Shown here piece after piece: positions 1 to 64,000 of a stretch of 64,000 nucleotides of DNA. Made by a program: the position numbers and the translations under genes. Numbering within the stretch: the stretch's first letter is position 1; each line of letters opens with the position of its first letter. The stretch lies in assembly GCA_010015655.1 (NCBI GenBank), contig ML976687.1, forward strand, positions 147,727-211,726, written 5' to 3'. The notes beneath the pieces were generated by a model. It had not been told where the DNA came from. It did no database searches and saw nothing but the letters and a program-made list of their open reading frames with translations. This DNA is from Bimuria novae-zelandiae CBS 107.79 (Eukaryota; Ascomycota; Dothideomycetes; Pleosporales; Didymosphaeriaceae).

Positions 1-1642
1 ATACGTTACTTCTAATTTTACGCGATATACTAGTTTATAGTATTATTAAAAGAATACTATAATAAAGACGCGCTAAAACTACCTTTTAATATAATTACAC
101 ACCTAACTTAATAAGACTAACTATAAAAAGGACTAGGTATTTATATAGTATATATTTAACTTAAATACGCGAGGATTTCTATCCTAGCTTATTACTATAA
201 AAGATATAGTTAATGTTTTACTAGCTATACGCTATAATAAGCTAGTTAGTTAAAAGTAGTTTTAATATTTTACTAAGCACTAGCTAGAGCTCTAAGTTAA
301 GTTTAATTATAAGTATAACTATAAGAAAGCCCTCTATAAGGATCCTAAAATTATATAAGGCTAGTTTTAGCTTATAGAGAATATTAAAGCCAAGTATAGT
401 ATCCTAAATAAACATATCTATGACTTTAATAAGACTAGCTTTGTAATAGGTATAATATTAATAGAAATAATTATTATAGGCTTTAAGTATTAAGGCGAGC
501 TTTAAAACGTAAAATAAAATAATTAAAAGTAAATAATAACTATTTATAGTATTAACGCGACTAGGTAGGCGACTCTACCTTTTCTTATTTTTTTAGGATA
601 AGCACTACTTCTCTACCTAGTACTAATAGAAGTGTCTACCTCATAACTAGGTTTTTAAAATTTTTAAGAGTAGCTAAATACTAAATAAGCTTAGTATATA
701 GTAGCTAGAATACTTTAACGCACATATAAAAGGGCGTACTATTAGTAGTTATTAGTTACTTATTATTAATCGCTACGAAAGTTATAACTTAGTTAAACTT
801 TAATCATACTATAAGAATAATAAAATTATAACTTTTTATATACCCCTATATTTATCGCACCTATTATAGCCACTAGATACAGGGTATTTCTCGCCGTTAA
901 AGGAGACGTAGAGGTGCTAAGCTAAGGATCTAATATGTAACTATATTACGTGTATTACTAAAATTAAGTTCTTATATTGCTTTATTACTACATTTAAAGC
1001 TATACTTATTTAGAATAATATTTAAAAAAGCTTTTAAGGTGCTAGCCTTATTTCTTTTAACTTAAAAGTAGTAATATTAAAGCTTAATATCTATTTACGT
1101 ATGCCTTTGCCTTATATTATATATAATAGAACGTAGTAGTTATAAATACTAAGGAATATTTTAGAATTAAGATTATAATTAACGATAGTAAAGGAGCGGA
1201 TTTAAAAATATTTAAATAATTTCCTAATAAGTATAATTAAAGTAGTTAAAAAGCTTATAAAAGATACTAAGCTAATAGAGTATTTTTTAATATTAATCAC
1301 TAAGCGTAACGCTAAGCGTTAAGCTACTAATAAGACTACTACGCGATAAAAATTACATAAAAAAAGTAACTATAGTAAAAAAGAATATTTATAATTACTA
1401 ATAGCTAGTAACTAGCTACCCTAAAAGACTTTATAGTACGTAGTGATAGGAAGAAGGCGAAGAAGAGAATATACGCTAAAAAGGTAAATTAACTTAATAG
1501 TACTATAAACGCTATAGTAAGACTAGGTATAATTTACGCACGTGTAAAAAAGAAGTAAAAGTAGATTCTAAGTAGATTAGCTTACTACGATTTCTTATAT
1601 CTATTTATGCGCGTTCTGTATTATTGTGTAGAGTATAGATTT
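1..1642 (+). mobile_element. Fot1/pogo-type DNA transposon, RIP-degraded, copy 1
   Basis: This very AT-rich block is an inverted copy of the element at 5777-7631; for example the stretches around 130-180 and 7290-7330 match on opposite strands, as do 1500-1640 and 5830-5960. On the + strand, positions 1520-1560 still encode a transposase-type zinc knuckle in which cysteine codons have become tyrosine codons (TGT/TGC to TAT/TAC), with the pattern Y-x-x-Y-x4-N-L-R-T-C. The left end lies outside the window. The right TIR is missing because the LTR fragment at 1643 abuts it. No long reading frame survives. Family assignment rests on copy 2. Confidence 0.7.
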
Positions 1643-1869
1643 GTACTTTTATAGTCCCTTAGACTTTCGTAGTCCCTTGGACTTTCGTAGTCTCTTGGAC
1701 TTTCGTAGTCCCTCGGACTTCTCGCTTAGGCGGGACTTCGTCACGTAACTGCTAACCTAAGCTGCCCCGCGCTTCTTTGTGTTCCCTTTGTTTCATTCCT
1801 TCGCCGGCCGCTGTCCTGTCGGCGTCTTTGTCTGGTATCCTTGCCTTTGAGGTTTCCAAGATCGTAATA
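1643..1869 (+). repeat. LTR 3' fragment with 18-bp tandem repeats
   Basis: The segment 1740-1869 matches the 3' half of the solo LTR at 10577-11063, sharing the GCGGGACTTCGT and CTAAGCTGCCCCGCGC blocks and the terminus GATCGTAATA. Upstream, four near-identical 18-bp units (TAGTCCCTTGGACTTTCG and variants) lie at about 1652-1722; the other LTR has only a rudimentary equivalent. The 5' half is missing, and the fragment directly joins the broken pogo-type element. Confidence 0.65.
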
Positions 1870-2290
1870 CCAAACCAGGTTAGTGCCATGATATATATCC
1901 CTCGTACTAAGTTTACATAAGTATAGCCCTTATATTTAAAAAGTTATAAAGAGTTTAAGTTTTAGAATTTTGGTGTTCTACTTAATTAGACCCAACTGTG
2001 GCCCTTGCGACCTAATCCATTTACTAGCCTAGTTAAAGCGTAGTTTAAGAAAGGCTATATACTTTAGTAGCCATGCGCTAGCTAGTATAAAGACTTACAG
2101 TAAAATTACTAATAGCTAATTATATAGCTACTTTATAGGCATCTATATTAATAAGTATTATGTTAAGAAATCGCGTATTTTATTTAGGTGTCGCGTTCTG
2201 GTAAGGCGGCCCAGAACTATATGCGCTAGCTTAACTCTTTCCGTTCTAGCATACTATCTTAACGCGTCTCATAATATCCTATCTGTATAT
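1870..2290. other. AT-rich RIP-mutated DNA, unassigned
   Basis: RIP-like composition continues to about 2290, where base composition abruptly returns to normal. I could not assign it to a transposon family and see no gene in it. Confidence 0.5.
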
Positions 2291-3179
2291 TAAATCTTAA
2301 CGCGCGCCCTGCTGCCTTGAGGAGTCTAATACAATCCCAGGACCATATCCGATCATGCCGATTTAACGTCATAAGCTGCACAATAAGCCGGGGATCCCGG
2401 TCCTATGCCTCCAGTCTCAGCTCCGATAAGCAGCGCCAAATCCCCGTATCTGCGCAACGACATCACACGCGCCACAGTGGCACGACAGCCTTGATTTAAA
2501 CCCTGCATTTCATTCACTGCCAAGTTTCGCCTAAAGCTTGCTAAAGCTTGTACCTTGGTTTTCCCTGGCATTTTCGGCGTCAAGTGCACGCCAATAAAGC
2601 TTGTTTGTGCTTAGCGCTTACTGATCCTTGCAAAACCCTGCGTATTGGAACGGCTGAACGCAAGCAGGTTACGAAAGCCTCGCGCATCTACCAATGATTG
2701 GAAGCAAGGTGGGGTGTGAAGGTGGCTGACGTGTCTCAGCTGCGACGCGATACATTGTTTGCCGCTGATTGAGGAGGGAAGGGAAGTAGTTGACGAATGG
2801 TGTGCGAGACAGCTGGCAAGTGGAACGGCGGCTTTAGATATAGGGGCTAGGAGCGTGGCTGAAGCCTTGGGCGATGATGTCTTCGACCGAGGTACCATGC
2901 CACTTGGGGAGGAGTGCGTTAGGGCCATTGCAAAGAGGGTGTTGCAGGCCCTGGACCTGCGTCTGGGGAGGAAGTTATAAAGCTGGTGGGCGCTCTCCAG
3001 ACATAGATGATCCAGCCGCTCACGCCCACCTCTTTTCGTTACAGCCTGCAACCGAATTCGATCGAGCCTTTGAACATTTGCATTCACTTCTACGGTAGTA
3101 AGTTAACCCTGAAAAGTTTCAGTATATTGCGCAGCTACTTACAGTCGTCTCGACTAATAGCTATCTGAATCAGATCACT
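2291..3179. other. Normal-composition DNA without a convincing gene
   Basis: Base composition is normal but the open frames overlap on both strands (for example 2611-3087 on the minus strand against 2759-2980 on the plus strand). None shows a recognisable domain, splice pattern or family motif. It may hold decayed gene sequence next to the RIP border. Confidence 0.4.
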
Positions 3180-3302
3180 ATGAAGGGCAGCACCACCTCT
3201 TCCATCACCTCGATCATTAAGCCGAAGCCCATCAAGCCCACCTGCGGCGAGTCATGCGATTGTTGTGGCTGCGAGGAGTCCTGCTGGTGCGTGGTTATGT
3301 AA
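3180..3302 (+). CDS. 40-residue cysteine-rich peptide, possible metallothionein-like
   Basis: An ATG at 3180 opens a 40-codon frame ending in TAA at 3300-3302. The first 21 residues are rich in Ser, Thr, Lys and Pro. The last 19 hold seven cysteines in the arrangement C-x3-C-x-C-C-x-C-x3-C-x-C, including two C-x-C pairs and one C-C pair, dense enough to suggest metal binding, as in metallothioneins. There is no signal peptide and no aromatic residue except one Trp between the last two cysteines. The class is inferred from cysteine spacing alone. It could be a chance frame or the last exon of a larger gene, since a TTACAG acceptor-like site lies about 38 bp upstream. Confidence 0.35.
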   Translation: MKGSTTSSITSIIKPKPIKPTCGESCDCCGCEESCWCVVM

Positions 3303-3448
3303 AAGGACAATAGCTTGATCGCCCTTCAAAGCTTTCGGCACAGGAATTAGATTGAGGCGTCATCTGGGTCAATGAGCGATACGAATCGATTACATTACAG
3401 CCAATTAAACCTCTATGGATGACTCGACATGACGCGCTGTGATGGAAA

Positions 3449-4496
3449 TCAAAGAGCCAGCACCGTATTCTCTTGCTTGATCTTGCACCATTCCACGCTC
3501 TTAGCAAACAGTCGCCCTTGCATGCGCTCGTCCAGACTGTCTGGCGAACTCTCTTCCTGGTCCCTCATCACGAAATGTCCCTCCTTACCAGCGAATTCTT
3601 CCGCAACCGCCATATCAACGACGTCCTTTGCCGCACCTGCACTGGTGTTCATCCTCGGCTTGAAGCGTTTCAACAGTGGTTGAATAAAATAAGCAATCGC
3701 GACGCTAATCTTCCACGTGAAAGGCATATCTGATTGTGCGAATGCGCGAGAATCCAGAAGACCTCCTGGGTCCACGGCTAACGTGCGGATGTTGGCCAAC
3801 TTAGGGTCCTGTTGCACGCATCAGCATCCCGACAAGCTTCATCTGCCCTGTTATCATACTTACCCTCTGCAGTCGACGATTCAGCTCGTAAGTCAGCATG
3901 ATGCCCACCAACCTGCTTAGCCCGTATCTAAGAAAGCCCCTTCCTGCCTCCTCACCCGGCTTATCCTTTTCGTACTTCACCAAATTGTCCAGATCCTCCG
4001 GGATCGCTGGTGGAACGATTTCGAAGCCTGCTTTACCCGGCCAATGCGTGTCGCTCGATAGCGTCACGATTCGTCCTTACTCTTCCATCACGTCCAGCAA
4101 CCTCAAGATGATGTTGAAATGCGGCAACGTATTCACGGCCATATCGAGCTCCAGTCCATCCTTGGAGAATCGTACTCCGGAATTCAGTGACCAGGTTATT
4201 ACATTGAAGATGATGGCGGCGATTCTGGGCGTCTTGCCTGATCCAATGTCGGCGTGTAGCTTTTGGCAGAACAAAGCTAGCTCAGCAAGAGAAGCGAGGT
4301 CAAGCGTTTCGATATGCACCATCGCATTAGGATGTTTCGCGATAATTTTGCGTAACTTTGAAGTATTTAGGTCGCTGGAGGAGGGGTTCCGGACTGTGAG
4401 GAGCAGAGTGTGGGATGGATAGGTGGAAAGTAGGTATGAGACAGCTGCGAGGCCTAGAGATCCATTTGCACCGGTGATTAGGACTGTTCTTGCCAT
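3449..4496 (-). pseudogene. Short-chain dehydrogenase/reductase, broken by one stop
   Basis: The start at 4496 gives an N-terminal Rossmann motif TGANGSLG at residues 8-15, followed by typical SDR alternation. The frame runs to an in-frame TAA at 4077-4079 and continues in the same frame with GRIVTLSS (the usual beta-5 strand) and the helix YGLSR, where the normal catalytic Lys is Arg. A 55-bp intron with GTAAGT donor and CAACAG acceptor spans 3809-3863, phase 0, and the second exon ends at 3449. Without the stop the product would be about 330 residues. A CAA-to-TAA change, the RIP signature, is the simplest explanation of the stop. The closest type is the fungal 3-ketosteroid/retinol dehydrogenase-like SDRs (inferred). 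AT-rich transposon DNA begins about 400 bp upstream of the start. Confidence 0.75.
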
Positions 4497-4541
4497 TGTT
4501 TCTTGCGAGTAGTTGGTACTCAAATTGAAAAGTAGATGATT

Positions 4542-4590
4542 TATCCCCCGCATGGCGAAGTGTCCCCTGGCACGGGCCATCCCCTGAGGA
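4542..4590. repeat. Solitary TIR-like relic related to the piggyBac-like element
   Basis: TATCCCCCGCATGGC followed at the same spacing by ACGGGCCA reproduces the outer end of the TIRs at 23766 and 26300. No partner TIR is visible nearby. It lies 46 bp upstream of the broken SDR start codon, so it may be an excision footprint or the end of a deleted element. Confidence 0.5.
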
Positions 4591-4596
4591 CCATTG

Positions 4597-5208
4597 GATG
4601 AATTGCTCCGACCTGGCAGAACACAAATATTATGCTGAAATAGGCCGATTTTGTATGGAGATTGCATTTCTGAAGGTATTGAGATAGGCTTACATGATGG
4701 ATGAGCTTGCTCTTGTGACTGTTGAGATGATTGTTTCATGCCGGCGGAGGTGCTCTTCCCAGCACGTAGGAGCGACTTCTGGCCTACACAAGGGCAACCG
4801 GCAGAGCTTACAGTTATAGCAAGTACGTGGGGGACGCTGAGAGCTATGTCTTGAGGAGCGTGAATTGCCTATAACACGTGCTAGAGGTGTCCGAGATAGG
4901 TCCTTTCTATTAGTTATACGCCTAGCTGCTGCATAATTAACATAGCTTTTACCCTCTGTAAAAAACTCTATAAATATATAAAAGCTTTAAAGAGCGCCCT
5001 CTCTACTAGCAAAAACCTTATTAGGACGCTAATATTTTATTAAGCCCAAGGTAGGACGGCCTTTGTATTTAAAGAGTTACTTAATTAACATATATATGAA
5101 CTTCTTATAGCTAGATTATTTAATAATAGTAGGAAAAGAGTATAAAGATAGCCTATAGTAATTATTAAGCGTAAGATCTATTAGAAAGTACTAAAGTAGT
5201 GTTAAGAT
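4597..5208. other. Intergenic DNA passing into AT-rich RIP DNA
   Basis: To about 4900 the composition is normal with no recognisable gene; from about 4900 it is AT-rich and RIP-like. A short non-mutated patch starts near 5205. Confidence 0.5.
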
Positions 5209-5570
5209 CTGTTGAGATCTAACATGATGCGGACGGGGCACTGGCACTTATCCGTGCGGCCAGTCAAGATTCCTGACTCAGCCATAAGTCACGTGACAAG
5301 TCACGCGTCCGGGAAATATTGGACGTCCCAGAAGTATTTTAGCATATGAGACTTTAGGACTCCTAAGGCTATTAGGATTCATAGGATTAGTTATATATAT
5401 AGGAACGCTAAGTATGGTCCTTTTATACGCGTGTTTAACCTAAGTTATTAATATATTATTTAGATTATACTTATGCTCTAATTAATTTATTTATTACTAC
5501 GCACTACTTTAAATACTAATAATTTGTTAATACGCCTAAGCTATTAATATCTCTTCCTTACTTTATAGTA
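5209..5570 (+). repeat. LTR-like sequence, partly RIP-mutated
   Basis: It begins TGTTGAGATCTAACATG, a beginning typical of fungal copia LTRs, runs through about 130 bp of normal composition and then a TATATATA box near 5390 followed by mutated DNA. No matching second LTR or coding region was identified and the 3' border is uncertain. It may be a solo LTR. Confidence 0.4.
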
Positions 5571-5776
5571 CTCTTATCTAAGAACTAACCCTAGTCTCCT
5601 TTAAGACTAGCTACCCTAAAGGGCTTAATATCTTAAACACCTTTAATATAAGTACTACAACGATCCCTACCTTTTTTATAGCTTCTAATAGCACTAGCGT
5701 CTAACTAATAAAAGATAGTAAGAATAAAACATACAAACCTAATTTATATAATAGTAATTATAAACTTCTTAACGTA

Positions 5777-7631
5777 CTCCACAAGCAAGTGGCCGGCACA
5801 AGCGAGTGGCCGGAAATGCCAAGACCCCATTAAATCTATACTCTACACAATAGTACAGAATGCGCATAAATAGTTATAAGAAATTATAGTAGGCTAATCT
5901 ACTTAAAATTTACTTCTACTTTATTTTTATACGTATACGAATTATGCCTAGCCTTACTATAGTATTTATAGCGCTGTTAAGTTAATTTACCTTTATTAAC
6001 ACGTATACTTTTTTTTACCTTCTTCTTATTACTACGCGCTGTAAAGTCCTTTAGGGTAGCTAGTTACTAGCTATTAGTAGCTATAAAGACTTCTTCCTAC
6101 TATAATTACTTTCTTTTATATAATTTCTGTTATATAGTAGCCTTGTTAGTAGCTTACAGCTTAGTAATTTACTTTTACGCTAACACTAGCTTATGCGCTA
6201 CTACTACTATGCCTTTTATTATTTTTTAAAGACCTTAACTAGGCTTATTAAGGAACTATTTAGGTGCCTTTAAATCCTCTCTTTTACTAGCGTTAATTAT
6301 GACCTAAATCTAGGGTATTAATAGGCGTCTATAACTACTATAGGCTACTATTAGCTACTAGTAGTAGTATACGTAGGCGAACGTTAAGCTTTGATATTAC
6401 TACTTTTAAGTTAAAAGAAATAAGGCTAGTATCTTAAAAGCCTCTTTAAATATTATTTTAAGTAATTATAGCCTTAAAAGTAGTAATAAAGTAAGATAGA
6501 AACTTAATTTTAGTAATATATATAATATAGTTACGTATTAGCTCCTTAGCTTAGCGCCTATACGCCTTCTTTAATAGCGAGAAATATCCTATATCTATTA
6601 GCTATAAGAGCTGCGATAAATATAAAAATATATAAAGAGTAATAATTTTATTATCCTTATAGTATTACTAAAATTTAAGCAAGTTATAGCTTTCGTAGCT
6701 ATTAATAATAAGTAGTTAATAGCTGCTTATAGTATACTTTTTAATATGCGCGTTAAAGTGCTTTAAATACTAGAGACTAAGCTTATTTATTATTTAGCTA
6801 TTTTTATAGACTATAATAACCTAATTATAAGGTAGATCCTTTTCTTTATACTAGATAGAGAGGTGGTGCTTACCCTAAAAGATAAAAAAGGGTAGAATTG
6901 CCTAACTTATCGCATTTATATCCTAGATAGCTATAGTCTACTTCTAGTTACCTTACTATACGCTCTTTAGCCTACCTTAATACTTAAAGCCTATAATAAC
7001 TACTCCTATTAATATTATGCCTATTATAAAGCTAGTTTTATTAAAGTTGTAGGTATCTTTATCTAGGATACTATACTTAGCTTTAGTATTCTTTACAAGC
7101 CAGAACTAGCCCTGTATAATTTTAAGATCTTTACAAAGGACTCTCTTATAGTTATACTTTTAATTAAACTTAACTTAGAGCTCTAGCTAGCGCTTTATAA
7201 AGTTTATAGCCTAGTTTTAGCTAATAGGCTTACAACACTACTTAGCTAATAAAGAATTAGCTATATTTTTAATAGTAATAAGCTAAGGTAGAAATCCTCG
7301 AGCGTTTAAGTTAAATATATACTAAATAATTACCTGTTCCTTTATTAGAAAGAGATTTATAAAGTTAGGTATATAGTTAGGTTAAAAGGTTACTCTAGCG
7401 TATCTTTATCTTAATATTCTTTTAGTAACGCTCTAAACTACTATAGCGTATAAAATTAAGAGTTGCGCGTCTCTTTTAATAGCTTAAAATGTAAGCTATA
7501 ATTAGGCTTCTTTTAATTTTAGTAACTAGTTAGGTGGTTAAGACATCGCGTTATACTATAGGTGATAGAATGTTTTAATGGGGCCTTGGCATTTCCGACC
7601 ACTCGCTTGTGCCGGCCACTCGCATGTGGAT
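5777..7631 (-). mobile_element. Fot1/pogo-type DNA transposon, RIP-degraded, copy 2
   Basis: Both ends carry inverted repeats of about 55 bp: the left begins CTCCACAAGCAAGTGGCCGG, and the right, read inward, ATCCACATGCGAGTGGCCGG. Each contains two tandem AGTGGCCGG-type boxes and ends CCCCATTAAA. The element is 1855 bp and flanked by TA on both sides (5775-5776 and 7632-7633), the target duplication expected for Tc1/mariner-pogo elements. The coding strand is minus: a C-terminal zinc-knuckle relic with x-R-H-N-S-R pattern lies near 5950. The interior is saturated with RIP mutations and has no open frame. The TIRs are nearly unmutated, in contrast with the interior. Confidence 0.75.
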
Positions 7632-7639
7632 TACGTTAA

Positions 7640-10600
7640 TATATAGCTATTATAACTAGACTTGTATTTCTTTGACTAAAATAATAATCTTAATAATTAG
7701 AAGAAAGTTATCTTTGTAGTAATACACATGCAAGGAGCAGCCGAAGAATAGATCTGCCTATACCTTGTGAAATAAATAGATATAGACTACGAGAACTAAG
7801 GTAAAGACTATATAAATAGCTATGCTAACGCAGTTAATATTATTAAAGACTACTTTAACTTTAAAAAGTGCCTTAAATAACTATTTAGAATCGCTAATAA
7901 AACTGCTATAGCTAAACAAGCTATCTAGATAATTAGATAATAATAATTTATAGCTAAATATATAGCTAAATTCCGCAAGTGTGCTATATAACTTAAGTAA
8001 AAAAAAGAATCCCTTAAGGCTATATATAAGTAAGGACCTAAGCATAAAGTATACGAGGAACTTTTACGCAATAGTATAGAAGTTAAAACCCTTAATAAAC
8101 TATATAAAAAATTAACTAGGATTAATAGAGAATAGTTCGCGCTATAAGAAGAATTTCGCAGAAACTTAAAAAATGCTAGCTTTAGTAAAGTAGCACCTAT
8201 AGTCTATAAAGTACTGTTAAAAGTACCTTAACGTTAGTAACGCGACTCTTATAGTTACTAGCTAATAAAAGAAAATAGGAAAGATTCTAGGCCCTTAAAA
8301 GCCTAATAATAACTATATATAACTTTTGAATAGAACTTAATCGCTAAAGACTAAGACACGTACTTACTTTATATATAAAAAACTAGGACACATTGCCAGG
8401 AACTATAAATCTAAAAATAAGGTTATTAAATAATTAAATATACTAACTATCAATAATAATTCGAACGACAAAGAATAGTAAGTAATACTCATTATTACGC
8501 AATCTAATATCCTAGATAAAGATATAAAGCATTTAGAATTGCCAGACCTTTATATATACGAGGATGCTAATAACAAAGATTTAAATAAAAAAAAATAAGT
8601 TAATACAATAATCTTCTACGATACACCTAAATATAAGATAACTTCTAGAGGAAGTTAAATAATAGAACGTCTTTAACTTTCTAGAAACGCAATAATCTGG
8701 AGAAGGAGACTTTAGATACTTAGTAATAAAAACTAGATACGTTACGTATCTACTAAAATAAACTAACCTAATTAGTAAGGCCGCGCAAGAATTCGTACAC
8801 TATAAATATAAATATTAAGACCTACGCAAGATATATATTATAAAAAATAAAAATTATAAATTAAAGTACTACCTAGACTACTAAAACCCTAATTACAGTA
8901 CCCTTTAATAGAGATACTATATATACAATTAATATACTACACACTATGCAGGAAAGTAAAAAATATATTTTCTAAAATAAAAATAATAATACTAATAGGA
9001 ATAGTTTAATTCCCTAGTTATAAAATATAACGTATACTTTTAAGATAAACGTAAAACTAAGTACTTCTTATATCTAGATAAAGCTATTAACAACGTATTA
9101 TTAATTTTAATTAATAAAAACTGTATATTAATAGAATAGCAAATATGCTTTTACCTAAACTATAAAGAATAAAAGTAGGATAAAGCACTCTGCAGATTTA
9201 GACTAAAGAAATGCTATAGAGAATTAGTATATCTAAATAAAATAGAGGGCAGAGAGTTCGGCGAAGTAATTTATGTATAAGAATAGTACTACAAATATCT
9301 ATAAAATAAAGAGAAACTACTATAGCCTATAGAGCTACTAATAGAGAAGATATCTTTTTTTAGATCTAGGCTTAGACAAGAAAACGCCTTTAAAGAATTA
9401 AATACTACTAATAGTTAAGGATTAATTAAGCTACTAGTATAGCTTAAAGGAATATAGATAAAGGCCATGCTAGCCTTAAGAGTATAGAAAAACTATATGT
9501 TATAAAACGCACTTAATAGAACAGGACTTTATAAATATAAAACGGCTATACCCTATACTATCTATATTATAAATAGACAACTAATGCCTGACAAAGTAAA
9601 GATTAAATATAAGATAAAAATATCTCTTAAAATCTATAAACTCTATAAATTAATTACTTTCAACGTTATTAAGGAAGCTAATTACGATGTAATTTTAAAA
9701 TTACCCTAGTTAAAGAAGCATAACCTTATAATTAATTAAAAAAAGAGAACGCTATCCTTTAAGCGCTATAAATATATATTATAAGCTAAACCTATGCATT
9801 AATAGAGCATAATAGTAAATAAGAGAGCTATAAATAATATAGTTTTATAACTAGAAGTTAATAAATACAAAATTACCTTAGCAGACGCTAGTAGGAACCA
9901 CTAGATCATAGAACGCAAGAAGATGGACGACACACTCTATAGAATTCTAGAATACTATCGAGCATGGAATCATATGTTTACCAAGAGAGAAGGAAAAGCT
10001 AACCTTCTAGAAGATTAATCCTAGGATTATGCAATTGATCTAAAAGAAGGAAAAACTCTACCCTTTAGACTCCTATATAGTAAAACTAAAAAAGAACTCT
10101 AGTAAGCAAAAGAATTTAATAAAATAAACTTTAATAAAGGATATATTAAACTCTTAAAGTTACTAGTAGCAAGTCTATTTATATTTATATTAAAGAAAGA
10201 TAGATAACTATAGTCCTATATAGATTATAAGAAACTTAACGATATAATAATTAAGAATTAATACCTACTACTAAATATCTTAGAACTCTAAGACTAACTC
10301 TCGAGAGTAAAGATCTTTATAATAATAGATCTACAAGATAAATACCACCTTATATAAATTAAGAAAGATAATAAGTAGAAGATAGTATTTTAAACACGCT
10401 ATAGACTATTTAAATATATAGTTATACCTTTTAGACTTATTAACGCCCTAGTAACCTTTTAAGCACTTATTAATAATATCCTACGTATTTATCTAGATAT
10501 ATTTGTTATCGCCTATATAGACAACATCCTTGTCTTTTTCGAAAACAAATCAGATCACGTACCGCACATACAGACATGTTACAAGGACACTACGTACCTA

Positions 10601-11690
10601 AGCCTAATCCGGATTAGGGGAGGATAGGTTAAGGGCAAAGCACCTTGCGGATATTTAGTAGTTAAGAGCTAGTAATAGCTATAAGATAGGTTTAGGAATA
10701 ATTTAATTCTATAATAAACTATAAAATAACTTACTAGGAGATTTACTAACCTATTACAAGAAATATACTTATAGTATATAAAGTTAAATATAAAGAGTAG
10801 GAGAAGTATAGAGAAACTATTAAACTATATACTATTTATTTTAGTCCAGCTAAGATCTCTCTCTTAGAGGTAGTCCCTAAGACTTACCGTAGTCCCAACC
10901 TCTATGCGGGACTTCTTGCTTATACGGGACTTCGTTACGTGATTGTTAACCTAAGCTGCCCCGCGCTACTGTGTGTTCCTCCGGCGCGGTCATTTCGTCA
11001 ACAATAACTCTCTTGGCGTAATTGTCTGGTTCCATTGTTCCTGTGGGATTCGTGATCGTAATAAGACAGTACTAAAGGCACTAGATTAAGCACATCTATA
11101 GATTAAGCACATCTATAGATTAAGCTAAAGAAATACAAATTTATATATAGAAACTAGAATTTCTAGAACAAATCGTTAGTATAGAAGGAATATAAGTAAG
11201 CCTAAATAAAATTAAATACGTAAAGAACTGGCTAAAACTAAAAAAAGCTAAAAATATTTATGAATTTTTAGAATTCCATAGATTTAATAGGCAATTTATT
11301 AAGGACTATTTTAAAATTATAATATCTCTTATTAACCTTTCTAAGATGGATATACCCTTTAAATAAATAGTAAAATATAAAACGTTATTTTAACTTTTAA
11401 AAACTATATATATAATGCCACCTGTGCTAGTACTCTTTAAAGATAATAAACCTTTATAATTTAAAACTAACGCTAGTAACTATGCTATAGGAGCATATGC
11501 AAAACAATTCTAGAATAGATATTAGCACCTAATATCTTACTACTTACGTAAATTAAATAACGCGGAATTATAATACAATACACATAATAAAGAACTTTAC
11601 GTAATTATAAAAGCACTGAAGCATTAAAGAATCTATATATATAGCTATTTAGAACTTATAATCTTTATAGACTATAAGAACCTTTTAAAT
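7640..11690 (+). mobile_element. Ty3/gypsy retrotransposon, RIP-mutated and truncated
   Basis: Read on the + strand, landmarks appear in gypsy order. A gag zinc knuckle near 8370-8410 has its Cys codons turned to Tyr but retains the K-x-G-H-I-A-R-N core. A protease C-terminal segment of the type YDVIL-LP-LKKHN lies near 9680. The reverse transcriptase runs about 10080-10560 with an AYIDNILVF relic of the YxDDIL box at 10510-10545. RNase H lies at about 11450-11690. A 487-bp solo LTR interrupts the RT right after the YIDN box. The element stops at about 11690 without integrase, so its 3' end is lost. Many in-frame TAA/TAG codons fit RIP. A short 18-bp direct repeat follows the LTR near 11080-11120. 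Confidence 0.8.
10577..11063 (+). repeat. Solo LTR inserted in gypsy reverse transcriptase
   Basis: The sequence starts TGTTAC and ends GTAATA, which is GTAACA with one C-to-T change, restoring perfect TGTTAC/GTAACA inverted ends. It is flanked by the 5-bp direct repeat AGACA at 10572-10576 and 11064-11068. Its 3' half matches 1740-1869. It splits the RT reading frame of the surrounding gypsy element, so it is the younger insertion. Confidence 0.75.
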
Positions 11691-11691
11691 G

Positions 11692-11916
11692 CGAGAAAGC
11701 AGGATTCCGATTACTATAGTAATGGGGATTTTGTTCGGCTTCTTACCCCTGCGCAGCGAAGCATTGGCGATTTTGACGGACTAAAGGATAGATCAGTACA
11801 ACTTTCACAAGACGTGTTTGACCGAGGTGTATTCTCTGGCTATGACAAATCTATGCATGGTGTGGTGTTTTTCTAGAAGCATCCATAGATAATGGGCTAT
11901 TTTTGGCAGTTGAGCG
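11692..11916 (+). other. Host-sequence sliver between gypsy and pogo elements
   Basis: Composition is normal. One frame (about 11701-11875) stays open for some 58 codons and ends at TAG, encoding a hydrophilic stretch with D-S-D-Y-Y-S and F-D-R-G-V-F; I do not recognise it. This sliver was continuous with 21905 onward before the nested pogo element inserted. Confidence 0.4.
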
Positions 11917-12810
11917 TAACGTGTCCGTGCGCGTGCCGAGCCACTTCGCGTGACAAGCCACCCAACACCATAACAGCTCATGCAAGAATGAGGCTGCAGA
12001 ACCACCCACAAATAATATTATTATAAGATTTTCTACTAGGGTAGTCAATCGATAGCTGCGATTAATTTGCACTACTTAAATCTATCTAGAAGCTTGACGT
12101 CGCGGCCGCTGCGTGTAGATTTGCTCGGGGCAGCAGATGCGCCCTCTGAGGCCTCCCCAACATCTGTAGCATCAACAACACGTTTTGGACGCTTTCTGCT
12201 CTGTGCAGATGGCTGAGAAGCCTTTCTCTTACACCTTTGGGATAGTTATAGAGCTTTTTCTGCGTCGCGGGCAGACTTCTAGGCAGCGCGCTAAGCTGCC
12301 TTTTCAGCCCTCTCCTTCTCCTTCGCCTTCTTAGCTGCCTCTCGCGCATCACGCTTTTCCTGCTACATTTTCTCCTTATATAGCTTAGCTGCCTTCTTTA
12401 GCTCTGCTATCTCTGCTTTTTAAAGCTGCTACTACTTATTCTCTTGTTCCTTAATAGATTAATAAACACGTGCCTCCCTCACCTTCCTTAGTAACTATAA
12501 GATAGCCCTACTCTAATACTCCTAGCGCTATTAAAGATCTAGAGTCTTGCCCTTCTTTCTACGCTTCTCCTTAATAGATAGTGCCTGCTTAATCCTATCT
12601 ATCTCATGCTTAAGTAGCTTATTTTAGACAGATAGGTGGTGGAGCGATTAACGAAGCTTCTTTATATCTTAACTACCCTAATCCTTTACTGCTAATTGTA
12701 TAAGCCTATCTATCTTTCTCTAGTCATGATCGCTAAGCCCTGATAAGGAGTTATCGCCTGATTCTTAATCCTGGGCGAACCTATCCAGGATAGGATTAGG
12801 ATCAGGTGGC

Positions 12811-13712
12811 TTGGTTGGTTAGTTAGTTAGTATTTATTTTTTGTCTAGTTAATAGGGATTAAGTCCACTATCTCGCCTCCTAAAGGGCATATACGACGTG
12901 CTAAGCTATAGAATTACAGTACTAATATACTACCTTAGAAAGCATTTCTTGCCTACGCGGGTATTACTACTATTTTAAGCTATAGCTCCCCTTCCTATTA
13001 GGGAGACTAAGTAGTGTATGTATATTAGGGTGAATCCCTTATGTGTGTTTAGAGGCAGTTTAGTGCTGTGAGAAGAAAGAAAAGGAAAGAGTAGATAGGT
13101 GTAGAGAGCCAGTGCTCTATCGAATCGGAGCCGTAGCTCTGCGCGAGGAGAGCCTTTATACTAGACTTAGCAATGCCTGTGTCGAAGGAGATAGGTGTAG
13201 TAGGAAGGCAGAGCCAGGCCTGTCCTTCTTCTTTATCCCTAAGAGTCGTATAATATAAGGCCAGGCTGGCTACCTTATTTGCGTGTTATGTTAGGTTAGG
13301 GACGCTGATAGTTAGTCTTTAGAGAGCTGCGGGCAGCTCTTGTTGTTGTAGGTATTAAGAGCTAGTGCTCTATTAAATCGTGCTATAGCTCTTTGCATAG
13401 AGAGCCTTTATATTTAGGTCTAGTAAGTGCCTATATCTTGCAAGAGCAAGGAGTGTCACGACTATCTCCTTATCTTAGCTATAGTTGTAGTCTTTAACTA
13501 AACGTGAAAATCTGAGCGGCGCACAGGCTATTTTAAAAAGATTTTAGCTTATTAAGGAGCTAAAAGAGAAAATAGGGTAGCGCGCCTGCCATAACGCCTG
13601 TAGCTAAAAGAGAATACTAGAAAACAGATTTACGAAGGCATTTAAGTCGTGTTTTAATAAAAAATTAATAGATATCGACCTTTCGGTGACCTGGAAAAGT
13701 TAATGTTCGGTG
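12811..13712 (-). mobile_element. Tad-like LINE derivative, copy A (0.9 kb)
   Basis: This 902-bp unit has the same 3' tail, (CCAA)n-like on the minus strand, and 3' region as the full-length LINE at 14635-20668. It also shares the short 5' terminus seen just before each target copy (AAAGTT-ATGTTCGGTG). It therefore looks like an internally deleted, non-autonomous form rather than a 5'-truncated one. It is bounded by 14-bp target copies at 12797-12810 and 13713-13726. About 95% similar by eye to copy B. Confidence 0.7.
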
Positions 13713-13726
13713 TAGGATTAGGTAGC

Positions 13727-14620
13727 TTGGTTAGTTAGTATTCATTTTTTGTCTAGTTAATGGGGATTAAGTCCACTATCTCGCCTCCCAAAGGGCATAT
13801 ACAACGTGCTAAGCTATAGAATTATAGTACTAATATACTATCTTAGAAAGCATTTCTTGCCTGCGCGGGTATTACTACCATTTTAAGCTATAGCTCCCCT
13901 TCCTGTTAGGGAGACTAAGCAGTGTATGTATATTAGGGTGAATCCCTTATATGTGTTTAGAGGCAGTTTAGTGCTGTGAGAAGAAAGAAAAGGAAAGAGT
14001 GAATAGGTGTAAAGAGCCAGTGCTCTGTCGAATCGGAGCCATGGCTCTGCGCGAGGAGAGCCTTTATACCAGGCTTGGCAATGCCTATATCGAAGGAGAT
14101 AGGTGTAGTAGGAAGGTAGAGCCAGGCCTGTCCTTCTTCTTTATCCCTAAGAGTTGTATAATATAAGGCCAGGCTGGCTGCCTTGTTTGCGTGTTGTGTT
14201 AGGTTAGGGACGCTAATAGTTAGTCTTTAGAGAGCTGCGGGTAGCTTTTGTTATTATAGGTGTTAAAAGCTAGTGCTTTATTAAATCGTGCCATGGCTCT
14301 TTGCATGGAGAGCCTTTGTATTTAGGCCTAGCAGGTGCCTATATCTTGTAAGAGTAAGGAGTGTCACGACTATCTCCTTATCTTAGCTATAGTTATGGCC
14401 TTTAACTAAACGTAAAAATCTAAGCGGCGCACGGGCTATTTTAAAAAAATTTTAGCTTATTAGGGAGCTAAAAGAGAAAATAGGGTAGCGCGCCTGCCAT
14501 AACGCCTGTAGCTAAAAGAGGACGCTAGAAAACAGATTTACGAAGGCATTTAAGTCGTGTTTTAATGAAAAATTAATAGATATCGACCTTTCGGTGACCT
14601 GGAAAAGTTGATGTTTAGTG
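13727..14620 (-). mobile_element. Tad-like LINE derivative, copy B (0.9 kb)
   Basis: An 894-bp near-duplicate of copy A in the same orientation. It ends with the same 5' signature GGAAAAGTTGATGTTTAGTG followed by the target copy TAGGATTAGGTGGC at 14621-14634. RIP-type differences separate it from copy A. Confidence 0.7.
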
Positions 14621-14634
14621 TAGGATTAGGTGGC

Positions 14635-17600
14635 TTGGTTGGTTGGTTGGTATTTATTTTACGTCTCTTTAATAGGGATTAAGTCCACTATCTCGCCTCT
14701 CGAAGGGCATATACGACGTGCTAAGCTATAGAATTATAGTACTAATATACTACCCTAGAAAGCATTTCTTGCCTGCGCGGGTATTACTACTATTTCGGAA
14801 CTGTAGCTCCCCTTCTAGTTAGGGAGGCTAAGCGATGTATGTATATTAGGGTGGTTTCCTTGCATTTTGAGGCATCTATGTGCTAAGAGAGAGAGAGAGC
14901 GAGTGTGTGTGTGTGTGTATATGTGTGTAGGGGGAGGGGAAAGAGAGGAAGAGGGGTGGGGAGTATTATAGCTATTATGCTAGACCTAGCTCTTACTAGG
15001 TGCTGTATTACTTATTACTGTTGCAGGGCTGCAGGAGCTAGCGGGGACAAATCTTAGTATAGTACTATGTAAGTTAGGTGAAGGCTTTAAAGGCCTCTAG
15101 ATCCCCCAGCAGCACCGCAGTATACGCCAGGCCGTTAGCCTGGCTGGATAGTAGTGTAGGTAGTCGAAGTGACCATCTACTAAAGGCCCCTAGGGTCTTA
15201 CGGTAGAGCGCAAGGTGCTCTAGTGTCTTGTCTTATCTGCATAAGCAGGTAAGGTTTGCATCCTTATAGTTGTACTTTTAGTGGTACTAGGCAAAATCCC
15301 CATGTCTAGACCGGATAGAAAGCAGTCTGGCTAGAATAGCTCTTAGTAGGTCTAGTTCCTTTAGACTGCTGCGTGGTGCATAGTCTAGGTGCTAGCTTTT
15401 ATACTATCTAGAGAGTTTGTTCTTTTTGTTAGACTACTAGATCTGCTATATGTGTTGTGATATCTTGCGGGCCATTATCTTAATGCCTAAGAGTGTAGGC
15501 AGAGCAGCTTTACCTGTTAGGGGTGATAGGTGTTAGGCTTCTAGGTTGGCTAATCTGTCTGCTGCCTTATTTCCTTCAATGCCTAGGTGTCTAGGGGCCT
15601 ATTTAATAGAGACGTCGTGAGTCTCTATAGCGCCATAGCACTCTAAAAAGGCCCATTAAGAGGTAGGGGGTAAATCGCCCCTTAGGCACCATATAACTAA
15701 GGTGCTGTCTATATACAGCTAGATTTAATAGGTATTAAACTCTAGTTATCTTATAGTGTGCTAGAAGCCTCTTTATGCTTCTACTGCCTTAGCGTTAAAG
15801 ACGTGCGAGGTAGAGTTAAGTAACCTACGTCTAGTCTATAGTTGCTTTCTATTCTAATATACTATAAAGCCGTAGGTCACCCGCTTTTCTCCTTCCTTTG
15901 TGTACTGTTCAGAGCCATCTAAGAAGATAGTCACGTCTAGTGGTAAGAGATAGGCCTACTATATATTAAAAGCCTTAGCTACAGTCTTCTTGTCTATGCT
16001 AAGCGTTAGGTTAGTTCGGTAGCTAGTTAAGTAGTAAGGGGCTGTAAGTGTAGTCCTAAGGATCTCTAGTAGAAGAGATGCTATCTATTAGACTTTTGTC
16101 TTAACTCGCTAGGGTTGTCCAGTTTTTACGCCCCTGTTTACTATATGTACTAATGTGCGCCTAGTAAGAGGATAGTCTGTATTTATAGTTTATAAGTAGG
16201 TTATAAATTTAAGTTTAGCTTCCTCTAGTGCTACTACTACAGATAGTAGTCCGGCGTCTTGAAAGAGTGTAGCTGTAGGGGTTATTCTCCACGCTAGTAG
16301 AATGCCCTTTGCTGCTATAGCTAGTGTCTTGTCTATAGTAGCTATATGCTATCTAATGTAAGCGCTGACCTCTTAAGGCCTGCCTAGTTTGAGTGTATGT
16401 AGCTGTTTAGTGCGGCCTCTGTACCAGCATTCAGTCCCATATAGAAGCGACGGGTATACACAGGCAATAGTGGCCTTGCGGAGGGAGCTAGCTGGTGGTC
16501 TATAGGTAGTCCTGGCTAGACTACAAATATAATAGGCTACCCTAGCAGCTTTTATAGTGCGTGTAGCTATATGTCGTCTAAAGGTAAGTCTGCGGTTAAA
16601 CCACACTCCTAACTAACGCAGGGCTGGCTGGCTGTGCTCTCTACCTAGAAGGATAGGGTAGATCGTAAGCTACTTATCTATAATATATAGTAGTGCGTAG
16701 CTGCTTCGCTGTCTAGTTAGGTGTATTATTTCCTGCTTTTCTAGGGTAAAGGTAACCTTGTTAGCCTCGCCCCATGCTCTAATCTGCCTTAGATCTAATA
16801 CTAGGAGCTCGACGTTGTCGTCTATAGAGTATAAGGCCTAGTATAGACATATGTCATCTACATATCCAAACCTCCGTTCTGTGTCCATAGATAGTAGCTC
16901 TGCTAGGTACAGTGTATATAGGACAGGGGAGAGAGGCGAGCCTTAGGGTGTGCCATAGGCGACAGGGTAGCTAGGGGTAGTAACCTATTCAAGGTAGACC
17001 CGAACCCTCTGGTTAGTAAGGAATGAGTCTACAAAGAGCATGGTCCTTTGTGGCCAGCCCTGTTAGGCCATCTAGTGTAGCAGGCGGTTCTTGAGGAGCG
17101 CATCAAAGGCGCCTTAAACATCTAGGGTAACCATAGTAACATGCTTTCTAAGTACCTATGCTGCTTTAGTGTCGTGGGTGAACGCTATAGTAAGGTCTGC
17201 TATAGAGCGCTTTAGAAGGGCGCCGCCATGCTAGGGGCTAAGGATCTTATATATTATGGCGGTCCACGTAATTCGTCTAGCCACTATTCGTTTAAGTCCC
17301 TTTCTAATGTAAGAGAGAAGCGCTATAGGTCTCTAGAAGCAGGGTAATATTTAGTCTGTCTTCCCTGTCTTTAGTATTATTACTACCTCGGCAAGCTTCC
17401 ACTGTGCTAGGAAGTAGTTAAGCTTAAGGCATCGCTAGAAGATTCTTCGTATAAGTTCCCTAACCTGAGCCTAGCAGGCACGGAGTAGTCGCATAGTAGA
17501 GTGGTTAGTGCCTGGTGAGGTGCTCGAGACCCCTATTGTGTTTTGTTTAGTTTCCTCTAGTGAGATGTGTGTGCTCCACGGGAGGGCATCTGCATTCTCC

Positions 17601-20600
17601 TGGTCTGGGTAGTGTCTGAGGTCATCCTCTGCTATGTACTGGTTGAGGACTTCCTCTCTAAGAGCCTCTGCCTTCTCTAGGGGGTCTAATATTGTCCTAT
17701 TATTTACGATAAGAGGAGTGTCCTGGTTCTCTAGTGTAAGCTTGTGCTAGGCAATAATCTTAAACAGGTCCTTATTATCCTTAGCATTATTAATAACATG
17801 CCTCTAGTACTGCCTCTTAGCCTATCGGACGGTAGTCTTAAAGGCCTGTCTCTCCTCTAGTAGACTACCAGAGCAGAGCAGCCTAGCATATTTATAGGCC
17901 TAGTAGGTAGTTTTGCACTCCTTAGTCTACCATGGTGCAGCGCGGCCTTCCTTGCGGTCGAGCTTGCCTGCTATCTGTATAGAGTGCTGTATGGTCTCTG
18001 TGAGCAGCGTGACGCATTTCTCTAGCTATACTACATCCTGTGTTGCAAGCGGGTCTAGGATGTTCTGGACACCTATTTCTACCAGCCTAGTAAATTTAGG
18101 TAGGCTTGCCTTAGGGACTCTGTAGTGGTACTGTTCTAGATGCGGAGTGCCTGGTGTAGAGAGAGGGACAGAGGTTACTATTATCTTATAGTCTAAGCCG
18201 CTGTGCATGCTAGCATTAACAGCAGACTAGGCAAATAGGATATTAGAAAAGGTAAGGTTAAGAATATAGCTAGCGTAGTGTGTTAGCTGCCCTGGCACAC
18301 TAATATAGTCTATAGACGCGTTAGCGGCCTATCTAGCTAGCTCTACACCTCTGTTGGCTGCAGTAGTAGTAGGCTTAAAGAATTTATGTCTAGCGTTGAA
18401 GTCTCCTCCTATAAGGCAGAGTTGAGGGGGTATAAGATGTGTGACGTATTGGATAACGTGTGGGGTGTGTGGCTGTCTGTAGCAGTTGAGTATTACCACT
18501 CTATTTACTATAGCCTATAGTATGTCTGGGTGATTAAGGCTCTCTCTAGCCTAGTATCGTAGGTGGCATCCTTTGCGGATGTAGGTCATCACCCTAGGGC
18601 GGGCTGAGCCTAGTATGTTAGGGCTGTCTTAGGTGCTGATAGGTGCTAGGTGTGTGAAACCAGGGTGGGTGGAAGTTCTTAAGTTGGCACATGTAAAGGG
18701 CTCTTAAACACACACAATATCTATGCCCTTCTAAAACGCCACCTCTAGTATTATAATATGCCAGGGTGAGCTCCTGCTAACATTGGCCCAGCATACACGT
18801 AGTTGTTTGCTTAACAGGCTGGGCTGTTAATGCCTAGTATCAACTGGGATATTATAAGGGTGTTCTAGCATAATAATGGCGGGTTATCGCTTATGCTAGC
18901 GTCTTCCCTCTCCAAGGTAGACGGGTTAGTGTAGATAGTTAATTGTGGACGAATGCTGCTGGCAGACAGTTATTCTACATTAAGGCTCCTCTAGCCTGTG
19001 GCAGCCCGCCTTAGTCTCTTTTCTCTGCCAGTAGTAGAGGAGGATGCATAGGAGGCAATAGTTATAGAAGGTGTAGCCCTGCTTTCTCCTTCTTGCCTCT
19101 GGGCAGAAAGGTGGGAAGGCACTGTCTCTAATACCTCCATAGGAGGAGCCTCAGGCTAAAGTGTTGCCTGTTCAAGGGCCACTTTAACTATCCTATAAAG
19201 GTGCTGCTATGCTATTTTGCCTGCGCGACAAATAGCCTTTAGCTTAGTCTTTATAGGCTTAGTAATATGTCTGTTAACCTGGCGAGGAGCTGCCGGGCAG
19301 TTAGTGTAACTAGCTAGATAAGGGCTATAATAGTTAGCATACATAGCTTTGTAGGCGTAACTATCTCTATACTATCCTTGGTGTCTATCCATGCGGTCCC
19401 CGCAGTGTGCACAGCGGGCTACTTGGGTATAGCGGGCAGCGTTGCAGTAGCCCTAGCAGCCTGGGTTATATCGCTATATGGTGGGATACTTGTGGATTTC
19501 CTTCGAGAATTGGCTAGTGCCAAAGAGCCGGAACGAGCGGACTGGCTCCTTGTATAAAACGATCTAGGTAGTAAGGCCATGCTAATTCGCCCCATGTCGT
19601 GAGGTCCTGCAACTAACTAGCTACTTACCTATTTACGAGCAGACCTCTTCCTCTACTAACTAGGTAGTAGTTAGTAGTTCTGTGCTGTCTAGGGTCTAAA
19701 AAGAGCTAGGTACTCCTTGTACTGCGTAGTTAGTCCAGCGTTCTGGAATCCTCACCGCGTCTCCGTCTAGCGCTCTTACTAGAAGTTCCTGGTTTTCTTA
19801 AGTTAGAAGTCGGCCCCAAATGTTCTTATTTACTGGGGTAATCGCCTAGCCTGTGTTAATTAGTGATGCGATAGGTATATCTTTAAAGGTAAGTCTTACT
19901 ATACTCTTACATATTGCCTGCCTTACTATAAAGGGTAAGGGTTGTTGCAGTCGCATTGCCGGGTTAGAAATAGCTACAAATATTCAATTATCTTCTTTTG
20001 GCTTAGCGGGCGGGTTGGGCCGGGGCCTAGTAAGAATTAGGGGTTAACTGCCACCCCTATCTAAGATCTAGGGGTCTCTAGCTACGTCCGCCTAAGAGCG
20101 GCGTCCCAACTCTTAGCTCTTAGGGTTACTATAACCGGTGTCGCTACTCTAGCGGGAGCTAGGGGGGGAGTTGCTTAGGAAGAGTAAGGTTAGAGCCTAA
20201 ATAACTCTTTACTACAGCTCCTTAGTAATCTTAGCCTCTTAAGGGTTAGTATAGCTCTCTACGTGTTGGTCTACCGCTGCTACAAAAGCCGTAGTAATAG
20301 TGTTCTATAGCTAGGCAATCTACTAAGTCTTAGTAATATAGCGTTAGATAGCATTAGAGACGCGAGGTTTAGGAGCGCCCCTACTAGGGTTCTAGCTGCT
20401 TAGAAGGGGTGCACGGTAATACATGTCCTCCTAGGGCCGTCTTAGGGCGCGTGTATAAAGCTGCTAAGGGATCACAGGGTCTGGGGACCCTGTGTGCTAG
20501 GAGGAGGGAGACTCTACTATCCTAATAAGCTCCTTTGCGCGTCTGCGCGGAGGGCTAGGCAGACGTTAGAGGTACTCTTAGAATTAGCGTAGTGAGCTTG

Positions 20601-20668
20601 TTCAGTTGCTGGGATTATTAGGGTCTTTAGAGAGGATATCTAAAAATCGAAAAGTTGGTGTTTGGTGC
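14635..20668 (-). mobile_element. Tad-like LINE retrotransposon, full length, RIP-mutated
   Basis: All landmarks of a Tad-clade LINE are readable on the minus strand. ORF1 (about 20500-18950) has CCHC knuckles near 19380-19460. Next comes an APE-type endonuclease (about 18840-18100) with GGDFNARH. The reverse transcriptase (about 17600-16380) has GYVDDICLY near 16850. RNase H (about 15960-15420) has IDSTLVIWCL and HLGIEGNKAADRLA. Scattered TAG/TAA codons replace Gln or Trp, as RIP produces. The 3' end is a (CCAA)n-like tail at 14635-14650, the 5' end at 20668. The target copies at 14621-14634 and 20669-20682 flank it. A GT/GA microsatellite lies at 14888-14930. Confidence 0.85.
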
Positions 20669-20682
20669 TAGGATCAGGTGGC

Positions 20683-21803
20683 GATATGCCTGTGGCTCTA
20701 AAAGAGCTGAGGATAGTTAATTCCTTAAAGGAGGCCTTCCACGCATTCCAGAATAAGGGGAAGAAGTCGTCTTTAGTGATAGAAGCTAGGCCTTGGCTTC
20801 TATAAAGGTATCGTGATAGCTCTGCTAAGTATGCTGTTAATAGAGGCTTAAATATCGCAACGTTAAGTGGCTAAAGCGTATAAGTTAAGTAAGAAGGCAG
20901 GATAGCAAGCAGGATCCTATACTTATTATAATAGTTAATAAAGTCTATAGTAACATGAGATCCGTGGCCGTCTATAATTAAAAGACAATATAATTGTCGA
21001 GTCTTCTCTTTTATACAGCGATTGAACACCTGCTTAAGCCAGGCAAGCCCGATATTGTTGTTCGTCTAGCTAGAGGATAATAAGGTGATAAAGACTTCAT
21101 GTTCTCCTGCCTTAATATCCTCTACCTAGCTTGATTGGATGCCCTTGTTGGCGGCCTTATAAATAAGGCTTGGCGGCAGAGCTGATCCATCAGCGCAGAT
21201 ACATGCCAGGAGCGTAATCCATGCGCGATTGCCATCTTAGAGTAATGCCCTAACCTCCTTCTTCTCCCACATTCGTCTGCTGAATATTCTCTTTAATCTA
21301 CCAACAATACCGATCAGGACGCCTTTTTCATCCATATTATAGATATAACGAGGATCTATGCGATATTCATCCATCTTACTGTGTAGAAGGTTGAAATAGA
21401 GGCGATATTTATCCACTAAATCAGCTTTGTGGCGATTGTTGTCCATCCCGACGGTCCATTGGGAGATGAGATGAATGCTGTGTTGGTTAATAAAGCGGGT
21501 AACCCAGCTCTCGCTGACTGGCTCCTTTGCTATCGTAGAGGCAAAATTCTGTATCATCTCTCTAGTAGGAGGTGTATGTCTCTTTGTGAGTCCTTCGATA
21601 TATCGTACAAGCTCCTGCTCTTGTTGTGGTGTAAGTTTCTGCTGGTTGATATTCTTGGCTTCATATGGGGCCTGAACGCGCTTGTGTCTTCGGGACAACG
21701 TAGTCCGATCTACACCATAGGTAGCCGCTATTTTTCTATATGAAAATTTTTCTCCTGGATCTAAAGATTGAATAGCTTCAATCGCATCTTCAATTGCCCC
21801 CAT
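20683..21803 (-). pseudogene. Pogo-type transposase, N-terminal half
   Basis: A helix-turn-helix of the psq/CENP-B type (FSYRKIAATYGVDRTTLSRR) starts the protein. It is followed by a CENP-B-like DNA-binding half and the DDE domain, with the first catalytic Asp in IYNMDEKG and, after a TAA at 21237-21239, the second in LLIIDGHGSHV. The LINE array interrupts the frame at about 20683; the C-terminal half is at 12086-12796. The first 190 codons are nearly undamaged and RIP-type changes increase further downstream. The start at 21803 (MGAIED) matches the related transposase at 33950. Confidence 0.8.
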
Positions 21804-22050
21804 ATTGGTGGAGTTACAACGCGTCAAAGTTAGTGAGTCATTCAGTCTTTAGGTGTTGGGTGGCTCGTTACGCGAAGTGGCTCGGCACGCGCACAGACAC
21901 GTTAGTGCGGGCTTGGCGCTTTGTTTGAACATTCCAAGTTCTCCACCGTGTCTTTGCATCCCCCCTTGTTCATAATACAATCCATTTCAACGCCTTGTCC
22001 GTAGCGATAACTACGAAAAAAACTCGATTCGTCAACAAGCCAACTGTCTT

Positions 22051-22997
22051 ATGCAGTGCCCGCGCCTACATCTTGCCACGACTGTGTACATACGGAGCCT
22101 ACAGCTCGAAGCGATTATGGCTTGGGCGCCTGCTCAACTACCTTACCTCAAACCGCCCGACCTACTACCGGCCCCTCTACCTAGCGAATCTCGTTTCTTC
22201 GAATCAACAGCCGTGTTTCGGAACGATACATCCTAGCACAGGGTGGTTGCGGTCGAGCCTCACACTTCATTGTCAAATACGGGCGGGGTGTTAAAGAGAT
22301 CGAAGGCCAAGTACTTCTATTTCTCGAGCACCACCTAGAAGCTTGCCATAGCATGCCGAAACTCTACGCAATGTATCGTATCGCAAGTACGGGCCATGTC
22401 TGCCTGATCATGCAGCGCATGCCTGGCGTGCCACTCGATCAATTGTGGCCTACCCTCAAGGACTTCGAGAAATCCGTCATTTGTGCTAAATTGAACGGAA
22501 TCCTCACATCAATCCGAAGCATCCCAGCTCCTCCGCTCTACGGAAGTGTTGACTAAGGCCGGTTTCACCATTATCTGTTCTATAGCCCCGATGTTGACAA
22601 AGAAATATGTGGTCCATTCGACTCGGAAGACCACTTCAATGCGGCACTGGTAAAGCGGCTCCGGTCTGCTTGGGCACAAATGAAAAAGCATAGTTTTAAG
22701 GCAGACTTCTATGAGAAAAATCTTGGAAGGGTATTAGTTGGTCATAAGCCTGTTTTCTCGCATTCAGATCTACAAAGAAAGAACGTGCTAGTGCATTGGG
22801 ATACATTGCAGGGCTTAACGGTCAGCCTGATAGATTGGGGGGATGCTGGCTGGTTCCCGGCTTATTGGGAATACTTCACTGCTCTACAAGGTGTACAATG
22901 GGATGACCACTGGTCCCAGCGCATCGAAGAAATAACAGAACCTTGGCTCAGCGAAGCGGCAGTCATGAAAATGGTGCATCAAGACCTCATATTCTGA
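22051..22997 (+). pseudogene. APH-family phosphotransferase (kinase-like), broken
   Basis: Downstream frames encode a clear fungal aminoglycoside-phosphotransferase-like domain: KYGRGVKEIEGQV (nucleotide-binding lobe), CLIMQRMPGVPLDQLWPTL, the catalytic loop HSDLQRKNVLV and the metal-binding segment LIDWGDAGWFPAYWEY. It is not functional as read: an in-frame TAG lies at 22234-22236, an apparent 2-bp insertion (CACAC) near 22262 shifts the frame, and TAA lies at 22553-22555. Both stops fit CAG/CAA to TAG/TAA change. The substrate of such proteins in fungi is mostly unknown. The start may be 22051 or 22117. It sits right beside the pogo-type TIR. Confidence 0.75.
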
Positions 22998-23037
22998 GCG
23001 TTGATGTTCGCATTTGCTGGCTCTCTGATATGTCCTG

Positions 23038-23178
23038 GCGCTAATCAGCTTGGGGTCAGAGCCACAAGTCTAAAGCGTATGACACAAATTTCAACTGGAC
23101 ACACAGAGCGCCAACAGCTGCGCCGCACCCTGCGGCAATCCTGGCGCTAATCAGCTTTTGGGTCCGGAGCCATGAGAT
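23038..23178. repeat. Short direct repeat pair, about 35 bp
   Basis: CTGGCGCTAATCAGCTT followed by GGGTC-GAGCCA occurs at about 23038-23072 and again at 23144-23178, 106 bp apart. The second copy overlaps the end of the NLR-like relic. Meaning unknown; a small tandem duplication is likely. Confidence 0.5.
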
Positions 23179-23350
23179 GTTTACGGAACTCGCCGCTGTC
23201 CAGTGAATAATCCGTGGCTTTAAGCCAGGCGCGTATCTGTAGTATCCGTTCTGGAGCCTCTGGGAGGATTTGATCGGGGTTGTAGTTGCTGACGTCGTCA
23301 CGTTCGATAACGACAGCATCGTCACTACCGCTGTGCGAGTGTTCCGACAT
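23147..23350 (-). pseudogene. Possible relic of a fungal NLR (NACHT) protein
   Basis: A 67-codon frame ends with IRAWLKATDYSLDSGEFRKH, which resembles the linker that commonly precedes the NACHT domain in fungal NOD-like receptors (I-x-x-W-L-x-x-T-D-Y ... S-x-E-x-R-x-H-L). The frame then stops and no P-loop or repeat domain follows within the next few hundred bases. If correct it is the truncated start of an incompatibility or immunity-type gene. The evidence is one short motif. Confidence 0.4.
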
Positions 23351-23765
23351 GACAAGTACTAGGCGACTAGCAAAACGATCCAGAGCTTGTAACAGAAAAC
23401 CAGTATAGCCTTTGAAATACTGGACGGGAAGAAGAAATACCGGGAGGGTAGCATACGTCCATTATCAGGGTGCGATTAGGCACCCATCTCGCCCGGCACG
23501 CCTAACCACATGGGCAGGCCTGGGAATGTTCTTGAGCACATGTGTAGCATTGGTAGCACTAGAAATTCCCACATCGCCCGATTTGGTTTATATACTTATG
23601 TTACGATGCTCTAGGAGATGTAAAATGCTGCCTTGAAGCATTAATCGTCCATGTCCCAGGTTTCGAGGCCGGTGTCTCGCCACGTGGGAACCCACTATAG
23701 AGCGCCAACACACTGGTTTCTTTTTGTAACGGTTTGTACAGGAGCTTGAGATGCTCCTGTTAAGC
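23351..23765. other. Intergenic DNA with hairpin before transposon
   Basis: No gene is visible. GGAGC-TTGAGAT-GCTCC near 23740-23756 could form a short hairpin. A TTAA lies at 23760-23763, just outside the TIR of the next element. Confidence 0.4.
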
Positions 23766-24516
23766 TATCCCCCGCATGGCCAAAATCTGCCATACACGGG
23801 CCACATTAAAATGGCCAATTAGGAGAGCGACTAGGTAAATACTAAATCTATATTATAATATTAGTAATTTTTATTTACTAGCTAAAATACGCCTATTTTA
23901 AAATTACCTACACTTATAAATATGCTAAAAGCTACTAGCCTACTTAGTAATAACTTTAACGTTATAAAATATATAAAATATAGTAAATTTAATGCTAAAA
24001 AGCCTAATTCGCTAGTAAATCTACTATTTAATTAAAACCCTCTTAACGTTAATAATTTACGTATTTTTAGAGAGGCTAACTTACCTAAAGGTATTAATTA
24101 TAGTAGTTTAATTAATTTATTTAATTTATACTTCTCTACTAACGTTATGAACTATATATTATATTATATAAATTAATATGCTAAGACGCTCTAAGTAGTA
24201 ACGCTTCGTAACTATTATAATTAAAAATTAATATCTTTAGTAAAGCTTTATACGTACTTTTTAACTATTATTTATATAGACGTCTACTAGGAGTCCTTAT
24301 TAGTAGAATACTAAGAGAAAGGTTACTAGAATACTCCTATATATAAAATTAATAAGTTTATATCCCGCTAGCGTTAGTAGCAGCTAGATTAGTATCTATA
24401 CTATACTAAGGTAGAGTAGAGCTTTTACTCCTTATTTAGCTACATTTAAAATTTCTCTTAGCTACTCTGCAAGCGCTTACTTTTATATTAAACGTTTAAT
24501 AAGTACCTTTATATTA

Positions 24517-24715
24517 ATAAAGTAATTACGAGATTTACTAAACGCGTGTTAAAAAAAAGTAATAATTAAAATAAAACTTATACCTAAGGGGTATAAGATT
24601 TAGTATCTAGTAAATAATAAAGTAATTACGAGATTTACTAAACGCGTGTTAAAAAAAGTAATAATTAACATAAAACTTATACTTAAGCGGTATAAGATTT
24701 AGTATATAGTAAATA
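24517..24715 (+). repeat. 100-bp tandem duplication inside the piggyBac-like element
   Basis: The unit beginning AAAGTAATTACGAGATTTAC occurs at 24517-24616 and 24617-24715 with few differences; a third start (AAAGTAATACTTAAC) follows at 24718. Both copies are AT-rich. Confidence 0.6.
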
Positions 24716-26037
24716 ATAAAGTAATACTTAACTAGCGTTTTTATATTTATAGTAAAGGACCTATTAATTTAATTAAAATTATTAACGCTAACGCTACTAG
24801 CAGGTCTTTAATTTTAATAAAGTTTATCTTTATTATCCTTATACTTACTAAGCATGCCGCTAGGGAAAGGCTTTTTCTAGCTAGCTATTATATTATCTAG
24901 AATAATAGCCTTTTTAATATAATACCTATACTTAAATATTTTAGATCTAAAGACGTCGGCTGCGCCAGGACTATTAAGATAATAAAGATAATAATAGAGA
25001 AGATTTATAAGCAGGCTATAAAAGTAGAATTCTAGATAAGTAGCGTACCTATTGCTTACAAAAGCTATCTAAAGAGCGCTTTAACAGTAGTCTTGTACGT
25101 CTTAAAACGCACGCTTAACAGTCCCTAAAGTAAGGAGAAATACGTTAGGCGCTATTAGCGTTAAAGAAAGTACTAAAAGTAGCCTAAAGAAATAATTAAG
25201 TTATTCTTTTTACTAGTATAGTTATAGATTATAAATATTAACGTTATTTTTTGAGTATAGTGTTAACTTTTATATAGCTACTTAGTATATTAAAAAGCTC
25301 TATTAACTCTCTAAATTAGTATTAAATAATAAAAAGATCTTTATACACGCCTTCAGTAATAATCTTATTTAGTTACTAAGGATCTTAATAATAGATAATT
25401 ATAATACTTATAAAAGTAATATTTATTAGTTTAATTAGTATAAAAGCTACTACTTTATTTAATAAGCTAAATAGTATATTTAACGTCCTTTACTTTACTT
25501 CTTACTTAATTTAGTACTAAATAACGCTTATAGGCTATTATTATACTTATCTTAGCTATTAGTAAAAGGGCGGGTTATAAAGACTTTTTATATACCTTAA
25601 TTAAGTAGCTTTTTAAGCGCGGAGGCCGACTTTGCAACGGTAGTATTAAACGTTAGCACGTAGACAATATGGTCAGCGACGCTGGCAGCTCCCACACGTC
25701 TACAAGGCTGTTTGCAGAGGCGAAGACTTGTATATCTTGTGCGACGTCTGGGCGTAAAAAGCACAACTCACGGCCTCCACGACAGCCTCTTACAACAACT
25801 TCTAGCAATCGTAAAGCTCCTCTGCGTACTCCGCGCAGTACTTTTAGCTATAGGGCGTGTAGGCTACCTTTGTGTAGGCTAGAGGAGCGTCCTAAGTGCT
25901 AGTAAGAATACTAGCAGCGCTATTAAATAATTATATTAAAAGATACCTCTTAAAACTTAATTATTAAGTAGTTTTATTAAAAAACTATAAAAAATTAGGC
26001 CTTTATATAAATCTATATATAAATTTAATCTCCTTTT

Positions 26038-26220
26038 GTCGCGGGAATTATCCCTTGTAGGTACCCTGATCGGAAGGATCCGGTGGAACGGGCAAACATA
26101 ACACCGAATGCTCGGTATAAATACTGCTCTTACAGCAACTTTTCATATGTTACTGATCAATCAATTCGATCTCCGAACTATATACTATCCAGCTCGTTTT
26201 ACCCTCCACACCTTTAGTAT
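26038..26220 (+). repeat. Non-mutated 183-bp segment inside the transposon, possible solo LTR
   Basis: Composition changes sharply at 26036 although the transposon TIR lies further right. The segment has a GGTATAAATA box at about 26115 and CAATCAATTCGATCTCCGAAC downstream, which resembles the R/U5 of fungal LTRs. TTTGTC occurs at both borders (near 26035 and 26220) and could be a target duplication. TG...CA ends are not clear, so it could also be the untouched end of the transposon. Confidence 0.3.
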
Positions 26221-26542
26221 TTGTCAGAAGTCGGAGCAAAACTCCAATTAGTCATTTTAATGTGGCCCGTGTACGGCAGATTTTGGCCATGCGGGGGATA
26301 TGTCTCTTCTGGTGTAACAGACAGGAAGCTCCCTGACACATCTCATACACACTCATCATGTACAAGTAGCACAGTCTGTACAACTCAATACGACAAGTGT
26401 GACCTCGAATTTCGCTTTGCACCTGACCACCGCTACGCTTTTCTTACTAGCCCGCTTCCGTGCCGTGGCGCGTTCTCGCCTGCGGCCACCTGACTCCCCA
26501 TCACGATTGTACGACGCCAGGTGGTAACCATCTTATACTACT

Positions 26543-27517
26543 ATGTCTCTTCTATTGCTTATACCCCGAGAATTGCGCGACGCGATCCTTGGATACGCCA
26601 TTCAAGCCCGTCGCCCAGCGCCCAACCTTGCTGACATAGTGGCTCTCGACCTGAAAAAGCAAACTTCACACGTCCTTCGCATTCCGTCCTCAGTTAGCCA
26701 GGGACATGATACACTCTCTTTACTACTGACCAAAAAACAAATCCGCTCGGAAACTAAAGAGCTCCTGGACAGGAATGGGGCTAACTACGAGCTGGATGTG
26801 AAATTCGTTCATGAAGAGTTTCTTGTTCCGAACTGGACCAGCATACCGATGATAATCCACAATATTGAACACGTGCGCGCTGTTTTTCAGACTGTTGGAG
26901 AATACAGTAGAAGCAAAAGCGCTGAAATCCTTGGACTATAACTCCGAAGCATATGGGAACTTGGTGACGGTGGACCTCCGGAATACATATGGGAGTTTTA
27001 CGCACTCCTCAAGGACTTTCTCGAATATGGGCCCGCAGGCCCAAAAGACAGTTCGCCGTCTAAGCCGGAAGGCTTCACGATCCAGACTCTAGAGATTGAC
27101 ATTGTCGGTCTAGACGATACAAGCCTACTCGCACCTGTGTTTGATGATTCCAGAAAATTGAGACGAATGCAAATGATGTTGCGGAGATGGAGTGGAAGAG
27201 ACGCACCTAAAGGTCTTCTGCGCTCCGAATGGATAGCAAAGAACCTTAGCGACCAGATTGGTGGACTTCTCCACATGGAAAATTACCGCGCACAGTACAG
27301 TAAAATCCTCCACGAACGCATCGGCCGAATCATTTTTAAAGCAAATGGGAACATTGTTCAAGAGTTTGATATTGGTGAAATGATCTCTGACCTCGAATTC
27401 GAACTTTTTGGCTCTATACATCGTGAGCAAAAAATCCGTTGGCTATCATGGAAAGCAGAAGCCATTCGGCTTCGGCAAAGCCGGGTTTTGAAGGTGTCTC
27501 CCTGCAGCCCAGAGTAA
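26543..27517 (+). pseudogene. LPREL-type hypothetical protein with one in-frame stop
   Basis: The frame starts at 26543 and is open for 324 codons except for one TAA at 26939-26941 (codon 133). The N-terminus LLLIPRELRDAILGYAIQ is the F-box-like beginning shared by many fungal proteins of unknown role, followed by LLLTKKQIRSETKELLDR. The part after the stop continues as an ordinary protein (IWELGDGGPPEYIWEFYALL and on) in the same frame with no splice signals around the stop. CAA to TAA, at a CpA, would create it. Function unknown. The piggyBac-like element ends only 240 bp upstream. Confidence 0.65.
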
Positions 27518-27965
27518 AGTAAAGAAGTGTATATAATCAAATGCCACATATGGATCAACGTCTGGCGACCGGACTCCTATCGTGAGACACAAGAAATTGT
27601 TGTAGACTCACGACAGCGTACTCAAGTTAATGAAAGTTTTGTAGCATTCTGACGTAGAAGGGCATTCGATTAGGGTAATCTACCCGTCTGTTATAGTGCT
27701 TGTGAGTTCAACGAGGGATAAGCCAATGAGACCAAAGCGTAAGCTGCAGCTTTCAATCAAGGTCGTATCGAGTCATATATTTCCTCGTTTCCGTACGCCC
27801 TACTCTCCAATTTCTCTCGTGCGAATGGAATTGCGCGGAATCACACCTCTTTCGGCAATGGATCCAGCTTTTACCTCCATGTTAAATACTGAACCATCGT
27901 GAGTCTACTCTGTGTTCCAATTCTGCAGTCAACTTTTGCGTCAGCATCATCCGTCAGTGACAGCC
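27518..27965. other. Intergenic, no gene seen
   Basis: Normal composition; only short frames without recognisable features. Confidence 0.5.
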
Positions 27966-29774
27966 ATGTTGTCAATCACGATCGGCTTCCTCGCCGCCTT
28001 CACTCACGCCGCAGACACAGGAACACCAAAATCGTGATTCCACCCACACGACCGTGTGGGGGGTTCCTGTAGTATGAAATTGTTCGCCTGAACAAGCTGA
28101 TTACTAGAATCACGTTCTTTATCCGCAAAAAGCTGGCGCTGTTGCGATAAAGAGACCAAAGCCAAGATGCAGAGTTTTCGCTCTGCCAAGACTTGGTCAA
28201 AACCTTTCACCCAAACTAAGTACCGCTCAGGCGACTACTACTACTTGTTCAAGCTTGAGGTTTTCCCCTACGAGGTTTTTACTCAAGGTACAAGGCAGCT
28301 TGCTAACTCGTACGAGGTCCTACTTCGTACGAGGTAGGGGGAGGAAGACAGTACGGGAGCAGAGCTACAAGGGCGAGGGAGAGAGGGGCAGAACAACAAC
28401 ACCCTCACAGATGAGGGCCGGCTACTATAGGTATCTAGGTGCCTGTAGTAGCAGGTAGACCTATTAAAGGGAGGATGGGCTATGTACAACAAGGCTACTC
28501 TGATGGTAGCCAGCCGGCAGGCACGAAATGCTTTCTGTAAATACAGCTTAGCACGTCCCCATGCCCCATGGGAGGCTAGAACATTATGTTCCTGGACGTT
28601 AATCAATACTACTACTACTACTACTCACGCCGCAGAGCTACCTGGTAGCATTTGGGAATCAACAGAATGTAAAACCTGCCCATACAGCTTGTGAACGAAC
28701 ACGAAGGTCCACAATGTCCGCGATAGCCCCAACACAGCCTTTACAGCTGGACAGAAGGGGCTGAGATCTACAACGACACGTAAGTCCATGCTCGGTACAT
28801 CGTTATAAAGCTCACAAGACACCAGAACATGGCTCAAGACAATCGACGACTGCTATGTGGCACAGTACGACATCGAGGAAACTCTAGGTATTCCTATCAG
28901 TTCTCATCAATACAGCCTCGAAAGTGCCAATACTAACATGACTTCAGGAACTACAGAGCTCCCGTACTGTGGGTTCATTGAGGAGCCTGAGTGGCCGAAA
29001 CGCAATGGAAGGACGCGGTAGTATAGCGAGTGTTATACCATGCCCTACTTCAACGGTCGCGCCACCAAGTACTACAAGTACAACATCGCCTTGAATTTGC
29101 TCTGCGTGACGCGCAACGTCACAGGCTATTGGCATGAGATAATGGGCATGACGCAAGTGGCCAACTTCCATACGTACTTTCGCAGGAGTGACTATTGACA
29201 CTGCAATACAGCACATGGTACAAAACGAACAGTGACTGCTACGTCCACGAGACAAGTCTTTGGCCAGTTGGTAACGTCTCCCACCAGAGCAAGCCAGTTC
29301 AAATGCTCCTATACGCTGATACTACTCGTAGACGATGATTTCGAGGATTGTGGACCGCTCGATACCGAACTGCCCCGCCGACAAGCCCCAGAAACTGAAC
29401 TACCTTCACCACCCTCCACCTCCGAGCTTCCTTCTTTTTCAGCACCCGCAGTTTCAACCTCGATACCCGTGGCTGCCTCTGCTTCCATAGTATCCATTAA
29501 TACAAGTGCATCAAATGCTCGTCTCCAGCGCCGCTTCCTCTACGACACCACCATCGGCGAGGAGTACGTCAACTGCACGACGACCAGCAACTCCACCGAC
29601 CGAGCGCACGGAGTCAGGAAGGTTTACAAGTTTGACCAGCCTGTGATACCTCAGTGCGGTACTTTCGGTGATGATAACGTGATCATGCTGTTTACTACCG
29701 ATTTTTGCTGTGAGTGGGATACCCTAGTGCGGCGGAATGCTTTCGGGTGGTGTTCAAGATGTGCTGACGGGTAG
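27966..29774 (+). pseudogene. Secreted Cys-containing protein split by a LINE fragment
   Basis: The ATG at 27966 begins a signal peptide (MLSITIGFLAAFTHAA) that is cut at 28015 by a 607-bp insertion and resumes at 28637 with ELPGSIWESTECKTCPYSL. Plausible introns follow (GTAAGTCC donor near 28780; GTATTC...CTTCAG 28888-28947; GTACTT...ATACAG near 29172-29210). Two related segments are encoded, TWLKTIDDCYVAQYD and TWYKTNSDCYVHET, suggesting an internal duplication, then a Ser/Pro-rich linker and a C-terminal region rich in Cys ending at 29774. TGA at 28692 and TAG at 29019 interrupt the frame and fit C-to-T changes. An extracellular role is inferred from the signal peptide; family not recognised. 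Confidence 0.6.
28016..28622 (+). mobile_element. LINE 3' fragment with (TAC)n tail
   Basis: The insertion is flanked by the 14-bp direct repeat ACTCACGCCGCAGA (28002-28015 and 28623-28636), ends in a run of TAC triplets after TTAATCAA, and lacks inverted ends. These are the marks of target-primed reverse transcription by a non-LTR element, 5'-truncated. It contains a short inverted motif around CTCGTACGAGG (near 28309-28340) and no RT frame. Confidence 0.75.
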
Positions 29775-29947
29775 CAGGGATCAGAGACGATGAGTGCTGG
29801 GAGCAGTTGCTGCAGCAGAGCTTGCGGGCGGAACAATTTCCGCACTGTGAGTACTTTACGGATACAGTATCATAGGAGAGGTTTATACAACATAGTCCCT
29901 GTCTCAACCAGAAATGGCATTCGATGGCGTGCTCGGCATGCCATTTC

Positions 29948-31367
29948 TCACAACGCTTGATAGACGGCCGACTCGATCGCGCCCCACAAACCCAACACTT
30001 TTGCGTCTCCAAAAGGTAGTATCTGCGTAGCAACAATGCCCGCGACTCCCTTCTCTCGATCACACCACCACCAAAGATTTGCTAGGCCAGCCCAAAACGC
30101 CGTGCTTGCCGATCTTCCAGTTGCACCCGCGCCGCTCAACATGAATGTTAAGCCCCATCCTTGCGGCCCGTTTCCGGGCACGGGATATAACTCAGGGACC
30201 GGATTCGTGAGGTCCGGTTTCGCAGCCGGAATGCCCTGGCGAGCGAAATTGGGAAATTGCGGGATCTGATTTTCGAACATCGACTCCACGGTAGAGGGAG
30301 CGAGGATCTGTGCGCCAGTTGTTGGTGACGTACCGTCGTTGAGGAGCGTCGCTAGGATTTCTGATGTATGTTGTTAGAAGAGACGATTCTGGCCTTGGCT
30401 GAAGGATGTGCAGTGCAAGTATACTTACGGGCATATTCTTGAGGCCTTGCGAAACAGCCTGCTCCTCCGCTGTACAAGAAGCTTAGTGAATGGGTCTCAT
30501 CTGGTAGCAGAGGTCTTCTCAACAGGTGGTCCTATCATGAACAGCAAAATCAGTATCCCACCCCTGTTCCACGGAATTCCTTTTACTCACTCTCTTCGAG
30601 AGCCGCCCATTGCCAACTCGGCTGTGCATGTACGCCAAATTGCGCAGCATCTCAGCGTGTGGCTTCATCGAGATGTTCTTCAGTCCAAGCGGGGCGTAAA
30701 TGTTCTCCTGGCAATAAACCTCGAGCGTAACGCCCGTCGATTTCTCCACAAGCTTACCAGCCCTGGACGTAGACGAGCGAAGTCCGTCATAATTCGCATG
30801 TCATTCGTAAATTGAGGGTACGCACCAATCGATACTCACACCGTACTCCCAGTTCTCACCCGGTTGATGAACGAGCGGTTGCTTGATGTCGAATTCCAAG
30901 CCTGAAAACTCATCCCATCCCGTGGGTCGCCCAAAGTCCCTCAGCCTCTCATTGAAGAAAGTATACCCAAACCCAGCTGTATGAGACAGTAGCATGCGGA
31001 GCGTGATGCCCCGCTTTTTCGGCACGAGAGTTCCGTCAGCTTGTAGGACCTGTACGTCTTTTAATTCTGGGCAAAGCGTCTCGACCTGCGCGGAATCGTC
31101 CAGTTTCAAAATGCCCTTCTCGACTAGTTGCATCGCTGCCACTCCGACGATCACCTTGGTGCATGATGCTATCCAGAAAACGCTGTCGAGGGTCATAGGC
31201 TCATCACTGCCCGTGCCGCGTTTCCCAGCTGCATGGCCAAAGAGTTCTTTACCGTCCTTACCGACGACTACAATGACTGCGCCAGGTATACCGGCTGCCT
31301 GGTCTGCACATGCAGCATCAGTGACTTGCGAAAGGTGGGAGAGTGTCTCGGCGGAGAATTTTCTCAT
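29948..31367 (-). CDS. Beta-lactamase-family serine hydrolase/transesterase
   Basis: Four exons (31367-30826, 30762-30591, 30531-30429, 30360-29948) join to an intact 409-codon frame; introns have GTGCGT, GTGAGT and GTAAGT donors. The fold signatures of class C beta-lactamase-like enzymes are present: the nucleophile motif S-C-T-K at residues 68-71, a Y-G-V-S motif at about 175-178 in place of YxN, SLSFLYSGGAGCFARPQEYA, and a C-terminal WGLTFMLSG...WAGLANLWWW segment. Fungal members include esterases and LovD-type acyltransferases; the substrate cannot be read from the sequence. There is no signal peptide, so it is probably cytosolic. It lies 600 bp downstream of a Zn2Cys6 regulator on the same strand. 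Confidence 0.88.
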
Positions 31368-31969
31368 GCTGACTCTTGTAACTGTTGAGTGGTGAGATGT
31401 CGCGTATGAGTGCGCAGATCAAGATTTAAGAGGTCCTTCCTTGGTAAATATAGGTTGGAGCTCCCATGTGGTATTCTCAGCACTAGCGGTGGAAGAGTTC
31501 TGCTATCCTATCAGCATCAATCCTGCCATCTCCTGGGGGCATGAGCCAACCAAATGCAAAATGCTTACCCCATTTCCCCGCAATACGCAATCCCCACCGA
31601 CGTGGGTCTCTTCCGATGCCAAATGTCGAGGGTCCGCAACGCGCAGGCTGGGAATCCCGCAAGAACTACCATAGACCTTCAGCCGTCTGAATGGTTGTCA
31701 GTCAAGTTTTAGATTTTCGAATAAGCAGTACGCATCAAGGTTTTTGATTGGCTCAACTGTGCACGTGTCTGAGAATACCTGGTGGGGGCTGCACATATGG
31801 TATTCACTGCGCTGTTGTCGGACAAGGTAGATCAGTTTATATTGGTCTGTTTTTGTTCCACCTAAATGTAGCTGTCATATGTTTTACATACCACGGCCCG
31901 CTAAGCAACTTCAAGTACGAATCTGCGTTTTCTTCACGTACCTCCGCGGGGAGCTTCGTTAGCAAGCCT
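31368..31969. other. Intergenic between hydrolase and regulator
   Basis: No gene recognised. It should contain the promoter of the hydrolase gene (minus strand) and the 3' end of the transcription factor gene. Confidence 0.5.
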
Positions 31970-33727
31970 TCATGTAAATTGCATCCCAATCCCAGCGCCC
32001 AGGTTAATGCCCACAAGCCCTTTAATATACTCCATCATCCCTTCCAGTCGCCCCCTTTGCCGATCTGATAGGGAGGTAAGTTCGAGTGCGCTCTCCAAAG
32101 GGAAAATCATGGTCCAAGCGCGGATAGCACGGCCGTGTATACGATGTCTATCATGGCAACTATGGTAGCTGCAATCCTCGGCGAGAAAAACATGGCTAAA
32201 AGGATCACCATCGTCATCCTTGCGTTCGGGAACTTTGCGAGTTCCTAAACACTGCTCCTCGTAATCGCCAATGGCGAGCGGGATATCAGTGCATATACAC
32301 TCAGCAATCTGCACCATGACAAAGCTAAAACGCTCCGGAAGCGCACTTAGCTCAGGATCGTGGTCATGGCCAGACTGGAACACAAGATATGTTACGGCGA
32401 GACTGAGGGCTTGAAGAAGGCGCATCCGCGTGGCTCGGAAAATATTCGCAATCAGCGCCTTAGTGACCTGCGCGTAGCGGTCCATGTTCTCCGGCAAGTC
32501 TTCCACGTCGAACTCAAGCTGCTTCGGCAGATCAGCGGGACGACCTAGTCCCGTCAAACGTGCCGCGATGGCTTCAGGATGGGGCCAGCATTCCGGAAGG
32601 CCGTGTACGGCCGTCGACAAACGATCTTCCATCTCTCTCCCTTTTTGTAGGAGTTCTCTTACTGCACGCGTCTGGTACTTGTGTATGCCTCTATTTATGG
32701 AGGTTACGAGGGTGCTGACTTCGTGGATCAAGGTTTCTACGCTCGCTACGGGCGTTGAGTAGGATATTTGCTGGATCCACTCGGGGTATTCTTGCAGGAC
32801 GTGGCCGCCGTCGAAGAATGAGCCGATCAGTTGTTGGTGATATAGCAGGACGAAGAGATTCCGACCGGTCTTGCTTTGGAGCTGTTGTGCGCCTCGTAGA
32901 CGCATAACTGCTAGCCTCCCTTGACTGTGGATGCGATTCAATTCGCCACTTTTGTCGGTTCCGCAATAGATAACAGTCTGAAGGAAATTTTAGTCCTGCA
33001 GTTAGCTATTGTTAAGAGGATGGTCGACCAAGAGGTTATTCAGATAATCATAATGTTGAGATGATTGGATTGTGCACTCACCTCGTACAAACTTAGCAAG
33101 CACAGAGCAAGCAGAACGCCATCGTGTCTTGCAATTGTAAGGTCGTTCAATGCAACAGCAAGGCTATTGAGAGCGTTCCCATAATATTGCTGTGCCCTAT
33201 CCATCATCTCATGACGCCTAAGCTGCCTCGCCGTCGTAGCCAACGAAACCGCGCGCACCGCTTTATGAAGACAGGCCGGCGTCGAAGCATCCTCATACAG
33301 GGGCGCCACAAGGTACAAAAAAGGACAAGTACCCGCCGTGTATGCAAACTCTAGGTAAAATCGATTCAAAGCGCAGGCTTCCATGTCGTTCGTCAATTGA
33401 TTGGGCAGTGGGTTTTTTGGGCCTGGTGGTACCGGTAGGTGTTGGGCAGCATCTGGATCACCACGAAGCAACTTGGCCTGCTTTACTCTGCGCACCACCA
33501 ATCGCTCCGCCCAATCTTCTTGTCGACGAAATATCGAAACATCTTTCCACTCGCAGGACAGACCCAGTCTTACGCAGGCGCGACAATTTGGTGGCGTCTC
33601 GGAGCACTAGGAAGACTGTTAGCGTCTCGCAAATGAACCCAAAACCAAACGCAGCGGTTCTTCATACTTTCACTCTTCTCCGCTTACACGCCGTGCACGC
33701 TCTAGATGGATGTCCGACGTTTGGCAT
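31970..33727 (-). CDS. Zn2Cys6 transcription factor
   Basis: Three exons (33727-33668, 33606-33082, 32977-31970; introns with GTATGA and GTGAGT donors) give an intact 530-residue protein. The binuclear zinc cluster at residues 11-38 has perfect spacing, C-x2-C-x6-C-x6-C-x2-C-x6-C, with the basic K-R-R-R-V-K loop. The first intron falls inside the cluster right after K20. The rest is a helical fungal-specific activation/middle-homology region (FYLEFAYTAGTCPFLYLVAPL; LLALCLLSLYE; RLLQALSLAVTYLVF). It is a nuclear DNA-binding regulator. The neighbouring hydrolase may be its target, which is inference from position only. Confidence 0.9.
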
Positions 33728-33873
33728 TGCTTAAGAGAGGGGGGAATGGGAAAAAGGTATTTATTTCGACGTGCGTCCACAAATTGAATGCAGGTGTGGC
33801 AGTGACCACTCTGGTGGTTACCAGCGATTCTATCGCATGGCACACCCGAAATGGTTACCGTGCCTCGGCAGTC

Positions 33874-35923
33874 AGTGCAACACGTCAGTCAATGCAACAC
33901 CCCACCATGCAACGTACCAACTTTCACGCGCCGCATCCCCACCAATATGGATCCAATCAAGGCAGCAATTACAGCAATCGAATCGCAAGAGCCAGGAGCA
34001 TCTTTTTCATATAGAAAAATTGCAAAAGAATATGGTGTTGCACTTTCTACATTGACGCGCCGGCACCAAGGCGTCACGCAGGCGCGTGCAGATACCGACT
34101 CTACACGTCGAAATCTTAGCCCACAGCAAGAATCAGAGCTCCTACGATATATTAGAGGCCTTACTAAACGTGGCCTTCCTCCTACACGGCAAATGATACA
34201 AAGCTTTGCCTCTACTATAGCCAAAAAGGAGGTTAGCTTATCATGGGTTGATCGCTTTGTGAGGCGCCACCCTGAATCCTTGATATCACGATGGACGACC
34301 GGCATCGACAGCAATCGCCATAAAGCTGATTCCCTAGGCAAATATGAGGACTACTTTCAGCTTCTACAGCAAAAGATTGGCCAGTATCAGATCGAGACTC
34401 AGCATATATACAATATGGACGAAAAAGGCTGCCTGCTCGGCATCACCTCCCGCTCAAAGAGGATCTTTGATAGACCTCTGTACGAGAGCAAGGCAGTAAG
34501 GCAAGCTATTCAGGATGGTAGCCGTGAATGGATATCGATCATCGCTTGCATATGCGCCGACGGATCTGCCCTAGATCCAGCTCTAATCTATCAGGCCACC
34601 TCTACAGATATACAATCAAGTTGGATAGAGGACCTCAACCCTTAACATTATCAAGTCTTTATCACCGTATCAGAATCTGGCTAGACGAACCATTAGATAG
34701 GCCTTACATAGCTTTAACAGGTGTTTAATCGCCTTATAAAGTCAAAAGCTGGACGATCATATTGACTATTAATCCTCGATGGCCATAGATCTCACGTTAC
34801 TATGGATTTTATCGACTTTTGCGATCGTAATAAGATCCTGTTAGCTATCTATCCACCACATTCGACCTATACGCTGCAGCCTCTAGATGTCTGCATATTT
34901 AAGCCTCTATTAACAGCATATTCAAACAAGCTATCAGCCTTCTTACAAGATAGCCTAGGAATAGCCTCTATTACTAAAAGGGACTTCTTTAGCTTATTCT
35001 AGAAGGCCTAGGTTAGTACTATAAGGCAGCTATTAATACTCCGGGCCTTTAAGGCTACTAGCCTATTACCTCTATATCTAGAAGTTATCCTTAAGCGGTT
35101 TAATAACGATCACGTACCTAAGCAAGAATTATAAGAAAGCTTAATCTTAGTACTTAGCGCATTAGATTAGAGGAAAATTAATAGGCTTCTAAAAGCTCAT
35201 ATTAATATAGGGGCTAGTAATGTGGCTAAAAAGCTAAGTCGAACTATACACTTAATCTCTGCACGAGCACAGCTTACAGAGCATAAAAATTAGGGCCTAC
35301 AAAAGGCCCTAACTATCTAAAAGAAACGCTTAAAGCAAGGCAGGCCTTTGCCTTTTAATTAGCCTTATAAGGATTAAGGGGGATCTATTTTCGTGTCACC
35401 CTATCGCGTTCAGCGGGCACGTGATCGTCTACACGAAAAAGATACTAAAGCGTAGTAACTATAGCTTTAAAAACGTAAGTAAGTAAAGGCACGTTAGGCT
35501 AGCTAGTAGCTTAAAATAAGGCTACTCTAGGAGAGGCGTATTACTCGAGTAGCTGCTAGAGATGCACGCGCAAAGTAGAGGGCTAATAAAGCTATAGAGC
35601 GACGCCTTAAGTAATAGGCCCGCAAGGCATAAAGTTAACTTTAAAAACAGATTAAAATATCTAAATTAGTAAACAAGAAGGCTTTAAAGCCTCCTAGTAA
35701 GCCTACTAAGAAAAAACAGCCTCAGCGTGAGGCTATAGATGTTGATGAGGCCTCATCTGTTGCATCCGCCTCACAGTCGCGCAGAGGCCGAATCATCAGA
35801 ACACCAAGTAGATATCGATAATCTAAGTAGCTAGCAATTATCTACAGGCCTCAGAGACCCCAAATCCAGAAAATCTCGTGATAATATTGATTGTGGGTGG
35901 CTCAGCAGCTTCATGTTGCACAG
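33874..35923 (+). mobile_element. Fot1/pogo-type element 3
   Basis: A complete transposase frame sits between weak inverted ends: GTGCAACACG at about 33876 and, inward from the right end, GTGCAACATG at about 35921, each followed about 20 bp later by a CCACC-type block. The length is about 2.05 kb. The ends are inferred and may be off by tens of bases. The element lies 150 bp from the transcription factor start, within its likely upstream region. Confidence 0.55.
33950..35821 (+). pseudogene. Pogo-type transposase, RIP-mutated in its second half
   Basis: From ATG 33950 to TAA 35819-35821 the frame is 624 codons without net indels. The N-terminus has the psq/CENP-B helix-turn-helix FSYRKIAKEYGVALSTLTRR. 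The three catalytic Asp are visible in IYNMDEKG, LLILDGHRSHVTMDFIDF and LQPLDVCIFKPL. The first 230 codons are undamaged; from 34643 onward TAA/TAG codons replace Gln/Trp and base composition becomes AT-rich until about 35690, after which it recovers. It is related to, but distinct from, the transposase at 20683-21803. Confidence 0.85.
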
Positions 35924-36122
35924 TAGTGGATGTAAGACGAAGGAACAGCCCATTTTAACTCATCCGAACAACAGAACAGTCTTACAAAACCTATGGCATG
36001 CCATACATTGGACAGCTATTCGAAGATGACATTTGAAAAAAACTAGATATACTGCCGGTATCAAGAGCCTCTCCCTCCATAGCTATGGGATACTCCATTT
36101 CCTCGCACGACCCACACACTGT

Positions 36123-37115
36123 CTAGCAACTGCGAAACAACCCGCCTAAAGACTGAGTTATTTCTTCGGAAATGCAGCAGCTAATAGCACAGCAAGCCGA
36201 CGCTTGATTTAACGGTAGAGTAGTGATAAAGAGCTCGTGTAAATACAACAGGATCCCCTCAGCAACAGCTTCGACCCGCTCCCGAGCATGCTTGCCACCC
36301 AGCCCTGGCACCCAGGCGTCCACAGCGCTCGCCGGCTTCACCCCCTCTTTCCTCTCTCCTTCCCCCCACGCCCCTCGCTCTCCGCTCTGTAAAAACCTCA
36401 CCACCTCCCTCCGCTCCGCCACCCACTGCCACCTAACCCCCCACTCCCTCAACTGATAACAAACACTGTAATAATTCTGCACTGTCGTCCCAAACACCCA
36501 TGACTCCCTAGGATCATACTTCCTAATCCTCTCCAAACAATGCTCCGTATGACCCATCGGCCTCACCTCCATACTCACCATCCCCCCCATCCCCCCGAGC
36601 GCCGCCCAATGCACCATCTTCAAACTATACAAGCAATGCGCCCAATGGTACTTTTCCGTCGCGATGACCTCGTGTTCGTATTTTAGCTGGGAAGGGGGGA
36701 TGTCAGCATTGAGGGAAGGGCCCGTAGAGGGAGAGGAAGAGGGTGGATTCCGTGGCGTTGTAGCACGAGGGGTGGATCCAGCCTCAGTACATGATGTCGA
36801 AGATGCAGCCGAGGGATTCGGCTTCGTGGGGGGAGGAGCCGCAGGAGGAGCCGTGGGCGGTGTCGGTGTGGTTGAAGGGGTGGACGTGCGTGCGGAGGGT
36901 TGAGATGATGGGGGGACGGCGAGCACCGCTGCGATGTATAAAGTGAGGGCTGTGAGGGCGGCTATCGTTAGGATGGCTTTCTTGCGCGTGGATCGCGCGT
37001 GAGCGTGGGTGTTGCTGGGGCCGAAAAGAGGAGAGTTGCTGGAGTGGGGTAGGGCGAATTCGTCTTCGTCTTCTGCTGACGCTCGGAGGTCGTGGTATCG
37101 GATCTTGGACGGCAT
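36123..37115 (-). pseudogene. UstYa-like (DUF3328) membrane protein, apparently frame-disrupted
   Basis: The start at 37115 gives a polar N-terminus and one membrane segment (AILTIAALTALTLYIAAVLAV). Further on lie two HxxHC motifs, HWAHC and HTEHC, the hallmark of the UstYa family (oxidases/cyclases of ribosomal-peptide and other pathways). Between them and the membrane segment, the frame as annotated is low-complexity Pro/Ser/Thr, whereas another frame encodes the conserved CGSSPHEAESLGCIFDIMY and WIHPSCYNATESTLF blocks, entered at a six-base C run (36910-36915) and interrupted by TGA at 36784-36786. So at least two frame changes and one stop are needed, or an unusual intron; a good acceptor, CCCCTTCCCAG, lies near 36690. 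The stop fits TGG to TGA. Confidence 0.55.
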
Positions 37116-37490
37116 GGCCTAGGTGGGTTGTTAGTCTCCCCGAGGCTGATCGAGATGCTGGCCATTGCTTACTTTTATTTCTGATCTTCTCAGACTGGTC
37201 TCTGCATTAGCGTGGGTTTTCAGTCTGTCGGAGTGAGTTGGAGTTGATGTTCAGGCCGTGGACAAAGAAGTCGCGGACCTTGCCTCAAGTCGCTTACACC
37301 CACACGCGATTACAAAAAAAAAGGACTTCAATAGCATTCAAGATGCGGGACCAAAAGCCTGTTGGGAAACAGCCTCGAACGCGCTCGTAGTGCGAGGAGG
37401 TCAATAGCATTCGAGAATCGGTGGAATACAGCGTTGCGCAGCATTGCGATGCATGGAGTTCGACTTCTTTGTGTATATACGGACGTTGTC
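37116..37490. other. Intergenic between UstYa-like and SDR genes
   Basis: No gene recognised. A run of A residues occurs at about 37313-37322. Confidence 0.4.
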
Positions 37491-38583
37491 TTATATCTTA
37501 CTTTCCGACTTCGCGTTTCCCTTCCATCCCGTCAAATTCGCTCCGCCGTCGAGCTCGATAACGTTGCCCGTCATATGCGCACTCGCTGTCAAAGTTAGCA
37601 ATCACCCACAAATCCTTTTCTCACAACTCCCCACGCCCCCTCTCGCGCCACCAAAAACCCCTCCCTTTCACAAGGAGGGAAAAAAAAGAGAACAACTCAC
37701 CAAGACTACTCAAAAACAACACCACACCCCCAAAATCCCTCGGCCTCCCAATCCTCCCCGTAGGTTGCCCACTCACCAATCTCTCCCCAAACCTCTCCAA
37801 CCCAAACGACGTCATCTTACTCGGAAAAACCCCGGGAGCTATAACATTAACGCACACCCCCCTCGGCGCCAACTTACTCGCCAGCATCTTACTCAAATGG
37901 ATCGCCGCCGCCTTACTCGGCCCATAGCTAAAAGTCCCCTGGCCCGGCTGCGCAAGCCCGCCCTCGTCGCCCGTCGTTACGTCCAGCGTCTGGATACCCG
38001 CGATGCTGGCCACGTTGATGACTCTGGCAGGGTTATCTGGCGTGGACGCGGCGAGCAGGAGAGGTTCCAGCCCGACGGTGACGTAGAAGATGGATTTCAC
38101 GTTGAGGGCCATTAGTTTGTCCCAGCCCGACTCGGGGAAGGAGTAGTAGTCTGCGCCCCAGGTGGCGCCGGAGTTGTTGAGCAGGATGTGAAGTCTATCG
38201 GTTCGCTTTTTGACTTCTTCGCAGAGTTTCACGCAGCCGGCTTTGTCTTTGAGGTCGGCGACGATGTATTCGCATTTTCCGGGCCCTGTAGGTTAGGGTG
38301 GGTTAGCGCATGGTGGAGTCGAGGGCGGTGGCGGCCAGCGGGCAGGTAGGCGGGAGGGCGATGGGAAGGAGGGTTAGGTAGAAGGGGGAAACATACCCAT
38401 CCCATTCAACCGTTCACACGTCTTCCTCAACTCCCCCTCTTTTCTCGACGCAATAATAACCCTTGCCCCATTCTGCACAAAGGCCTGCGCCGCCATTTCA
38501 CCTAATCCGCTCGCTCCGCCCGTCACAAGAACCACATACTGAGAAAACTCGAACAACTTCGGTACGCTTAGGTCGTCTGCCAT
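37491..38583 (-). CDS. Short-chain dehydrogenase/reductase
   Basis: Three exons (38583-38397, 38285-37701, 37585-37491) join to an intact 288-residue protein; introns have GTATGT and GTGAGT donors. Classical SDR motifs: cofactor loop TGGASGLG at 21-28, NNSG in place of NNAG, the active-site pair Y-G-P-S-K, and the C-terminal GNVIELDGG of the classical family. An Arg two residues after the beta-2 strand (IIASRKEG) suggests NADP(H) preference, by family rule. The substrate is unknown. It is transcribed in the same direction as the UstYa-like gene. Confidence 0.9.
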
Positions 38584-39302
38584 CTTCTCGTCCTGGTCGA
38601 TTCCGCAAATGCAAGGAGAACAAAGTCTATGCTAGAGAATAGATAGCACGTTCTCGCTGCAGAAAGGAACGGGATGGAAGATAATGTTTTGTGAAGGTCC
38701 AGGCCAGACGACGATGTGTTTCGCTCACTAGCGCGATGTTGGATAGGGAAAGATACCTCGGCACTTCCCAAGTGTGGGGTAGCGCGACGGCGATTACACG
38801 GACATACGATGCGCCTCGGCTCATCTATCGTCGTATGCATTGATCAGTGATCTCACACGCGCGCTAGATAACACCAGAAACCGCAATCAAAACAAGAAAA
38901 TTTATCGGTGTGATGGATCCTTTGGAGTATGCGACTTCCATGCCAACATCAAGAGGTATATATGCACCCGCCCATCCCTTCCACAATGCTTAGATCCAGC
39001 GCTCAATGGCAACCTCCAAACACCAGAAACACTCCAGATCCAAAAAGTCTATACATATACAATCCCATGCAGATGGATATGGTGTTTGAGAAAGGCAAGA
39101 ACAGTAGCAAATGTCGTCGTGTCGTGCAGAACCCCACCTGCGCCGTGCTATCGTGGAAGATAAACAGAAACGCCGTAAAGTTGCGGTAGTTGTCGGGTAG
39201 TATATAGGAGAGGGAGAGGTGACTAGTGAGCGTGGAGGCGGAGGAGTTAGACAAATGAGAAATGCAAAATCAAACGCTTTTGAGGACCAAAATGCATGAA
39301 CA
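38584..39302. other. Intergenic between SDR and ArfGEF genes
   Basis: Upstream region of the SDR and 3' region of the ArfGEF gene, both on the minus strand. No further gene recognised. Confidence 0.5.
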
Positions 39303-42300
39303 TCACGCCTCAACAGCCTGACTCCGCGGTCCGGTGAGGTGAGCTCGGGACTCTTCTTCATCGGTGGAAGCACGCCGCCCTCGCTCCTCAATCCGATTTG
39401 GTGATGGTTTCTGCGGCTCCTCCACAATCTCACTCATCGGCGATCCTGGCTCGGCATCGCTCTCGTGCTCTTCCAAGGACTGCTTGTAACGGCTGGGTGT
39501 GATTGTTTGTGAGGAGACGTGGCGCTGTTTGAGAGTTACAGGGGACGGTAGCTCCATAACGTCGTCGCCTTCCCTGGCTGCTACCAAAGCAACCGCCACC
39601 GCGGTACCGTCACTGATCACACTTCCGTCCTTCTCATCAGCCGAGCTGGCCTCCTGCATGGCCTCTTGCGCTTGCTTCCGAATCTTACCCAAGCGCTCTT
39701 CCGCCGGCGTGTCGTGCCAATCAGGGCCAAACTGAATGACGGAAGCCTTCTTCCCATGAACTGTGAAGCTTCCGTGGGTGCGCGCCAACCCTTCGTTCTC
39801 CGAATCATTGCTCATGATCGTCGACGCGGAGTCTCTCGCTTTGTGACCACGGCGTTGGGAAGAGTTGCTATGAGGATCGCGGAGCGTGCGGTGAAGGCTT
39901 CGGCGGACCTTGGATCGCGACTCTGGAGATCCAGCCAGGGCGGCAGGAGACTCGTCGACCTCTGATTCGGAGTCGTGCCCCAGAGCCACACCATCCAAGG
40001 AGGGTATATCTGGTGTCCTGGGTTCCTGTTTCTCTCGGTCGGCTGTCAGAGGTGGCGTGGTGTAGCCGGCATCAGAAGCTTCATCTGAGCTGACTGCGAT
40101 ACTATCGGCAGTAGACACCGATGGGCGGTGATCATGAGGAGCAAGTTTAGGCGACTGAGCCATCGAACTGGCCAGCGAGGGCCTGTGTGCCAACATGCGC
40201 GGACTCAACGAAATTGGAGGGAGGGTGTAGGGAATAGGCGGTTGGTTGGGGCTAGAGCGGGTAGTCTCTGGTGGTGTTTTGAACAGCTCCTCCCCACCGA
40301 AATCAGTGTCCCGTGATGACTTCGTGCCTGGTCGAGCAGATGCTGGCGAAAGAGGAGGTTTGCTGGTGTTGGTAAGCGAGCTCGTCTTCGAACTGAGCCG
40401 TGCTAGACTGCCTATCTTCGCAGTTCTTGAAAGAGGTTGAGTCGATGCCTGTGAGGTGGATGTAGCGCGCTCGCTTTGTACTGGAGCCCCTAGCTGTGTG
40501 TGCTTCTCGTCTTCGAGCACCTGGGCCAAAATGTCTCGATGGCACTTCATGCGCCAAATCTCGATCCGAGACCACTTCAACTTTGCTGATAACCGACCTG
40601 CCGCATGTATGACAAGATCGCGCGTCTTGGGTTGCACAGGTGCAAGGATCTGCAGGTGCCGAGCGTCTCTCAAGCGAGCTTCTAGTTGCTTGATGGACTC
40701 TGTGAGTCGCTCCTCGGATTGGGAAATACGAGTTTGCATGAGGTCTCTGCGCGCTTGTCGCATTTGTTGCTGCAAGTCCTTGTCAATGGCTCCACTGCGA
40801 TGTTCGACGTCTCCAGTCGGTGAAGAGAGGGTCTTCGCCGAAGCCGATGATTCACCTCGTCGTATTGCCCGATTCCGCTGGCCTTCGTAGAGATCGCCCT
40901 GCAAGCCGCGCGGCCTCACGCCTAGCGTCTCATGGGCAGCGGTATAGTTGAGCATGGCTAACCAATCGTTCAGATCCTTTTCACTATCCGCGAGAAAGGT
41001 TTCTTCGCCCACTCTCGAAAACATGACGAAAGAATTCTTGTGCCGCTTGTACGTGTTGTCGACAAGTGCCACGGCGCCATCCATCGGAATCATGTGGTCT
41101 TGCTTGAACTCCTGCAAAGGTGGTTGAAAACGGACCGGACTGACGTCGCCTTGCTTCTCGTGCTGCTCGTGCTGATGCATCAGGTTCTTCGCCCAGCTGG
41201 AATTTCGAAACAGGGACAGGCCTGAACGAGTCAAGATGGCACCCCACTCTTGCCAGGGAGACCGTGTCTTCTTGCGCTTATTATCCTTCCTCCACAACAC
41301 ACCAACCTTTGTGACGGGCATCTCAACGATCCCAACCGAACTCTCCTGCGGATTGTCCTGGCTATTTTGCGACATGAAGGCTTCGGGCCGGGAACGAGAG
41401 GAGACGATTTGGATGATTCCGAATCTCGAAAAAGATCTCCAGAGCATTTTTGTATCGAGGGTAGGTGCGGTTCCGAGGTAGTTATACGGGTCATCTAGAT
41501 TCATCACGTCTTTGATATTGGGCCGAAGTACGTCCAATTTGCCTTCAAAGATTAGTGTATATGGATCGATGGGTTCGCGAGCGGCTTTCTTTGCTGGATC
41601 GTTTATAGAGTTCATAGGACCTTTCAAGACTGCGGTCCGTTTACTTCGCTTCGAAGAAATGGTTTTCAGATCAACGTCGTCGTCAATATGGATGAAGGGG
41701 GTATACACAATGTTGTCGTAAAAGCATCCAAGCACATCTTCAGATACACCCTCGGTAGCCGAATTTTTGATGTAGTCGTTCCTTTGCATTTTCCTCTTAT
41801 TGTTTTTGTTGAAGAAGTCAGTATGTAAGATTACGATGGAGAAGGAAATGAAGTAGGCTTTGTCTACACGCAGTTAGTTATCGAGATTTAGAAATGGCAG
41901 CAAAGTACAAACCAGGGTTGATATATATCCCAGGGTTGCATTCATGGTATCGATCGGAAAAGCCTTGAAGAACGCGATCAATCTGTTGTGTCTCCTTGGG
42001 CAGTTCCACCTGCATTAGCAACTTCCGGATGGCCATGTCTATCGGGTCTCCAAAGAAGGCGAACTTGCGCATGTAGCTCCGTAGCACGGCAAGGAGAAAA
42101 GGATCTTCGGTTTTGGTCAAGTAGCTAGCGATGGCACTCTTCCCAATATTGTTTTCTTCCATGCGCTCCAAGTAGTGACCTGGCGTCTCACCTTCTTCTC
42201 GTTCCGGCATGGCCAAAGCTTCCCGACTGATGTTCATGGAGTTTCCGTGCGACGTGAGACCTGGAGTTCCTACGCCACCGTGAGCAGGCGAACCGTGACG

Positions 42301-43741
42301 AGGCGAATGCGGTTCGGAATTCTGACGGAATCTTGAACTGAGCCCAAACAGATTACTGATGCTGCTCCTCCCTGCCGTCGACATGGAATTTCGCCCATTG
42401 GTACCATACGGCGGTGTGGGCGGTGGATCGTCGTCAGACATGCCGCCGAGCGAGCCGAAAGTGGAAGCTCGACCACGCATACCTAGCCGATTTGGTCGGG
42501 GCGCATTCGGCGACGAGCGAACAGATTGTATGGATCTTTGGGAGTCGTTGCGAAACAGTGGACCTGGTTGGGGTGAGGCCAGATTCATGTTTGCAGCGGT
42601 GATGGCCACTTGCGATGGAGAAGGCATCGGCGATGTTCGCGATCCGTTTTCCAGGTCATGGCGGTGGTGAATGGCAGTCAACGGGGGGCTCTCGGCGCCG
42701 GGGGAGTGATGGGCGGAGGAGTTGCTGAGGCCGCTAGTCGAGGCGCGTGGGGTTGCGGGGGCGGTATCCGGGAACTCGGGAGGGGTGATTTTCATAGGGA
42801 GAGGGAATAAGGATGGGCGCTGCTTTTTCCGTCCGAATCCGAAGCGGGCGGCGTTGAGCTTCCTGTCGTGGCGCGGCTTGGGCGTGTTTTCAAACGAGAC
42901 GTGGCCGGTCGAGCTGCCGTCGGATCGGGATGAGTCGGACTGGCGTGGAACAGGAAGGGACAGCGAAGACGTGCCTTCCGCGCCTCCCTCATGGGCGGAT
43001 TCGGCAAGCGTGCCCGGGCGCTGACTGGTCGAAAACCGCCCCGGCTCCTCGAGCAAATCATCCCAACTCTTCATGAAACCAAACGCCGACCTCTTCACGT
43101 CTATGCTGCTCTTCTTGTCCACGGATCTGCGAAGGATGCCGGGCCGATCCACCGACGTCGGGTCGAACGAGCGCCTGCGCAAGCTGAACTGCTGCAGCCG
43201 CCCTCGCTTCTTGGGCGTCTGCTCCTCTTACTCCTCGGATATGACCATGGTAGGCGCGGTGGTGATGATAGCGGGCGCTGCAGCAACATTTTGTTAGTAC
43301 TGGCCGCGAATGAGGGGCGCCAGGGGTCAACATACTTCCTTGGGCATTCACGAGCAATGCGGGCACGGGCGGCGCGTCGTCTGCAGCTTGGGCTTGTTCC
43401 TTTGCGCGGGCGGACAATTGGGAGTCGGAAGCGTGGCGGAAGCGCATCAGACTGAAGCGACGGGTCAAGGGCGTGTGTTCCTGCAGGGGCGGCGTAGGTG
43501 GGCGATTCTCCATGGCGTCGTCGTTGGCTGCCCATGATTCCCACTTGTCCTTGGCGTGGCTGCTCGACTGCGGGCGCGCGCCGCCATCCTCAGAGGCAGC
43601 ATGACGAGTGTCGGCCAGGTACTCTGCCGACTTGTTCAGACGTTCCTTGTCGCCTCGCCTGAAGAGACCACCGGGATCGAGGGTGCTGCGGCGCTTGAGG
43701 TCCTTCTCGCTACGGCCGGGTCGGAGGGGCCGCAGAGGCAT
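39303..43741 (-). CDS. Sec7-PH Arf guanine-nucleotide exchange factor (Syt1-like)
   Basis: Exons 43741-43336, 43277-41913 and 41863-39303 join to 1443 codons. A long Ser/Pro-rich, basic N-terminus leads to a Sec7 domain (about residues 490-690) containing the glutamic-finger motif KETQQIDRVLQGF and, across the second intron, FISFSIVILHTDFFN and KMQRNDYIKN. A PH domain follows (about 770-905, KVGVLWRKDNKRKK ... WLAMLNYT), then a coiled coil (about 960-1000) and a disordered tail. Sec7 proteins load GTP on Arf GTPases in Golgi/endosome traffic; Syt1 is the closest yeast counterpart by architecture. One problem: an in-frame TAA at 43228-43230, shortly after the first intron, interrupts the frame unless splicing differs. 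It diverges from ECM14. Confidence 0.82.
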
Positions 43742-44417
43742 TGCTGGAGCAGCGCTAGCAGCTCATGTACGCAGGCGATGGCCGTGCAGTGCTGGACATG
43801 GCACGCAGTTTCTTGCGGTTTCTTGCAGTTTCTTGCAGCGGGAGTCGAGGGAGACGGAAGACGGTGGGGTGCGGTGCAGTCAGGCTGATGCCCGGGGATC
43901 AGTCCGCGATGGATTCAGCTCGCTCAGGGCAGACTAAGCGGCGCGGGCGGATCGCAGCCGGGCGCGATGAACGGGAATCACGGCCTAGATTGTGGTGCAA
44001 TGGGCACGCAATTATGGGGGACTTGAGAGGCTCCTCACGGTGCGGAGAGCAAGCTGATGCGTCGCTGCGGGCCAGGTGAACAGCGCCGCGCTGTTCCAAG
44101 TGCCTGGGCTGCCAAGCTAGTGGATTAATTAGGTGCATATATCCTACATTCATACACACCACCATACACACCATACACACCACCATACACACCATACACA
44201 CCATACACACCATACACACCATACACACCATACACCATACACACCATACACACCATACACACCATACATACCATACACACCATACACACCATACACCATA
44301 CACACCATACACACCATACAGGCACGCGACTGCACTTCACGAGCGTCGTCAGCCGGGCGCATTGTCGTCTAATTGTTCATTGCGTGTATTGTTCTTGTAA
44401 TAATTTACTCTTTCACC
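43742..44417. promoter_or_regulatory. Bidirectional promoter region ArfGEF / ECM14
   Basis: The 676 bp between two divergent start codons must hold both promoters. It includes tandem TTTCTTGCRGTTTCTTGCAG repeats near 43809-43840 and the minisatellite at 44146-44320, which lies within 100 bp of the ECM14 start. Confidence 0.6.
44146..44320 (+). repeat. CACACCATA-type minisatellite
   Basis: About 175 bp consist almost only of ACACCAT/ACCATACAC units, with a period of mostly 9 bp and occasional 5-6-bp variants. One strand is purine-poor and G-free. Open frames across it (Tyr-Gly-Val-type repeats) are an effect of the repeat, not genes. Confidence 0.9.
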
Positions 44418-46123
44418 ATGCGCCAGCCGGCATTCACCGTGCTGAGCCTGCTGCTCCTCTGCCCATCCCTCATCGCCGCCGCCCCGCACGAGTCGCTGCG
44501 GTACGACGGCAAACCAAGCACAGGCAGCTACACCCCGCGCTCATGGCGGAGGCTCTCAGACGCAATAATTAGGAGGATATGGCGTCTTCCGGAGATGCAA
44601 AAGAGCTTGAGTACCGAGGAACCGGCAGTGAAAGGCCCCGGTCGCGACCTGCTGGCGCGTTATGGCAACGACCTGGTTTTGCGCTTCACCATCACCACCG
44701 CTGAGGAAGCATCAGCCCTCGCCGAGGCAGCAGATATACTCTTCCTAGACGTATGGGAATTCAATTCAGATTGGGTCGACATCAGGATAGCAAAGGACGT
44801 AGTATGTCTTCGTCCCTGCCCTAAATGGCTGCCTAGTTCACTCTCCAGGTCCCTTCCCTGCTCGGCCTCCTCCCACAATCGCTCCACACCGCACACGTGC
44901 CACTCATGCAAGATCTCGACCTTGCCCAAGCCGTCTTCTCTTCCTACCCCTCGCCCTCCGCTACCGAGTCCCACCATGACGACCATTCGTATACACCGAA
45001 TCTCCGACCCGCACCGCCGCCGGGGGGCAAAGGCCACCCCTTCTTCCAAGACTACCAACCACTCTCCGTAATAAAGCCTTGGATGAGTCTCATGGCCTCC
45101 ATGTTCACCACCCACGTGCGCCGCATCGATATCGGCGTCAGCTACCAAGGCCGAGACATCCCCGCTCTGCGCGTCGGCGTCCATCCCACCAACAGAGAAG
45201 CGACGCTTCTTCCTCGGAAGACGGTCTTGGTTGCCGGAGGCTCCCATGCCCGCGAATGGATATCCACTTCCACTGTAAATTACCTCGCCTGGACGCTCAT
45301 CAATTCCTACGGGAAAGACCGCGAAATCACCCGCCTGCTCGAACAATTCGATTTTGTCTTCGTCCCTACTCTCAACCCGGATGGCTATGTCTACAGCTGG
45401 GAGGTCGACCGCTTGTGGCGCAAGAATCGGCAACCCACTTCTCTCCGTTTCTGCAAAGGCGTCGATCTCGACCGCACCTACGACTTCCACTGGGAAGGCG
45501 ATGACAAGTCGACCAACCCGTGTTCCGAGTCTTTCCCCGGCGACACACCCTTCGGCGGCGTAGAGGCCAAACAGTTCACCGAATGGGCAAAAAATGAGAC
45601 CGAGCATGGCGTCGAATTCGTCAGTTTCATCGATCTGCACAGCTACAGCCAGCAGATCCTGTACCCATACAGCTACACATGCGACGCGGAACCGCCCTCC
45701 ATCGAAGACCTCGAAGAGCTCGCCATGGGTCTGGGCAAAGCGATCCGAACGTCCAGAAAGGGACACGCGTATAAAGTCACATCCGCCTGCGAGGGTAATG
45801 TCGCTCTTTCCAAGGACGGGAAGAAGGTCTTCCCGCGCATCGAATCCGCCGGTGGCAGTGCGTTGGATTGGTTCTACCACGAGCTGGGCGTGAAGTTTTC
45901 GTTTCAGATTAAGCTGCGCGACACTGGGTCTTATGGGTTTCTCCTGCCCAAGGATAATATTGTTCCTACCGGAGAGGAGATTCTGGATGCGGTGTTGTAT
46001 TTGGGGAGGTTTATGTTGGGTGAGGTGGGGATGTTGGGGAAGGCGCCTAATAGGGAGGAGGTTGTGCTGAGGAAAGCGGATGAAGTGGAGGGGGAAGAGG
46101 GAGAGGACCAGGTTGAGCTTTGA
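44418..46123 (+). CDS. ECM14: Inactive zinc-carboxypeptidase homologue Ecm14
   Basis: Exons 44418-44801 and 44849-46123 (47-bp intron, GTATGT donor) encode 552 residues. The N-terminus [21 protein letters not shown] is a signal peptide; an inhibitory propeptide-like domain precedes the M14 domain. Zinc ligands are intact: H261 and E264 in GGSHAREW, H392 in DLHSYSQQ. The general base is not: where active enzymes have Glu before LRDTG, this protein has Lys483 ([16 protein letters not shown]). That substitution is characteristic of Ecm14, a secretory-pathway pseudo-peptidase linked to cell-wall biology in yeast. The last 30 residues are acidic. The start at 44418 was chosen for the signal peptide. 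Confidence 0.92.
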
Positions 46124-46401
46124 GCGCTTTTATAATATGTGTTTGGAGGGCGGGAATGAGGACTTTCGTTTGTATTGATACCACGCCGATTTTGTTGCAA
46201 TACAGGCATATAGCAATGGGTTTTTTCTCAAGACACGCGTGCTTGGTTTTTTTTTTTTTTTTCTGTTGCGTGGTGTGATGGCGCTGGTGGATTAGCTGGG
46301 AGAACGCTCACACATGTGCCCGTAAACAGCGCACCGGCCAGACGCCGGATCCGGATCCGATTCCTAGGGTCATCTCAAGAGCCTCCAGCACCACCGCCGT
46401 C
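46124..46401. other. ECM14 3' region with long T run
   Basis: A run of 18 T, preceded by TTGG, lies at about 46245-46262. Further right is GGATCCGGATCCG near 46349-46359. No gene seen. Confidence 0.5.
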
Positions 46402-46480
46402 TATATAACCCCCTCCGCTTCCCTCTCTGTCTTCCTCTCCTCACGCAACTCCCCGAGCTTTCGATGGCGGGGACTAAAAA
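46402..46480 (+). promoter_or_regulatory. Array module 1: TATA box, CT-rich tract, GACTAAAAA
   Basis: TATATAACC at 46402, CT-rich stretch with CTTCCTCTCCTCACGCAACT, then GGGGACTAAAAA; 70 bp from TATA to GACT. Confidence 0.6.
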
Positions 46481-46736
46481 GCGCATCACATGTGACCCAT
46501 GTGCGGTCTATAAAAAGTTGACCCGCCCGTACATGGAGACGTGTGGGAGAGTGGTGGGACTAAAAAACACGTAGAGTCACAACATAGCGTGTGGACCTGG
46601 AGCGGGGACAAAAAAAAAAGAGCACCGCGAGGGTGAATGTGTGGTGCGGAGAGAAGAGCTGGGGGGACTTAAAAAGAAAAGAGAGATGTCTTTGATGGGG
46701 AGAGCAGTGGGAATAAAAACGCACGTTCATCCCTTT

Positions 46737-47250
46737 ATGGGTCTGCTGCGCTGGCCTTGCCGCGGTCATGGAGTGCTTTTGATGGGGAGAAAGTTTGCGA
46801 CATCCTGGTGCGGAGGGCCAGTGACGGGGGATAAAAAAAAAACCGAGTCGAGCAGTTCCATGGAGAGAGTACTAGGGATCGAAAGGACCTGCGTTGCTCG
46901 TGATGGGTGCTCCGCTTGAACCTTGTCGCAGTCATGGGGGGAAGGGGTGGGGGATTAAAAAATAAGGTCCAGCCCGTTCATGTAGAGAGACACTGGGAAG
47001 GAAAACACACGCTCATTCCCTGATGGGTGCTGCGCTGGCCTTGCCGCGGTCATGGAGCCCCTTTGGTGGGAAGGAAATCTGCGATATCACCGGCGCGGAG
47101 GGCTGGTGACGGGGGATTAACAACCAAGTCAAACGAATTATGGAGAGAGCACTGGGGAACAAAAACACACGTTGATCCCCTCATGGGTCGCTGCGCTCTT
47201 CCGCAGTCATGGAGTCCCTTTGATGGGGACAAAGTCCGTGATGTCCACCA
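46737..47250 (+). repeat. Four copies of a roughly 120-165 bp unit inside the array
   Basis: ATGGGT(G)CTGCGCTGGCC, CGC(G/A)GTCATGG and a GGGGGATTAAA-type box recur in order at about 46737, 46899, 47023 and 47180. Copies 1 and 3 are the most alike over more than 100 bp. Confidence 0.7.
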
Positions 47251-47331
47251 ACATCCAATGTTGCACATACGTGTGACATGTGCCTCGTCGAGCGGACGTG
47301 CGTAATCTCAACCCCTTGAGCACGGCGTGGT

Positions 47332-47404
47332 GTATAAAGCACACTCTTTTCTAGCTGTTAGATTCTTCCTTTACAACACTTCTAACCTAACGGGCTGACT
47401 AAAA
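47332..47404 (+). promoter_or_regulatory. Array module 2
   Basis: GTATAAAGC at 47332, CT-rich tract, CTAAC at about 47382, GACTAAAA at 47397 (65 bp). Confidence 0.55.
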
Positions 47405-47851
47405 TTATGCAAGAAGCCAGCCATGTACTGTCTAAAACCGACGATGAAACGTTGGATAAGGTGGGTTGAAAGCAGTGTCACGGTGATCCATGTGCTGGCT
47501 CAAAACTAACGGCAAAAGGTTCATGGAGGCGGGAGAGTGGAAGACTAAAAAACGACGGGCAGGCTGCATGTGCTGTCTCAAAAGCATTGTCACAGTGGCC
47601 TATGTGCTATCTTAAAATCGGCGGTGTTGTCTTGCATGGAGCTGGGAGACTGGCGGACTAAAAAAAACCCGTCAGATTGGTGTCATGGGTGTGAGAGACT
47701 GGGGACTAGAAGTATTGCTGACCATGGTATATGTAAGACGTTCTTTCGGCGTGCTAGAACACATTGACTTCGAAGGCACGCGTTGAGGCAGTGCTGCGAT
47801 GGCGGTGGCGTCCATCATCACCACGCAGTAATATTCCAGGCGCCCCCGCGC

Positions 47852-47932
47852 ATATATAAACCCTCTGGAAGAGCGAGCTTGAAGTTTTCTTCTTCACACA
47901 ACTCCTCGCTTTCGTAGGTGGGGACTAAAAAA
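47852..47932 (+). promoter_or_regulatory. Array module 3
   Basis: ATATATAAACC at 47852, CTTCTTCACACAACTCCTC at about 47889-47907, GGGGACTAAAAAA at 47921 (about 70 bp). This is the best-preserved module together with module 1. Confidence 0.65.
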
Positions 47933-48253
47933 GAGACGCGGAAGATCGAATGCGGTGTCCAACAAAATGCATTGGAACCATACCATGGGTTCGTGGAGGG
48001 CCTCGGGGCACTAAAAGAGAACCAGATTAATGTCATGTGTGCTATGGAGGCTGGAGTGTGCGAAAGAACAAAATCGCTCAAATTGCTCTCCATATGTGGT
48101 GCGGCGGCGGAGAGCGTAGGGCTAAAATTTCGACGCAGGAAGTGTTATGTGTGGAACTGAGGGATCGGCGCACAATCATGATTGACGGTCCTGTGGACGG
48201 CAGGAAACGTGGTAATTACGCTTCATCACTGGACTGTCATGTGACTATACGGC

Positions 48254-48326
48254 GTATAAATCTCCCTCACTTTGCGTGGGTGTTGTTGCTTCTCCACACA
48301 ATCTCCTACACCAGCGGGAATTAAAA
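48254..48326 (+). promoter_or_regulatory. Array module 4
   Basis: GTATAAATC at 48254, TTGCTTCTCCACACAATCTCC, then the variant GGGAATTAAAAAG at 48316. Confidence 0.55.
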
Positions 48327-48603
48327 AGGGCGCGAATGATATGCATGTGCCGTCTAAAATCTAGACCAGATCTGGGCCATGTGGTGCGTTCGGCTGGACT
48401 GAGACCTAATTCATGTGGGCGTGGAATTATGTCTGTCGCGTTGGAAGAGTGACTAAAATAAACCGCCCCCGATTTCGATGTGCGAGGGGAGATGTGTGCG
48501 GTAGGGCTTAAAATCATAAAATGCAGCATGATTTCGGGATGGGCGCCCAGCGAGTTCAAGCCAGAACTTCATCATCGAATAGTGGTGAAGATGCGGAGAA
48601 AAT

Positions 48604-48680
48604 GGTATATTAACAGCTTATTTCTCGCGTGGTTGAACTTCCTTCTTCACATGACAGACCTCGACGGAGGTGACTAAAAA
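48604..48680 (+). promoter_or_regulatory. Array module 5
   Basis: GTATATTAA at 48604, CTTCCTTCTTCACATGACAG, GGTGACTAAAAA with GACT at 48672. Confidence 0.55.
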
Positions 48681-48889
48681 TGACAATGGAGTGCCATATG
48701 TGCCGTTTAAAAAGGACTGTACCAAGCGCCTATGGCGCTGCGGAGCGTGGGACTAAAAATAAACAAGCGAGTTTGATGTGCCTGTGTGGGATCTGGAACT
48801 AAAACACCAGGGCAGAATCAATGCGTGCAGCGGAGACGGATCTGGTCGTAGAGACACAAGATGATCACGGCAAGAAGGATGGATTAAAA

Positions 48890-49660
48890 GCAGTAGCTGT
48901 GAGATCAATAGGCGTGCTATCTGATAAAGGTACCTCCCATGACTCACGATCATTCCAAATTTTATCAGGTATCTGGTTCAGAAAGGACTATTAGGGATTG
49001 CAGAATTTGATGAAGTAGCGCTTCTCTTTATTCAAATGACGGTCTCCATCATCAATCAGTGATGGCAAGTTCGATCCAAGCTGCCGAATACGACCATTGT
49101 CTATACAAAACTCTCAGGAGAAAATGTAATAGCGGGGGATTCGAGCTGAAAACCGGCCATTATATCACCCATCTGGGGGCACCGGCTCTTGACTCTGTGT
49201 CTTGCGATTGACGTTCACCCTAACTCGGGTTCGGGTAGCGTCCCTTCCAAATCGTAGCGTCGGATTTCTAACGTGGGCGCGTTATTGTTGAGCTCCGCTG
49301 GGTGGGGTAGCGTACCGAAGAAGCAGTCGAAACGGTGTAGAGGGTGCAGACACGTTGCGTGAATCATGGTAGTTAAGGTCGATATGCCGAAGCTGACAGT
49401 TGGAAGGCCCTGGGGTGATGGACGGGTAAGCACACTGTTACTGATAGTGGCCCTTCCGGATTATGATGGCATTATGAGCAAGCGCGACAGGGCGCCTTCT
49501 CGACCCTGTCACACTTCCAGCTTCTATCTGAAACTTCTCCCGCTATTCTAAATATTAGAGACACAGTTTGCATACGCCACGCCCAAGGAAGCAATGATAC
49601 GAAAGTACAATTGGTAGCTCATCACGTGATATGCCCTACGCTAGGAAAGGATTACATCAA
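48890..49660. other. Motif-poor gap in the array
   Basis: About 770 bp without GACTAAAA. A 72-codon minus-strand frame at 49215-49433 shows no recognisable family. It may be inserted or older single-copy DNA. Confidence 0.4.
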
Positions 49661-49703
49661 CAAAAGCGACTAAAACCCTTGAGTTTGGCTCACATGATTC
49701 AAA

Positions 49704-49776
49704 TCTATACAAGTTCCTCTGTTTTAATAGCTTCTCCCTCCACAGACCAGCGGCCTCCGGAAACGGACTAAAAAAG
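49704..49776 (+). promoter_or_regulatory. Array module 6
   Basis: TCTATACAAG (weak TATA) at 49703, CTTCTCCCTCCACAGACCAG, GGACTAAAAAA with GACT at 49766. Confidence 0.45.
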
Positions 49777-50315
49777 ACTGCTATGCACAGTTCATGGAGT
49801 GTCTAAAAAGAATTCTCGCCCTCACAAATGCGGAGAAGCGGACAGGGAACTTTAAAGTATGCATGAACACGTATGTTTTAGCGGAGATACCAAAAACCGA
49901 GTAGAGAGGGACAATGCGTTCACGTTACGCCCGTTGGACGTTCATATATCAGTCACCAACTGCTCGGCCAGAGTTAACTTACACTTCATCGCTCTGCGAG
50001 GCGGGACTAAAAACAACTGGACCGGAATTCCTATGGCGCGTGCACAAAGAAGTGAAACCATAACAAATGGAGAAGAAGAGCGGAGATCCAAAACGACAAA
50101 GAGATGAACTTATGCTCTGCGGAAGAAGCTTGCCCAAGTTCTTGAAAAATGTTCCATTTCAATCCCATGTTGACTCTTTGGAAGGACCAATAGAAAGCGA
50201 ACATCAGAGAACGGTCCGCGGTCGAACTTCATCAAAGTCTACGGTATGGAACAACATGTCCACGAACTATCTCAAGACTCTCAAGCTTCGCAAGTGTTTG
50301 GCAAATGCGTCGAGC

Positions 50316-50402
50316 TAGATATTCGCTTGCAGTCTAAATCCTCGCCTGTCCTCGCTCTTCCTGCTTCTTCACAGCACTACCATTGAGAGGGTGACTAAAA
50401 AG
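50316..50402 (+). promoter_or_regulatory. Array module 7
   Basis: Only a weak AT box near 50316, but a clear CTTCCTGCTTCTTCACAGCAC tract and GGGTGACTAAAAA with GACT at 50393. Confidence 0.4.
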
Positions 50403-50613
50403 AATCCAGGCTTGCTACATGAGGACCCTGCAAAAATGTTCCGCAATACAGACTTGTGGGAGGTCTAAAACGCAAGAGCGAGGCCTATCACGTGCTGTGT
50501 GAAGCCTGGAGTCTCAAATTCGTCACCCTCGGATACATGTCCCTTGCTTCCTCGAGCGGAAAATATAAAAAAAATAGTCACGCCAGTGGTATGCGGGGAA
50601 GGCTGGCGACTTT

Positions 50614-50684
50614 GCTATAAAGAATTCTTGAATGTTCTTATGTTCTCGTCTCGCGCTGCGCACCCGGGGAAGTAGACTAAAAAT
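50614..50684 (+). promoter_or_regulatory. Array module 8
   Basis: GCTATAAAG at 50614, CT-containing tract, AGTAGACTAAAAAT with GACT at 50675 (about 60 bp). Confidence 0.5.
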
Positions 50685-50956
50685 GTATTGGCGAAGCCTG
50701 CATGTTGTTTTCGAAACTACGTGTAACCAGTTACATGCCGAAAGACCTGAAAAAGTTGTGATTCCAAAAAATCAAACAATTATGCGCGTCATGCACTCCG
50801 GTCGGAGAACTAGAGAGGGTTAAAAATCTTCATTCGAAGCAGCAATATTTTCTGCTTGGGGGTGCTTCAAAACGCCCGTCGAGTGGAACGTAGCCCTCTA
50901 TTGAAGAGACGCTGGTTCAGGTCGGAAACTACACAGTTCGCAAACATGTCTCTTTT

Positions 50957-51795
50957 TGTAGCCACGTGACTGACGTCAGAGGTGGTATACATGGAAGGTG
51001 CTACCTGGGTGCACGGACTACTGAGTCAACAGACTCTCCCCCGCTCTCTCTCTCTCTGCTCAACAGCAGACTCCTCACTCAACAGCAGACTCCTCACTCA
51101 ACAGCAGACTCCTCACTCAACAGCAGACTCCTCACTCAACAGCAGACTCCTCACTCAACAGCAGACTCCTCACTCAACAGCAGACTCCTCACTCAACAGC
51201 AGATTCCTCACTCAACAGCAGATTCCTCACTCAACACACTCTTTTCTACAGATAGCAATACAGCTTGTTGTCCTCACCTGCCTGCCCGCCCACAGATGTT
51301 CCCGAGGGAGCGCACTGGGCCACGGCCATGAATCGCAAAATGTTCTTTTTTTGGGCCCCGCAACAGAGTTCATGCTGCTACTACTGCGCTGATTTTGGAG
51401 TCCCATTGCTTGTCTGGAAATGGACTGAGTTCTCCCTCGGAAAAGACACCCCTGACCCGTAGTATTGGTTGACGGAGCTTGGTAATACTCCCGGAGAGCG
51501 GTTTGGGTAGGTAGATTGGCGGGACACATGCGATTAAGCACGCTGCCAGACTCTTCCAAGCATGCTATTACTGTCCGTAAATTTTGGAAGCTCCAGGAAA
51601 AAGTGTAAGCAGGCAGGCAGGCAGATCAGGACAATAATAAGCTTTATTGCTATCTGCAGAAAAGAGTGTGTTGAGTGAGGAGTCTGCTGAGAGGAGAGAG
51701 AGCACGGGGAGAGCTTTTGTTGAGTCCCTAGTCCGTGCACCCAGGTAGCACCTTCCATGTATACCACCTCTGACGTCAGTCATGTGGCTACAACA
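50957..51795. repeat. Inverted repeat with TGACGTCA box and central spacer
   Basis: The left arm (about 50957-51290) and the right arm (about 51795-51590 read on the minus strand) share GTGACTGACGTCAGAGG (one mismatch), GGTATACATGGAAGGTGCTA and CTGGGTGCACGGACTA. They also share ACTCAACACACTCTTTTCT followed by CAGATAGCAATA, and a CTGCCTGCC tract. Outside the expanded 19-bp repeat of the left arm, identity is about 85-90% by eye. The spacer is about 300 bp. The two arms would be convergent copies of one unit beginning at the palindromic TGACGTCA (a CRE/bZIP-type site) and resembling an intron 3' end at TTTTCTACAG. No coding potential is shared beyond a short frame beginning MVYMEGATWVHG. Confidence 0.8.
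51061..51231 (+). repeat. 19-bp minisatellite, nine units
   Basis: Nine head-to-tail copies of CAACAGCAGACTCCTCACT; the last two carry GATTCC for GACTCC. The homologous place in the right arm of the inverted repeat has a single unit, so the array expanded after the arms formed. Confidence 0.95.
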
Positions 51796-51849
51796 TCTCA
51801 ACTTAATATGCAGCCGCCGTATGCCCGGCGTGACTGCTTCCCCGAGCGT

Positions 51850-51922
51850 ATATAAATTCCCTCCCTCGTTCCACTCGCCTCTCTTCTTCACGACACAGCA
51901 CTTCGGCGAGGGTGACTAAAAA
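51850..51922 (+). promoter_or_regulatory. Array module 9
   Basis: GTATATAAATTCC at 51849, CTCTCTTCTTCACGACACAGCA, GGGTGACTAAAAAC with GACT at 51914 (about 64 bp). Confidence 0.6.
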
Positions 51923-52119
51923 CTAGCGGCACCTGCAAACATGGGGTCTAAATCTTTTGCAGAAGTTCTTTATGCGTGCTTTTCGGTTCTGGCTCTTTGA
52001 AGAAAAATTGCTCTTTATTTTGTTTCATGGGCCTTCTGGAGTCGAGCGTGCGCCAAAAACCGCTGGAAAGCTCCGTGATACAGAGTAGCTGGGCGGTTTC
52101 AAAACTAGAAACTGTGAGA

Positions 52120-52720
52120 TAAAGGAGAAATGGAGACGCGAGTGCGCCAGAAAATAACGTCTGGCCAGTTTACGAAAAGAGAGTGAAGAGGACTAAGAAG
52201 GTGTGCGCATTGTTGATTATGGGCGTTGGAGAGACGTGTCTGCATCAAAACCCTCGAAGAAGCAATGCCATGGAGACGGAGTGGGGTAGTCCAAAATCTA
52301 CTAGAAGCATAGTATGTGTGGAGACGTGCTCTTAACAAAACTACCAAGTGTCGCCGCGAATGGGGACAGAGTGGGGGTGTGAAAGAAAAGCAAAGCACTA
52401 TATGACATGGGCGTTGGGAGACGTGCCTGCCACAAAAAGTGGAACGATAAATACATGGAGTTGCCGTGTGTAGATGGAAAAACATTAAACAGCATCGGCA
52501 TGTGCGTTGGGAGACGTTTCTGCAAAATACTATTGATTATGACGAACGCATGGAGACGCAGCAGGGAGGTCCAAGAACGTTGATCTACCGTATCATGCGC
52601 GCTGAGAGACACTTCTGCAACAAAAGTGTAAATAGCACGACGCATGAGAGCAAAGTGCGGAAGTCCAAAAACAACTGGGCTCAATCGGCATGAACTCTGC
52701 GTGAGCAAAGTGCTCCAATA
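52120..52720 (+). repeat. GGAGACG sub-repeat of the array
   Basis: ATGGAGACG and GTTGGGAGACGTG(T/C)CTGC boxes alternate about every 45-50 bp (52131, 52226, 52270, 52319, 52411, 52507, 52550 and weaker further), each followed by a C-AAAA box such as GTCCAAAA. It appears to be a diverged branch of the same alternating two-part repeat. Confidence 0.6.
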
Positions 52721-53046
52721 CTTCCGGCTGCCCTCGAATGACGCGCATCCTCTTGTCTTCCAAACCTTCATCTCTAAGAAAGTATGCAGGGAGCGCGCTG
52801 TTGGGCGTGCACTAAACCGATACCATCACTGTTCATGAAGTGAGGGATCGCGTGGTTCTAAAAACATGTCCCGATCGATGCTATGTGGCCAGGCCCAAAA
52901 TCTGCAACGAGAATTACATGAAGGAGAGGGTGAGAAGTCCAAAACGAAGGAACGCCCAATCGATGTGTCGTGTGCGCGAGCAGAGTACTGAAATAACCCC
53001 GAGACCGCGTTATAGAAAGGGGAAGGCGGGGAGGGGTGACTAAAAG

Positions 53047-53643
53047 ATCAGCTGTGTCAAGTCATGCGCTCGTTCTCGGGTCTCGAACAGTGTTGTTGAT
53101 GAAATCTGTGAAGTCGAAAGAAGAGTGTTGAGGCAATCGTTGTTTTGATTGAGAAGCTACTCTATAGAGCTATATACTGTGGATCACGTGGATCACGTGC
53201 ACGGGCCGCACGTACGCGGGTGGCCCAAGCTTCTATACTGAACCGTCACAAAATCAAAAGGACTCGCCATCCTGGGCATGTCGGGAAAGAGAGACCCGGC
53301 ACGGAGGGGCAAGAACGGCAGAAAAACTAATGTCGGAGTAACAAAAAATAATGAGGAAGTTGCACAGAAGGGTGCTGCAGGTGAATCAAAGCCAATGTTG
53401 ACCTGCTGATGTGCGGAGAGAGTTTGGAGTGAGGTGTCAAAACCGTTATCGACGAATATCATGTGTGAACGGGCCTCGAAGAGGATGAATAGTAAAGTGC
53501 GGGTGCGTGAGGGTGTCTCACCATGTGCCACTACACGGTGATGCTCTTCGTCACCAGTTCTCGGGGAGGTGTGTGAATACTTGTATCCTATACTCGCCTG
53601 TATTATCCACACCCTAGAGACGTGCTCATTTGTGCACGTTTTC
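53047..53643. other. Intergenic between array and TCD gene
   Basis: No gene recognised; GGATCACGTGGATCACGTG, a double E-box-like motif, lies at about 53182-53200. Confidence 0.45.
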
Positions 53644-55158
53644 TCACCTAAATCGCTCGTATTTCTCCTCTTCGGCCATCTTCTTCTCCACTGTCTCCGC
53701 AATCTTTGCACCCCACAAATCTTCAGGTGTTTTATCGCCCTTCAATACTTCCTTCTCATGCTTCATCACTTCCTCCTTCGTCATACAGACCAGCTCTTTC
53801 ATCTTGAGGGAAGTGTTATTCTGCCCCGGTGTCCGCTTATCGATGAAGAAGCCCGTCTTGGGCTTCTCCCACCTGACCAGGGCCAACCGGGTCGATAGTC
53901 CACTGATGATACTGCGGCCGTTGTACACCTCTTCGACCAAATACCCTACATCATCTTTCGTGATGGGGATCTTCAGACCCTCTGCGTTGAAACCAAAGTC
54001 CTTGGCGATACGTGCTTCGGAACCTTGAAGCGAACCGAGAATGCCGTCGTACATACTGTCGCGGTTCTTGGAGGGGAGGTACTCCTGCGGATAACCTGAG
54101 ATGGAGAGGATGACGTGGTTTGCGACTGCGAGACCAAAGATTGCGGGCATGGTGCCGAGCACTGGTAAGATTCTCACACGGAAATCGGGTAGGACGCCGA
54201 GTTCGCCGACGTCGCCTTTCTTGAACTCTTCCTCATTCAGTGGTAATAGTTGAGCTTTTCCGGGACCAGGCTTCTCGGTCGAAAATACCACGGGAATGCC
54301 CTCTTTCACGCCAAGGGCGCGGAGACGGCGGCGCGTGGATTTCGACAGAGGGTCGTCAGTGGATGCGGAGATGTCGCCGATGAAGATTCGCGTAGGATCT
54401 GATTTGCATCCCGCGCCCATGGAGGAGATTACTGGAATGTTGTTCTTGTGGCAGTAGTTCAGCAGCGCAACTTTGCTGTCGATGTTGTCGATGGCATCGA
54501 TAACATATGTTGGCGCCTGCCCGTTGGCATCGGGCGCGAGTTGAGTCGCCGCACTAGACTCGCTGAACAGCTCATTACGGCAGTCGAAGTGCGTCCAGGG
54601 AGTGATTTGCTCGAGACGCCGGCGGAGGCAGTGCACTTTCGGAGTGCCTACATCTGCCAGCGTTGCTACCGCGTGCCGGTTCAGAGAAGAGAGAGTGACC
54701 TGGTCGAAGTCGATGAGGCGGAGATTGGAACATCCCGAGCGTGCCAAAGCAGCTGTTGCGTGAGAGCCCACACCACCACAGCCAACGACTATGATAAATG
54801 CTGAGCGGAGTTTAACCAGCCCTTCGTCAGTGAGGAAGGCGCGGTTCCGGGCCAGTTGTTCGAGGATCAAGTCATCGTCGTAGTCTCCTTTCCGTGCTCT
54901 TGCGGCAAGTTCCATGCTTTTCTTGTCTTCTTTACTTGGGGCGGAAATTTCGGATGCAGCGCCATATTCTGTCAATCTGGTCGCGTGGTGCTCCGAATCA
55001 ACATCCGGTATTGATGCTTTCAGTTCTTCAACTCTGTACATTCGCCTCGCCTTCTGGAAGCCTAATATCGCGCTTCCCACCACCGCGCCTGACACCACGG
55101 CCGTCGTAATCAATTGCGCATTGCGATTCTCGGTAGCCCGAGATATCCACGAGGACAT
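53644..55158 (-). CDS. TCD: tRNA threonylcarbamoyladenosine dehydratase (Tcd1/Tcd2-like)
   Basis: A single 504-codon exon. An N-terminal membrane segment (LITTAVVSGAVVGSAILGF, residues 16-34) fits the mitochondrial location of yeast Tcd1 and Tcd2. The E1-like ThiF/TcdA domain follows: nucleotide-binding motif GCGGVGS at 126-132, RLIDFDQVTLSSLNRHAVA, DAIDNIDSKVALLNYC and MGAGCKSDPTRI. The enzyme uses ATP to cyclise t6A at position 37 of ANN-decoding tRNAs to ct6A. Length and domain order agree with fungal orthologues; which of the two yeast paralogues it matches cannot be decided here. It shares a 410-bp upstream region with NUC1. Confidence 0.9.
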   Translation of the reverse strand: MSSWISRATENRNAQLITTAVVSGAVVGSAILGFQKARRMYRVEELKASIPDVDSEHHATRLTEYGAASEISAPSKEDKKSMELAARARKGDYDDDLILEQLARNRAFLTDEGLVKLRSAFIIVVGCGGVGSHATAALARSGCSNLRLIDFDQVTLSSLNRHAVATLADVGTPKVHCLRRRLEQITPWTHFDCRNELFSESSAATQLAPDANGQAPTYVIDAIDNIDSKVALLNYCHKNNIPVISSMGAGCKSDPTRIFIGDISASTDDPLSKSTRRRLRALGVKEGIPVVFSTEKPGPGKAQLLPLNEEEFKKGDVGELGVLPDFRVRILPVLGTMPAIFGLAVANHVILSISGYPQEYLPSKNRDSMYDGILGSLQGSEARIAKDFGFNAEGLKIPITKDDVGYLVEEVYNGRSIISGLSTRLALVRWEKPKTGFFIDKRTPGQNNTSLKMKELVCMTKEEVMKHEKEVLKGDKTPEDLWGAKIAETVEKKMAEEEKYERFR

Positions 55159-55568
55159 CTCAGCTCTTTATTCTTCAATTCAACGTAACGTGCAACTCCT
55201 ATAACAATGCCATGTGCGTGCCGGAGAAGGATGTTAGGCCGAATCGTAGGATGCAATGGAATCAGATGGCGATGATAACTTCACACATCACGGCGATGAG
55301 CTTCAAAAGTTCAAAGTCGCCGTTTGGCGCTTTCCTGCTTTCGACATAGCGTGGCGCTAACCCATGAGATCTCCCCTGCGAACGACAGATGATCGCTGAG
55401 ATAGGCGCCAGCGAATTGCACACAACGAACTCGACGCGTCTGAAACACTGTTCACGCGCCGTTCGAGCGGCTGATCCCCGTGATAGTTGTTCTAGTTCTT
55501 AAAGGGCTGCCCTCGCTCTCACCGCCTGTATCGAGCACCGAGCTGCCCCAGGGTCCACAACCAACACC
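55159..55568. promoter_or_regulatory. Bidirectional promoter TCD / NUC1
   Basis: 410 bp separate the divergent start codons of two genes for mitochondrial proteins. No single TATA box stands out. Confidence 0.6.
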
Positions 55569-56613
55569 ATGTCAAAGGTCACGCTTGCGATAGTGGCTGC
55601 GGCTGGAGCCGCGACGGGAGCTGTAGCTACTGCGGCACTCTGGTCGACGAAGAAGGAAACGCCTGTGCCTGTGGTTACTACGACTACAACGACTACAACT
55701 GGTCTACAGAAAGCACCTCCACCACCACCCCTACCTGTGGGACGGCATCCTCATGCTCCCCCACATAAGGCATTAGTACGTACAAGTCCTCAAACTCCAT
55801 AATGTCGGACTGATCCAGTCCTAGGTCGACCCCAACGGCCTCTTCCAATACGGCTTCCCCGGCCCCGTGAACGACCTCCGACCCGCTGCATCCCTAACCT
55901 CCTCCTTCGACCGCGAACGACGAAACCCGCACTGGGTCGCCGAACACATCACACCCGAATCCCTCTCGGAAAACAATGCGGACCGCAAGCACAGCGTGTT
56001 CGTAGAAGATGTCGCCATTCCGGAAATGTTCCGCGCAAAGCTCAAGGACTACTTCCGGTCAGGCTACGACAGAGGGCATCAGGTGCCGGCTGCAGACGCC
56101 AAGTGGAGCCAAGAGGCCATGGACGACACGTTTGCGCTCAGCAACATGTGTCCGCAAGTAGGCGACGGCTTCAACCGAGACTACTGGGCGCATTTCGAGG
56201 ACTTCTGTCGACGGTTGACGAAGCACTATCCCTCTGTGCGAATCGTGACTGGGCCTCTATATCTACCAAAGAAGGAAGCAGATGGAAAGTGGAGGGTGTC
56301 ATACGAGGTGATCGGGTCACCCCCGAACGTTGCTGTCCCGACGCACTTCTACAAAGTCATTTTCGCTGAGGATGGCCAGCAGGGTGGGAAAGTTGCACTG
56401 GGCGCCTTCGTGCTACCGAATGCGAAGATCCCGAACAACAAGCCGCTTACAGACTTTGAGGTTCCTCTGTCCATCGTCGAGAGGGCGAGTGGTCTGGAAT
56501 TCGCGACGAAGCTGGAGCCCGCGAGACGGAGGAGTTTGTGCCAGGAGGTCAACTGCTCGCTGATTGTCAAGGAGTATGCGCAGAGGCAGAAGAGCTTTGG
56601 GAACAACCAATGA
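55569..56613 (+). CDS. NUC1: Mitochondrial endonuclease G
   Basis: Exons 55569-55775 and 55825-56613 (49-bp intron, GTACGT donor, CCTAG acceptor, phase 0) encode 331 residues. The N-terminus has a small hydrophobic segment (VTLAIVAAAGAATGAVATAALW) for mitochondrial targeting/inner membrane, then a Thr/Pro-rich linker. The beta-beta-alpha-metal nuclease core carries DRGHQVPAAD with catalytic His154, LSNMCPQVGDGFNRDYWAHFE with the metal-binding Asn, and VTGPLYLP. It degrades DNA and RNA, acts in mitochondrial DNA turnover, and in yeast and animals is linked to cell death. The length matches yeast Nuc1 (329). Confidence 0.93.
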
Positions 56614-57118
56614 TTGTGGGTTTACTCCGGCCGCCATGGTGATTTCCGAGTCAGGGGGATGATACAGAGAGGACAAGAGAGTGACATTTGCGTCTGGTGC
56701 AGAACCTGTATGGAAAGAGCGCTGGAGCTTTCCAAAGGCTCATCGTATATTCATATGTATTAGAACATGTCAGCGTAGCATCGGTGGAGTTCATCACTGC
56801 TGCCAATCAGCAACCGTCATCTATCATACAGTGCGCAATTCTCTGTTTTCTTTCATAGCACACTACCACGCCATGGTCACTACGGTCTAACAGTACAAGG
56901 CGGTCCTAGGCTAAACCGCACGTGTTTTCAGCATCCATGATCGCGAGAGGTGGGAAAACTGGACCAAGACACCAGGGTGAAGAAAACAACCGGCAAACCT
57001 GTAGCATATTCAGCTGCACGTCATCTGGCCCATCCCATTTGTCCATCGACGCCTGACCCACCCCTTTCCTAAGTACATAAACCGCTCTATCTCAACTTTC
57101 AAAGATCCACTAAATCCA
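56614..57118. other. Intergenic, no gene seen
   Basis: Normal composition, short frames only; contains the NUC1 3' region. Confidence 0.5.
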
Positions 57119-57576
57119 ATGAACCGAATCCATACAGTCACCTACGACCTCGGCCTCCTTCCCACCCCTCCTCTAGCCTACGCCTCCTAACTCGGCTACG
57201 TCCTCGTCCAAAAGTGCCTCCGTTTCCCAGGGCCAGCAGCGATGCTGTAGAAGTCATTTCTGTGCACCATACCGAGGCAGCGGCTAGGGCTGCGCTTGCG
57301 ATGTATATACAGCAGCGGTGGCAGACGAATGATCCGCACAGGGACCCGTGCTACAATGTTACGTGGGTGGTGGATGGGCGGCTAGCCGTGGTGAGAAGGG
57401 TGTCTGTACCAGGGGCAAGGAGGGGCGAGAATGCCCGGTTGGATTTCGTTAGGGTTGCGATATATAATGCTGGGTTGGATGCGTGCGGGAGGGGGCAAGT
57501 GGAGAGGAGCGAAGGGGCTGATGGTGGGCTTGAGGAGGAGATGGAAGGGTTGAGTATTGGTGGTTCTAATGGTTGA
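57119..57576 (+). pseudogene. Small hypothetical gene, reading frame probably broken
   Basis: An ATG at 57119 opens MNRIHTVTYDLGLLPTPPLA and soon meets TAA at 57188-57190; the longer frame to 57576 (about 120 codons, from 57214 with no ATG) encodes VHHTEAAARAALAMYIQQ, a central hydrophobic WVVDGRLAVVRRV and an acidic tail EEEMEGLSIG. That second part resembles the product at 57975-58304 throughout, so both are copies of one small protein family. No normal intron joins the two frames (possible donors and acceptors are under 40 bp apart), so a frameshift is likely. Function unknown. Confidence 0.45.
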
Positions 57577-57974
57577 GAGTGTTACAACACGCTGGCGAAT
57601 TGCACGTGCACTTCTTTCCAGTCAAAAGGGAATGTGACACCTATTCACTCGTCTGTTTAGATGTATGTATGTAACAAGGAAACATCTGGTTGAGACGTTC
57701 GTGCTGATATCTTGAAGCTGGTTCCTCCAACTTTGTAATATAATGGAATTTTCTCCCAACTTGTACAAGCACACCCCCTCGTGCAGGCACAAGCGTGCCT
57801 GTCATTCAATGAATGACATATTATACATTGTCCAACATCCTAGTCTCTGTCTCACCACACTGAATAACGTCGTCCTTGAGATAGTCTTGAGCAAACTCAC
57901 ACAATTCCAGCGCCTAATGTCTCTGCAGATGTGAAGGCTCTCCCCTCGCCACCTAACCCATCCATCCCCTATAA

Positions 57975-58304
57975 AGCTCACCCTCTACAAACAACTCCAC
58001 CCCATCACCCCCTCATCATCCCATTCCAACCTACCACTCCGAGGAGGCCGCCAAGCAAGCTTTCGACACGCACGTGCAGCAGTGTAAAGACGCGCTGCCG
58101 GTATGGAGTGCCTCGGAGCACGTTTCTGGGCAAGAGGTTACCATTTATGTGCCGGCGTATAGTGCGAAGAGAGGCGAGGCGGGGGTAAGACATACAGTGG
58201 TGAGGATGTACGCGGCGCGGCTGGATGGGTGTGAGAGGGAGGTGGAGAGGAGGGATGAGGATAATAGGGAGCTTGAGGGGGCTATGGAGGGGTTGAGTAT
58301 GTGA
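57975..58304 (+). CDS. Small hypothetical protein, tandem relative of 57119-57576
   Basis: The frame is open from 57975 to TGA at 58302-58304. Its YHSEEAAKQAFDTHVQQ, TIYVPAY, TVVRMYAARLDG and final EGAMEGLSM match, in order, the upstream neighbour's segments. No ATG lies between the preceding TAA (57972) and the conserved start, so a 5' exon is missing, unrecognised or lost. A CTATAAAG box at about 57970 precedes it. Function unknown. Confidence 0.45.
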   Translation, partial: SSPSTNNSTPSPPHHPIPTYHSEEAAKQAFDTHVQQCKDALPVWSASEHVSGQEVTIYVPAYSAKRGEAGVRHTVVRMYAARLDGCEREVERRDEDNRELEGAMEGLSM

Positions 58305-58409
58305 ACGGTGAGCAAGGCTTTGATAATTAAGGTTGTGTGAGTAAACTCGATGAGGCTGTGATAAAGGTATAGGTGAGGTTGTAAAGCTCAGAGCGAGTTT
58401 CCTTTATCA

Positions 58410-60452
58410 CTATCTCGACTCCATGACGTTCTTTTCAATCCCGACAACCGCCTCCCGTATCGTCGGGCTGAAATGCTTGCGCAGTAATTCGCTCTCCCAG
58501 ATCGTTCCCGCAAACGGATTGCTCCCTTCGATTTCAGGTTTCAGCGCATCGAACACGCCGTCTCCGCGGCGCTCTTCGGTGATCCACAGCGCGTTGACCT
58601 TGCGGCCGTGTGCTTTGGTAACTTGGTTGAGCAGTCCTAGCATCGCTGTGCAGGACTTTTCAGGCAATTGCAAAGAAATGATCATGAGCTGCTTACAGAA
58701 AGCTGCAATGCGGTTAGGCGGGACGGCGCGCAGTGCGGTGGCAGGAAGAAGGACCGAGGAGAGTGAGCGGATGAGGAGGACAATAGTGGTTTGGACATTG
58801 ATTTTGTTTGTTGCATCGGCTTGAGGCTGCGCTTCCGACGTGTGGGGGTCGGTGAGGTGGAGGGACTTGGAGCTTAGTTCGATGTCTGGGTTGAGCGAGA
58901 CAGCGTGCAGTGTGCGGTAGAGATGTGTGATGAAAAAACTGAGGTCGAGCTTCATGCCTGACGCAGACTTCGTGACGTCTTGGCCTTGGAGTAGAGCGAA
59001 TGCCGTGATGACGCAAAGGAGCGACTCGCGTGTGAGATTTCTCTCCGGCAGCTCATCGTCCTCATCCTCTTCTTCTTCCTCGTCGTCGCTGCCTTGCGCG
59101 GCTTCAGAGACTTCCGCCGTGCTGATGATGTCACGTAGTGCCTCCAGGATGTCGCCGAAAAAGTCTTGGTTGATGAGATGCGCGTACTTTGCCAGTCCCT
59201 CTAACACCGCACCCATGAGCTTCCCTGAGCGCGCCTTCAGTATCCTGAAGTATGCGACGAACACCATCTTGAGGGTTTCGGCCTGCATTCGGTCGCGCTC
59301 TTCGTGACTCACTACCGCATCTGCTTCCTTAAACTCCTTTTCAATTTTCTTGTTTTCCTTCATCATCTTGCGGAGTTTCTTGGTGCGGAACTCTCGCTGC
59401 TGCTTGATCTTCTTGCCATTGATGCGCTCCGGTTCCGGCTTATCGACGGAGTTGTAGGAGGCTTTTTGAGCAAACTCGGACAGTAGGCGCAGATGAAGGA
59501 ACATGTTGAGCACACTCTCGTCGAAGTGATAGTTTCTGCTCTTCATCATCTTGGTCAACATCGTGACAGCCTCGAGTGATGCGTTTCCCTCCTCGTCCTC
59601 TTCGAAGAGCTTCTCCAATGTCTCCCGACATTTGACGAAGTCTGCGTCAACGTGTCGCGTGCTCAACTTCCCGATTAGAATACCCAGAAGCTCACTCCGG
59701 AAGTTGAAGTGCGGTACTGCCAGCAACATGCTGCAAGCGCAGGTGTAGGCAACCGAGGCTACACCCGCAGTAGATGCATCGTTCCCGCTCTTCTTCGCCG
59801 CCTTCGCCAAGTCCTGCACATATGCCTGATATCCTGTAACAAGCTTCTGCTCGAATGCGCGGAGCTTTCGGACCTCCTTGGAAACTTTCTCGCCCATAGC
59901 TTCGTCAGAAAGCGGCCGTATGCGGTACCCGGGGATCAAGTCTTTGAAAATTGCAGATTGCGCTACAAGCGTCAACTTTCGTACCGTCGGATTTCTAGAA
60001 GCAGCAAGGGCAGTCAATGTCTTCAAAGCCCCAATGTGCTCTTCGGGATCCTCGTTGACCAAAGCTGCTATCCGCGCAACCTCTTCCTTCGCATCCAAAA
60101 CTTGCTGTCGCGGCGACACCTTAGGCTCTTCTTCCACTACTTCCACTTCTTGCGCCTCTTCCTCCTCACCCTCACTACCGGATCCTAGAAAGCTGTCCGA
60201 ATCTTCTCCCTCCTTGGCCCCATTCGTCACTGGCGGCGCTTGCCACCCCTCAGTTGTCCGCACCGGCAATTTCGCATTCTCTTTATCCTTCTTTTGTTTT
60301 CTCGGCCGCGTCTCGTAGTCCTGTTCGAGGTCCCATTTCGCCGCGTTCGCGAGGTAGCTCGCCTTGTGATCCTTGACGGCAGGTGCAGGTTTATTGTCGT
60401 CTTCGGGAGGCGACAGACGCCGCCTCTTCGCCGCGGGTATCGCGCGTGACAT
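58410..60452 (-). CDS. NOC3: Nucleolar complex protein 3 (ribosome biogenesis)
   Basis: The start at 60452 (MSRAIPAAKRRRLSPPEDD) gives 680 residues, close to yeast Noc3 (663). The frame stays open to 60641 but that extension would overlap the NIP7 start. Features are a basic N-terminus, the segment YLANAAKWDLEQDYETRPRK, an acidic patch, the NOC3p domain (about 140-240), a Lys-rich helix QQREFRTKKLRKMMKENKK, a second acidic run EEEEEDEDDE and the CBF/MAK21-type C-terminal repeat region with VTKAHGRKVNALW. Noc3 with Noc2 escorts pre-60S particles from nucleolus to nucleoplasm, and in yeast it also helps load the replication origin. It diverges from NIP7, another pre-60S factor. Confidence 0.93.
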   Translation of the reverse strand: MSRAIPAAKRRRLSPPEDDNKPAPAVKDHKASYLANAAKWDLEQDYETRPRKQKKDKENAKLPVRTTEGWQAPPVTNGAKEGEDSDSFLGSGSEGEEEEAQEVEVVEEEPKVSPRQQVLDAKEEVARIAALVNEDPEEHIGALKTLTALAASRNPTVRKLTLVAQSAIFKDLIPGYRIRPLSDEAMGEKVSKEVRKLRAFEQKLVTGYQAYVQDLAKAAKKSGNDASTAGVASVAYTCACSMLLAVPHFNFRSELLGILIGKLSTRHVDADFVKCRETLEKLFEEDEEGNASLEAVTMLTKMMKSRNYHFDESVLNMFLHLRLLSEFAQKASYNSVDKPEPERINGKKIKQQREFRTKKLRKMMKENKKIEKEFKEADAVVSHEERDRMQAETLKMVFVAYFRILKARSGKLMGAVLEGLAKYAHLINQDFFGDILEALRDIISTAEVSEAAQGSDDEEEEEDEDDELPERNLTRESLLCVITAFALLQGQDVTKSASGMKLDLSFFITHLYRTLHAVSLNPDIELSSKSLHLTDPHTSEAQPQADATNKINVQTTIVLLIRSLSSVLLPATALRAVPPNRIAAFCKQLMIISLQLPEKSCTAMLGLLNQVTKAHGRKVNALWITEERRGDGVFDALKPEIEGSNPFAGTIWESELLRKHFSPTIREAVVGIEKNVMESR

Positions 60453-60631
60453 GTCTAGCTGAATTGGCAAGCGTTGATAATTTTGGGATGCGGAGGTGTT
60501 GCGGAGCTTTCGCACCAGTAATTTTTCTCTTGGCGTCGGCGGTTGCACCTGCACTTTTCGCCGACCTCGACATTTTTTTGGGCAGCACCTTCGCGCCTGC
60601 CGCAGTGCGACCAGTCTCTTCATATCCCACC
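60453..60631. promoter_or_regulatory. Bidirectional promoter NOC3 / NIP7
   Basis: Only 179 bp separate two divergent start codons of pre-60S assembly factors, which suggests co-regulated transcription. Confidence 0.7.
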
Positions 60632-61289
60632 ATGAGGCCACTCACAGAGGTATGCACCCTGGATTTCATAGTCGCCTTACCATCTGCTGACTATATATAG
60701 CCAGAGACGAAGACACTCTTCGAAAAGCTCGCCGCCTACTGCGGAAAGGGCATCCAGGACCTCATCACTGCTGGCGGCGCCGACGACCGCCATGTTTTCC
60801 GTATCCAAGGCTCCCGTGTCTACTACGTTCGCGAATCACTAGCGAATCTTGCTACATCGGTCGCACGCGACAACCTCCTCTCCCTCGGCGTCTGCTTGGG
60901 AAAGTTCACCAAGACGGGCAAATTCCGGTTACATATTACGGCGCTATCTGTGATCGCACCGCATGCGAGATATAAAGTGTGGGTGAAGCCGAATGGCGAG
61001 ATGCCGTTCTTGTATGGTGGGAATGTGCTGAAGGCGCATGTGGGGAGGTGGAGCGAGGATTGTCCAGAGCATCAGGGGGTCATTGTGCTCAGTATGAATG
61101 ACACGCCGCTGGTTAGTGCGAAAAGGAACCGATTACTGCGTTCCATGGCTAACATGCGCGCAGGGCTTTGGTGTCAGCGCACGATCAACAGCAGAAGCCC
61201 GGAAACTAGACCCGACCGGCATCGTCACATTTAGACAAGCAGATATCGGCGAGTACCTCCGTGAAGAAGACACGCTTTTCCAGACTTGA
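60632..61289 (+). CDS. NIP7: 60S ribosome subunit biogenesis protein Nip7
   Basis: Three exons, 60632-60649 (six codons only), 60701-61111 and 61164-61289, join to 184 residues; introns have GTATGC and GTTAGT donors. The product begins [17 protein letters not shown] and matches Nip7 along its full length: [33 protein letters not shown] and [21 protein letters not shown] are the UPF0113 and PUA domains, and it ends [19 protein letters not shown]. Nip7 binds pre-rRNA and is needed for 27S pre-rRNA processing in the nucleolus. The tiny first exon is easy to miss in annotation. Confidence 0.95.
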
Positions 61290-61699
61290 GAACAAACCAC
61301 TCGGAAATTCGGAGGAAGTCTAAGGAGGTAGTGCGAAGCACCGTGCCACCTCCTGCCTCAGGTTTGTGACGGATTATCTAGGAGCTCCAGAAAATTTTGC
61401 GTCGGAAAGCTTCCTGAATGCTCCAATCACACGGGCAGCACGGTCCACGAGCGTGTCTAAAAAAATGCAGCCACGCGTACATGAAAGCTTTAGATGAAGA
61501 AATGATACCCTCAAATAGATCCCACAAGATATATCGCGCGAGTCCCTTCCTTGCGTAATTACCCTTGAACGAAAATCCACACACCTCTATTCCTTGGTTG
61601 ACATCAAGTCTACCATATCACAACTACCCTCTAACACACCCTATCTACCCTTACACTCCCTCCCTCCTTTACCCTTCACCCCACCCGATCCCAAACCCC
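61290..61699. other. Intergenic with a short hairpin
   Basis: AGGAGGT (61323-61329) pairs with ACCTCCT (61348-61354) about 35 bp after the NIP7 stop and could form a 3' UTR hairpin. No gene seen. Confidence 0.4.
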
Positions 61700-62005
61700 T
61701 CACAACCTAACCTTCACATCACAACAGCGCTTCGCCGCAATCGTCACCTCCTCCATCCTGATCCACTCTACCTCCTCCCTCCACGCCTTGACCACGTACA
61801 TACGTGTCTCCTCGCGGTGCCAGAAGACACGATGCCCCGCTTCAACGTACTGATCCACCTTTGCGTTAACGCACGTTCCCGCTGGTGCGCGCGCATCGAA
61901 GATACCCAACGCGTTGAGGTCGGAGCAGCTGCTTAGCTCCAGGTGGGTCCGGTGCGGGATGATGAAGATGATCCAGGCGGTGAGGTTGCCATTGAGAGAA
62001 GGCAT
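61700..62005 (-). CDS. Small hypothetical protein, 101 residues
   Basis: ATG at 62005 is preferred over 62083 because the upstream 26 residues are low-complexity Pro/His/Thr. The product starts MPSLNGNLTAWIIFIIPHRTH, with a short hydrophobic stretch, and continues as a mixed sequence rich in Val, Glu, Arg and Trp (VDQYVEAGHRVFWHREET; AWREEVEWIRMEEVTI). I do not recognise the family. No intron is needed. It is plausible but unproven. Confidence 0.45.
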   Translation of the reverse strand: MPSLNGNLTAWIIFIIPHRTHLELSSCSDLNALGIFDARAPAGTCVNAKVDQYVEAGHRVFWHREETRMYVVKAWREEVEWIRMEEVTIAAKRCCDVKVRL

Positions 62006-62954
62006 GTTGGAATGCGGTGGGTTGGGGTGAGGGGTTGGTGGGATGGTGTGGGTCGCTGGCTGCTGTGCTGGTAGTAGTAGCATCGGATTGAGGCCTGGTT
62101 AAGTACAGGTGTGTATGAAGGGGGTGGGAGTTTGTTACTATCGCGTGGACGCTGAGCACGTGAGCATGTGGGCTTTGCTGACCGGGAGACAAAGCTGCAT
62201 GATGGTCCGATTGAGGCTCAGAATCAGCTAACGTATGAGCTGCCACAAGCCGGGGCGGTCAGATACGAAGCTTACGGGACGCCGATTGCTGAGCTGCATC
62301 CCAAGAGCAACCCTGTCGAGTTGCTAGGAGTGGTTTCCTCTGCGCAAGGCCATAGACGGTGATGTGCAAGAGAGACTACGAAAAGGACGTGCTTGCAGGT
62401 TACATCACGCACGTAACTGTTCAAATGTGTATTTTAGCCTCTCGCAGAAACCGATTATACGGGACTCTTGGCGAATCAATGATCCCGGAAGTGACAAGTC
62501 CAACTTTGAGCAGAGATGAGCGTGGTCAGCAAAGACTGATCCATACTGTCTTGTCTTAGGTTATTATTCTACCTCACGATGGGTATGAGACACGATTTTC
62601 GCTCAAGCGCAAAGACACAGGAGTCTCAAATTATCTGACCCTGAGGTGAAATGGATCGATCCGAGACAATGGGTTCTCGTGAGGCGTCATCAAGAAGCTT
62701 TCACACGAACCACAGCATTGTGAGCTCATGAATCTACACTGGCGCTGGTCACAATGTAACAATTTTCACGAATTGAAAGCTCCTAGGATGTGCTCGGGCT
62801 TCCACGATGCTGAACTTTCAAGATGCCCCGCAGCTTTGTATACGACACCTGAGATATCTATATTCTTCTTACCCAACGTACAAGCACCTGGAACAACTAG
62901 CAACTCTTTCAATCTATACAACCAGCAATTTAGCCAGTCAACGAATTCAACAGA
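62006..62954. other. Intergenic, no gene seen
   Basis: Only short, unconvincing frames on both strands. Confidence 0.5.
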
Positions 62955-63174
62955 ATGGCTCCCCAAATGCCAATCTCTGAGCGCTTCGAGCTCCGAGGAA
63001 CATTAGACAATGCGGGCCGAGAAAATAACGCGGGAATCTACCTATTTTTCGACCGACTGACGAATAAAGCAGGGCGTCATGAAATGTCTGGATGGCGAAG
63101 ATCCAGAAGCCAACGCTCGTGAGGCCAAAAAGTTGGCTCGCTGCGTAGGACACCCGAATATTGTAAGGAATTAG
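62955..63174 (+). pseudogene. Truncated kinase-like gene start
   Basis: ATG 62955 begins MAPQMPISERFELRGTLD and RENNAGIYLFFDRLTNK. The sense then continues in another frame (from about 63076) as VMKCLDGEDPEANAREAK and KLARCVGHPNIV. The pattern of a glycine-rich start, VMK lysine, acidic helix and HPNIV is that of the N-lobe of a protein kinase. One frameshift lies near 63070, and after HPNIV a GTAAGG donor leads into DNA that becomes RIP-mutated copia sequence within 80 bp. The rest of the gene is absent from the window. Confidence 0.5.
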
Positions 63175-63214
63175 AAGGGTAGCATGTAGGAATAAGAGAC
63201 TGAGTTGATTGTAA

Positions 63215-64000
63215 CAGGCTAAACAGAGAAACCGCTTAAGTAGCAGAATCGTGATTTGTAACTAGTCTACATTAGGTTAGTTATATTATATAATATTATA
63301 TTTTACTCTAATATATCTTTTATAGCATAAAGGTAGCGGAATGCTATTAAGTAGAATATAGTAAAATAAGTAGATAAAGGATCTTTAGGATATCTTTCTA
63401 AAAAGAACTGTATTATAATAAACGTAATAAACCTGTCCTCTAAACTAATAACTTATTAGCAAATATTAATTAATATTAATTACTTTAAAAATTGCTCGTG
63501 CTTATTACTATTAAAGAAAAATTTATTAATTTATTAATAAGTATATAAGTAGTTTTTATTTAGGTAATATTAATATTTCTAGCTTTAATTTGCTCGTAGA
63601 TCTATATCTAATATACTTTAATATATTTAAATTTTATTTTTACCTTCTCTTTATTTTTATTAATAATAGAGACTATTTACTAGTTATTATAGTATAACGT
63701 AAATTAAACCTTTAGATTAAACCTAATAGCTTTAAAAAAATTTATTAAGATAAACTTTGTACTAGTAGTTAATAATATTAATAGTTTAGCTTTAATAGTT
63801 AATTTAATAATGGATCTTATAATTTTTACCTTTTAATTAATAACTATTATAGAGCTTAAATATATAGGTAAAGAAGATTTAAGTAATATTAAATTATTAG
63901 TAAACATAGTATTAGAAGTACTAAAGAATAATAGCTTCTTAGCTTTCTTATTATTAATTTAATATATATAATTAGTATTCTTAGTGTATACTATTATTAC
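63215..64000 (-). mobile_element. Ty1/copia element, RIP-mutated, cut by window end
   Basis: On the minus strand the mutated sequence from about 63720 down to 63430 reads as the copia RNase H C-terminus: YYNN-x2-IVSI, K-x-K-I-K-F-K-Y-I-K-V (for LRHVDI), I-Y-E-Q-I-K-A-R-N-I-N-I-T, then the I-K-T-T-Y-I-L-I-N-K-L (for TxEMPADxLTK) motif. Between 63215 and 63430 lies its probable 3' LTR. Composition changes from normal to RIP-like at about 63250. Confidence 0.65.

What the first reader, a model, noticed from the sequence alone, without database searches (positions are those of the whole stretch)
46402..53046. Sixteen same-strand GACTAAAA octamers in a 6.6-kb gene-free array
An 8-mer should occur about 0.1 times per strand in 6.6 kb by chance; 16 exact copies, all on the + strand, plus many one-base variants, cannot be random. 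In dense parts two motif types alternate every 40-60 bp. I know of no fungal transposon, satellite or RNA family with this form. The strand bias suggests the motif acts in a transcript, or is the fossil of a directional tandem repeat.
Basis: partly seen in the sequence, partly recalled or inferred. Interest (0 to 1): 0.8.

Follow-up and report, generated by a model that had tools for sequence, protein, structure and literature searches.

The report
Fungal arrays of spacers between boxes
A soil fungus carries many promoter-led arrays in which a unique 18-19-letter spacer sits between two fixed short signals, CTAAAA and ATG; they look like an undescribed family of repeat-spacer RNA genes, perhaps a store of guide RNAs.

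Summary
The window comes from Bimuria novae-zelandiae (Pleosporales). The array at 46.4-53.07 kb is not a plain decayed satellite: the box G(A/T)CTAAAA is mostly followed 18-19 nt later by ATG. In the window 48 of 77 A-runs show this spacing (shuffles 3.6, maximum 9 of 500). Sub-arrays begin with a TATA box, a TTCTTCACA-like start region and the first box, on the array's strand. The same architecture occurs at many places in the 77.4-Mb genome; I estimate 2,000-2,500 units. They are not ORFs, and Rfam has no credible match. My best explanation: Pol II-transcribed noncoding RNA arrays that work like guide libraries. That they are guides is inferred: two spacers tested have no second genomic match, and no partner protein is proven. 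Chief rival: protein-binding arrays with neutral linkers. GGGGACTAAAA resembles the Cas13a repeat, but no Cas13a gene was found and the spacer length is wrong.

The parts
46402..46470 (+). promoter/leader 1: TATATAA, CCTCACGCAA, CCCC...GGGG then first GACTAAAA
46470..47185 (+). sub-array 1: box-spacer-ATG units, including related copies of a larger block at about 46720-47240
   Evidence: (by eye)
47333..47395 (+). promoter/leader 2 (TATAAA ... TTACA ... GACTAAAA)
47395..47638 (+). sub-array 2, short and long connectors alternate (by eye)
47852..47921 (+). promoter/leader 3 (TATATAAA ... TTCTTCACACA ... GGGGACTAAAA), with CATCATCACC upstream
47921..48149 (+). sub-array 3
48255..48317 (+). promoter/leader 4 (TATAAAT ... 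TCCACACA ... GGGAATTAAAA)
   Evidence: not found by the strict pattern
48317..48541 (+). sub-array 4
48606..48670 (+). promoter/leader 5 (TATATTAA ... TTCTTCACA ... GGTGACTAAAA)
48670..48778 (+). sub-array 5
49666..49696 (+). isolated unit GCGACTAAAA-spacer-ATG
49702..49764 (+). promoter/leader 6 (weak TATA, TCCACAGA, GGACTAAAA)
   Evidence: only
49764..49916 (+). sub-array 6
49944..50003 (+). promoter/leader 7
50003..50258 (+). sub-array 7
50326..50391 (+). promoter/leader 8 (poor TATA, TTCTTCACAGCA, GGTGACTAAAA)
50391..50593 (+). sub-array 8
50616..50673 (+). promoter/leader 9 (TATAAAG ... TAGACTAAAA)
   Evidence: only
50673..50737 (+). sub-array 9, with an inserted foldback element downstream
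51849..51912 (+). promoter/leader 10 (TATATAAA ... TTCTTCACGA ... GGTGACTAAAA)
51912..53066 (+). sub-array 10; in its later part two connector types alternate by eye (ATGGGCGTTGGGAGACG...CACAAAA and ATGGAGACG...TCCAAAA)
50956..51793 (.). inserted foldback/MITE-like element (87-nt arms, 91% complementary, 19-bp tandem repeat inside), with related copies elsewhere in the genome; not part of the system

Best explanation
A genome-wide family of noncoding RNA genes. Each sub-array has a Pol II-type promoter (in about half a GTGATG...CATCAC palindrome upstream, then TATA, then a TTCTTCACA-like start region). It is read as one RNA that carries a series of units: CUAAAA, an 18-19 nt unique spacer, AUG, a G-rich connector, then the next CUAAAA. 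Proteins recognise the two boxes at a fixed distance and present or cut out the spacer, which acts as a guide. Shown from sequence: architecture, spacing, strand, promoter order, spread through the genome, spacer uniqueness in the loci read. Inferred: transcription, processing, box-binding proteins, guide function, targets.
For: Spacing: 48 of 77 A-runs in the window against 3.6 in shuffles; 122 of 142 G(A/T)CTAAAA boxes followed by ATG at 22-27 nt; CTAAAAN{18,19}ATG 1768 genome-wide against 930 for N{28,29} (the tool's reversed patterns gave 1010 and 1285). Promoter plus first unit: 82 matches, 0 for the reversed pattern (by eye 7 of the 82 are copies of two repeats). Spacers: position-wise information about 0.01-0.06 bit over most of their length; 482 of 482 distinct; identity within arrays 0.521, between arrays 0.523 (235 units, pairs with connectors of like length); composition A .257 C .266 G .234 T .242 against connectors A .153 C .228 G .34 T .279. 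Upstream palindrome in 16 of 30 promoters, shuffles 1.0, maximum 4 of 300 (consensus chosen from these promoters). First box in the 5' leader often follows a short stem: 65 leaders, stem 4.77 against 4.40 +- 0.12 with swapped arms. RNAi parts exist in the genome: Piwi at about 12 loci, RdRP at 4.
Against: No RNA data. 2 of 2 spacers searched with up to 2 mismatches in the whole genome match only themselves, so near-perfect genomic targets are not seen. 482 spacers show no clear excess of 12- to 15-mer matches in 303 kb of local DNA. Connectors as a whole do not fold better than controls, so no precursor hairpin. The leader stem is not significant with 31 leaders. No constant partner gene seen, though only 10 flank ORFs from 10 loci were examined besides the window. 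Spacers could be neutral linkers: balanced composition is what neutral DNA could give. No relatives could be searched.
Confidence: 0.45

Rival explanations
1. Scaffold or sponge RNA: one protein, or a pair, binds CUAAAA and AUG at a fixed distance; the 18-19 nt between them is a neutral linker whose length, not sequence, matters.
For: Spacers have almost no consensus and balanced composition, show no local excess or (2 of 2) second genomic match; both boxes and their distance are strictly kept.
Against: Does not by itself explain why spacers of units with similar connectors in one array share little beyond chance (58 within-array pairs with connector identity at least 0.7: spacer 0.544; 162 between-array pairs: 0.523), though fast drift could; 2,000 or more units is a lot for a sponge.
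Confidence: 0.3
2. DNA-level arrays of a bipartite binding site (CTAAAA-N18-ATG), for chromatin or replication.
For: Fixed distance of a little over two helical turns; directional repeats.
Against: Sub-arrays start at a TATA/TTCTTCACA promoter on the same strand at a narrow range of distances; connector strand asymmetry, spacer A-T above connector A-T in 17 of 18 arrays, suggests RNA.
Confidence: 0.1
3. Tandem poly(A) signals: an A-rich hexamer, about 18 nt, a YA cleavage site, then G/U-rich sequence, repeated downstream of promoters to end transcription early.
For: Order and distances resemble a polyadenylation site (recalled); connectors are G/T-rich; the base before ATG is C or T in about 73%.
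Against: Cleavage sites need no UG (recalled), yet full ATG is kept in 122 of 142 boxes; no reason for dozens in a row.
Confidence: 0.07
4. Decayed satellite or mobile element whose spacers simply diverged.
For: Some units are duplicates: L120 spacers GAACAGATCCGCGATTTG and GCACGGATCCGCGATTTT, and the 46.72-47.24 kb block (by eye). Connectors are somewhat alike within arrays, 0.575 against 0.529.
Against: Decay would blur boxes and spacing as fast as spacers; 46380-50940 has no BLAST-level paralogue in the genome beyond one dispersed repeat (for the rest of the array the search was swamped by repeats); recurrent promoters.
Confidence: 0.05

Closest known systems
CRISPR arrays, type VI-A (Cas13a)
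   Same: Unique spacers in a directional array behind a leader; GGGGACTAAAA(C) just before the spacer; some leaders here form a stem before ACTAAAA. The Cas13a crRNA ccaccccaatatcgaaggggactaaaac-spacer was seen in the oligo table passage of PMC6315463.
   Different: No Cas13a found in the genome; repeats not identical; connectors as a whole do not fold; spacer 18-19 nt, not about 28; conserved ATG after the spacer; eukaryote with Pol II-type promoters.
Nematode 21U piRNA genes (recalled)
   Same: Thousands of units with a short motif at a fixed distance from a unique sequence of about 20 nt.
   Different: Here units are packed in arrays behind shared TATA promoters; motif and spacing differ.
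Box C/D snoRNA clusters (recalled)
   Same: Two boxes around a variable stretch, polycistronic RNA.
   Different: No RUGAUGA or CUGA boxes in the unit consensus; variable stretch lies after the box, not before D; Rfam gives only a subthreshold SNORD75 match (18.1 against 50 bits).
Fungal milRNA / disiRNA loci (recalled)
   Same: Possible small RNA source in a genome with Argonautes and RdRPs.
   Different: No hairpin precursors; regular boxes and spacers are not a feature of those loci (recalled).
17 conserved structural RNAs in fungi (PMC8216456; start of abstract and one passage seen)
   Same: Fungal noncoding RNA catalogue.
   Different: That screen looks for covarying structure; 'tandem', 'Pleosporales' and 'Dothideomycetes' do not occur in its main text.

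Membership tests
CRISPR type VI-A | Cas13a effector gene | tested here: not met
   NF038188 in own genome: 0 matches; control rings in 1 of 14 genomes, Bacteroides ihuae
CRISPR type VI-A | near-identical direct repeats within an array | tested here: not met
   mean connector identity within arrays 0.575
CRISPR type VI-A | stem-loop in every repeat | tested here: not met
   connector energies not better than swapped arms; a slight excess of stems of 4 bp or more, 0.62 against 0.548 +- 0.032; leaders weakly
CRISPR type VI-A | GACUAAAAC handle before the spacer | tested here: inconclusive
   G(A/T)CTAAAA before spacers, Cas13a repeat seen; the following C is not conserved here (33%)
CRISPR (any) | unique spacers of fixed length | tested here: met
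   482 of 482 distinct; 18-19 nt from CTAAAA to ATG in most
CRISPR (any) | spacers match invaders | tested here: inconclusive
   own genome only, 2 spacers, no second match; virus targets not tested
Box C/D snoRNA | C and D boxes, Rfam-detectable | tested here: not met
Hairpin microRNA/milRNA | precursor hairpin | tested here: not met
   (units only; whole transcripts were not folded)
Micro-ORF genes | ATG-to-stop frame kept between ATG and the TAA of CTAAAA | tested here: not met
   84 connectors ending CTAAAA: frames 27, 29, 28; base -3 of ATG is A in 16%
Satellite / minisatellite | whole unit conserved at constant period | tested here: not met
   Tandem Repeats Finder reports no box-spacer unit in the array; connector length 13-64 within the limits I set
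Argonaute-bound small RNAs | 20-24 nt RNAs with defined ends | not testable with these tools
   no RNA-seq

The most novel reading that the evidence does not exclude
A eukaryotic, CRISPR-like library: some 2,000-2,500 unique spacers in promoter-led RNA arrays, cut out between CUAAAA and AUG and loaded into an effector (perhaps one of the dozen Argonaute-like proteins) to recognise foreign or self RNA, with spacers that turn over faster than the boxes.
Probability: 0.25. Interest if true: 0.97.

Novelty: categorically new. Interest (0 to 1): 0.86.

Why it matters
No eukaryotic system of regular unique spacers between fixed boxes behind dedicated promoters is known to me, and, judged by titles and starts of abstracts, my paper searches (open-access library only) listed none. 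If the spacers are guides, a fungus has an unknown RNA-guided pathway with thousands of guides. If they are linkers, there is still an unknown, abundant RNA-gene-like family with a strict two-box code. Both are testable with one stranded RNA-seq experiment.

Tried and rejected
Protein coding: in 84 connectors ending CTAAAA the TAA falls in the three frames 27, 29 and 28 times; no Kozak context; 10 of 17 ORFs in the region against Pfam, no match. Known RNA family: Rfam at E up to 5 gives two subthreshold matches. Dispersed repeats: only inserted ones match elsewhere (one search scored 40 of 536 candidates). Connector hairpins: energies no, a slight stem excess. Leader hairpin: with 31 leaders not above swapped arms, with 65 leaders z about 3 by stem and -2.4 to -3.2 by energy; the 65 are those left of 82 after I dropped 7 repeat copies, 2 overlapping and 8 that by eye lacked a clear leader, so the z may be flattered. 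Alternating short and long connectors: visible by eye in the window and L069, not significant over all arrays (lag-1 r -0.09). Spacer pairing with neighbouring spacers or connectors: none. Spacers as coding-like sequence: weak sense-coding tilt in 3-mers, not decisive. Genome search with 22 joined spacers: no match, not even to themselves, so uninformative. Viral contigs: 48 stretches match the pattern, 0 of 48 show the array signature. Cas13a: none. The palindrome count contained an indexing error for two promoters; one search replaces it. rRNA as target: search not answered. Argonaute next to an array: one case on C31 of 5 Piwi loci looked at, four of them with little flank; not significant. 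Counts include L014, which overlaps L063, so some units count twice there; L014 was left out from then on.
Full report
Identity and setting. The window is G000:C32:147727-211726 of a 77.4-Mb genome in 191 contigs. The ORF left of the array (44897-46123, zinc carboxypeptidase) is 100% identical over 92% of its length to BU23DRAFT_590106 of Bimuria novae-zelandiae CBS 107.79; many named relatives are annotated ECM14. Right of the array lies a ThiF-family gene (53644-55158, -), then a DNA/RNA non-specific endonuclease and a NOC3p/CBF gene. Nothing in Rfam is credible.

The observation. 16 GACTAAAA on +, 0 on -; shuffles give 0.2. The real signal is a two-box unit. Measured from the end of an A-run, ATG lies 17, 18 or 19 nt away in 20, 19 and 9 of 84 runs, against 0-5 at every other distance up to 59. 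Measured from the first C of CTAAAA, over a first set of loci, ATG is at 24 or 25 nt in 118 of 169. With run lengths 4, 5 and 6 the mean distance from the first A is 22.3, 22.8 and 22.5 (runs of 7 and 8, 4 cases, give 24 and 25), so the distance is set mainly from the CT side. Shuffles of the window array give 3.6 units on average, at most 9 in 500, against 48 seen; so about 4 of 48 may be chance, and more among the looser calls with only three As.

Promoters. Ten leaders in the window align: TATA, then TTCTTCACA or like, then G(T)GACTAAAA-N18-ATG, some with a poor TATA. A strict script finds 34 such leaders in the array loci (6 of the 10 in the window), 31 kept. The box pattern starts 53-74 nt after TATA and 19-44 nt after TCAC or TTAC in those kept. 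Upstream, a palindrome near GTGATG...CATCAC scores at least 10 of 12 in 16 of 30 promoters (shuffles 1.0, maximum 4 of 300; 3.3% of random stretches of the window) and at least 11 in 8 of 30 (shuffles 0.08; 0 of 4000 random stretches). The consensus was read off these same promoters. So the arrays look like a co-regulated set of Pol II genes. That they are transcribed is inferred.

Genome-wide. The pattern TCAC-N-GACTAAAA-N16-20-ATG has 82 matches and its reversed form none. Of the 20 loci fetched from it, L068 and L070 overlap others; of the 18 distinct, 16 are arrays by the spacing signature and 2 (L052, L061) are not. The signature also showed in L014 (the same array as L063), L027 and L032, fetched for other reasons, and in the four larger regions L120-L123, which were chosen because they held matches. 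One strand dominates in 20 of 21 loci; L064 carries units on both. CTAAAAN{18,19}ATG occurs 1768 times, CTAAAAN{28,29}ATG 930 times; the tool's reversed patterns gave 1010 and 1285. The excess is about 840 against the longer spacing, about 760 against the reversed pattern. In the arrays 165 of 482 called units have that exact form, so 2,000-2,500 units in all. This is an estimate. The listed places reach only into contig C2: C1 (2.5 Mb) shows no obvious cluster, C2 several, so arrays are unevenly spread. GACTAAAA itself: 2751 against 1295 for the reversed word.

Spacers and connectors. 482 units from 21 loci, all spacers distinct. Spacer positions carry about 0.01-0.06 bit except the bases next to ATG (C or T in about 73% at the last) and the first base, which cannot be A by definition. 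Spacer identity is the same within and between arrays; connectors are a little more alike within. Spacer composition is balanced, connectors are G-rich and A-poor. Where a box keeps G(A/T)CTAAAA but lacks ATG (20 of 142), 9 of 20 have a one-letter variant of ATG at offset 19 (8 of 20 at offset 24, otherwise 1-5). This is what selection on boxes and none, or diversifying selection, on spacers would leave.

What it does. Guides are my first choice because two recognition boxes hold a unique stretch of constant length, in RNA-gene-like arrays. The weak points are told plainly: 2 of 2 spacers have no second match with up to 2 mismatches in the genome; no clear local excess (15-mers 2, against 0 for shuffled spacers and one 17-mer for reversed ones); no hairpin precursor in the units; no constant neighbour gene among 10 flank ORFs from 10 loci, of which four match a family over its cut-off (Sec20, TCP1 chaperonin, tubulin-tyrosine ligase, PALP/CBS), one weakly and five none. 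If guides, targets are foreign, imperfect or lost. Piwi-domain similarity lies at about 12 loci (19 matched stretches): full Argonautes on C9 and C99, low-scoring ones on C124 and C42, others with in-frame stops in the matched stretch, which may be decay or introns. RdRP similarity lies at 4 loci. Whether 12 is many for this order I could not test. One Piwi gene on C31 lies within about 3 kb of an array; 4 other Piwi loci, read with short flanks, show none.

Resemblance to Cas13a. The Cas13a crRNA repeat ends ...ggggactaaaac before its spacer (passage of PMC6315463; 13 papers hold that string). The window's first leader reads CTCCCCGAGCTTTCGATGGCGGGGACTAAAA. The likeness is striking, but the effector was not found, connectors are neither identical nor, as a whole, hairpins, and the spacer is shorter. 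I treat it as a coincidence or convergence.

Literature. Of 8 searches, six bore on novelty. I saw search listings (titles and starts of abstracts), and passages of two papers. Judged by those, none describes such arrays. The library is open-access PMC only.

Noticed in passing
window 50956-51793: Foldback/MITE-like element inserted in the array: 87-nt inverted arms (91%), internal 54-nt arms, about nine copies of a 19-bp repeat CTCAACAGCAGACTCCTCA; related copies among the 40 scored candidates.
   Followed up: partly
window 53103-53255: Dispersed repeat of about 145 bp, at least 23 other copies at 91-98% identity in the capped list, contains GTGGATCACGTGGATCACGTG.
   Followed up: no
window 49250-49329: Third dispersed repeat of about 80 bp, 12 other copies at 78-90%.
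   Followed up: no
window 44160-44320: Tandem array of CACCATACA, 18 copies, about 0.6 kb upstream of the carboxypeptidase ORF.
   Followed up: no
window 24515-24725: 99-bp tandem repeat, 2.1 copies at 95%, in an AT-rich stretch; the window alternates AT-rich (25-33% GC) and gene-rich blocks.
   Followed up: no
G000 C31, C94, C98, C124, C42, C9, C99: About 12 loci with Piwi-domain similarity, six on C31, several with stops inside the matched stretch (introns not excluded).
   Followed up: partly
L126 3200-4010: Array units and promoters within about 3 kb of a Piwi gene on C31, with an ORF for a hAT dimerisation region nearby.
   Followed up: partly
L064: The one locus of 21 with array units on both strands (16 of 27 and 7 of 11 A-runs).
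   Followed up: no
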